44,859 nucleotides of DNA. It comes from a virus. The stretch is from the IMG/VR virus record IMGVR_UViG_3300032084_002426, positions 1-44,859 of that record; one strand, written 5' to 3'. The position numbers and the translations under genes are program-made. Below are positions 1 through 44,859 of the stretch, piece by piece. Position 1 is the first letter of the stretch, and every line of letters begins with the position of its first letter. The notes under the pieces were generated by a model that was not told the DNA's origin, searched no databases, and saw only the letters and a list, made by a program, of their open reading frames with translations.

Positions 1-213
1 CCAAGTCAAAGAAATGCGTCCGCCGCCTGGTCCGCCGAGTCCGCCGCCCGGTCCGCCGCCCGGTCCGCCGAGTCCGCTGCCTGGTCCGCCGAGTCCGCCG
101 CCTGGTCCGCCGAGTTCGCTGCCTGGTCCGCCGAGTCCGCCGCCCGGTCCGCCGGGGCTTCTATTCAAGAACAAATATTAAACTATGCTGTTGATTTGCT
201 GGAAGCGGAATGA
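1..213 (+). CDS. Imm-5-like repeat protein, C-terminal part (gene cut by the contig ends)
   Basis: This is the 3' part of the gene that starts at 44405. The frame is open from base 1 and ends at TGA 211-213. It encodes an Ala/Ser-rich repeat built from 21-nt units (SAAWSAE and SAARSAE variants), then a short tail, SIQEQILNYAVDLLEAE. Together with the N-terminal domain at the right end, it matches the general layout I know for phage 'putative immunity protein' (Imm-5-like) families: a helical N-terminal domain, an Ala-rich repeat, and a short helical tail ending in a leucine-rich stretch. No function is established for phage members, and none can be deduced here. The TGA overlaps the ATG of the primase gene (ATGA), so the two are co-translated. 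Confidence 0.6.
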   Translation, partial: PSQRNASAAWSAESAARSAARSAESAAWSAESAAWSAEFAAWSAESAARSAGASIQEQILNYAVDLLEAE

Positions 214-2927
214 AAAATCTATTTCCGAAAGCAAAACAAGTGGCTTTATCCTCAGCTTTACAGTGGCTACCTTCTGGCGGGAAAATTGAAGGAGATGAAT
301 ATAGGTGCCTTAATCCACTCCGGGTCGATTCGACCATAGGCTCTTTCTCTATCAATCTAAAGTCCGGGAAATGGGCTGACTTTGCAGACGACATGAGCGG
401 GAACGATCTCGTGAGTTGCTACGCATACTTGAACCGGTCAAGCCTTGAAATGGTAGCTAGAGACTCAGGGTATAAAAATATTGAGGGTGGAATCCAGGCG
501 GAAGCCGCGAGGGAAATTATCATTACCTATGATTCTTCTTATTTCCCTGGGGTAGATGATGACTTCTCCCGGCCTATAGAGCAAGAGAAAAAAGGGCCAT
601 GGGACGGGTTCACCCAGATAACTACGGGGCTTAGAGATGCGATTGATCCCATGGAAACCCTTCTTTATCACGAACGATATAACGGGGCTTATTCTAATCA
701 TTGGACGTTTACCGATAAACGAGGGAAACCTATGTTTATCGTTGCTCGTTACTACAAAGAGAAGAAAAAAGAGGATAGGCCGTTTACGCCGTGGACGGAT
801 GGGACAAACATTCGATGGCGGAGTAAGAACCTAGAGGGGGTATTACTCCCCCTCTATAATCTGGTCGGGCTTGAGAGCAATCAGAATCTTCCGGTTTTAT
901 TACTTGAAGGGCAGAAAAACGCAGAACAATCAAGGACTGTATTGGATGGACTTTTTGTCACTTCCAGCGTCTACAGGAGTCCGAAAAAAACTGATTTGGA
1001 GCCGTTGAGGGGGCGAACTGTTTATTACTGGTTTGATCCGGATGGCGCCGGACGGAAAAAGCTTAAAGAGATAAAAAAGCTTTTGACGGACATTGATTGC
1101 CGTTTTTTCGCCATTCATTCCCCAGTTGGCAAGCCTAAAGGCTGGGATATTTCAAACGCTATAGACGTAGGATGGGGGGCCTCGGAAATTTCTGAACACA
1201 TAAAAGACCAGCAAGGGAAGCCGCTGGATAGGGTCCACGTGGGTGACTATGTCGACGATTTTCAGTGGCCGTTTAAGATTGTTGGGCAAAATTCAGAGAA
1301 CATTTTCTTTTTCCCGAAGGAAACTTGCATTCTGATGAAGTTTAAAAGAACTCAAATAGGGAAATCTTCTTTAATGTCGTTGATGGACGTTAGAAATTGG
1401 GGAGACTTATTCCAAAAAGCTGAGGGGAATGGGGTCGATTGGGATATGGCGGCAAATGAGATATTGAGGAAAGCGAGCCAGGCCCCCATTTATAGTGACA
1501 CCATGGTTAGGCGATCAGGGATGTGGAGAGACGACGGGAGGTTGATAGCTCATGCCGGTGATAAGCTTTTTATAGACGGTGAAGATGTCCCACTTTTTGA
1601 CGCCGAGACAGAATACATCTACGAAAGGAACCGGAGGATTCCATTTTCTATCGACAACCCATTAACTACGGAGGAAAGTGCCGAATTGGCTAATGTCACT
1701 CAATATTTAGATGTTGAGAGCCCAGAAATGCGGTTGTTTTTTTCGGGGTGGCTGCTCCTCGCTCCTTTTGGTGGAGTTCTTGGATGGAGACCGTCAGTTT
1801 GGATAATAGGGGCAAAGGGGTCAGGGAAAAGCCATATTTTCAGCAAGATAGTTGATCCTATAATAGGAGATTTTTCCGTGTCCAGTCTGGGGTCTTCGAC
1901 CTCAGCGGGGATAAAGCAGCACCTTGACAAGACTTCAATTCCGACCGTTATGGATGAGTTCGAAGGGGATAACCAGAAGAAAAAAGAGTTGATCACCGAC
2001 ATATTGAACGTGGTTCGTCAATCTTCAAGCGGGGCGGATTCAACTTATCATATATTGCAAGGGACAGCAGACAAAGGCGGGACCACTCTGAACATTCAGT
2101 CAATGTTTATGTTCGCTTCAATCGGGGCCAACTTAGTCCATTCAGCCGACGCATCGAGAATCGCATTAGTTAAGCTTAGGACTCCTTTGAAAGCCTTGAA
2201 AGAAAAGAGGAACGCCCAATTTAAGAAAATGGTGACGGCGGAAAAAATGATTACAAAGGAGTGGGCCTCGTCTTTTCATGCAAGGACTCTTCGGTTGCTT
2301 CCTACCGTGATTAAAACTGTCGAGCTTTTTAGGGACAGAGCGATGTTGACTATGGGCACTAACCGGAGCGGGGATCAATACGGGACTCTTTTGGGTGGAG
2401 CTTGGATGATCAACCACGACACAGTACCTTCTATTGAGGAAGTAGATAATTTTTTAAGAGAGCTTAAAGTCGAGAGTAACGAAGCATCTAACAGGGAAGA
2501 CGAGGCAACCTGTATGGAATACATTTTATCCTCACAGATAGAGGTGAGTAAAGTGAAAAAGACCGTAGGGGTCTGGCTCCTTTATTGGTTTTCCAGCCAA
2601 AGCATTAAGCAATTTACGGTCGATGAGTCGTTTGGGGAGTTTAACTTTAATGTAACAGAAGTTAAATCCGTACTTGGAGAATATGGGATCAAACCAATAT
2701 CAAGGACTGGGCAGAAAGGCCCAAAGATTCAAATTGCGGTTAACCACCCTAATATTAAGCGATTTTTGAGGGAGACTCCGTGGGAGGAAAATTATTCGGA
2801 TATGATCCAAAGGTTGAAATTCTGCTCTCGCGGGTCTGGATCTACCCCTTTTGGCTCTCTAGGGAGAAAAGGGTTTAGCGAGTTAGATGCGGTTGAGCTT
2901 TTTGCAGAAGATGAGGTGCCATTTTAA
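210..2927 (+). CDS. bifunctional DNA primase-helicase
   Basis: A 905-residue replication protein that probably primes and unwinds phage DNA. The N-terminus (residues 18-75) resembles the degenerate zinc-binding or lead-in domain of phage primases. A TOPRIM-like centre follows: LLLEGQKNAE (230-239), WFDPDGAG (274-281) and KGWDIS (310-315) supply the acidic metal-binding residues. The C-terminal half is a P-loop ATPase with Walker A GAKGSGKS (534-541) and Walker B-like VMDEFEG (580-586), as in DUF927 or D5-type phage helicases. The ATG overlaps the stop of the upstream repeat gene, and the TAA overlaps the next ATG. It is the first large gene downstream of the iteron-like region at 43.86-44.34 kb, which fits a role in initiation. 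No DNA polymerase gene was found in the window, so the host polymerase is probably used. Confidence 0.85.
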   Translation: MKNLFPKAKQVALSSALQWLPSGGKIEGDEYRCLNPLRVDSTIGSFSINLKSGKWADFADDMSGNDLVSCYAYLNRSSLEMVARDSGYKNIEGGIQAEAAREIIITYDSSYFPGVDDDFSRPIEQEKKGPWDGFTQITTGLRDAIDPMETLLYHERYNGAYSNHWTFTDKRGKPMFIVARYYKEKKKEDRPFTPWTDGTNIRWRSKNLEGVLLPLYNLVGLESNQNLPVLLLEGQKNAEQSRTVLDGLFVTSSVYRSPKKTDLEPLRGRTVYYWFDPDGAGRKKLKEIKKLLTDIDCRFFAIHSPVGKPKGWDISNAIDVGWGASEISEHIKDQQGKPLDRVHVGDYVDDFQWPFKIVGQNSENIFFFPKETCILMKFKRTQIGKSSLMSLMDVRNWGDLFQKAEGNGVDWDMAANEILRKASQAPIYSDTMVRRSGMWRDDGRLIAHAGDKLFIDGEDVPLFDAETEYIYERNRRIPFSIDNPLTTEESAELANVTQYLDVESPEMRLFFSGWLLLAPFGGVLGWRPSVWIIGAKGSGKSHIFSKIVDPIIGDFSVSSLGSSTSAGIKQHLDKTSIPTVMDEFEGDNQKKKELITDILNVVRQSSSGADSTYHILQGTADKGGTTLNIQSMFMFASIGANLVHSADASRIALVKLRTPLKALKEKRNAQFKKMVTAEKMITKEWASSFHARTLRLLPTVIKTVELFRDRAMLTMGTNRSGDQYGTLLGGAWMINHDTVPSIEEVDNFLRELKVESNEASNREDEATCMEYILSSQIEVSKVKKTVGVWLLYWFSSQSIKQFTVDESFGEFNFNVTEVKSVLGEYGIKPISRTGQKGPKIQIAVNHPNIKRFLRETPWEENYSDMIQRLKFCSRGSGSTPFGSLGRKGFSELDAVELFAEDEVPF

Positions 2928-3133
2928 TGCGTGATTTTGATAGGTTTAATTATTATCGATGTGTGGTTTTGGGGCTGGACTACGCTGTAAGGCGTGACCG
3001 GTCATCGACGGATGTTACGTTTGAAGACGGCGTCAAGTATACAGAAAAGGAGCAAAAGATCATGGAGAATCGGGAGATTACGAAAGAGATACACCAGTTT
3101 AAACGGGTGTTTGATGGGGAGGTTGTGGGATGA
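2927..3133 (+). CDS. hypothetical protein, 68 aa
   Basis: A small, charged protein that I do not recognise. Its start codon overlaps the TAA of the primase-helicase gene (TAATG), and its stop overlaps the next ATG (GGATGA), so it sits in a tightly coupled early operon. It begins MRDFDRFNYYRCVV and has a Lys/Glu-rich, probably helical second half. No membrane segment or metal-binding motif is visible. The close translational coupling is the main evidence that it is real. Confidence 0.6.
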   Translation: MRDFDRFNYYRCVVLGLDYAVRRDRSSTDVTFEDGVKYTEKEQKIMENREITKEIHQFKRVFDGEVVG

Positions 3134-3516
3134 ATGTTGTTAGACTAGGGATTACGCCGGGGCCGATTGAACTGGTTGCTGTCTCAGGACCGGGACAACC
3201 GAAAAAATTAGTTCCGTGTAAAGAACGTCAAAGCCTTTTGACCATAATAAACGAAGACGACAGCCACAAGTTTGGGGCAGTTTTCAACGACGCCGATGCC
3301 AAACTTTACGCCGCCGCTCCGGACCTGTTAGAGGCCTTGATAGACTCAACAATCTTGCTTGAGAAAAAGGTAGGATCTGGAAGATGCAACCATACTATGG
3401 GGATATGCTTTTGCGCTGACATGGCCGGTTTAAGTAAAGCTCAAATCGCCCTTGAAAAAGCTACAGGGCTCGCATGGCCAGAGTTGAAGGATCGATTGTT
3501 GGAGGTTGTGGGATGA
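3130..3516 (+). CDS. phage TPGP-type hypothetical protein (Ea22-like)
   Basis: This 128-residue protein has the two marks of a common accessory phage family: an N-terminal ITPGP motif and a later DADAKLYAAAPDLLEAL motif. The second motif is close to the usual 'ADA.L.AAAP.LLEAL' of Ea22-like or 'TPGPW' proteins. A CxxxxGxCFC stretch near residues 90-98 may bind metal. The function of the family is unknown to me. A second, diverged member lies at 4974-5372. Start and stop codons overlap both neighbours by 4 nt. Confidence 0.65.
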   Translation: MNVVRLGITPGPIELVAVSGPGQPKKLVPCKERQSLLTIINEDDSHKFGAVFNDADAKLYAAAPDLLEALIDSTILLEKKVGSGRCNHTMGICFCADMAGLSKAQIALEKATGLAWPELKDRLLEVVG

Positions 3517-3903
3517 GCAAATCAAGGGTAACAAAACAAGTCTTTTATGTCGACATTGTAGATGCTGAGAAAAAAGGGGTACCTCGAGCTTTCGGCTGAA
3601 AATATATTTTTTAAAGAAGGAAAAGAATTAAAGGTCGAAAACCCCCATTTTGATAAAGATATAGCTTTCCTTATTGATGGCTACATTTACAATAAGTGTG
3701 TCTGTGGGGCGACCGACGACGAGGATGCCGAGGTACAGGGGTGGGATTATTGCCCCTATTGTGGAGATGAGGTTGCCACATGGGTTTCCGAAGTACACAA
3801 AACAAGGGAACTCGCTGAGGCTAGCGCTCATAGTGAAGCCCTTGAGGTGTCTGAGGTTCTTCGTCTTTTGGTTGTTGAAAAACAGGAGGTTGTCGATGAT
3901 TGA
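3513..3903 (+). CDS. zinc-ribbon protein, apparently split by a frameshift
   Basis: Two overlapping frames look like one gene. The upstream frame starts at ATG 3513, with a GGAGG Shine-Dalgarno and an ATGA overlap, and reads MSKSRVTKQVFYVDIVDAEKKG before stopping at 3597-3599. The downstream frame is open from ATG 3562 to 3903 but has no ribosome site. It carries CVCGA and YCPYCGDE, a four-cysteine zinc ribbon. The frames meet at an A6G4 run near 3570-3579, and removing one base there joins them as AEKKGYLELSAEN. The shift is +1 and does not fit a classical -1 slippery heptamer. A sequencing indel or a real mutation both fit. The function is unknown; DNA, RNA or protein binding is possible. 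Confidence 0.6.
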
Positions 3904-4378
3904 AAGAAAAGGATGGGATGAATTTAGGAAGACCGGGTTGCTTTTGATAATCAACCAAATCCTCCATATCTTTGGATGGGCGATAGTTATGGATATGCAA
4001 GAGGGGGAAGTTGTATCCGCTTATCCTGCCAGGGTTAAATTCCGGGGGTTTGCTGGAAACTGCGTAGATGAAGCTTATTTACACATATCCCAATATATGA
4101 GTAACAACCATAATGAATTATTGAACGAAACCATCGAAGGGATTCCCCCGGAAGAGGAGCCAGCTGGAGCCTTTAAAGATGGTTGGAATCTTCTAACTTT
4201 GGAATCCGTCCCTCCTGATATATGCTCAGGGAAATATGAATTCCACGAGGGAGACCTTTCAGTCAACCTTTTTGGTAAGACTTGTCAGGATTCTCCTCCT
4301 GAAATACTTTGTTGGCTCTATGAAGCGGCAAGGGGAAATAAACCTTGCCATCAGTTTTATTATAGAAAAAAGGGGTGA
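3896..4378 (+). CDS. conserved phage hypothetical protein, 160 aa
   Basis: The start at ATG 3896 follows AGGAGG closely and overlaps the preceding gene. The open frame extends upstream, but only as a shadow of that gene. The N-terminus runs MIERKGWDEFRKTG, then a hydrophobic stretch with ILHIFGWAIV, then YPARVKFRGF. I recognise this from many phages as an uncharacterised protein with a short hydrophobic N-terminal part and the PARVKFRGF motif. A monotopic or peripheral membrane association is possible. The C-terminal part has several cysteines (residues near 111, 127, 136 and 148) without a clear zinc motif. Confidence 0.7.
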   Translation: MIERKGWDEFRKTGLLLIINQILHIFGWAIVMDMQEGEVVSAYPARVKFRGFAGNCVDEAYLHISQYMSNNHNELLNETIEGIPPEEEPAGAFKDGWNLLTLESVPPDICSGKYEFHEGDLSVNLFGKTCQDSPPEILCWLYEAARGNKPCHQFYYRKKG

Positions 4379-4383
4379 TTATA

Positions 4384-4584
4384 ATGCCTAATTTTAATCG
4401 AGCAACAAGGGGTTTAGAATTGTTCCTCATTTTGGAACGGATGGAGAGTGGATTACCAGTGAAGACTGATCTTGAAAAACTGATAGAGAAGACGGGCCGG
4501 ATTGCCTTTATCTCAGGGCTCCTTTACGGGGTAATGATAGGGCTGATTTTTGCAGTTTTTTTATATGAAACTATTCAATTTTAA
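4384..4584 (+). CDS. small membrane protein
   Basis: About 66 residues, beginning MPNFNRATRG. I prefer ATG 4384 to the in-frame GTG at 4375 because a GGGG element lies about 8 nt upstream of the ATG. The last third is a single strong transmembrane segment (AFISGLLYGVMIGLIFAVFL), so the protein probably sits in the inner membrane with a cytoplasmic N-terminus. Its role is unknown. It sits among small early genes with coupled starts. Confidence 0.55.
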   Translation: MPNFNRATRGLELFLILERMESGLPVKTDLEKLIEKTGRIAFISGLLYGVMIGLIFAVFLYETIQF

Positions 4585-4598
4585 TGAGGGAATAACCA

Positions 4599-4796
4599 AT
4601 GATTGAAAGCTATACAACAGAACGATTTTACTGCGTTTGCGATAAATGCGGGGCGGAATCCGACGACATGTATGACAAGGAAGAAGCCATTATCGAAGCT
4701 GAAGTTCAAGGCTGGGAAATACAACAGGACGGGAAATGTCTTTGCTTTGTGTGTGCGGTCAATGAAAGAAATAAAGCGGAGGTTAAAGATGCCTAG
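4599..4796 (+). CDS. small four-cysteine zinc-ribbon protein
   Basis: A 65-residue protein with CVCDKCGAE near the N-terminus and CLCFVCAVN near the C-terminus, giving a likely four-cysteine zinc site. Such tiny zinc-ribbon proteins are common in phage early regions, where they act as adaptors or host-takeover factors. No specific function can be assigned. A GAGG element precedes the ATG. Its TAG overlaps the ATG of the next gene at 4789. Confidence 0.6.
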   Translation: MIESYTTERFYCVCDKCGAESDDMYDKEEAIIEAEVQGWEIQQDGKCLCFVCAVNERNKAEVKDA

Positions 4797-4977
4797 GATC
4801 TTACGTAATACATTTATTTTTATACTGTCGGTATTATTTGGGATGCACATCGGAGTGAAGGCAATCATAGTGGCAATGCATGAATCTGCTAAATCCGGGG
4901 ATTATCTTGAACTTGATGATTCCTGTTTCATCATAGAAGAAGTGGACGTAGACGCTTTGACAAGGGAGCCGTTATGA
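4789..4977 (+). CDS. small membrane protein, 62 aa
   Basis: The frame is open from 4603, but the credible start is ATG 4789 (MPRILRNTF), just behind GCGGAGG and overlapping the end of the zinc-ribbon gene. Residues 5-32 form a hydrophobic segment suggesting an N-terminal membrane anchor. An acidic tail follows. The stop TGA overlaps the next ATG. Function unknown. Confidence 0.5.
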   Translation: MPRILRNTFIFILSVLFGMHIGVKAIIVAMHESAKSGDYLELDDSCFIIEEVDVDALTREPL

Positions 4978-5372
4978 CCAAACAGATTATAGAAAAATTT
5001 TTAGATAAGGCTGGCGTTACGCCTGGACCGTGGTTCACGCGAGACTTCTCCCCTACCCCTAAATGGCCTGATGATGAACGTCAAGAAATAGGTTTCGGAA
5101 ACGACGGCGAGTTGATTTCTGAATGTGTTCCGGTAAAGGCTGACGCTCACGTATTAGCCGCTTCCCGTGAAATGCTGGTGACTTTGATTGATATAACGTA
5201 TTCGCAGAATATGTATTATAGCCACATGTTTTTAGAATCAATCTCAAACAAATTTTTTAAAAAAGAGCATGCTAATCAAATTGAGGTTATCGAATCAGCC
5301 CTACCCGGCTACACCTGGGAAGGGATCAAAGAAGAATTAGAGAGGATGAAGGATGAAGAGACTACGGTTTAA
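4974..5372 (+). CDS. TPGPW-type phage hypothetical protein
   Basis: A 132-residue member of the same accessory family as 3130-3516. It has VTPGPWF near residue 15 and a KADAHVLAASREMLVTL segment in the middle, equivalent to the 'ADA.L.AAAPELLEAL' core. The two copies are diverged, so this is either an old duplication or two separate acquisitions. The start overlaps the stop of the previous gene by 4 nt. Function unknown. Confidence 0.65.
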   Translation: MTKQIIEKFLDKAGVTPGPWFTRDFSPTPKWPDDERQEIGFGNDGELISECVPVKADAHVLAASREMLVTLIDITYSQNMYYSHMFLESISNKFFKKEHANQIEVIESALPGYTWEGIKEELERMKDEETTV

Positions 5373-5598
5373 AGTCGAATGGGAAGCAAAAAATCCGGAT
5401 ACAGGGGAGATCATATCAGGTACAGAGTCGGAGGGCTCATGGTTCCTTCTTGATCAAAGGGGGGAATTCTTCTCCTATGGTCCTCTTCGCCCTATATCAA
5501 AGTGTGGTGATAAGTATATTTCCCTAATTCCTAAGATAAAGGTCGGTGACGAATACTTGTCAATTGAAGAGATAGAAGCACTTATCAAGGAGCGATAA
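5353..5598 (+). CDS. hypothetical protein, 81 aa
   Basis: A small protein that I do not recognise. Its start lies 20 nt inside the previous gene, behind GAGAGGATGAAGG. It has alternating charged and aromatic residues typical of a small beta-rich domain (RFKVEWEAKNPDTGE, GSWFLLDQRGEFFSYG) and no membrane segment. The next gene follows after 3 nt. Confidence 0.55.
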   Translation: MKRLRFKVEWEAKNPDTGEIISGTESEGSWFLLDQRGEFFSYGPLRPISKCGDKYISLIPKIKVGDEYLSIEEIEALIKER

Positions 5599-5601
5599 AA
5601 A

Positions 5602-6156
5602 ATGGAAGATAAAACATACCCAGAAACGTACACTATGGGATTTGGTAATAAGGAAATTTATGCAGTTGATAAGATTACAGGTAATCCTTGTACACGAGAT
5701 AGCTGTGAGTTTCATGATGGTAAGATGATGCAAAATTGCTCTTATTTTAATCCTGAAGGGTGTAAGTATGCTAAACTTGTTCCCCTATCCGTCACCTTTG
5801 AATTGACGAAGGAATGCCCGGAGTGCCAAGGGAAAGGTGATCATTATGTGTTTGACGATGGGGTTCATCACCCCTGCCCACACTGCTCAAATAATGGCCT
5901 CCCTAAAGGGAAGGTTCCGCGATACTGGACACCAGACGAAGCAGCAAAGGAAATTAAGGCGATGACAGGGACTGATTGGGAGTGGCCGGATGATACTCTA
6001 ATTAGGCACCTATTGAAAAATTCCAGAGCGTGGCATTCCTCCCTTCTGAGAAATATTCATGACTGGGTGCCAAAAGTCCTTGCCTTTCCCGGTCAACCCG
6101 CTCCCCCTGATAATTGGAGGCCGGGAGGGGACATAAAGGAATTAACCAATGGATAA
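5602..6156 (+). CDS. cysteine-rich zinc-finger hypothetical protein
   Basis: A 184-residue protein with two cysteine groups. The first, residues 29-54, has four spaced cysteines (C, C, C, C with DSCEFHD and EGCKYAK). The second, CPECQGKG followed by PCPHCSNNG, resembles one zinc module of the DnaJ cysteine-rich domain. The C-terminal part is rich in Trp and Pro (WTPDEAAKEI, DWEWPDD). The start has a good spacing to AAGGAG. The function is unknown; nucleic-acid or chaperone contact is only a guess. Confidence 0.6.
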   Translation: MEDKTYPETYTMGFGNKEIYAVDKITGNPCTRDSCEFHDGKMMQNCSYFNPEGCKYAKLVPLSVTFELTKECPECQGKGDHYVFDDGVHHPCPHCSNNGLPKGKVPRYWTPDEAAKEIKAMTGTDWEWPDDTLIRHLLKNSRAWHSSLLRNIHDWVPKVLAFPGQPAPPDNWRPGGDIKELTNG

Positions 6157-6487
6157 AAAGATAAAAAGATATAATTTTTCCGACGAAGATGGGGATGAAA
6201 TTGACGTTTCTATATTTGAAATTGAACATGATCCTGATGAAGACAGGCTTCCTCCTTGGTGTAAATCATTAGATGTAACTACCATAGAGTCCCGCCTATT
6301 AGAACTAGAGAAGGAGAATGATCGGTTGAGGAAGGAACGGGATGCGGCGGTCGAATGGTTCCGGCGAGCTATGATAACAATGGAAGGCTACCATGACTGT
6401 ACTCCCTGTTGCACCCCCTTTAAAGAAGATGAGGAAGAATTTTTTCTCGCCCTCTCTTCTCTGTTAAGGGGGGATAGCGATGCGTAA
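6149..6487 (+). CDS. hypothetical acidic coiled-coil protein
   Basis: 112 residues. The N-terminus is acidic (FSDEDGDEIDVSIFEIEHD), the centre is a leucine-rich heptad stretch that should form a coiled coil (ESRLLELEKENDRLRKE), and a cysteine cluster DCTPCCTPF lies near the C-terminus. The gene overlaps its upstream neighbour by 8 nt and the downstream one by 8 nt. Likely oligomeric; function unknown. Confidence 0.55.
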   Translation: MDKKIKRYNFSDEDGDEIDVSIFEIEHDPDEDRLPPWCKSLDVTTIESRLLELEKENDRLRKERDAAVEWFRRAMITMEGYHDCTPCCTPFKEDEEEFFLALSSLLRGDSDA

Positions 6488-7010
6488 AGTAAGCTACTAC
6501 GAAACCGACGAAGAGAATCAAAAAGGATTCCACTACACCCTCACAGTGGAGTCAGAAGACCTTTCGGAAGGATTCCGAATCGATGGCCGCCTATTTGGCG
6601 AATCAGTCGAAACTATCTTTTGCGAGCCGATTCATACGGAAAACGAGAAAGCCGGGATCTTCGACATGATGCGGGCTCTTTACTGGAAAATCAAGGAAAT
6701 CCCCGAGCTAGACCAGCTTCACAGGCGGATGCACACTCTCGCCTGGGCGGACTACGACTCTGAGCGGGATGAGGATGACGTCAAACTTCCGGCCTCTTTC
6801 TACCGGTTGGGGATGATTCTGGCAGAGGAGAAAGCAGAACGGGATAATAAGGCTGATTATTTGATTCATGAGTTGGACGGGCTGCGGCGGGGGATGGTTG
6901 CTTCCTGGATCGAGGAGTTAAGCCATGGGGTAGACCCGGATCCCGTTGTTGATCCGTTCTTTGTCCCTTCTGCTGGTCCTCAAATGGATTTATTCGGATG
7001 TGGGGTGTGA
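6480..7010 (+). CDS. hypothetical protein, 176 aa
   Basis: An acidic protein with no domain I recognise. The ATG lies 8 nt before the end of the upstream gene. The stop (GTGTGA) overlaps the methyltransferase start, so the two are probably made together. No membrane segment or cysteine motif is seen. It could be a partner of the methyltransferase, but only the position suggests this. Confidence 0.6.
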   Translation: MRKVSYYETDEENQKGFHYTLTVESEDLSEGFRIDGRLFGESVETIFCEPIHTENEKAGIFDMMRALYWKIKEIPELDQLHRRMHTLAWADYDSERDEDDVKLPASFYRLGMILAEEKAERDNKADYLIHELDGLRRGMVASWIEELSHGVDPDPVVDPFFVPSAGPQMDLFGCGV

Positions 7011-8185
7011 AATATATTTCGATTTGCTCCGGGATTGAATCCGCTTCCGTTGCGTGGTCAGCTCTTGGGTGGGAGCCAATTGCCTTTTCTGAAATAGAGC
7101 CTTTCCCTGCGGCGGTTCTAAAATACCGGTTCCCAAATGTTCCTAATTTGGGAGACATGACAAAATTTAAGGAGTGGAAGATTGAAAGAGGATCAATTGA
7201 ACTTATGGTCGGAGGCACCCCCTGTCAGTCCTTCAGTGTTGCCGGACTTCGGAAAGGGCTTAAAGACCCGCGCGGAAATCTCATGCTCACATACGGAGCT
7301 ATTGCGGATCATTTACGACCACGGTGGATTGTCTGGGAAAATGTGCCCGGCGTTTTGTCATCAAACGGAGGACGGGATTTTGGAGCCTTCCTCGGGATGT
7401 TGGGCCAACTCGGGTATGGGTTCGCCTACCGGATTCTTGACGCTCAGTTCGTCAGAGTGGAACCACACCGACGAGCCGTGCCTCAACGAAGACGGCGTGT
7501 GTTCGTTGTCGGATATCTTGGAGACTGGAGACGTGCCGCCTCGGTACTTTTTGAGTCCGAAAGCTTGTGCCGGTATACTCCGCCGAGCCGAAAAGCGGGG
7601 GAAAGAGTTGCCCCCAGTGTTACAAGCGGCCCTCCTTTCAGTCGCACGGGAAATGACCGAGTAGAAGCGGAAGCCATGATCCCGGTGGCCGGTACGTTGT
7701 CCAGCCGTGAAAAAGGGGGTGGCGGGCTTGGTTCTGATTTTGACATGACCGGAGGAATAATCCCCCAACCATACAAAGTAGGGAATTGTTTAACCAAAAG
7801 AATGCACAAAGAGATTAATACTACGTTGGACGAAGGCCAGACTCCAGTCATTAGCTTCGAATCCGCCGGACACGGAGAGTATAAGGAAGGAGTGGGAACA
7901 CTTCGAGCAAGTGGCAGAGACACAGGAGGAGGGAGCGAGACTACCGTAGTCTTCGACAAAGGCCTCCGTAATGAAGCCAGGGAAGGGTATTCCGCCCGCC
8001 GACTTACTCCTCTGGAATGCTCGCGCCTCCAGGGGTTCCCCGACGACTGGGCTAGAATCCCATGGCGGGGGAAAGGGGCGGAGAGTTGCCCCGATGGGCC
8101 GCAATATAAAGCATATGGGAACTCCATGGCGGGAAACGTCATGAGATGGCTAGGGGAAAGAATCGACAAGGAGAATGAATTATGA
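6998..8185 (+). CDS. DNA (cytosine-5) methyltransferase
   Basis: About 395 residues with the motif order of C5 methyltransferases. Motif I-like SICSGIESASVAW is followed by the catalytic PCQSF (Cys 76), ENVPG (114-118), QRRRRVFVVG (163-172) and C-terminal KAYGNSMAGNVM. The enzyme methylates cytosine in a short DNA target set by the variable region (about 205-330), which cannot be read here. With no restriction endonuclease nearby it is probably an orphan phage enzyme that protects phage DNA from host restriction. The family usually starts at MKYISICSG, so GTG 7007 is a serious alternative to ATG 6998. Several open frames overlap it on both strands, but they are shadows. Confidence 0.92.
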   Translation: MWGVKYISICSGIESASVAWSALGWEPIAFSEIEPFPAAVLKYRFPNVPNLGDMTKFKEWKIERGSIELMVGGTPCQSFSVAGLRKGLKDPRGNLMLTYGAIADHLRPRWIVWENVPGVLSSNGGRDFGAFLGMLGQLGYGFAYRILDAQFVRVEPHRRAVPQRRRRVFVVGYLGDWRRAASVLFESESLCRYTPPSRKAGERVAPSVTSGPPFSRTGNDRVEAEAMIPVAGTLSSREKGGGGLGSDFDMTGGIIPQPYKVGNCLTKRMHKEINTTLDEGQTPVISFESAGHGEYKEGVGTLRASGRDTGGGSETTVVFDKGLRNEAREGYSARRLTPLECSRLQGFPDDWARIPWRGKGAESCPDGPQYKAYGNSMAGNVMRWLGERIDKENEL

Positions 8186-8385
8186 AAGACGTTAAATTAG
8201 AAAATCGCCCATGGATGCCTGAGGAAAACAGCGATAAAGAGAAAGAACCGCGGAACCCTTGCCCTCACTGCAATGGTTCAGGAACAAGTGTAAGGCTTAG
8301 TCTCGTCCACGGGATTATAGTTGACTGCCCTAATTGTGGTGGGAAGTGGGATGAAGTTTTTACGGGAGACATGGAAGAAATATGA
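8182..8385 (+). CDS. small zinc-ribbon protein
   Basis: A 67-residue protein with NPCPHCNGSGTS and DCPNCGGKW, a CxxC pair set typical of a zinc ribbon. The start overlaps the methyltransferase stop (TTATGA), and its own stop overlaps the helicase start (ATATGA). It may be an accessory factor for one of these enzymes, but only the gene order suggests that. Confidence 0.6.
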   Translation: MKDVKLENRPWMPEENSDKEKEPRNPCPHCNGSGTSVRLSLVHGIIVDCPNCGGKWDEVFTGDMEEI

Positions 8386-9734
8386 ACAAAACGCCATATG
8401 ACTATCAAGAAAAGGTATTCAACGAAACAATCTCAGCAATAGAAAGCGGAGAGCGTAGGTTAATGATTAATCTACCTACTCGTGCCGGGAAGTCTATTAT
8501 TGCGGCAATGCTTACGGAGCATTTTAGGGAGTCAGGGGTCTATTTCATTGCTCACAAAACGATTTTGATTAAACAAATGTCTGAGGAGCTTGAAGATAAT
8601 GGAATAAAACATGGGATTATTGCTCCGTGGGCCCCACAATTAAAATATCGAGTCCAGGTGATAAGCAAGGATACTTTCTATAATAGGTTTAAAAAGATGT
8701 CCAAAACGGGGTGGAAAGCCCCTGGGCTTATTGTAGTAGACGAGGCCCACATGGCAATGGGCAAACGCTATGAGGAAATTTTAAAGGCTTTCCCTAATTC
8801 CATTCTAATCGGAATGACTGCGACCGTTTGCCGCCTTGACGGCAGACCCTTTAGGCCATTATTTACTCATTTAATAAAGGGGCCATCAATATCGGAGTTG
8901 CAAAAAAAGAATAGGCTGTGCCCCGTGGATACGTTCGTTGCGGAGTTTGATACGTCTGGAATAAGGACTAAAAATGAGGATTTTATCCTTGCTGACGTTC
9001 TCTCTAAAGTTGACAAGCCGGCTGTTATTTCTGGACTTGTGACTCACTGGGAAAAGCTTGCGAAAGGGAAGAAGACTCTCTCTTTCGCCGCATCTATTCA
9101 GCATGCGGAGGATATTGCTAGCCAATTTAATGACTGTGGTTATCCGTCTATCGCTTTAAGCTCAAAGGATGATTCTCAAACCCTAAAATTTAGGTTAAAC
9201 GAATTTTACGATGGGAAATACATAAATCTCGTTTCTGTAGATTTATTCACAATGGGTTTCACCGTTAAAGATTGTGAGTGCATACTCCAAGCTAGACCAA
9301 CTAAATCCTTAATGCTCTACAAGCAGGCGTTAGGTCGTGGAATGTGCTGGATGCCAGGGAAAACTTTAATAAATCTTGACTGCGTTGCGAACTATAAATA
9401 TCACGGGCTTCCAGAAGACGATGTGGAATGGTCGCTAGACGGGAAACCAAAAAAAGAAAAAGAAGAAGCTACACTAAAAATGTGCCCTGCTTGCTTCCGC
9501 CCGTTGGCGATCTCTGCGAGGGTATGTCACCATTGTGGGTTCGAATTCACTGCAACCGACGCAGGGTGCCGAATCCCAAAAGAGAGAGAAGGACGACTTG
9601 TTAAATTGAGCCGGGAGGATAACGATTTAGTCCTTAAGGTGGCGAGAGAGGCATCAACTTTCGATGAAGCCAAAATGATTGCAGGAGAACTCGCTGAATC
9701 GATTTGGTTTGGATCTCTTAGAGAAACTTCTTGA
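8382..9734 (+). CDS. SF2 DEAH-box helicase (UvsW-like) with C-terminal zinc ribbon
   Basis: A 450-residue ATP-dependent helicase or translocase. Motif I is TRAGKS (33-38), motif II is DEAH (120-123), motif III is TAT (146-148), and the second RecA fold ends in QALGRGMC (315-322). A CPAC/CHHC zinc ribbon follows (368-385). The layout resembles T4 UvsW-type phage helicases that remodel forks and recombination intermediates, which fits the nearby nuclease, annealing protein and SbcCD. The last residue of motif VI is Cys, where Arg is usual in QxxGRxxR. The gene overlaps both neighbours by 4 nt. Confidence 0.85.
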   Translation: MNKTPYDYQEKVFNETISAIESGERRLMINLPTRAGKSIIAAMLTEHFRESGVYFIAHKTILIKQMSEELEDNGIKHGIIAPWAPQLKYRVQVISKDTFYNRFKKMSKTGWKAPGLIVVDEAHMAMGKRYEEILKAFPNSILIGMTATVCRLDGRPFRPLFTHLIKGPSISELQKKNRLCPVDTFVAEFDTSGIRTKNEDFILADVLSKVDKPAVISGLVTHWEKLAKGKKTLSFAASIQHAEDIASQFNDCGYPSIALSSKDDSQTLKFRLNEFYDGKYINLVSVDLFTMGFTVKDCECILQARPTKSLMLYKQALGRGMCWMPGKTLINLDCVANYKYHGLPEDDVEWSLDGKPKKEKEEATLKMCPACFRPLAISARVCHHCGFEFTATDAGCRIPKEREGRLVKLSREDNDLVLKVAREASTFDEAKMIAGELAESIWFGSLRETS

Positions 9735-9759
9735 CAACCTTGTTGATAGCTGGTAAGGT
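9731..9759 (+). promoter_or_regulatory. candidate sigma70-like promoter for the HTH gene
   Basis: TTGACA (9731-9736), a 17-nt spacer and TAAGGT (9754-9759), followed after 7 nt by the ATG of the HTH gene at 9767. The -10 is a weak match. The segment GGTAAGGTTGTTTATAT within and after it resembles the conserved spacer of the promoters at 14621 and 32913, with a one-base gap. There is no Shine-Dalgarno between the -10 and the ATG. Confidence 0.4.
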
Positions 9760-9766
9760 TGTTTAT

Positions 9767-9949
9767 ATGAATGATATAACGAAAGAAGAAATTAAATCTA
9801 TTAGGGGAAAACTGGGGATAAGCCAGCAGAAGTTTGCGGAAAAACTCGGTGCATCTGTGTCCGCTGTCAGCCAATGGGAAAGGGGGCTTTTTACGCCGAT
9901 CCCATCTTATCAGAAGAAAATCAGAGAGTTAGGGAATGGGAGAGCGTAG
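9767..9949 (+). CDS. small HTH (XRE/Cro-type) DNA-binding protein
   Basis: About 60 residues from ATG 9767 (MNDITKEEIKSIRGKLG). The following ISQQKFAEKLGASVSAVSQW is a clear XRE helix-turn-helix (helices 2 and 3, recognition helix SVSAVSQWERG). The frame also opens at TTG 9731, but that stretch overlaps a promoter-like sequence. Single-domain proteins of this type act as phage repressors or activators. This one may bind the conserved promoter spacers or its own promoter. No opposing cro/cI pair is present, so a lysogeny switch is not indicated. Confidence 0.75.
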   Translation: MNDITKEEIKSIRGKLGISQQKFAEKLGASVSAVSQWERGLFTPIPSYQKKIRELGNGRA

Positions 9950-10421
9950 GAGACTAGAGGCCCTTTGGCTTAAGTTCCCAAACACTTTCCGGATGGACGC
10001 GGGCAGTTGTTGGCCTTACGAGAAGAAAAAACAATTTCAGGCTAAAAAAGATGGGGTTTTCCCCGTAAAAAAAGGCGATATAATTGTAAAGAACCCTTCT
10101 GGGCCAATCCCCTATGGGATATCAGGTGCTGGCGACCGCCTCGGATGGTCAGAGGTTGAGGTCACGCCCGAGATGGTGGGTAAGAAATTAGCCGTATTCA
10201 CCAGCATAGAGGATAAAAGCGAGACCGATTGTATAGGGGTGAACCAAATCATATTCCTGATTAATGTTCTTAAGGCTGGTGGGATTGCCAAAGTCTTTCG
10301 CGAGGGGACTGAACTTAACCTCGAAGAGATTTTAGACCTTCCTAGGCGTAAAGCAAGCGAAAAGGAAAACTTTGTTTTGGATGGTTTGATCAAAGGGTTG
10401 GAGGGGAGACAATGGGGTTAA
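9936..10421 (+). CDS. VRR-NUC-like nuclease (PD-(D/E)XK)
   Basis: 161 residues. The central region has GAGDRLGW, then VTPEMVGKKLAVFTSIEDKS, then GVNQIIFLINVLKAGGIAKV. This order (Asp, then AVF..E.K, then Q...F...V..AGG) is that of phage VRR-NUC nucleases, which are Holliday-junction or flap-type endonucleases. The catalytic Asp and the Glu-x-Lys are present. The N-terminal 60 residues are basic and may bind DNA. Its place between the helicase and the recombination genes fits processing of replication intermediates. The match is by motif only. Confidence 0.65.
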   Translation: MGERRRLEALWLKFPNTFRMDAGSCWPYEKKKQFQAKKDGVFPVKKGDIIVKNPSGPIPYGISGAGDRLGWSEVEVTPEMVGKKLAVFTSIEDKSETDCIGVNQIIFLINVLKAGGIAKVFREGTELNLEEILDLPRRKASEKENFVLDGLIKGLEGRQWG

Positions 10422-10729
10422 CGAAAAAACAGGCTTTAGCTTTTAAAATATTTGCGGAAAAAATGGACTCCAGGGACCGGTTTCTTTCTCAGCTTTTATG
10501 CTTCAAACAGAAACACGGTTATGTCCCTACTAAATACAAACTTGAATATAGAGCTTTTGAGAAAGATGGGTTTAAAAGTTGGCGGCAGATCCCAAAAGTT
10601 TACAAAAGGGTTGGGAAAGCAGCGAATAAAGCGGCCAAGGCTAAAGGTTTAGAACAACTAAGAAAAGAAGCCATGGCCCTCGGACTAAAAGATTTGAATA
10701 GAAGCCTACCAGCCAGACAGGAGCCTTAA
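10412..10729 (+). CDS. basic hypothetical protein, 105 aa
   Basis: Lys/Arg-rich throughout (for example ANKAAKAKGLEQLRKEAMAL), with no cysteines arranged for metal and no membrane segment. It overlaps the VRR-NUC gene by 10 nt and shares one base with the next start. The charge suggests nucleic-acid binding. I do not recognise a family. Confidence 0.55.
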   Translation: MGLTKKQALAFKIFAEKMDSRDRFLSQLLCFKQKHGYVPTKYKLEYRAFEKDGFKSWRQIPKVYKRVGKAANKAAKAKGLEQLRKEAMALGLKDLNRSLPARQEP

Positions 10730-11658
10730 TGTCCAATTATATCTTATATGCTGTCGGTCTTCTTGGAATGGTTATCAATGGACAGTATTTTTTCTTCTAT
10801 TTCCAAGAGGCAGGATATCAGGCTGTTTTGTCTCCTTCCATGGCTTTTACCTTTATAGTTTTTGAATCCCTCCTTTGGCTTCGATCCTCTAGATATAAAT
10901 GGCTTAAAGTGTCTATGTTGTGCTTTTCCGTTCTTGTTACTATGTCGGCCCAGTACAGCAGCACGTCTAAAGTCGAGGTTAACTCGGCCAATTCAATCAA
11001 CCAAGCCTATGGGTATGAATCTAATATCGATAGATATAAAGATGAGATAAAGAATGCTACCGACGAGATAAACCGGATAAACACTATGCGTCAGGAAAAT
11101 TTCCTATTTTCTCGTACAGACAATGACCTTGAATACTACAGGGCAGAAAAAGCTCGATATGAACAGTTATTAAAAAAAGAGCGGGATAGTTATATCAAGT
11201 CTATTCCTGCAAAAAAAACGATCTATGACTGGTTTGCGTATGACTTCCCTCGGATAATTAAAGACGGGGTTACTCCTGAACTTATTAGAGTTCTCTTTCA
11301 AGTATTTAGCTCTTTCGTGCTTGCGTTAGTGGCTCCGGTTTGCTTCTCTCTTATTGAGAAGAAAGAACCTCCCACAGAAACAAAGAGGCTTAAGCCTACG
11401 GCGGTTGATTATTCTGGTTACGTCTTAAGATGGGTTAATTATCATTGGGTTAATATTAGGACTGGGAAATCTGACCAAATCGTAAGCCGTAAGATTTTCT
11501 ATGAAGCTATGGCCGCTCGTAACATTGATTTCCCGGAAAAAGCGTACGATTCTATACTTTTTGCGGCAAATACTAGCAAAGTTGTTGACAAGTCTCAAAT
11601 ATTGTGTAGAATAGAGTCAGAAGCTGTAGAGAAGATCAAAGCTTCATTGAAATCTTAG
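10729..11658 (+). CDS. membrane protein with coiled coil, 309 aa
   Basis: Not a family I recognise. The N-terminus has about three hydrophobic segments (YILYAVGLLGMVINGQYFFF; VLSPSMAFTFIVFESLLWL; VSMLCFSVLVTM). A long polar helical region follows (about 90-150, with DEINRINTMRQ and EYYRAEKARYEQLLKKE), then another membrane segment near 190-215 (SSFVLALVAPVCFSLI) and a soluble C-terminal domain of about 90 residues. The topology is that of a membrane-anchored sensor or scaffold. It is the last protein gene before the non-coding RNA region, and a promoter for that region lies inside its 3' end. Confidence 0.6.
   Translation: MSNYILYAVGLLGMVINGQYFFFYFQEAGYQAVLSPSMAFTFIVFESLLWLRSSRYKWLKVSMLCFSVLVTMSAQYSSTSKVEVNSANSINQAYGYESNIDRYKDEIKNATDEINRINTMRQENFLFSRTDNDLEYYRAEKARYEQLLKKERDSYIKSIPAKKTIYDWFAYDFPRIIKDGVTPELIRVLFQVFSSFVLALVAPVCFSLIEKKEPPTETKRLKPTAVDYSGYVLRWVNYHWVNIRTGKSDQIVSRKIFYEAMAARNIDFPEKAYDSILFAANTSKVVDKSQILCRIESEAVEKIKASLKS
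11585..11612 (+). promoter_or_regulatory. strong candidate promoter reading into the RNA region
   Basis: TTGACA (11585-11590), a 16-nt spacer and TAGAAT (11607-11612). It lies within the last 75 bases of the membrane protein gene and would start transcription near 11619, about 40 nt before that gene ends. Nothing but non-coding sequence follows for 1.2 kb, so its likely job is to drive the structured RNA and tRNA-Pro. Confidence 0.55.
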
Positions 11659-11762
11659 CCTAGAGTCGGGCGAAATCAGAAAGGCTCAAAGGATTGATGT
11701 TAAAACCCCGGACTGCCGCCAGCGGGTTATCTGGCAGCCCCACCGATAGGGTTATTATGGAA

Positions 11763-11870
11763 TTATCTGTGCCAGAGTGGGCCATAATGGTGACGCAGAT
11801 AAACCCCGAACGTGCTGGAGTCTGCATTCCAATAGACGAGGGGCCGCAGGTTCGAATCCTGTCAGATAAT
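11763..11870 (+). tRNA. tRNA-Ser(GGA)-like element with a 16-nt insertion in the anticodon loop
   Basis: The ends form a perfect 7-bp acceptor stem (TTATCTG with CAGATAA, discriminator T). The T arm GCAGG TTCGAAT CCTGT has a consensus T loop. A D-arm-like stretch GCCAGAGTGG fits class II tRNAs. GCAG (11795-11798) pairs with CTGC (11822-11825), and CTGGAGT (11815-11821) would be an anticodon loop reading GGA. Sixteen extra bases (11799-11814) separate the loop from its 5' strand. Without them the element is 92 nt, normal for a serine tRNA with a long variable arm. It is either a tRNA interrupted by a tiny intron-like insertion, a dead tRNA, or a tRNA-like module of a larger RNA. Confidence 0.35.
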
Positions 11871-12234
11871 TGAGGGAACTTATTGGTGGGACTTCAACCC
11901 TCACAACATGCAATGAACCATCGAGCTGTGATGCAGGGGCTCTAACACTGCATCTATCCAACTGAGGCCGTCATGGGTATGGGCGGGAATCCTGCAATAG
12001 CGGGATGCATAGATATGTGCCACCGGGTCAACGCCGGACAGTTGGTGACTAGGCTTAAAAACATCAGCTATACTGGTTCCGGGGGGTTCAACCGGACAGG
12101 AAAGCGGCTGACTGAGCGGTAGACAGGTATTTTCGGGTTCCTACCCCGATCAAATCACCGCAAAACTTAGGTCGCAATTTCGACGCGAAGTGAGAATACC
12201 GAAGGCCCCGCCGGGGAAACAGGCGAGGCAACAA

Positions 12235-12381
12235 AAGAAGGTAGCGTAAAGGTGAGCGCACTTCCATAATAGCGATATGGGAACCGGTTATATGTCGCCC
12301 CTGCTGCATTGAGATGTTGTCTGCAGATGTAGATGGGGGGGGGGGAGATAGCACGTGGAGGTTCGAATCCTCCCCTTCTTA
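12235..12381 (+). other. 147-nt tRNA-like element with a long internal insertion
   Basis: A perfect acceptor stem (AAGAAGG with CCTTCTT, then A), TA at positions 8-9, a D arm GCGT AAAGGTGA GCGC and a T arm GGAGG TTCGAAT CCTCC are all in the right order at the two ends. Between them lie about 70 bases too many, including a run of 11 G (12336-12346). Possible anticodon stems are CCATA/TATGG with a 7-nt loop, or CTTCC with a distant GGGAG. No usable anticodon can be chosen with confidence. Confidence 0.3.
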
Positions 12382-12459
12382 TACTCTCTTTTTTTGAGAG
12401 GACCAATTAACCAGCCATATGAGACTTTGGGCGGGCGTTTTACGGGGATCATTCCCCCG

Positions 12460-12538
12460 GATTGGTTAGAGCGTGGGTTCAATTCCCACTCGTTGATCGA
12501 GATTGGTATGGAATACGGGTTCGACTCCCGTCTTTGAT
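12460..12538 (+). repeat. two tandem 38-nt T-arm-like hairpin units
   Basis: Units 12460-12497 and 12501-12538 both begin GATTGGT and end TTGAT. Each contains a 5-bp stem with a T-loop-like heptamer: GTGGG TTCAATT CCCAC and ACGGG TTCGACT CCCGT. The stem bases differ in two positions, and both changes are matched on the other strand, so pairing is kept. Neither unit has a full tRNA around it; the first is preceded by a D-arm-like GGTTAGAGC with no anticodon arm between. Confidence 0.45.
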
Positions 12539-12652
12539 GTAGGTATTAAGGGATCTACCGTCCACGGGGAATCAGTGAAGATGCTCGGAGAAAGGGTAGA
12601 GCATTGCTAAAGTCTTAATTGACAACCCCTAGTGGGTGAGATGCCCACATTT

Positions 12653-12724
12653 CAGAATGTAGGATAACGGCTATCCGCTTGCTTTGGGAGCAAGATTAAG
12701 CGAGTTCGACTCTCGCCATTCTGA
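12653..12724 (+). tRNA. tRNA-Pro(TGG)
   Basis: A complete cloverleaf of 72 nt. The acceptor is CAGAATG/CATTCTG with discriminator A, the D arm GGAT AACGGCT ATCC, the anticodon arm CTTGC TTTGGGA GCAAG with anticodon TGG, the variable loop ATTAA, and the T arm GCGAG TTCGACT CTCGC. CCA is not encoded. It would read CCA and other CCN proline codons. It lies at the 3' end of the RNA region, just before a terminator. Confidence 0.93.
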
Positions 12725-12727
12725 CAT

Positions 12728-12764
12728 ATCGGGCCGGAGGTTTTAGTCCTCCTTGCTCGATTTT
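12728..12764 (+). terminator. intrinsic terminator after tRNA-Pro
   Basis: ATCGGGC (12728-12734) pairs with GCTCGAT (12755-12761), and GGAGG pairs with CCTCC inside it around a TTTTAGT loop. TTT follows. It starts 3 nt after the tRNA and can end the RNA transcript. The inner arm also looks like a tRNA T arm, so it could be part of the structured RNA. Confidence 0.5.
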
Positions 12765-12775
12765 ACTGCAGAGAC

Positions 12776-12795
12776 GCCCCGGTTAACGACGGGGC
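12776..12795 (+). other. GC-rich hairpin
   Basis: GCCCCG and CGGGGC form a 6-bp stem around GTTAACGA. A T-rich stretch (CTTTTC) follows about 10 nt later. It may be a second, weaker terminator or a leader structure for the small gene at 12859. Confidence 0.35.
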
Positions 12796-12858
12796 CGAGT
12801 TAGGCTTTTCGTTGATTAGCAAACCTCTTGCGGTTATTTTTATTTTAAAGGAGCTTTC

Positions 12859-13032
12859 ATGGAAGAGAAAAACGAACAGACAAGAATCCGGATTGCCTAT
12901 AAGGTGAGTGCGAAAGGGCAATTCCAGCCCGATGTGACAGCGGAGGCGGAGACCGTGGAGACTGCTGAGAAGCTTTTAAACGACGGGCTTGAAGCTGCTA
13001 AGCGGCTCGCGGAAAAAGAGGGAACACTTTAG
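12859..13032 (+). CDS. small hypothetical protein, 57 aa
   Basis: ATG 12859 follows AAAGGAGC at good spacing, which supports it as a gene. The product (MEEKNEQTRIRIAYKVSAKG...) is charged, with a helical C-terminal half rich in Ala, Glu and Lys. I do not recognise it. It precedes the recombination gene at 13077 and is separated from it by an attenuator-like hairpin. Confidence 0.55.
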   Translation: MEEKNEQTRIRIAYKVSAKGQFQPDVTAEAETVETAEKLLNDGLEAAKRLAEKEGTL

Positions 13033-13037
13033 TGTCA

Positions 13038-13063
13038 ACGGGGTCGTAAGGCTCCGTTTTTTT
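13038..13063 (+). terminator. terminator or attenuator hairpin
   Basis: ACGGGGTC and GGCTCCGT form an 8-bp stem (with two G-T pairs) capped by GTAA and followed by six T. The Shine-Dalgarno AGGAG of the next gene comes immediately after the T run, so it may set partial read-through into the recombination genes. Confidence 0.6.
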
Positions 13064-13076
13064 AGGAGAAAAATCA

Positions 13077-14264
13077 ATGAATAAAATATACGGAAACACC
13101 CAGGTGATCGAGAGGGCACAAAACGCTAGTCCGGGCGACCCATTAGCTTTGATTAATTGGGATGCGATTCAAAGGCTACCAAACCAATATGAAGTCCTTA
13201 TCTCGGAAGTGAAGTTTAGTCTTCTTTCTGATTTTTCTGATATTGGGAATAAAACATATATGCCTACTCCTTCTTTAATGTACAAAATAGCAGAAGCGCG
13301 GGGGATCTATGGCATATATGGAAAGTCTGAACCTATATATGAAACTGTCGATCTGTCAGAGATGACAATGGGGGGAACTAGCGATTTCCAGAATATTATA
13401 GTAGGGTATAGTTCGACAAAGAGATCTGCCGTAAAGGAAGAGGACGGAGTAGAGAGGCCCTCGGATTTTTGTACTATTGACTATAATGTGTGGAATCGGG
13501 TAACCGAGATTTGGGCAGCCGAAGAAGTGGCGACAGATGGCTATGAAAAGGTAATTAACGGAGAATATAAACATTACAAGGATACAATGTCTGGCCCTCA
13601 CTATTTTGTTCAGAAGGGTAAATACAAAAACGCTGTCCCTGTCAAATATGGGACAAAGTGGGCCCGGAAAAAGCACTTCAAATCCGAACTTAAATTCGCC
13701 ATGCAGAAAGCCGAAACAAAAGCCCACGAAAAAACAATCCGAGTTTTATGCGGAATGCTGACAGGGTATAAAGGAGAAGAGCTCAAGGAAGGGCGGTTTA
13801 TATTTGCAAAAGTGAGGAGGTCTTTAGAGGATATGCAGCTAGAGTCTGCGGCCCGCCTAACTGCCTTATCCAAGGACATAGATTGTACCACACCAGCCGG
13901 GCTACTGTTCGGGGATGTTGACAAGGAAATGCCTGTGTCTGGTTCTGAGTTCGCAACCGGGGGAATGGTCGAGGGTCACAATCCTCCTACCTCTTTGCCT
14001 CATAGCCTCGAACCCTCTACAGAAGAAAAGCCAATCCCTCCTCATCAAAAAATGGTCGACACCATAGACACCTATAACCAGAACGGGCTAATCGGAGCGG
14101 AGTTGGCAGGGACAGCTAGCTCAATAATCCGGTGGATTGAGGGGGAAGGGGAGGCCTCTGTTGAGAATGTTTTGTATTGGGACAGGGCTAAGGATGTTCT
14201 TCGTGAGATTGAATCCGGGATAAAGCAAGAGTTGAGGATTAATCATGGGCTGCTCAATGACTAA
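13077..14264 (+). CDS. probable ssDNA-annealing recombination protein
   Basis: A 395-residue soluble protein with no membrane segment. The central KFAMQKAETKAHEKTIRVLCG resembles the conserved 'AET.A..+.+R' helix seen in phage annealing proteins of the RecT/Erf/Rad52-like groups, and the C-terminal third is a low-complexity linker plus small domain. Its position beside the SbcCD-like nuclease and SSB is that of a phage recombinase in a RecET-type or T4-type system. The family match is by pattern and context only, so the function is an inference. Confidence 0.45.
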   Translation: MNKIYGNTQVIERAQNASPGDPLALINWDAIQRLPNQYEVLISEVKFSLLSDFSDIGNKTYMPTPSLMYKIAEARGIYGIYGKSEPIYETVDLSEMTMGGTSDFQNIIVGYSSTKRSAVKEEDGVERPSDFCTIDYNVWNRVTEIWAAEEVATDGYEKVINGEYKHYKDTMSGPHYFVQKGKYKNAVPVKYGTKWARKKHFKSELKFAMQKAETKAHEKTIRVLCGMLTGYKGEELKEGRFIFAKVRRSLEDMQLESAARLTALSKDIDCTTPAGLLFGDVDKEMPVSGSEFATGGMVEGHNPPTSLPHSLEPSTEEKPIPPHQKMVDTIDTYNQNGLIGAELAGTASSIIRWIEGEGEASVENVLYWDRAKDVLREIESGIKQELRINHGLLND

Positions 14265-14624
14265 AGAATGGATTGATCAGAAAATCGAAGAGGCACATGC
14301 CAATGCGGCGGGGTAGGTTGTAATCATCCAAGGGTAGAAGGGTTCTACTTGACCTCTATTCCTTCCCCTGCAAATCTTCTCGATGACTGTTCTTTTGGGT
14401 GTGCTGATATATCAAGTCGCTCAGACCTAAAGAGGGAGCTTGCGGTTGCCATTGATGATTATATAAAAGAGGGCAATTTACCGTATGTAACTGGGTTCGA
14501 TTGGTTGTATCTACTCGACTTAGAGGAAGGCATTTGGCCGGTCAAAGTTACATGTGAAGATTCTTGCTTTGGGACTAACGTAAAAGACATGTCCGCGGTG
14601 TTGTTTGTTGGGAACTGTGATTGA
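14245..14624 (+). CDS. hypothetical protein, apparently frameshifted
   Basis: ATG 14245, behind GAGG, reads MGCSMTKEWIDQKIEEAHANAAG and stops at 14314-14316. The overlapping frame stays open from upstream through GVGCNHPRVEGFYLTS to TGA 14622-14624, with no start of its own except TTG 14349. One base added in the GGCGGGG run near 14311 joins the two. The downstream part is acidic and contains several cysteines (DDCSFGCAD, EDSCFGT). Function unknown. The TGA overlaps the -35 box of the next promoter. Confidence 0.45.
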
Positions 14625-14649
14625 CTAACTAGCAAGACTGCTTTATCAT
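14621..14649 (+). promoter_or_regulatory. sigma70-like promoter for the SbcD-SbcC gene
   Basis: TTGACT (14621-14626), a 17-nt spacer and TATCAT (14644-14649), with a start near 14656. A GGAG ribosome site follows before ATG 14674. The spacer holds ACTAGCAAG and TTTAT at the same positions as in the promoter at 32913, which suggests a shared protein-binding site. Confidence 0.65.
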
Positions 14650-14673
14650 AAGCAAAAGAAAAGGAGAAATAAC

Positions 14674-17600
14674 ATGAAATATTTAGAAATTCCGGATTTC
14701 CATTTTTCAATGAAATGGCTTAATCATTCTCAAGAGGTTGGCCACGCCGTTGCAAATGCGGCGCACGAGAATGGGGTCGACCTTATAGCGGCCCCTGGAG
14801 ATTGGTTTGACGGGCCTATATTGGCGAGCGACAAAGGCGGGTTAACCGCCGCTAAGAAGATCATTAAAGAGTGGTGTTCAATAGCCCCGGTGGTAGCCAT
14901 AGAGGGAACTCCATCTCATGACGCGCCTGGGTGTTATGGGATCTTTGAGGAAATCCCGGGTTTTTATTTATTGAAGCCTGGTATTACTTATGGTCTCTTG
15001 CATCATGGCCGAACCATTATAGATGTGAATAACTTGGGGCTAGGGGGGAATTCCCCCGACGCGATCCTATTTGGAATTCCTGAATTGAGCAAGAAAAATA
15101 TCCAAGCTCGATTAGGGCTCCCCTCCGATCAAGCTAACGCCGCCGCTGAGCGGTTGCTTTCCGATTATGTCCAACAGTTTATCGCGCCTAGTCGGGCCAG
15201 GTTCCCAGATATACCGGCTCTTGGATTGATCCACGGGAATATTTCCGACAATCATCGTGATAATGAAAGCGATATAATTCTTAAGAGTTCAGATATCGTA
15301 ATTAGGACAGAAGATCTAAGGCCTGCTAATCTTGACCGATGGGCAGCCGGGCACATTCACAAGCCGTGGGAGAGTAAAGTTGTCAGTTGCGGTTACTCCG
15401 GGTTTACTGGGATGGACTCTAATCCCTGGGGAAAGATGGGGTTCCTCCCTTCTATGAATTTTGTTGAGGTCAATGGGCCTAGTGATATTAGTATAGACCG
15501 TATTGCTTATGGATCTCCGAAGCGGGTGAAAGTCAAATCCGTTGATTTTGTTAAACCCGGCTCCAATGTCGCTTGGTGGGTTGATACAACGGATCGAGAG
15601 TCCAGCCTTCCATGTGACCTTCATCCTTGGTCACGGCTGACGTTTAAAGAGGAGGAGAAAGAAACACGGCGGGTTACCAAAGAAGAGGCAGCAGAAGTGA
15701 AAACTCTTTGGGATCTGTTTAAACTTATTGATCCGGATGTCAATCCCAACTTAAAAGCTAAGGTTGATCAAATCACTGAAACGGTGAAGCCTCCAGAGGT
15801 AGAAGCGAAAGAAGTGGCTGTGACTTACGTAGAAATTGCCGGGTGTGTCTTATTCAAGGGTAGAACCGTTAAATTTGATATATCAAGCCTGGCCGAAGCT
15901 TTAAACCTTTTAACCGGGCAAAATGGGGACGGGAAAAGTAGTCTGCTTTCTTTTTGCCATCCATATCCTGTGATTATAGGGAAAGATACCAAATCAGGGC
16001 GGGATAGCGCTATCAAGGATTTCTTTAACGGTAAAGAATCTTACATAAAGAAAACAGTCGTGAAAAACGGGGATGTACATAATCACCTGATAACTATAAA
16101 GGCCGCCCATACTAAGAGCCCTAAAACAGAATGCTATCTCACCATTGCAGGAGAGCCCCAACTTGACAAAGGGACTTTTGACGAGATGATGACTGTGTGT
16201 GAAACAGAATATGGGTCCATCGAAGATTACCGGATAACAACTTTTTGTGAGCAACCCAACCAGGCCACATCGAATCAATCCGGGCTGATGAGTGCAAAGC
16301 CTATTGACGCGCGTAATATCGTCCAGGCTATAGCCGGAGTCAACCGGGACAGAGAGCGGCGATTTGCTTTGGACCGGGTCCAAGAGTGCCAAGGCGAAGC
16401 CGAATCACTCCAATTCCGGGCAGAGGCTAAGGCAGAGTTACTTTCCGACGAAGACTTTCCCGCCCTGATAAACGAGGCTGACCGACAGGCGCGCCAAGCA
16501 GGAGAAGAGGCCGATAGGCTACTTGCCGAAGGGAAGGCGGTGAAGGGCTGCGTGGAGTCCTTTGAGGAGGAGGCTAAAAGGTACGACGAAAAAGTTAGAC
16601 TCATTTCAGAAATATCGGAAGACAGGGGTAAGTTAGCCAAGCAAGAGGAGCTTGAATCAACCTTGAGTTTAAACGAATTAAAAATATCCGAAGACAATAT
16701 GGCAATTATCTTCAATAAGGAAATAGATGAAGTCGAGACCAGAAACAAAGAGGCCCGCCTAAATTATGAACGAGCTGTATGGGAGAGGAATGCTTATGAG
16801 TCTGGGTTAAAAGAGGTGGAGAGGCTTGAATCTAGGGTCGAAGAATTAAAGGAATCGGCTAAACTGATCCCTAAACTGGAGGAGTGGAAACAGGCGTTGA
16901 AAGAATGGGAGGACGCAAAAAGAGATATAGCTGAGACAAAAAGCCTAATTGATGTTAAGAGGGATCTTATCATTGAATTAGATAAACCATGTGAGCATTG
17001 TGGGAAATTGTCAAGCACAGCAGCGGGGAAAATCTCTAGGCTAACCCGAGAAATCGAGTCATTGGAAGCAGCCATAGAAACTATGGGAAAAATCCCGGAA
17101 CCAGATGGGGTTCCTTCCGATCTTGATAGGCAATTAGCAGTTGCCAAAGATAACGGATCTTGTATCCCTGGGGCAGAATCAAGGCTTGCACAGGTGAAAG
17201 ATGCGTTAAAGCCAGCCGGAGTTGTCCAACCGCTTTCGCTTGAACCGATTATTCGCAAACAACCCGTGCTTGATTTTGTTGAGAGGTCCGCAATTATGGA
17301 GCTAATTGCGGACGCTCGCTCTGCCAAGGATAGAATCTCTGAATATAAAGAGATAATCGGGAAGAAGCAGGAGGTTGTCGATAAAATAGAAGTTTCCCCC
17401 TTTATCAAAGAAGAGTTAATAACAGCCAAAGCGAAGCTTGAAAAAACAAGGGCAGATTATACAGAGGCTAAAGTCGCGCTGTCAAATCGCGTCAATGAGC
17501 TTGATTCTCTTATGGAGAGACGGAATAGAGATTTATCGATTCGCAAAGAAGTGGAAGAGCTGCGACGCAAACAGAAAGAAACCGGCGTTGAAGATTGGCA

Positions 17601-18093
17601 ATACATAGCTGGGATGCTTGCTTCAAATAAAATCCCCGCTCTTGAGTTAGACCTCGTTCTTGATGTCATCGACACGGAAGCGACCGAAAGTATTAAGCCT
17701 TTTCTTGAAGGTCGATACGCAATTGAAACGATCACCCAGGAGGAGGGGAAAAAGGGTCTTGTTGACCGGTTCGACATCATTGTCCACGACAGGGAAGAGG
17801 GCTCCGAGCTTAGCCTCTTTAGTTTTAACCCAGGGCACAAGGCTTTTTTCTCTGATGCGTACATAAAGGCGTTAATTCTCCAGAGGAATCAGCGTTTGCA
17901 CCGTTCTTATTCTCCTGTCATCTTTGATGAAGCTGATAGCCCGATCAAAGAAGATAGGATAGGGATGTATTATGAGATGAACAGGGCTTATTATGGGCGT
18001 CACTTAAGCCGGGTTTTAGTTGTTAGCCAGAAGGATAGTGCTGCTGTATATATGTCCAATGAGATTGATGTTAATGAGTTGAAGGAGGGTTGA
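14674..18093 (+). CDS. SbcD-SbcC (Mre11-Rad50) fusion protein
   Basis: A 1139-residue single chain joining two subunits that are normally separate. Residues 1-270 are a calcineurin-like Mre11/SbcD nuclease: PDFHFS, GDWFDG, GTPSHD, LIHGN and AAGHIHKPW supply the metal ligands. From about 385 a Rad50/SbcC ATPase begins, with Walker A GQNGDGKSS (about 414-422). Two long coiled-coil arms flank a zinc hook CEHC (about 773-776), and Walker B is VIFDEAD (about 1082-1088). The ABC signature is replaced by FNPGHKAFF. The protein would process DNA ends for recombination or fork repair, as T4 gp46/gp47 do. The coding frame is continuous and the start has a GGAG site. Confidence 0.88.
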   Translation: MKYLEIPDFHFSMKWLNHSQEVGHAVANAAHENGVDLIAAPGDWFDGPILASDKGGLTAAKKIIKEWCSIAPVVAIEGTPSHDAPGCYGIFEEIPGFYLLKPGITYGLLHHGRTIIDVNNLGLGGNSPDAILFGIPELSKKNIQARLGLPSDQANAAAERLLSDYVQQFIAPSRARFPDIPALGLIHGNISDNHRDNESDIILKSSDIVIRTEDLRPANLDRWAAGHIHKPWESKVVSCGYSGFTGMDSNPWGKMGFLPSMNFVEVNGPSDISIDRIAYGSPKRVKVKSVDFVKPGSNVAWWVDTTDRESSLPCDLHPWSRLTFKEEEKETRRVTKEEAAEVKTLWDLFKLIDPDVNPNLKAKVDQITETVKPPEVEAKEVAVTYVEIAGCVLFKGRTVKFDISSLAEALNLLTGQNGDGKSSLLSFCHPYPVIIGKDTKSGRDSAIKDFFNGKESYIKKTVVKNGDVHNHLITIKAAHTKSPKTECYLTIAGEPQLDKGTFDEMMTVCETEYGSIEDYRITTFCEQPNQATSNQSGLMSAKPIDARNIVQAIAGVNRDRERRFALDRVQECQGEAESLQFRAEAKAELLSDEDFPALINEADRQARQAGEEADRLLAEGKAVKGCVESFEEEAKRYDEKVRLISEISEDRGKLAKQEELESTLSLNELKISEDNMAIIFNKEIDEVETRNKEARLNYERAVWERNAYESGLKEVERLESRVEELKESAKLIPKLEEWKQALKEWEDAKRDIAETKSLIDVKRDLIIELDKPCEHCGKLSSTAAGKISRLTREIESLEAAIETMGKIPEPDGVPSDLDRQLAVAKDNGSCIPGAESRLAQVKDALKPAGVVQPLSLEPIIRKQPVLDFVERSAIMELIADARSAKDRISEYKEIIGKKQEVVDKIEVSPFIKEELITAKAKLEKTRADYTEAKVALSNRVNELDSLMERRNRDLSIRKEVEELRRKQKETGVEDWQYIAGMLASNKIPALELDLVLDVIDTEATESIKPFLEGRYAIETITQEEGKKGLVDRFDIIVHDREEGSELSLFSFNPGHKAFFSDAYIKALILQRNQRLHRSYSPVIFDEADSPIKEDRIGMYYEMNRAYYGRHLSRVLVVSQKDSAAVYMSNEIDVNELKEG

Positions 18094-18263
18094 TGCAGAC
18101 GGTTAAGATTATAAACTTCCGGAAGGTTGGCCATGAGTTTGTTAAACAATTGATACTTAAATTAATTGACGATGGGTTTAGCGTCGAGTACGATTCCGCA
18201 AAAGATGAACTTTTGGCGGACAAAAAAGAGGAGACAAATGAGCGGGACAAAATCAGAACGTAA
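18093..18263 (+). CDS. small hypothetical protein, 56 aa
   Basis: ATG 18093 overlaps the stop of the SbcD-SbcC gene and follows GGAGGG, so it is probably translated. The product (MQTVKIINFRKVGHEF..., ending EETNERDKIRT) is charged and has no recognisable domain. It overlaps the next small gene by 26 nt. Confidence 0.5.
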   Translation: MQTVKIINFRKVGHEFVKQLILKLIDDGFSVEYDSAKDELLADKKEETNERDKIRT

Positions 18264-18390
18264 AATGGTCAAACGGGCCCTACAGAACCGGGCCCGCAAG
18301 GACATGGCTATGGTGAACGAGATCAAAGGGTTCCCGTTTAAAATTAGGGTGAAGATCGCATGGGCGATTTTAAAAGGAGACAGAAAGTGA
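18238..18390 (+). CDS. small basic hypothetical protein, 50 aa
   Basis: The start ATG 18238 has a GAGGAG site and gives MSGTKSERKMVKRAL. The open frame before it is a shadow. The C-terminal FKIRVKIAWAILKGDRK is a short amphipathic or hydrophobic helix seen at the end of many tiny phage proteins that I know only as uncharacterised. Very basic overall. Confidence 0.5.
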   Translation: MSGTKSERKMVKRALQNRARKDMAMVNEIKGFPFKIRVKIAWAILKGDRK

Positions 18391-18548
18391 TATACTCTTT
18401 TGGAGATCTACGTAAAAAATCGGCTTCTCAGCTAGATCAAATCATAAAAGAAAAGCATGAAGAATTCTTCGAAGCAACAACCGAAAACCAGAAAAAAATC
18501 AACAAAATTCTTTTCCTACAAAATCAAATTGAAAAGGAATTAAAATGA
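18387..18548 (+). CDS. small coiled-coil protein, 53 aa
   Basis: I place the start at GTG 18387 (VIYSFGDLRKKSASQ), because AAAAGGAGA lies just upstream; the in-frame ATG at 18360 has no such site. The product is almost wholly helical, with heptads (LDQIIKEKHEEFFEA, INKILFLQNQIEKELK) expected to form a coiled coil. Its stop overlaps the ssb start. Confidence 0.5.
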   Translation: MIYSFGDLRKKSASQLDQIIKEKHEEFFEATTENQKKINKILFLQNQIEKELK

Positions 18549-18970
18549 ACAAAACTTTCATATCCGGAAACTTAACAAAAGAACCAGAAACAGTCGCCCC
18601 CCAGGGGTCGGAGTATACTTTGATTAAATTCGGTATAGCAAATAACGATGAACGGAGGAAGGGGCCATCCGGGGAGTGGGAAGATGTAACCAGTTTCTTT
18701 GACCTACAGTACTGGACGAAAAATCCCCGCGTTTGGCTACAGAGATTAAGGCGAGGGGTAGGTGTTATGTGCGAGGGGAGGGCTAAACAAGAGCGGTGGC
18801 AAGATAACGACGGTGGCAATAGATCTAAAATTATCTTTACCGTTGATAAATTCCCTCTTATTTTGGCTTCCAAAGAGTCCCCCTCTGTCCCTTCTGCTCC
18901 AAGTGGGGCCACTATAACGCCACCTCCCGTGGCAGATAAGGTTAGGGACGAAGAAGATATCCCTTTTTAG
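18545..18970 (+). CDS. ssb: single-stranded DNA-binding protein
   Basis: 141 residues. The N-terminal OB fold has the usual SSB order: MNKTFISGNLTKEPE, then LIKFGIANNDERR, FFDLQYW, and GVMCEGRAKQERW. A proline-rich linker leads to the acidic tail DEEDIPF, the host-protein docking tail of bacterial-type SSBs. It protects single-stranded DNA and would act with the primase-helicase, SbcCD fusion and annealing protein. It is the last protein gene of the early strand. Confidence 0.93.
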   Translation: MNKTFISGNLTKEPETVAPQGSEYTLIKFGIANNDERRKGPSGEWEDVTSFFDLQYWTKNPRVWLQRLRRGVGVMCEGRAKQERWQDNDGGNRSKIIFTVDKFPLILASKESPSVPSAPSGATITPPPVADKVRDEEDIPF

Positions 18971-19000
18971 TTGACAGATTGGTGATGAATAGAATATACT
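18971..19000 (+). promoter_or_regulatory. candidate promoter with no gene downstream
   Basis: TTGACA (18971-18976), an 18-nt spacer and TATACT (18995-19000). A second possible -10, TATAAT, sits at 19007-19012 behind TGTGA. It begins immediately after the ssb stop codon. The only thing between it and the terminator at 19057 is about 50 nt of U-rich sequence, so it may make a small RNA. Confidence 0.5.
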
Positions 19001-19006
19001 TTGTGA

Positions 19007-19081
19007 TATAATCCATGTTGTTCTTTTTCATCCATTTTCTTTTACCTACTTTCCTTCCCCCTACTTGTAGGGGGTTTTTTT
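19007..19081 (+). ncRNA. candidate small RNA, about 75 nt
   Basis: This is the stretch that the promoter at 18971 would transcribe up to the intrinsic terminator. The body is strongly pyrimidine-rich, with ACCTAC and TTCCTTCCCCC that could pair with purine-rich ribosome-binding sites. Its 5' end depends on which -10 box is used. The prediction rests only on the promoter and terminator pair. Confidence 0.35.
19057..19081 (+). terminator. intrinsic terminator between the convergent early and late arms
   Basis: CCCCCTA and TAGGGGG form a 7-bp stem with a CTTG loop, followed by seven T. It would end early transcription on the + strand. The convergent - strand lysis gene ends at 19080, within the T run. 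Confidence 0.85.
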
Positions 19082-19529
19082 AGAAACTGAGCCCAACTTT
19101 AACCCCAGAAAAAAAAGCGATTACTCCGGTAACCACAACCCCCACTTTTAAAATCTTATTCTGCCTCTTTAGCCTGTTCACAGTAGTAGCCAAGCCGGTC
19201 AATAACGTATTGTAATCGGTCTGAATCTGTTCGAATTGTGCTTCGGATATCTCCGATTGAGCTAGAGAATTGTCTATTTGACTCTGCAATTCCTTCGATC
19301 TGCTGAGTAAGTTCGCTATTTCCTTTTGTTGCCCATCTGAGGCCGTCTGTAAGTTCGCTAATTGTTCGTCCCGTAGTGTCAAGTTTTGCTTGCAGATCAT
19401 TAACTCGCTCTTCATATAGCTTAATTCGTTCAGAGGAACCCCGGCTACTGGCCCAATATCCTGAGAAAAAAGCAACCACGACACCAACAACAAAAGAAAT
19501 AATGAGAAATTTCGTTTTAAAGGCCACAC
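19080..19529 (-). CDS. spanin-like protein with C-terminal membrane segment (frame 1)
   Basis: 149 residues from GTG 19529 behind AGGAGGGG. The N-terminus is a signal-like hydrophobic stretch (SLFLLLLVSWLLFSQ), the centre is a coiled coil (LTLRDEQLANLQ, SRSKELQSQIDNSL), and the C-terminus is a membrane helix (ILKVGVVVTGVIAFFSG). No lipobox cysteine is visible. A protein tethered at both ends with a periplasmic coiled coil is the plan of a one-piece spanin, but the missing lipobox makes that tentative. A different protein (19156-19527) is encoded in another frame of the same strand over most of its length. Confidence 0.55.
   Translation of the reverse strand: MWPLKRNFSLFLLLLVSWLLFSQDIGPVAGVPLNELSYMKSELMICKQNLTLRDEQLANLQTASDGQQKEIANLLSRSKELQSQIDNSLAQSEISEAQFEQIQTDYNTLLTGLATTVNRLKRQNKILKVGVVVTGVIAFFSGVKVGLSF
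19156..19527 (-). CDS. Rz-like inner-membrane spanin candidate (frame 2)
   Basis: 123 residues from GTG 19527, two bases downstream of the frame 1 start and using the same ribosome site. One N-terminal membrane helix (FLIISFVVGVVVAFFSG) is followed by a periplasmic coiled coil (IKLYEERVNDLQAKLD, LTQQIEGIAESNRQF), the plan of the Rz inner-membrane spanin that helps disrupt the outer envelope at lysis. Rz/Rz1 pairs are known to overlap out of frame, but there the inner frame encodes a lipoprotein, which is not seen here. Either both frames are used or only one is. Confidence 0.5.
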   Translation of the reverse strand: MAFKTKFLIISFVVGVVVAFFSGYWASSRGSSERIKLYEERVNDLQAKLDTTGRTISELTDGLRWATKGNSELTQQIEGIAESNRQFSSSIGDIRSTIRTDSDRLQYVIDRLGYYCEQAKEAE

Positions 19530-19804
19530 TGATCCCCTCCTAGCTCCCCTTCTGGCCCACCTCTCCCGGCAACGGCATTACCGGCAATCCGCTTTCCCGC
19601 GTTCCCAAAGAGTAAAGAGGTTCCAGTAAGGAGCCAAGTGCCTATCAAAGAAACCGTGACGGAAGTTCTCTCTACTGAAACAACTCCAGAAACAACAAGC
19701 CCGGTCAAAATGGCCGCAAATACCAAGCAAAGATACCCGGCGAATTTCATCTTCTGAAACTTTGGCTTTTTTATTTCAACATTTACATTTACGGCCATAG
19801 ACAA
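19517..19804 (-). CDS. holin-like small membrane protein
   Basis: 95 residues with two hydrophobic segments (MKFAGYLCLVFAAILTGLVV and SVTVSLIGTWLLTGTSLLFG) joined by a short linker, and a glycine-rich polar C-terminus. The size, topology and position between the peptidase and the spanin-like genes fit a holin. No sequence family is recognised. The end overlaps the spanin start region by 13 nt. Confidence 0.5.
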   Translation of the reverse strand: MSMAVNVNVEIKKPKFQKMKFAGYLCLVFAAILTGLVVSGVVSVERTSVTVSLIGTWLLTGTSLLFGNAGKRIAGNAVAGRGGPEGELGGDQCGL

Positions 19805-20236
19805 TCACCCATTAGGGGTTGAGAATTCTTCGGACGGAAACATCGAATTATATTGGGTCAAATAATACTCTTCAAAGGCCACAGTCCTATTTCTATCTAT
19901 CCGCATTAAAACCCTTCTTACGTCTGGATGCTTTAACGCAATCTCTATACTCGTCGCATTCTGGGGATTTTGTGCTAAATCTTCAATGGTATAGATTTTG
20001 CTATAAGCGGCGATAGCCCTAGCCTCCATTTCGTCGTGCTGTGACTGCTTTATTTCTGACACCTCACCGGCCAACTCGGTCATTTGGGCCACGAGTGGAG
20101 CCTGGGCCAACTTAACCCCCCTCTGTGCCCCGAAAGAAGCCGCCAGGGGCGCCGTTAAGGATAACAGTCCCATTAAGACCAGCATGATCACTGCTGTCCA
20201 TCTTTTTTTTGAAATTGCCGTGATAATTTTTTCCAC
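19805..20236 (-). CDS. lysis-region protein with N-terminal membrane anchor
   Basis: 143 residues, starting MEKIITAISKKRW behind GGAGG. One strong membrane helix (AVIMLVLMGLLSLTAPLAAS) is followed by a polar region with a short coiled coil (VAQMTELAGEVSEIKQSQ) and a mixed C-terminal domain. It may be an antiholin, signal-anchor protein or structural lysis factor. Position is the only clue to function. Confidence 0.5.
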   Translation of the reverse strand: MEKIITAISKKRWTAVIMLVLMGLLSLTAPLAASFGAQRGVKLAQAPLVAQMTELAGEVSEIKQSQHDEMEARAIAAYSKIYTIEDLAQNPQNATSIEIALKHPDVRRVLMRIDRNRTVAFEEYYLTQYNSMFPSEEFSTPNG

Positions 20237-20253
20237 GGTTTCCTCCTTATTTG

Positions 20254-20733
20254 TTACGCCTCAAAGGCGATAAGCACATAATTCCCATAACCCCGATCCC
20301 AATCAGAAACCAAAACCTCACCTGGCTTAGACCGGTTCCACATAGCATCGTAATGATCGGTTGTTTTATGTCGATCCCATGGCACAAGGTCAAGGCCTAC
20401 ATGGTGAATGAATTTCCCGTTAATAACGTAAAGCGGGTCCATATACCCCGCCGTGACGACCGGGTTAACCCCAAACAGTCCATCATCAACAAAGTAATGG
20501 TGTTGTTTAATCAAAGCCCTATACTCGGCCTCGGTTAGGGTTAGATGTTCCCTTAAAAGAGCGCTCATCCTGATTATTCCGGTTCTTCTCCCAGGATATA
20601 GCCCGGAATGCAGATGAATCGCCGTGGACATCCCGGTTGTTCCCATTCTTCCGATTTTATCGCCGGGGTTTACGATCTCTCCGGGCTTAACATATCGCTC
20701 CTCTAGGTGAGCGTAAAGTATTGTGTATTGCAT
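20254..20733 (-). CDS. M23-type peptidase with circularly permuted motif order (endolysin candidate)
   Basis: 159 residues. The N-terminus has the second half of an M23/LytM fold: TILYAHL (His 9), VKPGEIVNPGDKIGRMG and HLH (40-42). The C-terminus has the first half: HHVGLD (zinc ligands His 111 and Asp 115) and DRGYGNYVLIAFEA. In known M23 enzymes the HxxxD part comes before GYGN, then YAHL, then HxH. Here the chain begins just after the usual GYGN...I strand and ends just before YAHL. All zinc and catalytic residues are kept, so it is probably active on peptidoglycan cross-links and serves as the lysis enzyme. About 65 residues without M23 motifs (45-108) join the halves. Confidence 0.72.
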   Translation of the reverse strand: MQYTILYAHLEERYVKPGEIVNPGDKIGRMGTTGMSTAIHLHSGLYPGRRTGIIRMSALLREHLTLTEAEYRALIKQHHYFVDDGLFGVNPVVTAGYMDPLYVINGKFIHHVGLDLVPWDRHKTTDHYDAMWNRSKPGEVLVSDWDRGYGNYVLIAFEA

Positions 20734-20735
20734 TA

Positions 20736-20991
20736 CTATCCCTCTGAAACGACTTCGTTTCCATCGCTATCTACAAAAAACTCATTATCTGAGTCCCAAT
20801 AATAGATATTCCCGTCCGTCCTATTAAAAGGAAGCTCTTGCCCCTCATATATTGGTTCCTCGTCAGTACCAATATTTACGCGAAAATCAAGCCAAGCCGT
20901 CTTTCCGTCTGTATTTGTTGGCTCACTGCCTTTTTTTTGAAATCCCCAAAAATTTCCCTGTCTCATTATTAATCAAAATATATGTTGCCAT
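20736..20991 (-). CDS. small lysis- or tail-region protein, apparently frameshifted
   Basis: ATG 20991 follows GGAGG and gives MATYILINNETGKFLGISKK, but stops at 20923. The overlapping frame (ATG 20966, no ribosome site) goes on with KKGSEPTNTDGKTAWLDF to a stop at 20736. The two meet at a run of eight A (on the coding strand) near 20931-20938; removing one base gives one continuous protein of about 84 residues. A small, acidic, probably beta-rich protein of unknown role, between tail fibre and peptidase genes. Confidence 0.5.
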
Positions 20992-20992
20992 A

Positions 20993-21997
20993 TCAAACCT
21001 CCAGAGTCACGTTAAACCCTGATCCGCCCGAGAGAATCGCCAACGGTCCGGAATTGTGTGATGTGAATTGCCCGGTTGAATTAAGCGTGAAATAAATATA
21101 TTCATTTTCAAAAGATTCATCAGTTACCGAGAATCCCGGAGTGACAAGCCCTGATTCTACACCAGCCCCATCAATAACCAACAATGATGCGGAGCCAGCG
21201 TCAATGGTCACTGCCGACGCCCCTGGCATATAATGTCTTGGCATTGGCCACGTGACCCTAATTGAGTCTGAATCAATTTTATTCCCTATCCACCCGAAAA
21301 CATTCGATTCGTCCGTAGATTCTTTTTCGAAGTAGGCTCCAGCTTCAAGGTATGTGGCTGTTGTCGCTTCGTCTGGGAGGAATCCATCGGTCGTAGATGT
21401 CATATCGTCCACAAGAGACAACATCGCGCCAGAGATCCCAGCAAGAGCACCATATTTTTGAACCGTCAAAGTTCCAGAAGTAGGGACGTAAACCTCGCCC
21501 GTGATCCCAGCGGAGGAGCCTGAGGAAGAATCTAATCCCATGCGGACACGTATTTGACCTAGGGCTGTCGTCCGCATGCTTTTACCTGGCAAATATTCAC
21601 ATGTGCCAAGATCCGAGTCTCCTTGTTGAAGATTTCGAGCAAGACAAGCGGAAGCAGACCCCACCTCTGTAGAACCATGGAACTCAAAACTAAAGTTTGC
21701 CAGAGTTGAATAATAACTTATCGCAGACGTCGCCGCGAACTTATACCAGCCAGCCGCCGATATGGTGTATTTTTTTTCCTCCATAGCCTTATACCCTGGA
21801 TAGAGATATTTGGCCCCGGCAACAGTAAGGGGGGTTAAATCCTCAATGGAATCCGTGCCATTCCCTATAACCTGAATAGGCTCGTTCGAATCGGGGTGAT
21901 TCGTGAACCATAAAAGATACCCATCTTCTAAAACCAAGCTCATATCAAACGTGTCCCAATCCTCTGGGCTTACGTTAATTTGTATTTCCTCAGACAT
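20993..21997 (-). CDS. putative tail fibre or tail-tip protein
   Basis: About 334 residues from ATG 21997 (MSEEIQINVS), behind AGGAG; the upstream in-frame TTG is less likely. The composition is rich in Ser, Thr, Gly and aromatic residues, with alternating beta-like stretches and no membrane segment or cleavage motif, as in phage fibre and carbohydrate-facing proteins. It overlaps the hub-like gene by 8 nt and is the last structural gene before lysis. No family is recognised. Confidence 0.5.
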   Translation of the reverse strand: MSEEIQINVSPEDWDTFDMSLVLEDGYLLWFTNHPDSNEPIQVIGNGTDSIEDLTPLTVAGAKYLYPGYKAMEEKKYTISAAGWYKFAATSAISYYSTLANFSFEFHGSTEVGSASACLARNLQQGDSDLGTCEYLPGKSMRTTALGQIRVRMGLDSSSGSSAGITGEVYVPTSGTLTVQKYGALAGISGAMLSLVDDMTSTTDGFLPDEATTATYLEAGAYFEKESTDESNVFGWIGNKIDSDSIRVTWPMPRHYMPGASAVTIDAGSASLLVIDGAGVESGLVTPGFSVTDESFENEYIYFTLNSTGQFTSHNSGPLAILSGGSGFNVTLEV

Positions 21998-24077
21998 CTT
22001 CAATCTCCTTTGTTATATCAATTCCTGTAATGGTCGTCCGTCCATAGAACAAGTCGTAGCTTACTTCCGAAACTTTCAATTTACGCTCTCCTAAAAATTC
22101 TCTGGTTCTTATCCCTCTATAGACCGTGGCCGTATCGAAGGTTACCACATCGTAAAGTTCTGTTACAATTATTTCGTTTATTGTAAACGAAATCGCGGCT
22201 CTAGCCAAGGCGTAATCCCTGGCAATGTAATCCGCCTTATACTCTGCATCCTCTTCCGAGGTAAGAAGAGAATCAAACTCAACTTGTTGGTATGTTAAAT
22301 AAATATTGTATATGGCTGTCTTGCGGCTATCCTCAGTAATAGAGAATGACTCATCATCGTCAACATCGCCGGGGTAGGTGACTTTAACGCTCGTAGCATA
22401 ATCGGTCAAATCCCTTTCCACGTAAAGATCATCGTCGATATTATCTATGGGAAGATACTCCGCTGAAACAGCCCGGTCGAGGTCGTCCACTTTTATAGAG
22501 TATCGCCCATCCGGCTTAGCAAAGAATCTCCAACCCCGTATGTCAGCCCCTTGAAGGGTTTCCATATGTTCATACAGTTCTGTTTGCTCGTCAGTGTAAA
22601 AGCTTACTCCTGACCCATTCCCTGTGAAATAGTTGGCAATTTCCTCTTCTACTTGGCCGGTATCATAGTTGTCCGAATCGTAGTCAACACCGCTAACTTC
22701 TGAAACTAGGTCTATCACAACCTCAGGGGCGAAATTCCCATCCGTAGTGCGAAGCGTAACATCAACTTTACTATCCCTGGGGCTTCCAGAGGAATCACGA
22801 CCGGTGTACGGGTCAAGGACAAAAGATCCGGTCCCGGCATCAGAAGAGGAAGGGGTGACTTCCTCCCAGTCTCCATCGTCATTCTCTACATAAACAGTCA
22901 GTCCAGAAGAGTAAAGCTCAGCGAATCGGTATTCTACATCCTCCCCGATCCCTGCAACCTGCGGAGCCGTCCCGTAGATATAAATTAAATCAGGGGAGTC
23001 GCCGCCGGAATATTCTATCTTAAGCGCCCCCCCGTCGGACGACGCTGTTATATCATCGACCTCGGAGTTTATCGCTGCATATAGCTCGTAAACGGTTACG
23101 GCAGATTGATTAGAAGCCCCAGACAAATCGAGAGAATAACTGTCGGAATCGGCATCATCTAACTGAACATAAAAGCTAACGCTTGAAATATCCTCTACGG
23201 CTGATAGGTCGTAAGGACCAACATCGCCTATTAAGCTCCCCGTCTCTGTCATAGACGGGCCAACAAGCGTACTGTTTGTGCATGTGGCCGGTATCCCTGT
23301 TTGTGGACCATATCCGTCCGGGATAGCCTCATTGTCCATATCGTCATCGAGATAGGGGTAATCATCAGAAGAAAACACATTCACCGGGAATAACGCAGTG
23401 AATTGGGCTCTTAGATCAGCGACCGTTACGGAATAGGTAGTTTTCGAAAAATCATCATCCTGGACAAACCCTACATAAAGTTGGGTGTACTCGGTCTTCC
23501 CATCCTCAACATCTTTGTCTGAGATGTAGGAAATTTCCACATTAGCCCCAGGGGTTGGTTTATCGAAATAAACGTCGAATGTTCCCATCCGGTTATCCAT
23601 TTCTATTTCTTGTTCTGGGAAAGTCATAGTGTTCCAGACGAGCCGGTCAACCTCTTCGTCTATTTCTATTTCTCCAGAAATAAGAGGGAGATATTCATTA
23701 TCTTCTGAGTCATAGAAGACTCTAGATGAAGAGAATCCGAATGTTTCTTGGACATTCACATTAGAGGAATCGAGCCGTCTTCCGTGGGACACATGGACAT
23801 AAAGTATCTGATTCACTCTATTATAATAAAAGACTTCTAAATTTTCGCGGCATTCTAATAAAGAATCAACTGAGGTGTATTTTGTCCCGTCAATAAAAAC
23901 GTTCCCGATATCATCCGGAGCTGTCTGGTTTACGTCAGAGAAATCAAAATCGTCGGCGTCGTACCGGTCGGGTTGTTCATAGTTTTGGATCGCTATTTTT
24001 ACGCGCCATACCCCTCCGTAGTCCGGGGTGAATGTGACGTTTGATGTTACGGATTTCCTTAAACGGAGGATAGTCAT
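21990..24077 (-). CDS. putative tail hub or baseplate protein
   Basis: A 695-residue acidic protein behind the tape measure and two tail-tip proteins. The C-terminal third (LQGADIRGWRFFAKPDGRYS..., then YATSVKVTYPGDVDDDE) resembles the tail-hub proteins that receive tape measure and fibres. Residues near 275-400 contain a segment clearly related to one in the tail tube protein at 29509: GPYDLSAVEDIS, DLSGASNQSAVTVYELYAAIN and AGIGEDVEYR. The role is inferred from order and this shared domain. Confidence 0.6.
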   Translation of the reverse strand: MTILRLRKSVTSNVTFTPDYGGVWRVKIAIQNYEQPDRYDADDFDFSDVNQTAPDDIGNVFIDGTKYTSVDSLLECRENLEVFYYNRVNQILYVHVSHGRRLDSSNVNVQETFGFSSSRVFYDSEDNEYLPLISGEIEIDEEVDRLVWNTMTFPEQEIEMDNRMGTFDVYFDKPTPGANVEISYISDKDVEDGKTEYTQLYVGFVQDDDFSKTTYSVTVADLRAQFTALFPVNVFSSDDYPYLDDDMDNEAIPDGYGPQTGIPATCTNSTLVGPSMTETGSLIGDVGPYDLSAVEDISSVSFYVQLDDADSDSYSLDLSGASNQSAVTVYELYAAINSEVDDITASSDGGALKIEYSGGDSPDLIYIYGTAPQVAGIGEDVEYRFAELYSSGLTVYVENDDGDWEEVTPSSSDAGTGSFVLDPYTGRDSSGSPRDSKVDVTLRTTDGNFAPEVVIDLVSEVSGVDYDSDNYDTGQVEEEIANYFTGNGSGVSFYTDEQTELYEHMETLQGADIRGWRFFAKPDGRYSIKVDDLDRAVSAEYLPIDNIDDDLYVERDLTDYATSVKVTYPGDVDDDESFSITEDSRKTAIYNIYLTYQQVEFDSLLTSEEDAEYKADYIARDYALARAAISFTINEIIVTELYDVVTFDTATVYRGIRTREFLGERKLKVSEVSYDLFYGRTTITGIDITKEIEDV

Positions 24078-24086
24078 GTCGTCACC

Positions 24087-25025
24087 TTAGTGTTTCAGAT
24101 AATCAACCGAATAAGCTGTTACCGAGTATACGCGATAATTTGCCCCATCACTGATTATTTGCATAGCGTAATTCCCCGAACTATTCGTCGAATTCATCCT
24201 TTGCCATGTTCCATCAATAAGCACTTGCAGATAGTGGTCGTCGTTGTCTACCTCATATATCGTATAGATCCCCCTTGGAATAGTCCAAGACCCCCCAGCG
24301 GATATGCTTTCTGATCCGTTGGTTGTTGCCGAACTTGGAGGAGGTAAAAAACTACTACCCATGGCGATCGCCCCACCATCGGAGCATGAGAGGATGAGGT
24401 TCCCGGTACCCCTATGGATAATTTGAGTCGTCCCATTCTCCCCGCTGTTGCGAATTATCCTCAACCCGTATTCAGTGTATGTAGTATCTCCTATTAGATC
24501 TATAGAAATTGATCCGTCAGCCTCCCGGGAAAAGCCCAGCTTCATAGAATCAGCGACAAAGAAGCTTCCGTCACCAAAAACTATAGGATTTATGTCTTGG
24601 CCCTGGCCTCTTCCCCTATAATAAGCCGAAGACCCATCATAGTAACAAAGGTCACTCAACAGAACCTTGCGAATTGTGTCGCTGCTGTACATAGCTCCAT
24701 AAGCCGGGTCAAAGGTATAATCCGAAATATCTTGGACCCAACTAGCCAAAAGCTCAGTCCCGCTTAATTCCATGGAGATATAATTCAAACCGCTTGAAAT
24801 GGTCCCGCTGATCGATTCATCTTCGTCTTTAACTTGATAAAGGTTACCCTCGTATTTGACAAACCCGCCTAGCGCCAGTGATGGCTCTGTCGTCGTTCCA
24901 AGCCAGTCAGCGAAAAGAGAGGCAACTGGGACGTGCCCCGCAGAAATCAAAGTATTTTGTTTCGTGTAATCAGTATCAACCGTGGGAGCCGAAGTCCCCG
25001 GATTCTCCAATAATTCAATAGCCAT
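24087..25025 (-). CDS. putative tail-tip or receptor-binding protein
   Basis: 312 residues from ATG 25025 (MAIELLENPG), which overlaps the upstream stop (TAATG) and has GGAG upstream; a GTG 9 nt earlier is possible. It has a low charge, many Ser, Thr, Gly and Tyr residues, and a C-terminal beta-rich part (GGSWTIPRGIYTIYEVDND, DGTWQRMN) like fibre tips. No chaperone or hydrolase motif is seen. Confidence 0.5.
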   Translation of the reverse strand: MAIELLENPGTSAPTVDTDYTKQNTLISAGHVPVASLFADWLGTTTEPSLALGGFVKYEGNLYQVKDEDESISGTISSGLNYISMELSGTELLASWVQDISDYTFDPAYGAMYSSDTIRKVLLSDLCYYDGSSAYYRGRGQGQDINPIVFGDGSFFVADSMKLGFSREADGSISIDLIGDTTYTEYGLRIIRNSGENGTTQIIHRGTGNLILSCSDGGAIAMGSSFLPPPSSATTNGSESISAGGSWTIPRGIYTIYEVDNDDHYLQVLIDGTWQRMNSTNSSGNYAMQIISDGANYRVYSVTAYSVDYLKH

Positions 25026-25834
25026 TACCGACACTCCTCTAATGTAAACCCGAAATCATAAGTCCTTCGGTAATCTATTCTACCATAAGCATCGATTGAT
25101 GAAAAGTTGCAATACATAGGGGGCTCATCTCGGGTGTCTTCCCAAAGATCCACAAAGACCGGTTGATAAGACCCAACTTTTTCAAGCATAGTCCTTATGC
25201 TTAGCCGCTTTTCGTTTGTCATTTCCGTTTCAGGGATCTCTATATCCCACTGTCTGAGCATCGGGATTTTTTGCCCTATTAATTGGCCACCATTCGTCTT
25301 GTCTGTGCTATCTAGCAAAAGGTCTTCAATGTCCGGGGTGGCAATAATATATCGGAAATCCATTGGATCACCTATAGATAAGCCTCCGATATAGAGTGTG
25401 TCACTCGCTGTAAATAGGAGTTCGACAGACCTGCAGGTTACCGCTTCATCAAGGTAAATAATGCTCGTGTCATCCCTAACCACGAGATCCCCCGACTCCA
25501 CCTCATTTCCAGAAGAGTCTTTTAAGATATACCCCGCAGCTAAAGACAAACTGTAAACAGTCTCGGCCCCGTAGGTATTGGTTAGGACTGTGGTAGCCCC
25601 ATAAGTGTTCGATAATACCCTCTTCCCAACAACATCAAGATTTTGGAATCCGTAAGCAATCATTGAAACTTCTCGATCCTCAGGGAATTCAACCGTGATA
25701 AGGGACTGATTCGCTTCTGCCATAAACTTTCTTTCAAGGAAAATGTCTGTTAGATTTGATACCTGATAAAGACCGTTCTCGCTTGACGCCGTTACAGTCG
25801 AATCGGATAGATAATTATCCCATAATATTTTCAT
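25025..25834 (-). CDS. putative distal tail protein
   Basis: 269 residues, directly after the tape measure, where distal tail (Dit-like) proteins are usually found. It starts MKILWDNYLSDSTVTASSE and contains an N-terminal jelly-roll-like segment (RSVELLFTASDTLYIGGLS) and C-terminal EPVFVDLWEDTRDEP-like sequence; both recall phage proteins that cap the tail tube. The assignment is positional. Confidence 0.5.
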   Translation of the reverse strand: MKILWDNYLSDSTVTASSENGLYQVSNLTDIFLERKFMAEANQSLITVEFPEDREVSMIAYGFQNLDVVGKRVLSNTYGATTVLTNTYGAETVYSLSLAAGYILKDSSGNEVESGDLVVRDDTSIIYLDEAVTCRSVELLFTASDTLYIGGLSIGDPMDFRYIIATPDIEDLLLDSTDKTNGGQLIGQKIPMLRQWDIEIPETEMTNEKRLSIRTMLEKVGSYQPVFVDLWEDTRDEPPMYCNFSSIDAYGRIDYRRTYDFGFTLEECR

Positions 25835-25835
25835 T

Positions 25836-28805
25836 TTACCCTACCCTTTTTGAACTAATTTGCCCGGCTACACCGGTATTGATAACCTTGACCACTTTTG
25901 TCGCCATTGATTTGAAGTCCATTACATCCACAACCAAGTTAACAGTCACTGAGGAGCTTCCGCTACCACCCATACGGCTACTAATTTGATCGGCGAATTG
26001 GCCCATAACCTCAGACCCACTCGACCCACTATTCAAAAGAAGTTCAGGGTTTCCATTCTCCGCAGTATTGACGAGTGTTCCCCCGTCTGATGGTAGGACG
26101 ATCCCACCAGTTGCCGCACTCGGAATATCTGTCGTGGCTATGCTTATCTGGCTGGCCAGACCGGAGGCTAATACCGTACCGGCAGCTACAATATTATATG
26201 GGTAAGGGATATTCGAGGCCAACACCTCAGTAAACGCTAAATAGCTGTTTATCCCGGCCTGGGCCATAGCCAAAGCTTTCGAGGCAACAGCTGCCGCATA
26301 ATTGTCACCAGCCGCCTCATCGAGCAAGTTAGAGAGAGCCCCGGCCAACCCGGAGACATAAGTGTACTCCTCTGCCCTTAAAGCATTTCTGGCCACTATC
26401 TGTTGATCAAGCAAATCCGTCTTTTTTTGCTCGTAATAAGCCTCTATGTCAACAGTGCTTGCGCCTAAAGCTTTGGCCGCGTCTAAAGCGGCTTGCCGCT
26501 CTGACTCCAAAGACTCAAATTCGTCTTGCTTAAGATCAAGGAGAGCGTCCGACCATTCTTGTTCAAGGGCTAGCCGCTCTTCGTTTGATTCGTCGGCTAA
26601 GTCCTTGCGTTGGTTGTCGTAATACTCATTTATTGCTGAAACATCAGCTCCAAGCTTCTCAGCCGCCTTAATGGCTGCTTCTCTTTCGGCTTCTATTTCG
26701 GCTTCTCTCAATTCTTCCCTAGTGGCTAAAGACTCTGCTAATTTTTTGTTCCACTTTTCTTCGAATTCTTCTCTTACTTTATAGATGCTCTCGGGGGCAT
26801 CTTGTTGATCTTCGCTTGATGCTTTTAGCTCGTCAGCTACACGGACTATCTCGTCATAAAGATCGGAATAAGTGTCTTTGTATATCCCGATATCGATAGT
26901 CCCTTGGTTATATGCTTTCGCAAACGCAAGGATTGAGGATTCCCCGGCAAGCTCAGTCTCAGCAAAGGCCGCCGTTTGGGATTTTATCGCTGCTTCTGAT
27001 TCTACAATGCTTAAAGCCAGTTGTGATTGCAGTCGCTTTTGATTCTCTAATCTCTCCCCTTCTGACTCAATTACAGCGTTCAAGGCGGCCCTAAGTTGGT
27101 TTACCTTAATTGTTTCTTCTAAAGTAGCAGAGCCAGAGGCAACCTTCTCCTCAAGGTCTATAAGCTGTTGCTTTACCTCGGCGATCCGTTCCTCTTGGTT
27201 CGCTACTTTATCATTGTACTCGATCAACTTCTGCTTATCAGATTCGAGTGCTTCTAGGGCTGCCTTTTCTCTATCGAGCTGATCGTTATACTTGGAATAT
27301 TCCGCAGCATATTCCGCAAGTTTTTCCTCTAATTTTAAAGCTAGAATCTCTTGTCTGGCTTCAAGGATTCGCTGTTCACTTTCTGAGAGATCCCCGGTAT
27401 TTTCCTCCAACTCTTTTGTCACGGAGTTATATTCATCAGAGATAGCCACCAAATCACCAGTAACTTCGGCCAGCTCGTCCGTCCTGTCCCGATTGTCCTT
27501 GATTTGATTACTGAGGGAAACTAACCCGACAACAGCGGCCCCGGCTATAGTAATCAATCCTAATGGTCCTGTCCCGAGAGATACCCCGACAAGAGTCAAA
27601 GCCTTACTAAGAGATATAAAACCAACAGCGGCGACCCCCGCTCCCGTCCCGAGCCCTTTTATAATGCTTGGTAGGCTGCTTATACCCCTAAGGAGAGAGG
27701 ACGCTAAGTCAAGAATGGTTTCTAAAATTGGGGCTAATTCACCAACGAGGGAATTAGTAGCGCCCTCGGTCGCGGAGGTTAGTTCGTCGAAAGCTCCGGC
27801 TAATGTGTCATTTTGCACAGCATATTGACGTGCGGCCTCTTCCGTATCTGTGACCGCATCGGTATACTCTTTAATAGTATCTGTCCCATCGTTAAGCAGG
27901 GAAACTAACGCTGGCCCAGCCTCAGTGCCAAACGCGGCTATAACTTCCGCCGTTGAGATCCCAGCATCTTCCAATGCTTCTAATGCCCCCGTCAATCCTA
28001 CATTTTCAGGGTTAACCTCATCAAATGAAATCCCTAATTTTTCTAACTCTGAAACAGTGGTGCTTGACTGGTCTGCGAGCAAAGCTAAAGCAGTCTTGAG
28101 TGCGGTTCCAGCTGTCTCTCCTGCTAAACCAGCATTATATAAAGATTGGAGAGACCCGGTGACCTCTTCAAGGTCAATCCCTAGCGCTCCTGCTATTGGC
28201 CCAGCTGTGGCAAGTGACGACTTTAATTTGTCAAGAGTTGCCTGGCTGTTCGACGCCGCCGCCGCGAACACATTCGATACCCTCGCTGAATCCGTAGCCT
28301 CTAACCCGAATTGAGAAAGGGAGGAGGTGACAGCTTGTGCCGCTGTCGCAAGGTCTGAGCCTGTCGCCCCGGCAAGCTCAAGGACTCCATTTAAAGCGTC
28401 AACAGATTGCGTTGCATCGAGACCAGCAGAAGAGAGAAAGTAGAGTGCGTCAGCGGCCTCGCCAGCCGTGAACCTGGTAGTTGTCCCGGCTTCATTCGCC
28501 GCGTCTTCTAATTGTTTGAACTCTGCAGCTGTAGCATTAGACACTGCTGCCACATTCGCCAAACTTTGTTCCGTTTCTGAAAAGGTCGAAATAGCGGCTT
28601 TCGCCGCGACCGTAATTCCAGCAAAGGCAGCGACCCCCGCCAACCCAATAGCATCGTAGGAGTCGGCTGTTTCGTCATTCATCGTTTGGATGTCTGTCCC
28701 TAACCCGTCGATTGAGGTTTTTACGGATTTTATATCAGCCGATAATTTATCTAATCTAATGCGGACATCCGAGTATATGGACCCGGCATCTATTGATGTC
28801 GCCAT
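25836..28805 (-). CDS. tail tape measure protein
   Basis: 989 residues and the longest late gene. The N-terminal 350 residues match the phage minor tail or tape-measure domain (for example ATTRFTAGEAADALYFLSSAG and ALGIDLEEVTGSLQSLYNAGL segments, with repeated Ala-rich helices). A hydrophobic block (ALTLVGVSLGTGPLGLITIA) follows, then long Glu/Ala/Lys coiled coils with repeated ALDAAKALGAS-type motifs. It sets tail length and is ejected with the DNA. By the usual rule of about 1.5 angstrom per residue, the tail would be near 150 nm. Confidence 0.92.
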   Translation of the reverse strand: MATSIDAGSIYSDVRIRLDKLSADIKSVKTSIDGLGTDIQTMNDETADSYDAIGLAGVAAFAGITVAAKAAISTFSETEQSLANVAAVSNATAAEFKQLEDAANEAGTTTRFTAGEAADALYFLSSAGLDATQSVDALNGVLELAGATGSDLATAAQAVTSSLSQFGLEATDSARVSNVFAAAASNSQATLDKLKSSLATAGPIAGALGIDLEEVTGSLQSLYNAGLAGETAGTALKTALALLADQSSTTVSELEKLGISFDEVNPENVGLTGALEALEDAGISTAEVIAAFGTEAGPALVSLLNDGTDTIKEYTDAVTDTEEAARQYAVQNDTLAGAFDELTSATEGATNSLVGELAPILETILDLASSLLRGISSLPSIIKGLGTGAGVAAVGFISLSKALTLVGVSLGTGPLGLITIAGAAVVGLVSLSNQIKDNRDRTDELAEVTGDLVAISDEYNSVTKELEENTGDLSESEQRILEARQEILALKLEEKLAEYAAEYSKYNDQLDREKAALEALESDKQKLIEYNDKVANQEERIAEVKQQLIDLEEKVASGSATLEETIKVNQLRAALNAVIESEGERLENQKRLQSQLALSIVESEAAIKSQTAAFAETELAGESSILAFAKAYNQGTIDIGIYKDTYSDLYDEIVRVADELKASSEDQQDAPESIYKVREEFEEKWNKKLAESLATREELREAEIEAEREAAIKAAEKLGADVSAINEYYDNQRKDLADESNEERLALEQEWSDALLDLKQDEFESLESERQAALDAAKALGASTVDIEAYYEQKKTDLLDQQIVARNALRAEEYTYVSGLAGALSNLLDEAAGDNYAAAVASKALAMAQAGINSYLAFTEVLASNIPYPYNIVAAGTVLASGLASQISIATTDIPSAATGGIVLPSDGGTLVNTAENGNPELLLNSGSSGSEVMGQFADQISSRMGGSGSSSVTVNLVVDVMDFKSMATKVVKVINTGVAGQISSKRVG

Positions 28806-28807
28806 CG

Positions 28808-29509
28808 TTACCTCCGCTTACGCCTTTTTCTTTGTGATTGTTGTTCCTGCTCTCTTTGGAAATACACCACCCACGCTCGGTTATTGATGTCTTCTCTATT
28901 GAAGTCAGAGAATTCCCCATGTATATGATCTGCCGGGTTGTCGTGGCCCTTCGTCGCTTTTACAGCCGCTTCATAAAGCATTTCTTCGCTTACTTCTTTT
29001 ATATCGCTAGAATCGATCGCAAGGGCAAACGACATAACCGCGCCAATAAAATCTGCGGGTAAAAGAAATTGCGTTTCCATCCTCAATACATCATACGATT
29101 TTTCCAACTTAGCTCGCTTTGGCCCAACCGGGAGCTTCTTTATCTGTTCGTCTATATCATCAAGCTCTTTTTCCGCTTCTACCCTGAGTGGGTCAAGTTT
29201 ACTTAGGCCCATTATTTCCTGATAAGTGGGGGAGAGAAGGCTTTTCTCAACTATTTTGTATTGCATTTCAGCATAGTCAACCATTTGAGCAGCAGACATT
29301 TTCCCTTTCTTAGCTAGCACATCTGTAACTGTTTCGATGAGAGAGAAATCTCCACACGCCCTAATTTGAGCATGCGTCAGCCTACGAACAATCACCGGTA
29401 ACATTTTCCCGTAAAACGGAACAATTATCGCAGGCTGGGCCTCAGCTTCAAACAAAGCGGAGTGCTTTATGTAAGTCACCCCGTCCTGTTTGATTGTCAA
29501 GTTAGCCAT
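28808..29509 (-). CDS. putative tail assembly chaperone
   Basis: 233 residues from ATG 29509, which overlaps the stop of the tail tube gene (TGATG). It lies between tail tube and tape measure, the normal position of the tail assembly chaperone. The C-terminus is very basic (QREQEQQSQRKRRKRR). A second chaperone frame made by -1 frameshifting, common elsewhere, is not seen: an AGAAAAAGG run is near the 3' end, but no useful frame follows. No family match. Confidence 0.5.
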   Translation of the reverse strand: MANLTIKQDGVTYIKHSALFEAEAQPAIIVPFYGKMLPVIVRRLTHAQIRACGDFSLIETVTDVLAKKGKMSAAQMVDYAEMQYKIVEKSLLSPTYQEIMGLSKLDPLRVEAEKELDDIDEQIKKLPVGPKRAKLEKSYDVLRMETQFLLPADFIGAVMSFALAIDSSDIKEVSEEMLYEAAVKATKGHDNPADHIHGEFSDFNREDINNRAWVVYFQREQEQQSQRKRRKRR

Positions 29510-30432
29510 CAAGCAGTGGCCAAGTCTTCCAAGGATAGAGCCTCATATTCCGAAACGGTCAGGACCGTCTCCTTTGAATCAGGAGTCACATTCCCATTCT
29601 CATCTCTGGTGGTAGTAGCGGTGTAGTTGTAAACGGAATTCGTCCATCCGCGCTCTCTGGTCCGATCACCAAAAGTCCCAGAACAAGAGAAGACCTCAGT
29701 CTTAAGGTACTTCACCACGTCGGCCTCTTTGCTGGTCCCAACCTGGTAGAGTGCGCCATAGGTTTCCAGCTTGAAGTATATCGTGTCAGAAAGGGATGTA
29801 GGCACATCGTAAGTCCCCTCATCTTCGTCATACGTCCCACCCTCGACAATGGCTCTCATGAGGTAATCTACCGCCGTATCGGTAAGAGTGCCGCTTGTTC
29901 CTTTTCTATACCCATCGGCGATTACTTCAGTATCAACCCCGTTTGAATCGGTGACAGTGATTGTCTCTTGATCCTTTAACGTGGGCGTATCCGTCACGCT
30001 TTGCATCGTGTTACTGTAAGCAATCCTAACGCCGACACCTTGGCCTATTTCCGCTATGGTCGCGGCGTTCCCCCATATCTGGACAACGGAGCCGGAGCCA
30101 CCATAAGTGAGCGTTAATCGTCCAGTCGTTCCATCTTTGGCGGCTGTGATATCCGTCGGGGTAGAGACATTTATCGCTGCAAACAATTCATCAACCGTTA
30201 CCGCCGACTGATCAGCCGCAGCGGAAAGGTCAACAGTCACTGTTTCAATAGCTCCACCGTCAATTTTTGACTTAAAAGGCACGGCGCTGATATCCGCTAC
30301 ACCGGAAAAATCGAAAGGTCCGATTCCTCCGATAATGTTATCGGCTGCTGGTTCGGTAAGATCGGCATTGAGCGGTGTGACCAAAGCCTCCGTCATAGAA
30401 AATGCGTATAAAGCATCATCTTTTTTACTCAT
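29509..30432 (-). CDS. putative major tail tube protein
   Basis: 307 residues (MSKKDDALYAFSMTEALV...) with Gly/Thr/Ser-rich beta composition, three genes downstream of the connector proteins and just before the chaperone and tape measure. Residues about 35-155 share a domain with the hub protein at 21990: GPFDFSGVADIS, DLSAAADQSAVTVDELFAAIN, and AEIGQGVGVR. The shared unit may be a surface domain added to a tube fold. Confidence 0.6.
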   Translation of the reverse strand: MSKKDDALYAFSMTEALVTPLNADLTEPAADNIIGGIGPFDFSGVADISAVPFKSKIDGGAIETVTVDLSAAADQSAVTVDELFAAINVSTPTDITAAKDGTTGRLTLTYGGSGSVVQIWGNAATIAEIGQGVGVRIAYSNTMQSVTDTPTLKDQETITVTDSNGVDTEVIADGYRKGTSGTLTDTAVDYLMRAIVEGGTYDEDEGTYDVPTSLSDTIYFKLETYGALYQVGTSKEADVVKYLKTEVFSCSGTFGDRTRERGWTNSVYNYTATTTRDENGNVTPDSKETVLTVSEYEALSLEDLATA

Positions 30433-30443
30433 AAGGCAACTCC

Positions 30444-30797
30444 TTAATATAATCTATCGGCTGTTAAGAACAACCGCTCTTGGCTAATTGACCCATCGTC
30501 ATTAGTGTTCACGATGGGTTCCGGGGTTTCGAGTGGGTCCAAATAAAGTCTAAACCCACTTCCTATTGATAGGTCAAACAACGCATCCTGGAAATCCTTG
30601 CGAACCAATTCCCTTAACGCAGATTGTTGACCAGGAGCGACATGTCCTATTATCCTAAACGCGCCTGATTCTTGTTTTACTACAACATAAGGCGTTTTGG
30701 GGACATCCCTAGCCCCAAACTCGACAACAGAGCAAGGTTTATCAATGCTAATCAAGTAAGAGTCAAGTGTGTCGACGACATCATCTATGTGCATCAA
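30444..30797 (-). CDS. putative tail terminator (tail completion) protein
   Basis: 117 residues between the gp10-like protein and tail tube, the usual tail-terminator position. It starts MMHIDDVVDTLDSYL and has TPYVVVKQESG in the middle, as in small alpha/beta minor tail proteins. It would cap the tail and join it to the head. Confidence 0.5.
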   Translation of the reverse strand: MMHIDDVVDTLDSYLISIDKPCSVVEFGARDVPKTPYVVVKQESGAFRIIGHVAPGQQSALRELVRKDFQDALFDLSIGSGFRLYLDPLETPEPIVNTNDDGSISQERLFLTADRLY

Positions 30798-31114
30798 TAA
30801 ATCTCCTTCGCGTCAGCAATAAATTTAGGCCCTAATTCGAGTATCACCGGTCGGATTATTTCATACGCTCGGTCGTTTGCTAACTCTAAATAAACTCCAT
30901 AGAAAACCCCATGCGACAGGAAAAACCCCACCTCGTCAGTAGAGGTGAACGCTTCCGCGAACATGCGGTCAACGGCTTGGCTTGTCCGGTCTGTCCAGTT
31001 CTTATCTGCCCTAGCCAAAACGATAGCCCGGCCAGCATAGTCAAGGGCCAATGCGTACAGTTTAGCTTTCCTTTGTAGGAATATTTTCGAAACTGTTTCC
31101 CCTGGTGTACTCAT
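30794..31114 (-). CDS. HK97 gp10-like head-tail connector
   Basis: 106 residues. The C-terminal HGVFYGVYLELANDRAYEII closely follows the HK97 gp10-like signature (GVYYG.YLE.G....R.I). These proteins form part of the neck between portal and tail. It overlaps both neighbours. Confidence 0.65.
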   Translation of the reverse strand: MSTPGETVSKIFLQRKAKLYALALDYAGRAIVLARADKNWTDRTSQAVDRMFAEAFTSTDEVGFFLSHGVFYGVYLELANDRAYEIIRPVILELGPKFIADAKEIY

Positions 31115-31277
31115 AAGCCAATAACACTCCCGTTACCTGGTTGACGAGGCTTAACGCCTCTTTAGGGGCCATCATTACCTTTGATCCCTTTACCCAAACA
31201 GTAATAATTTCTTCTTCTATAACCTCGGCCTTTTCTATCTCGGGGGCTGTCCCACAAGACCCATTAGGAACGTTCAA
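31062..31277 (-). CDS. small hypothetical protein in the connector block
   Basis: 71 residues overlapping the gp10-like gene by 53 nt at its 3' end and the upstream gene by 14 nt. It contains EKAEVIEEEIITVWVKGSKVM and no known motif. The long overlap is unusual, but no frame shift is needed. Low confidence that it makes a stable protein. Confidence 0.4.
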   Translation of the reverse strand: MNVPNGSCGTAPEIEKAEVIEEEIITVWVKGSKVMMAPKEALSLVNQVTGVLLAYEYTRGNSFENIPTKES

Positions 31278-31626
31278 TTAAATTCACCTGATATCCATAG
31301 ATCCCACCAAATCTCCGCAGCGGGTCAGGCCTCCCTAATTCCCACTCGGCTCCTGACTCGTCAGTTATAATATCCCCCTCTACGAGGAAATCCACAAAAT
31401 GTTCTACCGACAACATATGCCTGAGATCATAGTCTACACCCGTTGTACTCGCGTCAGCGGTGGGGACCGACGATTCTTTATGACTTATCCTTCCTTTAAA
31501 TTTAGTATCGTCAGACTCAGCCCACGGATCAGTTGCATCCGTGGACATGTTTATTGAAAACAGTTGAGAGTCTTCTTTTACTAACCTGGACTGTCCTTTT
31601 CTCGCCTGTCGGAGTTCTCTATTCAT
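31264..31626 (-). CDS. putative head-closure or connector protein
   Basis: About 120 residues from ATG 31626 (MNRELRQARKGQ), which overlaps the upstream TAA (TAATG); the frame also opens at GTG 31641. The C-terminal half (EHFVDFLVEGDIITDESGAEWELGR, in pieces) looks like a small beta-barrel stopper with a final GIYGYQVNLIERS strand. Position and size fit a head-closure protein. Confidence 0.5.
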   Translation of the reverse strand: MNRELRQARKGQSRLVKEDSQLFSINMSTDATDPWAESDDTKFKGRISHKESSVPTADASTTGVDYDLRHMLSVEHFVDFLVEGDIITDESGAEWELGRPDPLRRFGGIYGYQVNLIERS

Positions 31627-32384
31627 TATTTTTCCCACCAAAGTATGTCGAGGGTTATGTCATTCGAGGCACTCGGGGACACGACTAATATGTAATCAGT
31701 ATTTGCTTTCAATGTCCCAGCTAATTCCACGGCGGGGTTACTTGAGGACTGCCCTGGAGAACTTGAAGCTCCGGTTTGCGTCACAGATAAAATAGTCCCT
31801 CCCGTATATGTAGCCCCAGTGAATCTAGAAAACTCGAGGCCGTCGTCAGAGTAATTCCTATTCCTGTTTAAAACAGAGCCCTGTACCCCCTCATCAGTTA
31901 TGGTTGGGGCTTCTATTAGAGTGTAAGTGGTTTTTAACGTAGAGGTTTTCCCTGTGGTGAAGTTCAAAGGGTTCCCCCCCACTCTCCACAAGGCGACCAA
32001 GTCATCGGACTGGTCTTCAAGCAGGGTCGACAGGAAATAAAGATCGCCTGATTCTTCTAATCTTTCGAGTCTTGTATTTTTTGGTTTTACATTATTATTC
32101 ACGCTAATAATGGCGGTGTCCCCAGAGTCAGCACACCTGGCATAGTGGATAGTCAAAGCGGACGCGGCGTAAGAGGTTAAAATCCCATCGTTGCTACTTG
32201 GCCTATAAACTCTTTTTGCCTGGGTGAGTTCGGCCTCTCCTGGCTGGCTTTCCCCAGACCAAAGCCTTACGTCTGAGCCTCCAGAAAGGCCGTCGTTCTG
32301 TTCATCTAACCAAGCGGAAATATCCTCCCCGGCAGAAGATATCGGGGTCCAATTCTGGCCATCAAGGCTATATTGATTATTCAT
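31626..32384 (-). CDS. structural protein of the connector block, possibly decoration
   Basis: 252 residues with Ser/Thr/Asn-rich composition and aromatic beta-like stretches (MNNQYSLDGQNWTPISSAG at the start, NTDYILVVSPSASND near the end), typical of virion surface proteins. It sits between an adaptor-like and a head-closure-like gene. No family recognised. Confidence 0.45.
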   Translation of the reverse strand: MNNQYSLDGQNWTPISSAGEDISAWLDEQNDGLSGGSDVRLWSGESQPGEAELTQAKRVYRPSSNDGILTSYAASALTIHYARCADSGDTAIISVNNNVKPKNTRLERLEESGDLYFLSTLLEDQSDDLVALWRVGGNPLNFTTGKTSTLKTTYTLIEAPTITDEGVQGSVLNRNRNYSDDGLEFSRFTGATYTGGTILSVTQTGASSSPGQSSSNPAVELAGTLKANTDYILVVSPSASNDITLDILWWEK

Positions 32385-32872
32385 AGGTTACCACCCCCAA
32401 TAATAGGAGATTTTGTTTTAAACATGCGGCCGGTATCAGCATTCTCCTCCGAAGCTTTTTGATCTGAAAAAATGTCAAGCAAATCATTGTAATAAGAAAC
32501 TAAATCAGCCAAGCTTTGATACTCGGTAGAGTCTGCTCCACCATCGAGCTTTTTAATTCTCATTTCATTACCAAGCTGGGCGACAACCCTTTTTATTGCT
32601 CGGCAAACCGCAGAAGCCTCACCGTATGTATCTATTAAGTCTGAAAGTACAGCGTCGCTAATAGATAAGGTCTCAACTTCATAATCATCCGCAGTTGCTG
32701 CACTTGTTACTTCGGTAGATTTGTACTCCCCAGTGTCTGCCTGCAAATATGCTGTTTGGCTAACCGGGCTTTCTGGTAAAGAAGCGGAATCACTTACCTC
32801 AGCAAAAGAGATAAATCCGGGAGGGTCAGCAATTTTAATCCTTAAATCAAAGATTTGGTCTTGTGTAGCCAT
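32381..32872 (-). CDS. putative head-tail adaptor protein, first gene of the tail operon
   Basis: 163 residues (MATQDQIFDLRIKIAD...). A helical centre with SDAVLSDLIDTYGEASAV and LADLVSYYNDLLDIF resembles small helical adaptors that dock under the portal. The ATG is only 5 nt from the -10 box of the promoter at 32878, and there is no real Shine-Dalgarno, so a leaderless message is predicted. Confidence 0.55.
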   Translation of the reverse strand: MATQDQIFDLRIKIADPPGFISFAEVSDSASLPESPVSQTAYLQADTGEYKSTEVTSAATADDYEVETLSISDAVLSDLIDTYGEASAVCRAIKRVVAQLGNEMRIKKLDGGADSTEYQSLADLVSYYNDLLDIFSDQKASEENADTGRMFKTKSPIIGGGNL

Positions 32873-32877
32873 GCCTT

Positions 32878-32906
32878 ATCATAAAATATTTTAAGTTTTT
32901 TGTCAA
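32878..32906 (-). promoter_or_regulatory. late promoter of the tail operon
   Basis: On the - strand: TTGACA (32906-32901), a 17-nt AT-rich spacer and TATGAT (32883-32878). This is close to the sigma70 consensus. The -10 is followed by AAGGC and then the ATG, so transcription should start at or beside the start codon. Confidence 0.75.
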
Positions 32907-32912
32907 AAGGGG

Positions 32913-32941
32913 TTGAATTACTAGCAAGGTTGGTTTATATT
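32913..32941 (+). promoter_or_regulatory. promoter of the + strand accessory island
   Basis: TTGAAT (32913-32918), a 17-nt spacer and TATATT (32936-32941). The spacer contains ACTAGCAAGGTTGGTT, nearly the same as in the promoter at 14621. It lies back-to-back with the tail promoter; the two -35 boxes are 6 nt apart, so they could compete or share a regulator. Confidence 0.7.
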
Positions 32942-32951
32942 TAGATCATCA

Positions 32952-33179
32952 ATGATGAGCGGCAACGCTGCGAAGGATGAAAAGGTGGGAAAAACCCAAA
33001 TCGAAGAAGAATTAATCACAGTAAAGAACTTCCGTGCTTCCTGGGAAAACACGGATCTGACGGCAACTATACCGGCTTATTCGGCAGAGGAAGTTTACGG
33101 GATGTGTGGGCTGTTTTACTTCGACCAAGAGGGCAAAGGGGAAATGCCTTGCCCCGTTTATGTAGAGGAGGTTGAGTAA
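32952..33179 (+). CDS. island gene 1: hypothetical protein, 75 aa
   Basis: Starts at ATG 32952 (MMSGNAAKDEK), about 10 nt after the -10 box, so its leader is very short or absent; an alternative ATG is 3 nt further on. A small acidic protein with a possible beta core (EEVYGMCGLFYFDQEGKGEM). Not recognised. Confidence 0.45.
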   Translation: MMSGNAAKDEKVGKTQIEEELITVKNFRASWENTDLTATIPAYSAEEVYGMCGLFYFDQEGKGEMPCPVYVEEVE

Positions 33180-33180
33180 T

Positions 33181-33369
33181 ATGGACGATAAAGTATTTTA
33201 TGGTTTTTGCGAAACGCTGTTTACAATTGTTGTCACTGAAATTGAAGAACAAAAAGCCCTCTCTTTGGCTTCCCGGGAAAGGATAATGAAACGTTTGTTC
33301 CAAGGGGTGAGTGAGGATATAACCTGGCCGGTGCAACAACGTCTATTTAGAGAAAGGATCATCCGTTAA
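33181..33369 (+). CDS. island gene 2: hypothetical protein, 62 aa
   Basis: I use ATG 33181 behind GAGGAGG at good spacing, not the upstream TTG. The product is helical and charged (MDDKVFYGFCETLFTIVVTEIEE). Function unknown. It starts one base after the stop of island gene 1. Confidence 0.5.
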   Translation: MDDKVFYGFCETLFTIVVTEIEEQKALSLASRERIMKRLFQGVSEDITWPVQQRLFRERIIR

Positions 33370-33399
33370 GAATAATATCATATAAGGAGGTTGGCAAAG

Positions 33400-33843
33400 A
33401 TGCCTGAAAAAATCAAAAAGATCCCCGGCCCAACGGCAAAAGACCGGGCGGGCTTCCTGAAAAGAGTAATGGACAGTCGGAATTTAACCAGACACGGAGC
33501 AATCCGATTGCTGGCCAAAGAAGCGGGAGAGCGGGACGAAAGCACCACCCGCCGGTTTTCTGCTGAGTCGACCCAGAACCACCGGGACTGTCCGTTTTCG
33601 CTCTGGAGACTGTGGCATTTGGTCTTATTTAAAGAAGATGTCCTTGGCTCTGGGCCTAGGGGCCAAAGATACTCCGGTAATGTAGGGGTGGAAACTGCGA
33701 GGATTGAAATTTACTGTCCAAGCTGTGGCAATTATATCGATCAGGAAATCGAGGTATATAAAATTGAGGATATCGTCTCTTTACAGTCCCGTCTGTCAGA
33801 GTTAGAACGTGAAAATCTTCAACTAAGAGGGAATACCCTATGA
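33400..33843 (+). CDS. island gene 3: zinc-ribbon coiled-coil protein, possible regulator
   Basis: About 147 residues from ATG 33400 behind AAGGAGG. The N-terminal half is basic and may hold an HTH-like fold (GFLKRVMDSRNLTRHGAIRLL). The centre has YCPSCGN, half of a zinc ribbon, and the C-terminus is a leucine-heptad helix (IVSLQSRLSELERENLQL) expected to dimerise. This plan suits a DNA-binding regulator of the island or of a host target, but no family is known to me. Confidence 0.5.
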   Translation: MPEKIKKIPGPTAKDRAGFLKRVMDSRNLTRHGAIRLLAKEAGERDESTTRRFSAESTQNHRDCPFSLWRLWHLVLFKEDVLGSGPRGQRYSGNVGVETARIEIYCPSCGNYIDQEIEVYKIEDIVSLQSRLSELERENLQLRGNTL

Positions 33844-33962
33844 ACCGCCGAGACATAGCAATTTACAATTTTTGGATACTTGTTAAAGAGTTCGGAGAGC
33901 GAAACCGATTTTCGTTTCTTTCGATCATCGGGAAAAGGAAAGCCTTTCGGGCTAAGAGGTAA
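33840..33962 (+). CDS. island gene 4: small basic protein, 40 aa
   Basis: Overlaps the previous stop as ATGA and reads MNRRDIAIYNFWILVKEFGE, with a basic C-terminal end (GKRKAFRAKR). Translational coupling is the main support. Function unknown. Confidence 0.4.
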   Translation: MNRRDIAIYNFWILVKEFGERNRFSFLSIIGKRKAFRAKR

Positions 33963-33965
33963 AGA

Positions 33966-34127
33966 ATGATTTTGTCAGATCAGATTAATAAGGATACTGC
34001 GAAAGCAACCAATCTATTTCGTAGGGCCACTGGCCATTTTAAACGGGCAAATATCACCATGGAAAATTATCTTCAAGAGATAGGAGAGCCGACATGCAAA
34101 AGCAGAAGCAAAAAGGTTAAGTCTTGA
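33966..34127 (+). CDS. island gene 5: small basic protein, 53 aa
   Basis: ATG 33966, three bases after the previous stop and behind AGAGGTAAAG. The product (MILSDQINKDTAKATNLFRR...) is basic at its C-terminus. It runs over the first bases of the next gene by about 33 nt. Not recognised. Confidence 0.4.
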   Translation: MILSDQINKDTAKATNLFRRATGHFKRANITMENYLQEIGEPTCKSRSKKVKS

Positions 34128-34431
34128 AGTTTGGCGATATCTTAGGGACCATCCAGACATAGGATATAAGGAGGATCTTCCGGATATTCTATACTCGCAA
34201 ATACGCGACCTTTGCGCTTGCTGTCCTCTTTGCCAGTACGACAAAGTTGAGGGAGACTCAGACTGCATGTTGTGCCCTCTTTACTTCTACGACAATAAAT
34301 GTGCCGGAGGTGAATATGCAACATGGTCGCGCTGCCTTTCTGGCAGGGGAAGGCGTGAATCGGCAGCAAAGATAGTCAAGATGATCGAGGACTGGGACAT
34401 AGGAGATAGGCAGGAACGCTTCGGAGGGTAA
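34094..34431 (+). CDS. island gene 6: conserved cysteine-rich phage protein, frame disrupted near the start
   Basis: The frame from about 34084 to 34431 encodes KAEAKRLSLEVWRYLRDHPD followed by CACCPLCQYDK, CMLCPLY and a Trp/Arg-rich end. I recognise it as an uncharacterised phage family with the layout 'M.K.EAKR.SL..WRYL..HP..', then a cysteine cluster that should bind zinc. No start codon is in that frame. The ATG at 34094, with a GGAGAG site, is one base out of frame: adding one base after the ATG gives the expected M-T-K-A-E-A-K-R start. A sequencing deletion or real inactivation both fit. Confidence 0.55.
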
Positions 34432-34473
34432 AAGGATGGACGAAATCCAAATTGAAGTTAAAGGAGAAAGGTT

Positions 34474-34641
34474 GTGAAGCAAACGAAATTTGATGAGATT
34501 TTAGCAGCGCACGAGCTGTGGCTTAATACAGAAGGGCGTGAAGGGGCTCGTGCCAACCTGATCGATGCCAACCTGAGCGGTGCCAACCTGATCGGTGCCG
34601 TCCTGAGGGGTGCCGACCTGAGTAAAGACGTGGATATCTGA
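34474..34641 (+). CDS. island gene 7: short pentapeptide-repeat protein
   Basis: GTG 34474 behind AAGGAGAAAG. The N-terminus (KQTKFDEILAAHELWLNTEG) is the usual lead-in of phage pentapeptide proteins, followed by GARANLIDANLSGANLIGA, VLRGADLS. About five A(N/D)LxG coils are present, then a stop. At 55 residues it is short for a stable right-handed beta-helix (usually 8 or more coils), so it may be a truncated or minimal member. Confidence 0.65.
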   Translation: MKQTKFDEILAAHELWLNTEGREGARANLIDANLSGANLIGAVLRGADLSKDVDI

Positions 34642-34701
34642 GATAGGAAGGAACTATATCATACTGTATTCTTTTCAATCAAAATATAAGGAGTTATTGA
34701 A

Positions 34702-34845
34702 ATGGTAAAAGTAATAGGTGTTATTTTAATCGTCGGGGTGTTTTTTCTTAGCGGCTGCAAGAAGGAGCAAGAAGAACCGGTTCATGTGGAAAGAGCCTTA
34801 AAGTATTCCGAATTTGACGATGCTGGCGGGTTCTACGGGATTTAA
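34702..34845 (+). CDS. island gene 8: small phage lipoprotein, 47 aa
   Basis: ATG 34702 behind AAGGAG. A hydrophobic signal (VIGVILIVGVFFLSG) ends in a lipobox LSGC, with Cys 19 the lipidated residue. The mature part is about 29 residues and charged (KKEQEEPVHVERALKYSEFD). Such tiny phage lipoproteins can block infection by related phages by binding a receptor (for example T5 Llp), so superinfection exclusion is a reasonable guess. Its stop codon lies in a long inverted repeat. Confidence 0.75.
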   Translation: MVKVIGVILIVGVFFLSGCKKEQEEPVHVERALKYSEFDDAGGFYGI

Positions 34846-34884
34846 GCTTTTGGCCCCGGGTTATATCGGGGCCAAAAGCTTAAA
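34841..34884. repeat. 18-bp perfect inverted repeat at the end of the lipoprotein gene
   Basis: TTTAAGCTTTTGGCCCCG (34841-34858) is exactly repeated in reverse complement at 34867-34884 around GGTTATAT. It includes the stop codon of the lipoprotein gene. No T run follows on either strand outside the stem, although T-rich stem bases could serve. It may be a terminator of unusual form, an mRNA-stabilising hairpin, or a protein site. Confidence 0.7.
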
Positions 34885-34930
34885 GTCATGGATAGCCGGA
34901 AGCCATATATTTTAAAGGAGGCGATATTAC

Positions 34931-35200
34931 ATGATTTATGCTCCTATAGTAGTTAAAAAAGAGTCGGTGGATAGGGTGCGGATAAAGCGTTCTGTTGAGT
35001 TAGAAAAATATCATTTCTTCTTATTGGTTATTCCTGGGTTAGAAATAGATATAGATGAAGCAATAGAGTATAATAAGGAATCTTCTTTGGGGTGGATTTA
35101 TTCTAGCTTTTTTCTCACAAAAGGCTTCGAAAATCTTCCCCCGGAATTCACTTGTTATATTGTGGGCGAATCAGAAGAGGATAAAGGACGTCAAATATGA
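34931..35200 (+). CDS. island gene 9: hypothetical protein, 89 aa
   Basis: ATG 34931 behind AAAGGAGG. The sequence (MIYAPIVVKKESVDRVRIKR..., IPGLEIDIDEAIEYNKE) looks like a small soluble alpha/beta domain. Not recognised. Its stop overlaps the next ATG. Confidence 0.5.
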   Translation: MIYAPIVVKKESVDRVRIKRSVELEKYHFFLLVIPGLEIDIDEAIEYNKESSLGWIYSSFFLTKGFENLPPEFTCYIVGESEEDKGRQI

Positions 35201-35640
35201 ATATTGAAGAAATGGTTCTTGCTATAGTAGCAAGTACGTTAGTGGGCCTGTTGGTAAGATTCACTGTCGTAACCTTTCTAACAGCGGAGGGGGGAAACTC
35301 TGTCAGGAAAAGGAAAATCTACATATCCGGGCCGATAACAGGTGATCCTAATTACAGGAAGGTTTTCAATTATTACGAAGAGGCTGTGAGAATTAAATTT
35401 CCTGAGGCTGAGATTCTTAACCCTGTTACCTTCTGTGCTGATATCCCCGATGGGTCAAGGTGGGAAACTTACATGGACCGGTGCCGCATTGTCCTCCGCG
35501 AGGAGGCCACAGATATCTTTATGATCCCAGGGTGGACAAACAGCCGAGGAGCGCAGGAAGAGTTTGAAATATCACGTTTCTTGAGATTGGGGAGGGTTTA
35601 CTCCTCCGATCTAGGGCTGAATGAGACGGTGATCTTATGA
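35197..35640 (+). CDS. island gene 10: DUF4406 protein with N-terminal membrane anchor
   Basis: 147 residues. From residue 41 it matches DUF4406: RKIYISGPITG, then ILNPVTFCADIPDGS, YMDRC and PGWTNSRGAQEEFEI. DUF4406 belongs to the nucleoside 2-deoxyribosyltransferase-like group, and the conserved Glu in 'GA..E...A' is replaced by Glu in GAQEEFEI. Family members I know begin at the K-x-YISGPITG strand. Here about 36 residues with a membrane helix (LAIVASTLVGLLVRFTVV) are fused in front. The protein should be tethered to the inner membrane with its catalytic-like domain in the cytoplasm. Confidence 0.72.
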   Translation: MNIEEMVLAIVASTLVGLLVRFTVVTFLTAEGGNSVRKRKIYISGPITGDPNYRKVFNYYEEAVRIKFPEAEILNPVTFCADIPDGSRWETYMDRCRIVLREEATDIFMIPGWTNSRGAQEEFEISRFLRLGRVYSSDLGLNETVIL

Positions 35641-36290
35641 GAACGATAAGGGAATCATATTTAATTCAAAGACGGGCTATAGGGATCATGGCTATGGCGT
35701 TAGGGGCCCTATTGATATTGGGGGCTCAGACGGGAGGGGCTTCCCCTATAGGGGTGAGTATCTCGTCTTACGCCTGGGCAAATGACCACGCAATATTCGA
35801 CGCTGTTCTAGCTATCTGCGGGTCGTTTTTGATCTTCTATTCCGGGTTTGACACGACGGATAATGTGATTACAAGTCTGGCCGGGGTTTCCTTTATCCTG
35901 GTAGTCTTATTCCCGTGCATTGGCGGGAATGGATACACCTTTCTTTTCCTGTCTCCAAGGACCACAAGCATCATCCATGGTGGGGCGGCGGCGGTAGGGT
36001 TTGCTTTGCTTGGGCACATGTCTTTAGTACAATTCCCTAAATCAAGCGGTGAAGAAACAGAGAATAAACGGGCCAGGAACATAGTATACCGAACCTGCGG
36101 GGTAATTATCTTTGCTTCAATTGGGGCCATCGGCATTATAACGATAATTCCAGGGGCCAGAGAATACACAGACAAGATCCGGCTGTTCCTGTCTCTTGAA
36201 TTAATCATCCTTGGAGCCTTTGGGATATCCTGGTTGACAAAAGGGCAATCAATTTTCCCAGACGAAAAGGAGAAAGAAGATCTCTCTTAA
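35637..36290 (+). CDS. island gene 11: polytopic membrane protein
   Basis: 217 residues with about six membrane segments (for example IGIMAMALGALLILG, IFDAVLAICGSFLIFYSG, LAGVSFILVVLFPC, IIFASIGAIGIITIIPG). The pattern SISSYAWANDHAIFDAVL followed by FYSGFD recalls an uncharacterised family of bacterial inner-membrane proteins. It overlaps the DUF4406 gene as ATGA, so the two are probably made together and may work together at the membrane. The terminator at 36326 follows. Confidence 0.65.
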   Translation: MRTIRESYLIQRRAIGIMAMALGALLILGAQTGGASPIGVSISSYAWANDHAIFDAVLAICGSFLIFYSGFDTTDNVITSLAGVSFILVVLFPCIGGNGYTFLFLSPRTTSIIHGGAAAVGFALLGHMSLVQFPKSSGEETENKRARNIVYRTCGVIIFASIGAIGIITIIPGAREYTDKIRLFLSLELIILGAFGISWLTKGQSIFPDEKEKEDLS

Positions 36291-36325
36291 TTTTATTCCG
36301 GATGTGACCTTTACACTGAATAAAA

Positions 36326-36347
36326 GAGCCCGCCTTTCGGCGGGCTC
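36326..36347 (-). terminator. terminator of the head operon (bidirectional hairpin)
   Basis: GAGCCCGCC and GGCGGGCTC form a perfect 9-bp stem with a TTTC loop. On the - strand TTTTATTC follows, so it ends the head operon that stops at 36372. On the + strand the T stretch is poor, but the stem probably also stops island transcription. Confidence 0.85.
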
Positions 36348-36371
36348 TACTTAATATGATAATGAAAAAGA

Positions 36372-37628
36372 TTAAGCGTCAGTAGGAAGAGTAATTTCCA
36401 CGATGTACCCCTTCCCAGAAGTACCGCCAGAGTATGAACCTCCGAGGAAATCCTTTATCCAAACCCCGTTAACCCTATACCACATCCGCTCCTCAGTGGA
36501 AGCTTGTAATACTGAGCCTTGACCAGTTTCAAGGGTAAGACCTCGCTTGTTCATTACAAACAAAGATTCATAAGGTACATAAAGATAAGCTATCCCCTCA
36601 GTTACACCAGGGAAAGATACTTCTTCTTTTCCGTAAGTGTAACCATCCATAATACCTCTGTCATATTCAACGATAGTGCTGATAGGAAGAGACTGGAGGT
36701 TCATGGTTGATAAAGATCCGGTGGCACCGCCTATTGTCAACTGTCCAGAAAGCACTCTCTCAAGATCCCACCGGTTCGCGGAATTGCAAAGTAAGTACAT
36801 TTCATTTGTAACAATCTTTCGATTAGTCTGTGGGTCTTCCAGGGCCACCAGTTTTTTCACAGCTTTACGGATCGTATTATACATAAGCACATCATAAGTG
36901 GCATCCGAGGTAGTATCCGCTGCCTGCTTCTGAGCAGAATCAAAAGTTGTAGCGACAATTTGGCCTATGATGGCTGCGTTTCTAGCGTCAACATCAGCAT
37001 CAGCAGCGGCCTGGTTGACCTTAGCGATTGTGTGTACCTTATTGAACAACAGATTTTCAAGGGTGTCTTTCCATCCAACAGCCTTTATAGTCTGGACGAA
37101 AGAATCAGTGCCGCCGAGTTTCTGCTGAATGAGATTTACACCGTCGTTAGTCCCGGAAATTTCGCCCATAACTGCAACATATCTGTAGAAATAGTTGACA
37201 TTTACCGTTTGGTCGGAATCAGGATCGTTGATTTCCGTGGCAAACATGGAGGTTAAATCACCACCATCCTCGTCCCTTCTGGTAATGTCAAGATACATAG
37301 CGCCGATTAAGGCCTCTATTGCGGTTTGCCCTGGATATTGCGCCGCATTTAGCTTCTTTGTGTCTTCCTTTTTCAGCTTATACCCTTCCCCGTTGGCTTT
37401 AATCAGTTTCTGTAACTGCTCTATGTCAGCCATAACCTTTGCTTCGCCAGCGGAGCCGTTATACACGGCCTGGGCGGGGATCAATTCGATCCTACCGATT
37501 GATTTTGCATCATGGGAGGACAGATTTTCCTTTGCGGAACCCGTAAACATATTAACGAGCTTAACCTGTCGCTCGTTCACTTTCTTTTCCGCCAGAGTCC
37601 TGGCGTTAATAACTCTAATTTTAGACAT
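36372..37628 (-). CDS. putative major capsid protein
   Basis: 418 residues. Position (after protease-scaffold and cement protein, at the end of the head operon with its own terminator) and composition fit an HK97-fold capsid protein: a helical N-terminal arm, an alpha/beta middle with AKVNQAAADADVDARNAAI, and a C-terminal beta part (GVTEGIAYLYVPYESLFVM). I cannot confirm the fold by sequence. A GGGG-type ribosome site precedes the ATG. Confidence 0.72.
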   Translation of the reverse strand: MSKIRVINARTLAEKKVNERQVKLVNMFTGSAKENLSSHDAKSIGRIELIPAQAVYNGSAGEAKVMADIEQLQKLIKANGEGYKLKKEDTKKLNAAQYPGQTAIEALIGAMYLDITRRDEDGGDLTSMFATEINDPDSDQTVNVNYFYRYVAVMGEISGTNDGVNLIQQKLGGTDSFVQTIKAVGWKDTLENLLFNKVHTIAKVNQAAADADVDARNAAIIGQIVATTFDSAQKQAADTTSDATYDVLMYNTIRKAVKKLVALEDPQTNRKIVTNEMYLLCNSANRWDLERVLSGQLTIGGATGSLSTMNLQSLPISTIVEYDRGIMDGYTYGKEEVSFPGVTEGIAYLYVPYESLFVMNKRGLTLETGQGSVLQASTEERMWYRVNGVWIKDFLGGSYSGGTSGKGYIVEITLPTDA

Positions 37629-37644
37629 TCAAATACGCCCCTTA

Positions 37645-38019
37645 TTAAGCGGAGATCAAATCGGCATTGCGATTGACCAGAACCAAGATCACACCCTCAG
37701 TGGTTTTTACAGTCTGGAGTGTGCCAACGAGATAATCGGCAGCAGCGGAAGTATCAGAGAAATCCCCTGTAGCGGGGTCCCAATACACCGGATTATTCAC
37801 CGTATCGAAAGTGTCAGAACCGGATAAAAGGTTACTCGTTTGCAAAAGCAGATTGTCGGCGTTATGGAACGACCCGATTTCGCCAGATACAATCGCTTCG
37901 TCAGCAATCAGACACATCCCGTTAATCACAGTGAATTCATACTGGGCCAAGTCGGCACCAGTAGAATTGTTTAAGCGGACATGATCCGCTTTCTCTTTTT
38001 GAATATAAACAGAACCCAT
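37645..38019 (-). CDS. capsid cement or decoration protein (DUF2190)
   Basis: 124 residues. HVRLNNSTGADLAQYEFTVI near the N-terminus and DYLVGTLQTVKTTEGVILVL near the end match the DUF2190 layout seen next to phage capsid genes. These proteins form small beta barrels that stabilise the shell. Confidence 0.75.
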   Translation of the reverse strand: MGSVYIQKEKADHVRLNNSTGADLAQYEFTVINGMCLIADEAIVSGEIGSFHNADNLLLQTSNLLSGSDTFDTVNNPVYWDPATGDFSDTSAAADYLVGTLQTVKTTEGVILVLVNRNADLISA

Positions 38020-38030
38020 TAAAATCCTCC

Positions 38031-38513
38031 TTACAGAACGACTGGGCCGGAAGCCTCAGCGGGTTTCTCGCCAGAATCCGTGATCCGGTTGTAATCCGAA
38101 TCCTTATTCGCCAAATCGGAAGCGAGTTTTTTGAAAATCTCGGATTCCTTTACCTCGTTGATTTTCTCTTCGGTAAGCTCACCATCTCCGAGAAGAGTTG
38201 AGGCAAAATCCCTGGCATGGTTTACCGCACCAGTTTCTTTGTTGGTTTTGGGGCCGAAAAACTCAGTCATCTTAGCCTCTCTCACGCTTTCAGCGTTAGC
38301 CTTTTTCTCTTCAATGAGCCCTGTTATGAAATCGATGGGATCAATCTCTCCACAGAGCTTCTTGACGCGGCCAAAGGAGGACAGCATTTTACTCTGGTCC
38401 TCTGTAATAATTTGATCACTCAAGCCAAGGGACTCGGCAATCTCAGGAAGAGTTACCTCGGCGTTGGTCTTGAGTGTTTTCAGAGTCGCGAGGACTTCTG
38501 CTTTTTTACTCAT
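38031..38513 (-). CDS. nested in-frame scaffold protein from an internal start
   Basis: Inside the protease-scaffold gene, GAAGGAGATATT lies directly before ATG 38513 (MSKKAEVLATLKTLK). That is one of the best ribosome sites of the late region. Starting there would give a separate 160-residue, helical, charged scaffold, as in the lambda C/Nu3 arrangement. It is in the same frame as the parent gene, so no other explanation is needed for the site. Confidence 0.5.
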   Translation of the reverse strand: MSKKAEVLATLKTLKTNAEVTLPEIAESLGLSDQIITEDQSKMLSSFGRVKKLCGEIDPIDFITGLIEEKKANAESVREAKMTEFFGPKTNKETGAVNHARDFASTLLGDGELTEEKINEVKESEIFKKLASDLANKDSDYNRITDSGEKPAEASGPVVL

Positions 38514-39107
38514 AATATCTCCTTCGCCGGAGTCCCGGCTGTTTGTCTTTTGTTCCATGGCTCCCTCACCATATCCAACGGCGTCATTTCTTTCTCCGTA
38601 TAAAGATTCTACGACATTCCATTCCCGGGTCCCGTCTATATCCTCGATAACATCACGGGTGTAAGCGACCAAAGAATAATCAACCATTCCTGTTTTGTTC
38701 TCTTTGATAAAAATAGAGTTGTCCCCAGATTCCCCAGAGGGTGGGATGTAATTTTTAAGAAAGGCAGTCCCGGAACCGTCTCCGTTTTTCTCTATTTTAC
38801 CACCAACTAAAAGGAAATCTGTTGCTGCCCTGGCTCCCCATTTTGTTTCGTGTCCATCTTTAGACCCGGGGATAAGCTGGGTGTTTAGTTTCCCGATGAA
38901 GGATTCCCAAAAAGATTCGAGGTAATTATACCCGTTTGCTTTCGTAGGGTATTCTATTTTTTGAACCTTGTAATAAGGAGATTGGTCTCCGTCCTGCCAC
39001 ATCGCCAGCTTTTCGGAAGGGACGAGCGTCGGGATTAAATCAGGGGATAGAGACAAAGTGTCATCGCCCTGTTGCCGCAAATTGATTTTTTTTGCTTTAT
39101 CTGCCAT
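38031..39107 (-). CDS. prohead protease-scaffold protein
   Basis: 358 residues. The N-terminal 190 residues carry GHETKWGARAATDFLLVGG, then IPPSGESGDNSIF and GMVDYSLVAYTRDV, the His and Ser of a phage head-maturation protease. The C-terminal 160 residues are charged and helical, as in scaffold proteins. An internal start with a strong ribosome site is present (see 38031-38513). The cleavage activity is inferred from motif pattern and position before the capsid genes. Confidence 0.68.
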   Translation of the reverse strand: MADKAKKINLRQQGDDTLSLSPDLIPTLVPSEKLAMWQDGDQSPYYKVQKIEYPTKANGYNYLESFWESFIGKLNTQLIPGSKDGHETKWGARAATDFLLVGGKIEKNGDGSGTAFLKNYIPPSGESGDNSIFIKENKTGMVDYSLVAYTRDVIEDIDGTREWNVVESLYGERNDAVGYGEGAMEQKTNSRDSGEGDIMSKKAEVLATLKTLKTNAEVTLPEIAESLGLSDQIITEDQSKMLSSFGRVKKLCGEIDPIDFITGLIEEKKANAESVREAKMTEFFGPKTNKETGAVNHARDFASTLLGDGELTEEKINEVKESEIFKKLASDLANKDSDYNRITDSGEKPAEASGPVVL

Positions 39108-39143
39108 AGCTTAATCCTACTCCCTTTAGCACAAATATGTCAA

Positions 39144-39479
39144 TCACCACGACCATTCCCCCGTATCAGCATGATGCCAGAAGGTATATACTATAGCTGA
39201 GGTAACAAAATACAGGATGAATTCAAATGGTGTCACCCTCGGGAAAAAGAAGACAAAAACGCCAACTGCCGTCGCTGTCCCACTCCCTATGTAAGTCATC
39301 CATTCGGAATTTGTTATAGACTTACCATTCATCTCACTAGGGAATCTAATTCTTGATATTTCAATATCAACAAGATAGACTAGATCAATCAAGAACCACG
39401 ACACGAACCCCTGGGCTCCAATAAAAAACGGAATAAAGTATGCGAGAATTATTGATAAAACAAAAAATATGGGGGTCAT
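39144..39479 (-). CDS. membrane protein between protease and gp7-like genes
   Basis: 111 residues with about three or four hydrophobic segments (IFFVLSIILAYFIPFFIGAQ, TATAVGVFVFFFPR, FILYFVTSAIVYTFW). Membrane proteins are unusual inside a head operon, and this one has no clear role in the particle. It overlaps the gp7-like gene by 4 nt. Not recognised. Confidence 0.5.
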   Translation of the reverse strand: MTPIFFVLSIILAYFIPFFIGAQGFVSWFLIDLVYLVDIEISRIRFPSEMNGKSITNSEWMTYIGSGTATAVGVFVFFFPRVTPFEFILYFVTSAIVYTFWHHADTGEWSW

Positions 39480-40513
39480 AATGAGTACACCGTCCTATAC
39501 CAAGTATCGAGATATTCAGGCCCAGAACCTGGGCTCCACGCTTTAAGATCAGCAACAAAATCACGCTGGTCCATAAGGACCGGTTCTCTGTAGCACATGC
39601 AATTGGGGTGTTGATAACCAAACGCTTTGATTTGAGAATAAGTATAAGGGCTTCCGGTGTCCAAGTCAATACAGCGCTTCCCGGACGCGTTCCGGCTGCC
39701 GTCAGGGTCGGTAGGGTTCCCTCTATTCTTGACCCAATTATATTGATCCCTACAAGATGGGTTAGCTAAGCCGTTTGCAATTTGGCCCTCTTGCAATGAA
39801 GCGTATAATTCAGACCTAGCCAGCCTTAAAGCCCGCCAATCAACAGTGCCGCTTATTCGCGCCTTATATTCCCCGGTTCCGGGGACAAGTTTACCATAAC
39901 GTCCGGCCGTAAAAACTGCGTCTTTCCCGTCAGAGATATAAAGTTGGATATCTTTTGCGATATCCACGACATCCCTCCCCTGGGCTTGACCAGTCAAAAT
40001 GAGGTTCTTGATTCTATACTGGTAATCTCCATTAACCCCCACGGGGCGGCTTTGAAGGTCGAAAGTTTTCCATACCCGGTCGGAAAAGGTGTACCCATCC
40101 TCGTAAACCCGGTTAGCTGTTGCGGTTAGGAGTTCTAAATTAACAGCCGCCGTCAAAGACCTAAACCCTGTTCTTGTTATCACGTCTGTCCCAGATAAGG
40201 CAACCGCGTCCATAACCGCATCCTCATCGACAGCAGCGAAATTCCCATATGCGGAACTTATAGACGAGGCTGTAAGGTCTACGGTCGCCTGAGAAACCAG
40301 GTTCGCCCCCTCCTGTAGCTGGGCTTCTATTGCAATCCAGGCATTTGAAGTTAAATCAGACAGCCCGTCGGCCGTAGCGTTTGCGACTGCTTGCGACGCG
40401 AGTTCTCCAGCTTCTTTAAATACTTTTAAGAGTTCTCTACGTGTATTGGCAAGGATCTTAACACTATCAGCCTGGGCTGCCTTGTATGCTTTTTTGTATT
40501 CTGCGGATGTCAT
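39476..40513 (-). CDS. head morphogenesis protein (SPP1 gp7 / Mu F-like)
   Basis: 345 residues. The C-terminal third has the typical cysteine and histidine pattern GKRCIDLDTG, then FGYQHPNCMCYREPV. The N-terminal part is helical. Family members attach to the portal and enter the head. It follows the portal gene with a 4-nt overlap. Confidence 0.78.
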   Translation of the reverse strand: MTSAEYKKAYKAAQADSVKILANTRRELLKVFKEAGELASQAVANATADGLSDLTSNAWIAIEAQLQEGANLVSQATVDLTASSISSAYGNFAAVDEDAVMDAVALSGTDVITRTGFRSLTAAVNLELLTATANRVYEDGYTFSDRVWKTFDLQSRPVGVNGDYQYRIKNLILTGQAQGRDVVDIAKDIQLYISDGKDAVFTAGRYGKLVPGTGEYKARISGTVDWRALRLARSELYASLQEGQIANGLANPSCRDQYNWVKNRGNPTDPDGSRNASGKRCIDLDTGSPYTYSQIKAFGYQHPNCMCYREPVLMDQRDFVADLKAWSPGSGPEYLDTWYRTVYSL

Positions 40514-41910
40514 TGGTCAAGCAACCCCGCAGCGTTTAAAGCCTCTGTCGGGGTTGCTTTGGCGCTAACTATATGGGAAATCATCCGGCCAAGTCCGTCG
40601 TTAAAAGAGTCTAGCTCCTCTTCTGTTATACTCGGGAAGATAACCCGCCATAGGCTGTGCAACTGGCTGGGGGTTATCCCGGCAACGGTCACTAGGTTTG
40701 AGATTGCCTCAGAATATTGCTTAAATATTTCCGCCTTTGTTGCCTCACTTGTGGCGTCCAGGACATCCCACGTGACTTTAACCGAGACCCCCTCGGGGAT
40801 TTCGAAAGCCTGGGCCATTAACCGGGCCGAGGCGTTAAGGAGTTGCGTATAGGGGTCAACCTTCTGCTCTTGCTTGTCAGCGCAATATTGCATAAGGATT
40901 GCCATATTCTCCTCTACGCTCGCGAGGTTCCCCTCAGTCTTGAGACCCCACGCAATTTCCGGGATTCCAGACAGCTCAACGAGTTTGTGGAATATTGTTT
41001 TCAGCTTTGTCTCATGCCCAGCGGTAGCATCGCTTGGGTGGATGAATTCGGTAGTCTCCCCCTCTTGGTTAACAATTAGGTCTATCTCCCATATATCAAG
41101 GGAGTCTATATCAGACCCATCAGAGGAGAATCCGTTATTCGAAAGCCAATCAGTCCAATTCGATACGGTTTGGACCATTTTTGTCGTGAATTTTGCCAAT
41201 AATGTTGACTCAGACAAATCAACATCGTGGTAATTTTTTAAATCGGCGAGAAGCCGCTCATAGTCCGACTTCCCACGGGCCTCATTTACTTCTGGGTTGT
41301 TCGCGAATGGGATAGGGAGAACCCCAGCCGTATTAACAACAATAGAATCATCCGGAGCATACGACCCCGAATATGTGGTCGTTACCGTTTTTTCTGTATA
41401 GACAACGGCTTTTGTCACCGTGTTTGTCGTGTCGTAAACCAAATCTTCAACCGTGATTTCTTCTTCGGTCTCGACACGGACCACCCGCTCCTCATCAAGA
41501 GCCATCACAATCTTAGAGACTGATTCGTCGGGGATCATTCGCCACGAGAGACCTGTCTCTCTATACTCTGGGTATACCCAAACCGTCCCGTCCCGGTGTG
41601 ATTGGGTATGAATTGCTCTAACTTGCTTTTTACGATCAAGGATGACCTGTTGCATGACATCGGTCAAATCTTCATCACCTGGGACACTCACTACTGGCAC
41701 ACCCATAAACGACACAGGGACGTTAATAATATTGAACCCAAACCCTGCTAGCTTCATACCTTGGAAAGTGTTGTTATAGATCCCTTTTGTTAAAGCGGAG
41801 TTACAAGAAAGACCGTTCGTCCAATCGACTATGGCTGCCGTTGTCCTGCGACGGGCAGTCTTCATATGACGGTCGTTATCTCTATTTGATCTGAACCAAT
41901 GAAATCTCAT
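40510..41910 (-). CDS. portal protein
   Basis: 466 residues, directly downstream of the large terminase. It has alternating beta and long helical segments typical of portals: MKLAGFGFNIINVPVSFM near residues 50-70, SWRMIPDESVSKIVMALDE, and a C-terminal helical leg. It is the vertex through which DNA enters and leaves the head. Confidence 0.82.
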   Translation of the reverse strand: MRFHWFRSNRDNDRHMKTARRRTTAAIVDWTNGLSCNSALTKGIYNNTFQGMKLAGFGFNIINVPVSFMGVPVVSVPGDEDLTDVMQQVILDRKKQVRAIHTQSHRDGTVWVYPEYRETGLSWRMIPDESVSKIVMALDEERVVRVETEEEITVEDLVYDTTNTVTKAVVYTEKTVTTTYSGSYAPDDSIVVNTAGVLPIPFANNPEVNEARGKSDYERLLADLKNYHDVDLSESTLLAKFTTKMVQTVSNWTDWLSNNGFSSDGSDIDSLDIWEIDLIVNQEGETTEFIHPSDATAGHETKLKTIFHKLVELSGIPEIAWGLKTEGNLASVEENMAILMQYCADKQEQKVDPYTQLLNASARLMAQAFEIPEGVSVKVTWDVLDATSEATKAEIFKQYSEAISNLVTVAGITPSQLHSLWRVIFPSITEEELDSFNDGLGRMISHIVSAKATPTEALNAAGLLDQ

Positions 41911-41926
41911 ATCTCACTATACCCCC

Positions 41927-43258
41927 TTATCGGCGCCTACGTCTAGCCATAGCGGATCTAGCCCCATGCGGAGCGTTTCCCCCTGACCCAGTATAAAAGC
42001 AAAGGAGAAGCCCGTCGGCCTTATCCGGAGACTTCCCGTACCTTTTTTTGAAGTCTTTTTTTGACTCTAGTTTATATCTCCCATCTTTGAGATAATCATA
42101 TTGACGTTCTGATAATTGGTCCATCAAATCGTCGTCATTCGGGATATCGGCTTCCTCGACAGGGAATTCGAACCAAAGTTCCGTACTGAAATCGTCGTAC
42201 TTGTCTTTATCCCCTGGGTTCGCCCCAAACTGGATTTCCCTTACGTTCGCTTGATACTTCTTTCGGAGGATATCACAAACCCCTCCACCGTTCCCGGTCC
42301 CGTCAACTACAATTTCCACAGCTCTATCTCGCCCGATGAAAGCCCATATCTTATCGGCAAGCTCCCAGTTGTCAAGGCCATTATAGCTCTCGTGGGCTTT
42401 TACCTTCATCCCGTGTCGAAGATACAACTCCGAGTCGTCATCCCCAAACCGGGCCACATCAACACCGCAGACCTTCTGCCCGACAGGGGCCATGATATTC
42501 CGATTCATAGCTGAACGGATAGCAACCCTTGACAGAACAGAATTGAACCCTTGCTTCTTTGGTTTCCCTCCCCATTTGTGTTCCGCTATATCTGGCCTTG
42601 TTTTGTAATCATGCTCAAGCTGCCTTTGCAGGATATCGGGGAACCATGGATTATCTATTTTACCAGGCTCAAGGGAAACCGTAATCGTCCCAGGGGGCGG
42701 GTTGACGAAAAACATTTTGTAGACCGGGTCCATGTCTTTGTTCCGGTTGAAAGAGGCCCATATTTCGGCCTTTTCCTTCCGGAAAGTGGGGAGGAGGATA
42801 TCCCAAACATCCTCCGTAATGTCTTCACATTCTTCGACCCAGCATCCATCGTACCCTTGTAGTGATTTTTTACCTTTGGCCGATTTAACGTCCTTAAGGC
42901 CCATGAACTTGAAATATCCACCGGTTTTTGTATTTTCAATTTTTGAATTAGTCGGAATCTTCCTCCACCCATCATATTCAAGACGCTCTACTGCCTCCCA
43001 TATTGCGGCGAAACTGGATTCCTCCAATGATTCTTGGATTTCCCTAGCATTAAGCCATTTGTGGATCTCGCCATATTCCATCTTTTGGACCAACAGAGAA
43101 GCAATGCTAGTCGTTTTAGCCCCAGCCCCGCGTCCTCCGCAACAAGCTTTATACGGGGCTGGTTCCCGGAAAACCTCTAATTTCGGGGCAACCTTTTCCC
43201 GGTCCTCTAACTCCAAGAGTTCTAATAATTCAATTTCCTCTTCTGCCGTTAAACTCAT
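41927..43258 (-). CDS. terL: terminase large subunit
   Basis: 443 residues of the Terminase_3 (SPP1/P22-like) type. The ATPase has a P-loop GGRGAGAKTTS (GAKT in place of GKT is common in this group) and a Walker B-like GCWVEECED. The nuclease domain begins at GVDVARFGDDDS, with later VVDGTGNGGG. It pumps and cuts DNA. The circular, permuted-looking assembly agrees with headful packaging, though the sequence does not prove that. Confidence 0.92.
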   Translation of the reverse strand: MSLTAEEEIELLELLELEDREKVAPKLEVFREPAPYKACCGGRGAGAKTTSIASLLVQKMEYGEIHKWLNAREIQESLEESSFAAIWEAVERLEYDGWRKIPTNSKIENTKTGGYFKFMGLKDVKSAKGKKSLQGYDGCWVEECEDITEDVWDILLPTFRKEKAEIWASFNRNKDMDPVYKMFFVNPPPGTITVSLEPGKIDNPWFPDILQRQLEHDYKTRPDIAEHKWGGKPKKQGFNSVLSRVAIRSAMNRNIMAPVGQKVCGVDVARFGDDDSELYLRHGMKVKAHESYNGLDNWELADKIWAFIGRDRAVEIVVDGTGNGGGVCDILRKKYQANVREIQFGANPGDKDKYDDFSTELWFEFPVEEADIPNDDDLMDQLSERQYDYLKDGRYKLESKKDFKKRYGKSPDKADGLLLCFYTGSGGNAPHGARSAMARRRRR

Positions 43259-43794
43259 GAGTCTCGCTTTTTCAGGAGGTACGCGAGCCTTTCTTTTGCT
43301 TCCTCGCGGCTTACCTCCTCTTTTGAATCTCTCGATTCAGGTGGGGCATCAGAAAGGATAGCTAAATATTTTCCGAGCAATTCCAGCCCTTTTGTCTTGG
43401 AGGACAATTTGACGTTAGTGGTGATCTTCTCCTCTTCCCCTCTATCGGAAATCTTCGTTACGGTGCAAGTAGAAATTCCCTCCACTGCCCCAGCTATATC
43501 ATCATCAAGAGTAGAAACGTCTTTAGGAGAGCCGTCGTCATTAAGTGCTTTCCGAATATCCGAAAATGCGACTTTCTTTGTTTCTTCAAGCCACTGCAAG
43601 GTGAGCTTTTCCGTCTCTGACAAAAGGGCCCTAATCCGCTTTTGAATTGCTTCTTGAACATCAACACGTTTCAACAGCCTCTGGCCCGAGGAATAGGCTG
43701 TTTTTGGCGAATAGTCTGCGTCTTTTGCGGCTTGTGTAGCATTGAACTTATTGTTCACATAATGTTCCACGAAGATTTCCATTTGCTTTGTCAT
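43255..43794 (-). CDS. terS: terminase small subunit
   Basis: 179 residues, MTKQMEIFVEHYVNNKFN, then ATQAAKDADYSPKTAYSSGQ, the N-terminal HTH of Terminase_2 proteins, followed by the oligomerising region and an acidic tail. It recognises the packaging site and overlaps the large subunit by 4 nt. The ATG lies 6 nt after a -10 box and has no Shine-Dalgarno, which predicts a leaderless message. Confidence 0.9.
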   Translation of the reverse strand: MTKQMEIFVEHYVNNKFNATQAAKDADYSPKTAYSSGQRLLKRVDVQEAIQKRIRALLSETEKLTLQWLEETKKVAFSDIRKALNDDGSPKDVSTLDDDIAGAVEGISTCTVTKISDRGEEEKITTNVKLSSKTKGLELLGKYLAILSDAPPESRDSKEEVSREEAKERLAYLLKKRDS

Positions 43795-43800
43795 ACCAAC

Positions 43801-43830
43801 ATACTAGTCCTATTCTACCCTCATTATCAA
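43801..43830 (-). promoter_or_regulatory. late promoter of the head operon
   Basis: On the - strand: TTGATA (43830-43825), an 18-nt spacer and TAGTAT (43806-43801). GTTGGT and then the ATG of the small terminase follow, so the start site should fall at the start codon. Confidence 0.6.
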
Positions 43831-43855
43831 GCCTAATTTCCGTGGAACAGGCTGT

Positions 43856-44342
43856 GGTAATCGTTAAGTTCTTATATAATAAGCAGTTACTTTAGAGATT
43901 ACATCCGTCAAGGTAATAAAATAGGCGTTTACCGAGCCGTTTGGTAACAGTTAATTCTTTTTATAGTATATAGTTGTTAGTGATTTTAACCAATTTTACC
44001 TAATTTCTAGGGGGGAGAGCTATATATATAGAAAAAGGCAAAAGGTGAGTTGTTACTATACAAATGTAAGGTATCCCTATAGTAAAAATAGAACCCTATC
44101 ATGTATGGGATCTGTAGGTAATGTAATCTCCTTATATATTACTTACTTACTTACTTTTAATTTATTATATTATATATATTTATATAATAGCGATACCGTT
44201 ACCACGGATTACCAAATGCTGATTTTTAGCGCTCTAGTTGCCGTTTTTGGCAGTTAGAATTACATTTAGTTACCATGGCTTGATTACCTGGGACAGTTTG
44301 CTTTGAGGCCACTTTAACGACTTATGGTAAAAGTTTTGGTAA
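43856..44342. other. iteron-like, AT-rich candidate origin or control region
   Basis: The gap between the divergent arms (about 43837-44404) holds no credible gene. It contains 12 copies of GGTAA/TTACC: five or six on each strand, at 43856, 43912, 43929, 43943, 43996, 44117, 44199, 44209, 44270, 44284, 44326 and 44338. Many extend to TGGTAA. A very AT-rich stretch lies in the middle (about 44122-44190, with four tandem ACTT and long TATATA runs), as in DNA-unwinding elements. Repeated sites plus an AT-rich segment just upstream of the primase-helicase suggest a replication origin or a multi-site operator. Confidence 0.55.
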
Positions 44343-44404
44343 TTTTGGGTTGACGTGGATTAGGGTATAGATGTAACCTTGTTAGTAACGAAGGAGTACC
44401 ATAG

Positions 44405-44859
44405 ATGGAAATAACAAAGGGTGAGATAAAAAGCATGGGCCCTTGTAGAGAGGGTTGGGAGTGGTATCTTGATCATCAAATTGAAGATCTTAGGGCTTTG
44501 GTTTTGACGGTTAACAGTGCGGAAGATGCTATAGATGAAGATGGTGAATTCGCTGGTACTGCCTGGGCGTGGTGGATTTTGAAAAATGTTCTGGCTGATA
44601 AAAAAGAAATTTCTGTTAAAGTTGCAATATTTGCGGCAAGAATTGTTCTTGAAAATTGGGTTAAGAAATTCCCGGAAGACGATAGGGTTTTGAATGCTAT
44701 AGAAGCGGCGGAAGATTGGTTAGAAAATCCAAGTCAAAGAAATGCGTCCGCCGCCTGGTCCGCCGAGTCCGCCGCCCGGTCCGCCGCCCGGTCCGCCGAG
44801 TCCGCTGCCTGGTCCGCCACCCGGTCCGCCGCCCGGTCCGCCGCCCGGTCCGCCGCCCG
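44405..44859 (+). CDS. Imm-5-like repeat protein, N-terminal part (continues at base 1)
   Basis: ATG 44405 follows AAGGAG at 8 nt. Residues 1-108 are a helical domain: CREGWEWYLDHQIEDLRAL, AWAWWILKNVL, VAIFAARIVLENWVKKFPED, DRVLNAIEAAEDWLENPS. This follows the pattern I know for phage 'putative immunity protein' families. Then the Ala/Ser repeat starts and runs off the end. The first 90 bases of the window repeat 44729-44818 in the same frame. The last 41 bases then differ from the left end, so the repeat number is uncertain. Function unknown; with its place as the first early gene, a role in host interaction is possible. Confidence 0.65.
   Translation, partial: MEITKGEIKSMGPCREGWEWYLDHQIEDLRALVLTVNSAEDAIDEDGEFAGTAWAWWILKNVLADKKEISVKVAIFAARIVLENWVKKFPEDDRVLNAIEAAEDWLENPSQRNASAAWSAESAARSAARSAESAAWSATRSAARSAARSAA

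What the first reader, a model, noticed from the sequence alone, without database searches (positions are those of the whole stretch)
11585..12764. 1.1-kb structured non-coding RNA region with its own promoter and terminator
A consensus-like promoter inside the preceding gene, a long stretch without genes, many hairpins, T-arm-like modules and a tRNA-Pro plus terminator at the end suggest one large transcript. Phages carry giant RNAs (GOLLD, ROOL) beside tRNAs. This could be one of them or a new class.
Basis: partly seen in the sequence, partly recalled or inferred. Interest (0 to 1): 0.8.

Follow-up and report, generated by a model that had tools for sequence, protein, structure and literature searches.

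The report
Phage array of broken tRNA-like genes
A gene-free kilobase in a bacterial virus is not one giant RNA but a small cluster of tRNA-derived elements, one normal tRNA and at least four odd ones that kept the tRNA's T arm while losing or replacing its codon-reading part, a pattern that also appears, largely unannotated, in other phages and in a known T4 RNA of unknown function.

Summary
The region is real and gene-free, and its T-arm modules are far beyond chance. Five strict tRNA T arms (5-bp stem, TTYRANY loop) lie within 0.9 kb of a 44.9-kb phage record that has only two elsewhere. All four of the record's tRNA-consensus T arms (GG-TTCRANY-CC) are here, against 0 in 30 shuffles. It is not GOLLD, ROOL or any Rfam giant RNA. 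Without its last 125 bases it folds no better than shuffled sequence (z -0.07), and three relatives checked lack it at the syntenic place.

Best reading: a lineage-specific tRNA array with one canonical tRNA-Pro(UGG) and at least four cryptic tRNA-like elements. Two (107 and 146 nt) keep perfect acceptor and T stems around an enlarged interior. Two tandem T arms have no normal anticodon arm. A minihelix closes the array. They cannot decode normally.

Related phages carry more such T arms (6 versus about 0.25 expected), mostly outside recognised tRNAs. T4 species 1 RNA (rnaC), stable and of unknown function, shares the design: its 3' end matches a tRNA-Asn 3' end and its stem shows compensatory changes. 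Whether the window's elements are functional non-decoding RNAs or relics of tRNA recombination is unresolved.

The parts
11585..11612 (+). promoter-like site TTGACA-16-TAGAAT, inside the 3' end of the preceding ORF
   Evidence: 11 of 12 consensus matches; function inferred
11763..11869 (+). tRNA-like element A (107 nt): acceptor TTATCTG/CAGATAA (7/7 Watson-Crick, extends to 9 bp at 11761-11871), TG at 8-9, D-like arm CCA...TGG, T arm 11846-11862; 5-bp stem GCAGA/TCTGC with a 21-nt loop in place of a normal anticodon arm
   Evidence: chance of a 7-bp acceptor partner followed by T[AG] within 200 nt is 0.00075; not called by ARAGORN or Rfam
12235..12381 (+). tRNA-like element C: acceptor AAGAAGG/CCTTCTT, TA, D arm GCGT-AAAGGTGA-GCGC, 7-bp arm with loop ATAGCGA (12269-12275), then about 74 nt including an 11-G run before T arm 12357-12373
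   Evidence: Rfam tRNA 40.5 bits; unconstrained MFE gives the cloverleaf; ARAGORN calls it only if an intron is allowed; chance of the acceptor partner 0.00465
12460..12500 (+). element D: GATTGGTTAGAGC (D-loop-like) directly followed by T arm GTGGG-TTCAATT-CCCAC (12473-12489) and TCGTTGATC; no acceptor partner found, no anticodon arm between
   Evidence: sequence
12491..12537 (+). element E: CTCG-TTGAT-CGAG hairpin, ATTGGTATGGAAT, T arm ACGGG-TTCGACT-CCCGT (12515-12531), CTTTGAT; no acceptor partner found
   Evidence: sequence
12653..12725 (+). canonical tRNA-Pro(UGG), no encoded CCA
   Evidence: ARAGORN, Rfam 56.5 bits, 85% identical over 63 nt to a genome of the spirochaete-MAG phylum
12728..12761 (+). 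element G: minihelix ATCGGGC/GCTCGAT + GGAGG-TTTTAGT-CCTCC (acceptor-plus-T-arm shape with degenerate T loop); may act as a weak terminator (TTTTA follows)
   Evidence: z -3.7; loose T-arm scan

Best explanation
The 1.1 kb is a tRNA-gene array in which most members are no longer ordinary tRNAs. Shown: five T arms, two of them closing perfect acceptor stems (elements A and C), one canonical tRNA-Pro, two tandem T arms with no anticodon arm of normal form before them (D, E) and a terminal minihelix (G), all on the + strand and gene-free. Inferred: one precursor transcript from the promoter at 11585 is cut at the acceptor/T-arm units by the host's tRNA maturation enzymes (RNase P at 5' ends, RNase Z or exonucleases at 3' ends, CCA-adding enzyme), since these enzymes mainly read the acceptor-T helix. 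That would release tRNA-Pro plus several stable tRNA-like RNAs that cannot decode because their anticodon arm is absent or enlarged. They most likely arose by recombination, deletion or insertion among tRNA genes that spared the 3' T-arm/acceptor end, as T4 species 1 RNA shows. They are either kept as non-decoding tRNA mimics (T4 rnaC-like) or are not yet lost. I judge the array reading about 0.8 likely; that the odd members have a function, about 0.4.
For: T-arm density; acceptor stems of A and C; C scores as tRNA in Rfam and folds as a cloverleaf unconstrained; T-arm stretches match phage tRNA genes; region lies next to a good tRNA-Pro; relatives sharing TerL, TMP and SbcC genes carry further consensus T arms, 6 observed versus 0-1 (mean 0.25) in shuffles, mostly outside recognised tRNAs; T4 rnaC has the same design, its 3' 27 nt are identical to the 3' end of tRNA-Asn in phage AV115, and the rnaC stem shows compensatory change CCGGG/CCCGG to CCTGG/CCAGG.
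Against: No homologue of this array was found, so conservation cannot be tested. D and E have no acceptor partner. Interiors of A, D and E match no tRNA. In relatives, T arms with an acceptor of at least 6 Watson-Crick pairs are only 3 versus about 1 in shuffles. No expression data.
Confidence: 0.75

Rival explanations
1. Graveyard: a former tRNA array decaying by deletion and insertion; the odd elements are relics with no product of use.
For: Only one canonical tRNA remains; D and E lack acceptor partners; array absent from relatives, so it is recent and dispensable; folding of the first 980 nt is at chance; G11 run inside C.
Against: Acceptor and T stems of A and C are perfect while their interiors are unrecognisable, which point-mutation decay would not give; similar elements recur in related phages; T4 rnaC shows that such a product can be stable and conserved in hundreds of records.
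Confidence: 0.45
2. A single new giant ornate phage RNA that uses T-loop modules, distinct from GOLLD and ROOL.
For: Tandem T arms D/E resemble a tandem pair in Touem01 (local score 47 versus 25-37 for six other phage tRNA regions), including CTCGTTRRYCGAG between the arms; a 20-nt 80% complementary long-range pair 11743-11762/12262-12281.
Against: Folding at chance; no similarity to Touem01 once T arms are masked (26, 60 and 39 of 200 shuffles do as well); no Rfam match; absent at the syntenic place in relatives; Touem01's T arm at 3999 closes its own acceptor-like stem, so it too is tRNA-like.
Confidence: 0.08
3. Intron-bearing or circularly permuted tRNA genes.
For: ARAGORN fits C as tRNA-Tyr(gta) with a 60-nt intron at 33-34; A has a 21-nt and the G007 element a 19-nt anticodon-stem loop; relative G009 has a tRNA-Tyr 3' part followed by a tRNA 5' half sharing AAGCACAAGA.
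Against: The intron position is not canonical, no bulge-helix-bulge or group I core was seen, and no U33 stands where the loops of A and G007 would need it; the hosts appear bacterial; no acceptor partner with the right spacing was found downstream of D or E.
Confidence: 0.06
4. tRNA 3' fragments left as phage attachment sites or by integrating elements.
For: Orphan tRNA 3' ends beside an integrase are seen elsewhere, e.g. phage Dewey, and in prokaryote genomes (PMC9897764).
Against: No tyrosine integrase in the window or in 15 related records; several different 3' ends in one array; A and C have both acceptor strands.
Confidence: 0.02

Closest known systems
T4 species 1 RNA (rnaC), 139 nt, in the T4 tRNA cluster
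   Same: Lies in a phage tRNA cluster; canonical T arm CCGGG-TTCGAAT-CCCGG near the 3' end; no normal D or anticodon arm; length close to element C (146 nt); role unknown (PMC3014915, PMC9697503)
   Different: No sequence homology beyond the T arm (best local score 26); A and C have full 7-bp acceptor stems, C also a D arm; the window has several such elements
Canonical phage tRNA arrays (e.g. CcrBL9, KB57, Sushi23)
   Same: Clustered T-arm-bearing units on one strand between early genes, with a canonical tRNA-Pro
   Different: In T4, CcrBL9 and CherryTomatoes all strict T arms fall inside ARAGORN models; in the window 3 of 5 do not, and a fourth does only with an intron allowed
B. cereus tRNA-Other (pseudo-tRNA)
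   Same: tRNA-derived, non-decoding element suggested to sit within a larger regulatory RNA (PMC3399842)
   Different: Chromosomal and single; the window has a phage array and no functional data
GOLLD and ROOL giant phage RNAs
   Same: Non-coding, in phages, near tRNAs (PMC12286853)
   Different: No Rfam match; no ornate folding signal; T arms belong to tRNA-like units

Membership tests
GOLLD (Rfam) | match to the covariance model, conserved 3' domain | tested here: not met
   no hit at gathering score or E<=10
ROOL (Rfam) | match to the covariance model | tested here: not met
   no hit at gathering score or E<=10
Giant ornate RNA (any) | folding more stable than shuffled sequence, covariation in homologues | tested here: not met
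   z -0.07 for 11660-12640; covariation could not be tested, no homologue found
Canonical tRNA | cloverleaf with 7-nt anticodon loop at normal spacing | tested here: not met
   met only by 12653-12725; A, C, D, E and G fail
tRNA-derived element | canonical T arm, plus acceptor stem | tested here: met
   T arms of A, C, D, E; acceptor 7/7 for A and C; not found for D and E
T4 rnaC family | sequence homology to species 1 RNA | tested here: not met
   window shares only the T arm with the T4 cluster, score 26; the claim is 'built like', not 'member of'
T4 rnaC family | stable processed RNA in infected cells | not testable with these tools
   needs RNA from infected cells
Phage attachment site | integrase gene nearby | tested here: not met
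   PF00589 absent from 16 records including the window; serine recombinases were not tested

The most novel reading that the evidence does not exclude
Phages widely encode a class of anticodon-less or anticodon-expanded tRNA mimics, of which T4 species 1 RNA is the only annotated member noticed here; they are missed by tRNA finders, keep the acceptor/T-arm end under selection, and act as non-decoding decoys or scaffolds for tRNA-binding enzymes or tRNA-cleaving defences.
Probability: 0.2. Interest if true: 0.75.

Novelty: new variant of a known kind. Interest (0 to 1): 0.48.

Why it matters
Phage tRNA counts come from programs that demand a normal cloverleaf. This window and several other phages show T-arm-bearing units that those programs miss. 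If such units are expressed and processed, phages make a second layer of tRNA-like RNAs that cannot translate, which would give the half-century-old question of what T4 species 1 RNA does a comparative handle. It also warns against reading T-arm-rich gene-free stretches as new giant RNAs.

Tried and rejected
Rfam at relaxed threshold for giant RNAs: nothing. blastn of the whole region in 50,697 phage records: no match. Relatives by single proteins (primase, ORF13077, ORF10729): none; TerL and alignments worked. Whole-region homology with Touem01 looked colinear at first but failed a T-arm-masked shuffle test. Permuted-tRNA pairing of T arm E with the D-arm-like hairpin near 12583: 6/7 pairs in two different registers but no matching anticodon stem, so rejected. 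A loose T-arm test in relatives was at chance (11 versus 2-11 in shuffles); only the stricter consensus is significant, and I state both. Structure prediction was not useful here. blastn in 393 genomes of the phylum of the one TerL-bearing MAG (Treponema sp.) found tRNA fragments only, no array. Codon usage gives no obvious reason for tRNA-Pro(UGG): CCA is 25% of Pro codons.

Full report
What the window is. The window is a 44,859-base IMG/VR virus record. It encodes a tailed phage with primase, helicase, DNA methyltransferase, SbcC-like nuclease subunit, SSB, tape measure, portal and terminase genes. Named phages are distant: the best primase match is 27% identical and the best terminase match is about 31%. 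A terminase relative lies in a Treponema MAG contig, a weak hint at a spirochaete host.

Checking the observation. Between the ORF that ends at 11658 and the ORF that starts at 12859 there is no ORF over 60 aa on the + strand. A promoter-like site matching 11 of 12 positions stands at 11585-11612. ARAGORN finds one tRNA, Pro(TGG), at 12653-12725. The T-arm impression is correct and strong: strict T arms occur at 11846, 12357, 12473, 12515 and 12700, with only two more in the whole window on both strands, and shuffles of the region give a mean of 0.013. The tighter tRNA consensus (stem ending GG/CC, loop TTCRANY) occurs four times in the window, all here, and never in 30 shuffles. The impression of many hairpins is not borne out: 11660-12640 folds at z -0.07, and the whole region at z -1.9. 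The terminator claim is weak.

Anatomy. Element A (11763-11869) has a perfect 7-bp acceptor stem, 9 bp with its extension, the usual TG at positions 8-9 and a D-like arm. Where the anticodon arm should be, it has a 5-bp stem with a 21-nt loop. Element C (12235-12381) scores 40.5 bits as tRNA in Rfam and folds without constraint into acceptor, D arm, a 7-bp arm with loop AUAGCGA, a long hairpin and a T arm. About 74 nt stand between its second arm and its T arm, with an 11-G run. ARAGORN accepts C only with a 60-nt intron. The chance of a perfect acceptor partner followed by T[AG] is 0.00075 for A and 0.00465 for C. Elements D and E are tandem T arms 42 nt apart, preceded by D-loop-like or short hairpin sequence, without acceptor partners. 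The canonical tRNA-Pro follows. The array ends in a minihelix of acceptor-plus-T-arm shape with a degenerate T loop.

Relatives. Terminase and ORF13077 searches gave about 35 related records. The syntenic place was read in three. In G001 the membrane-protein ORF is followed by a short gene and then the ORF13077 homologue. G005 has the same order. In G006 a homologue of the small window ORF at 12859 follows directly. None has an array there, so the array is specific to the window's lineage. Elsewhere in these records six consensus T arms occur, against 0 or 1 (mean 0.25) in 20 shuffle sets. One is in a damaged tRNA-Tyr followed by an orphan tRNA 5' half (G009). One, beside a canonical tRNA-Thr, closes an acceptor stem around a D arm and a 19-nt-loop stem (G007). 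One closes an acceptor stem around a strong hairpin (G005). One closes a 6/7 acceptor stem (G011). Two stand almost alone between genes (G022, G026). A looser T-arm test in the same records is not significant (11 versus 2-11), so the claim rests on the tRNA consensus. No integrase was found in 16 records, which argues against attachment sites.

Baseline in named phages. In eight regions of annotated phages, 60 strict T arms fall inside ARAGORN models and 11 outside. The sample is biased, because most regions were chosen by T-arm similarity. T4, CcrBL9 and CherryTomatoes have none outside; Touem01 has three and no recognised tRNA at all, in a gene-free gap of about 0.95 kb. Several of the outside units close acceptor-like stems. 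The window's tandem D/E pair resembles one in Touem01, but the two regions share nothing significant once the T arms are masked, so I do not claim a shared RNA family.

The instructive precedent. In T4's tRNA cluster lies species 1 RNA (rnaC, 139 nt), a stable RNA of unknown role. It has a canonical T arm near its 3' end and no normal D or anticodon arm. It is found in 720 phage records. Its last 27 nt are identical to the 3' end of tRNA-Asn in phage AV115. Across diverged homologues its T stem changes on both sides, CCGGG/CCCGG to CCTGG/CCAGG to CTTGG/CCAAG, while the T loop is not always kept. So a phage RNA can take its 3' end from a tRNA, replace the rest, and be maintained.

Mechanism. 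Shown: tRNA-derived units with sound T arms, two with sound acceptor stems, no normal anticodon arm. Inferred: co-transcription from 11585, excision by tRNA maturation enzymes that read the acceptor-T helix, and release of tRNA-Pro and several non-decoding tRNA-like RNAs. Speculative: a role as mimics for tRNA-binding or tRNA-cleaving proteins. Phage tRNAs are known to counter tRNA-targeting defences (PMC10264068, PMC11555353), and a pseudo-tRNA has been given a regulatory role in B. cereus (PMC3399842). The rival that these are relics is about equally likely.

Verdict. The giant-RNA reading is not supported. The region is a tRNA array with mostly cryptic tRNA-like members: a new variant of a known kind, of moderate interest, rising if expression and selection can be shown.

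Noticed in passing
L019 about 4860-6130 (- strand; same as L014 11400-12700): Related phage G005 carries several copies of an intergenic element like ACAACAGCGATTGATACGCCATTAAAACGGCGTATAATCGCAGAACGTTGT, a nested inverted repeat, between small early genes; one copy follows its cryptic tRNA-like element.
   Followed up: no
L031 2230-2380: Related phage G009 has a tRNA-Tyr(GTA) with a damaged 5' acceptor, followed at once by an orphan tRNA 5' half (GGGGCGT TA GCTCAGTGGTTGAGC); both contain AAGCACAAGA, and the downstream 5' strand pairs 6/7 with the upstream 3' acceptor. Possible permuted or recombined tRNA.
   Followed up: partly
window 11743-11762 and 12262-12281: 20-nt arms, 80% complementary, 499 nt apart, joining the stretch before element A to the second arm of element C.
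   Followed up: no
window about 12336-12346: Run of 11 G inside element C; could be real or a sequencing or assembly slip.
   Followed up: no
window 34845-34885: Long inverted repeat TTAAGCTTTTGGCCCCGGGTTATATCGGGGCCAAAAGCTTAA in an intergenic space; terminator-like.
   Followed up: no
window about 11885-11970, - strand: A D-arm-like stretch CTCAGTTGGATAGA and an imperfect T-arm-like stretch on the opposite strand within the array.
   Followed up: partly
window about 12133-12149 and 12581-12605: Weaker T-arm-like hairpin (loop TTCCTAC) and a D-arm-like hairpin GCTC...GGGTA-GAGC, possible further tRNA fragments, not counted as parts.
   Followed up: partly
L101 3245-4190 (Pseudomonas phage Touem01): Gene-free gap of about 0.95 kb with three consensus T arms and no ARAGORN tRNA, unannotated; the same phage has a distant homologue of the window's primase.
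   Followed up: partly
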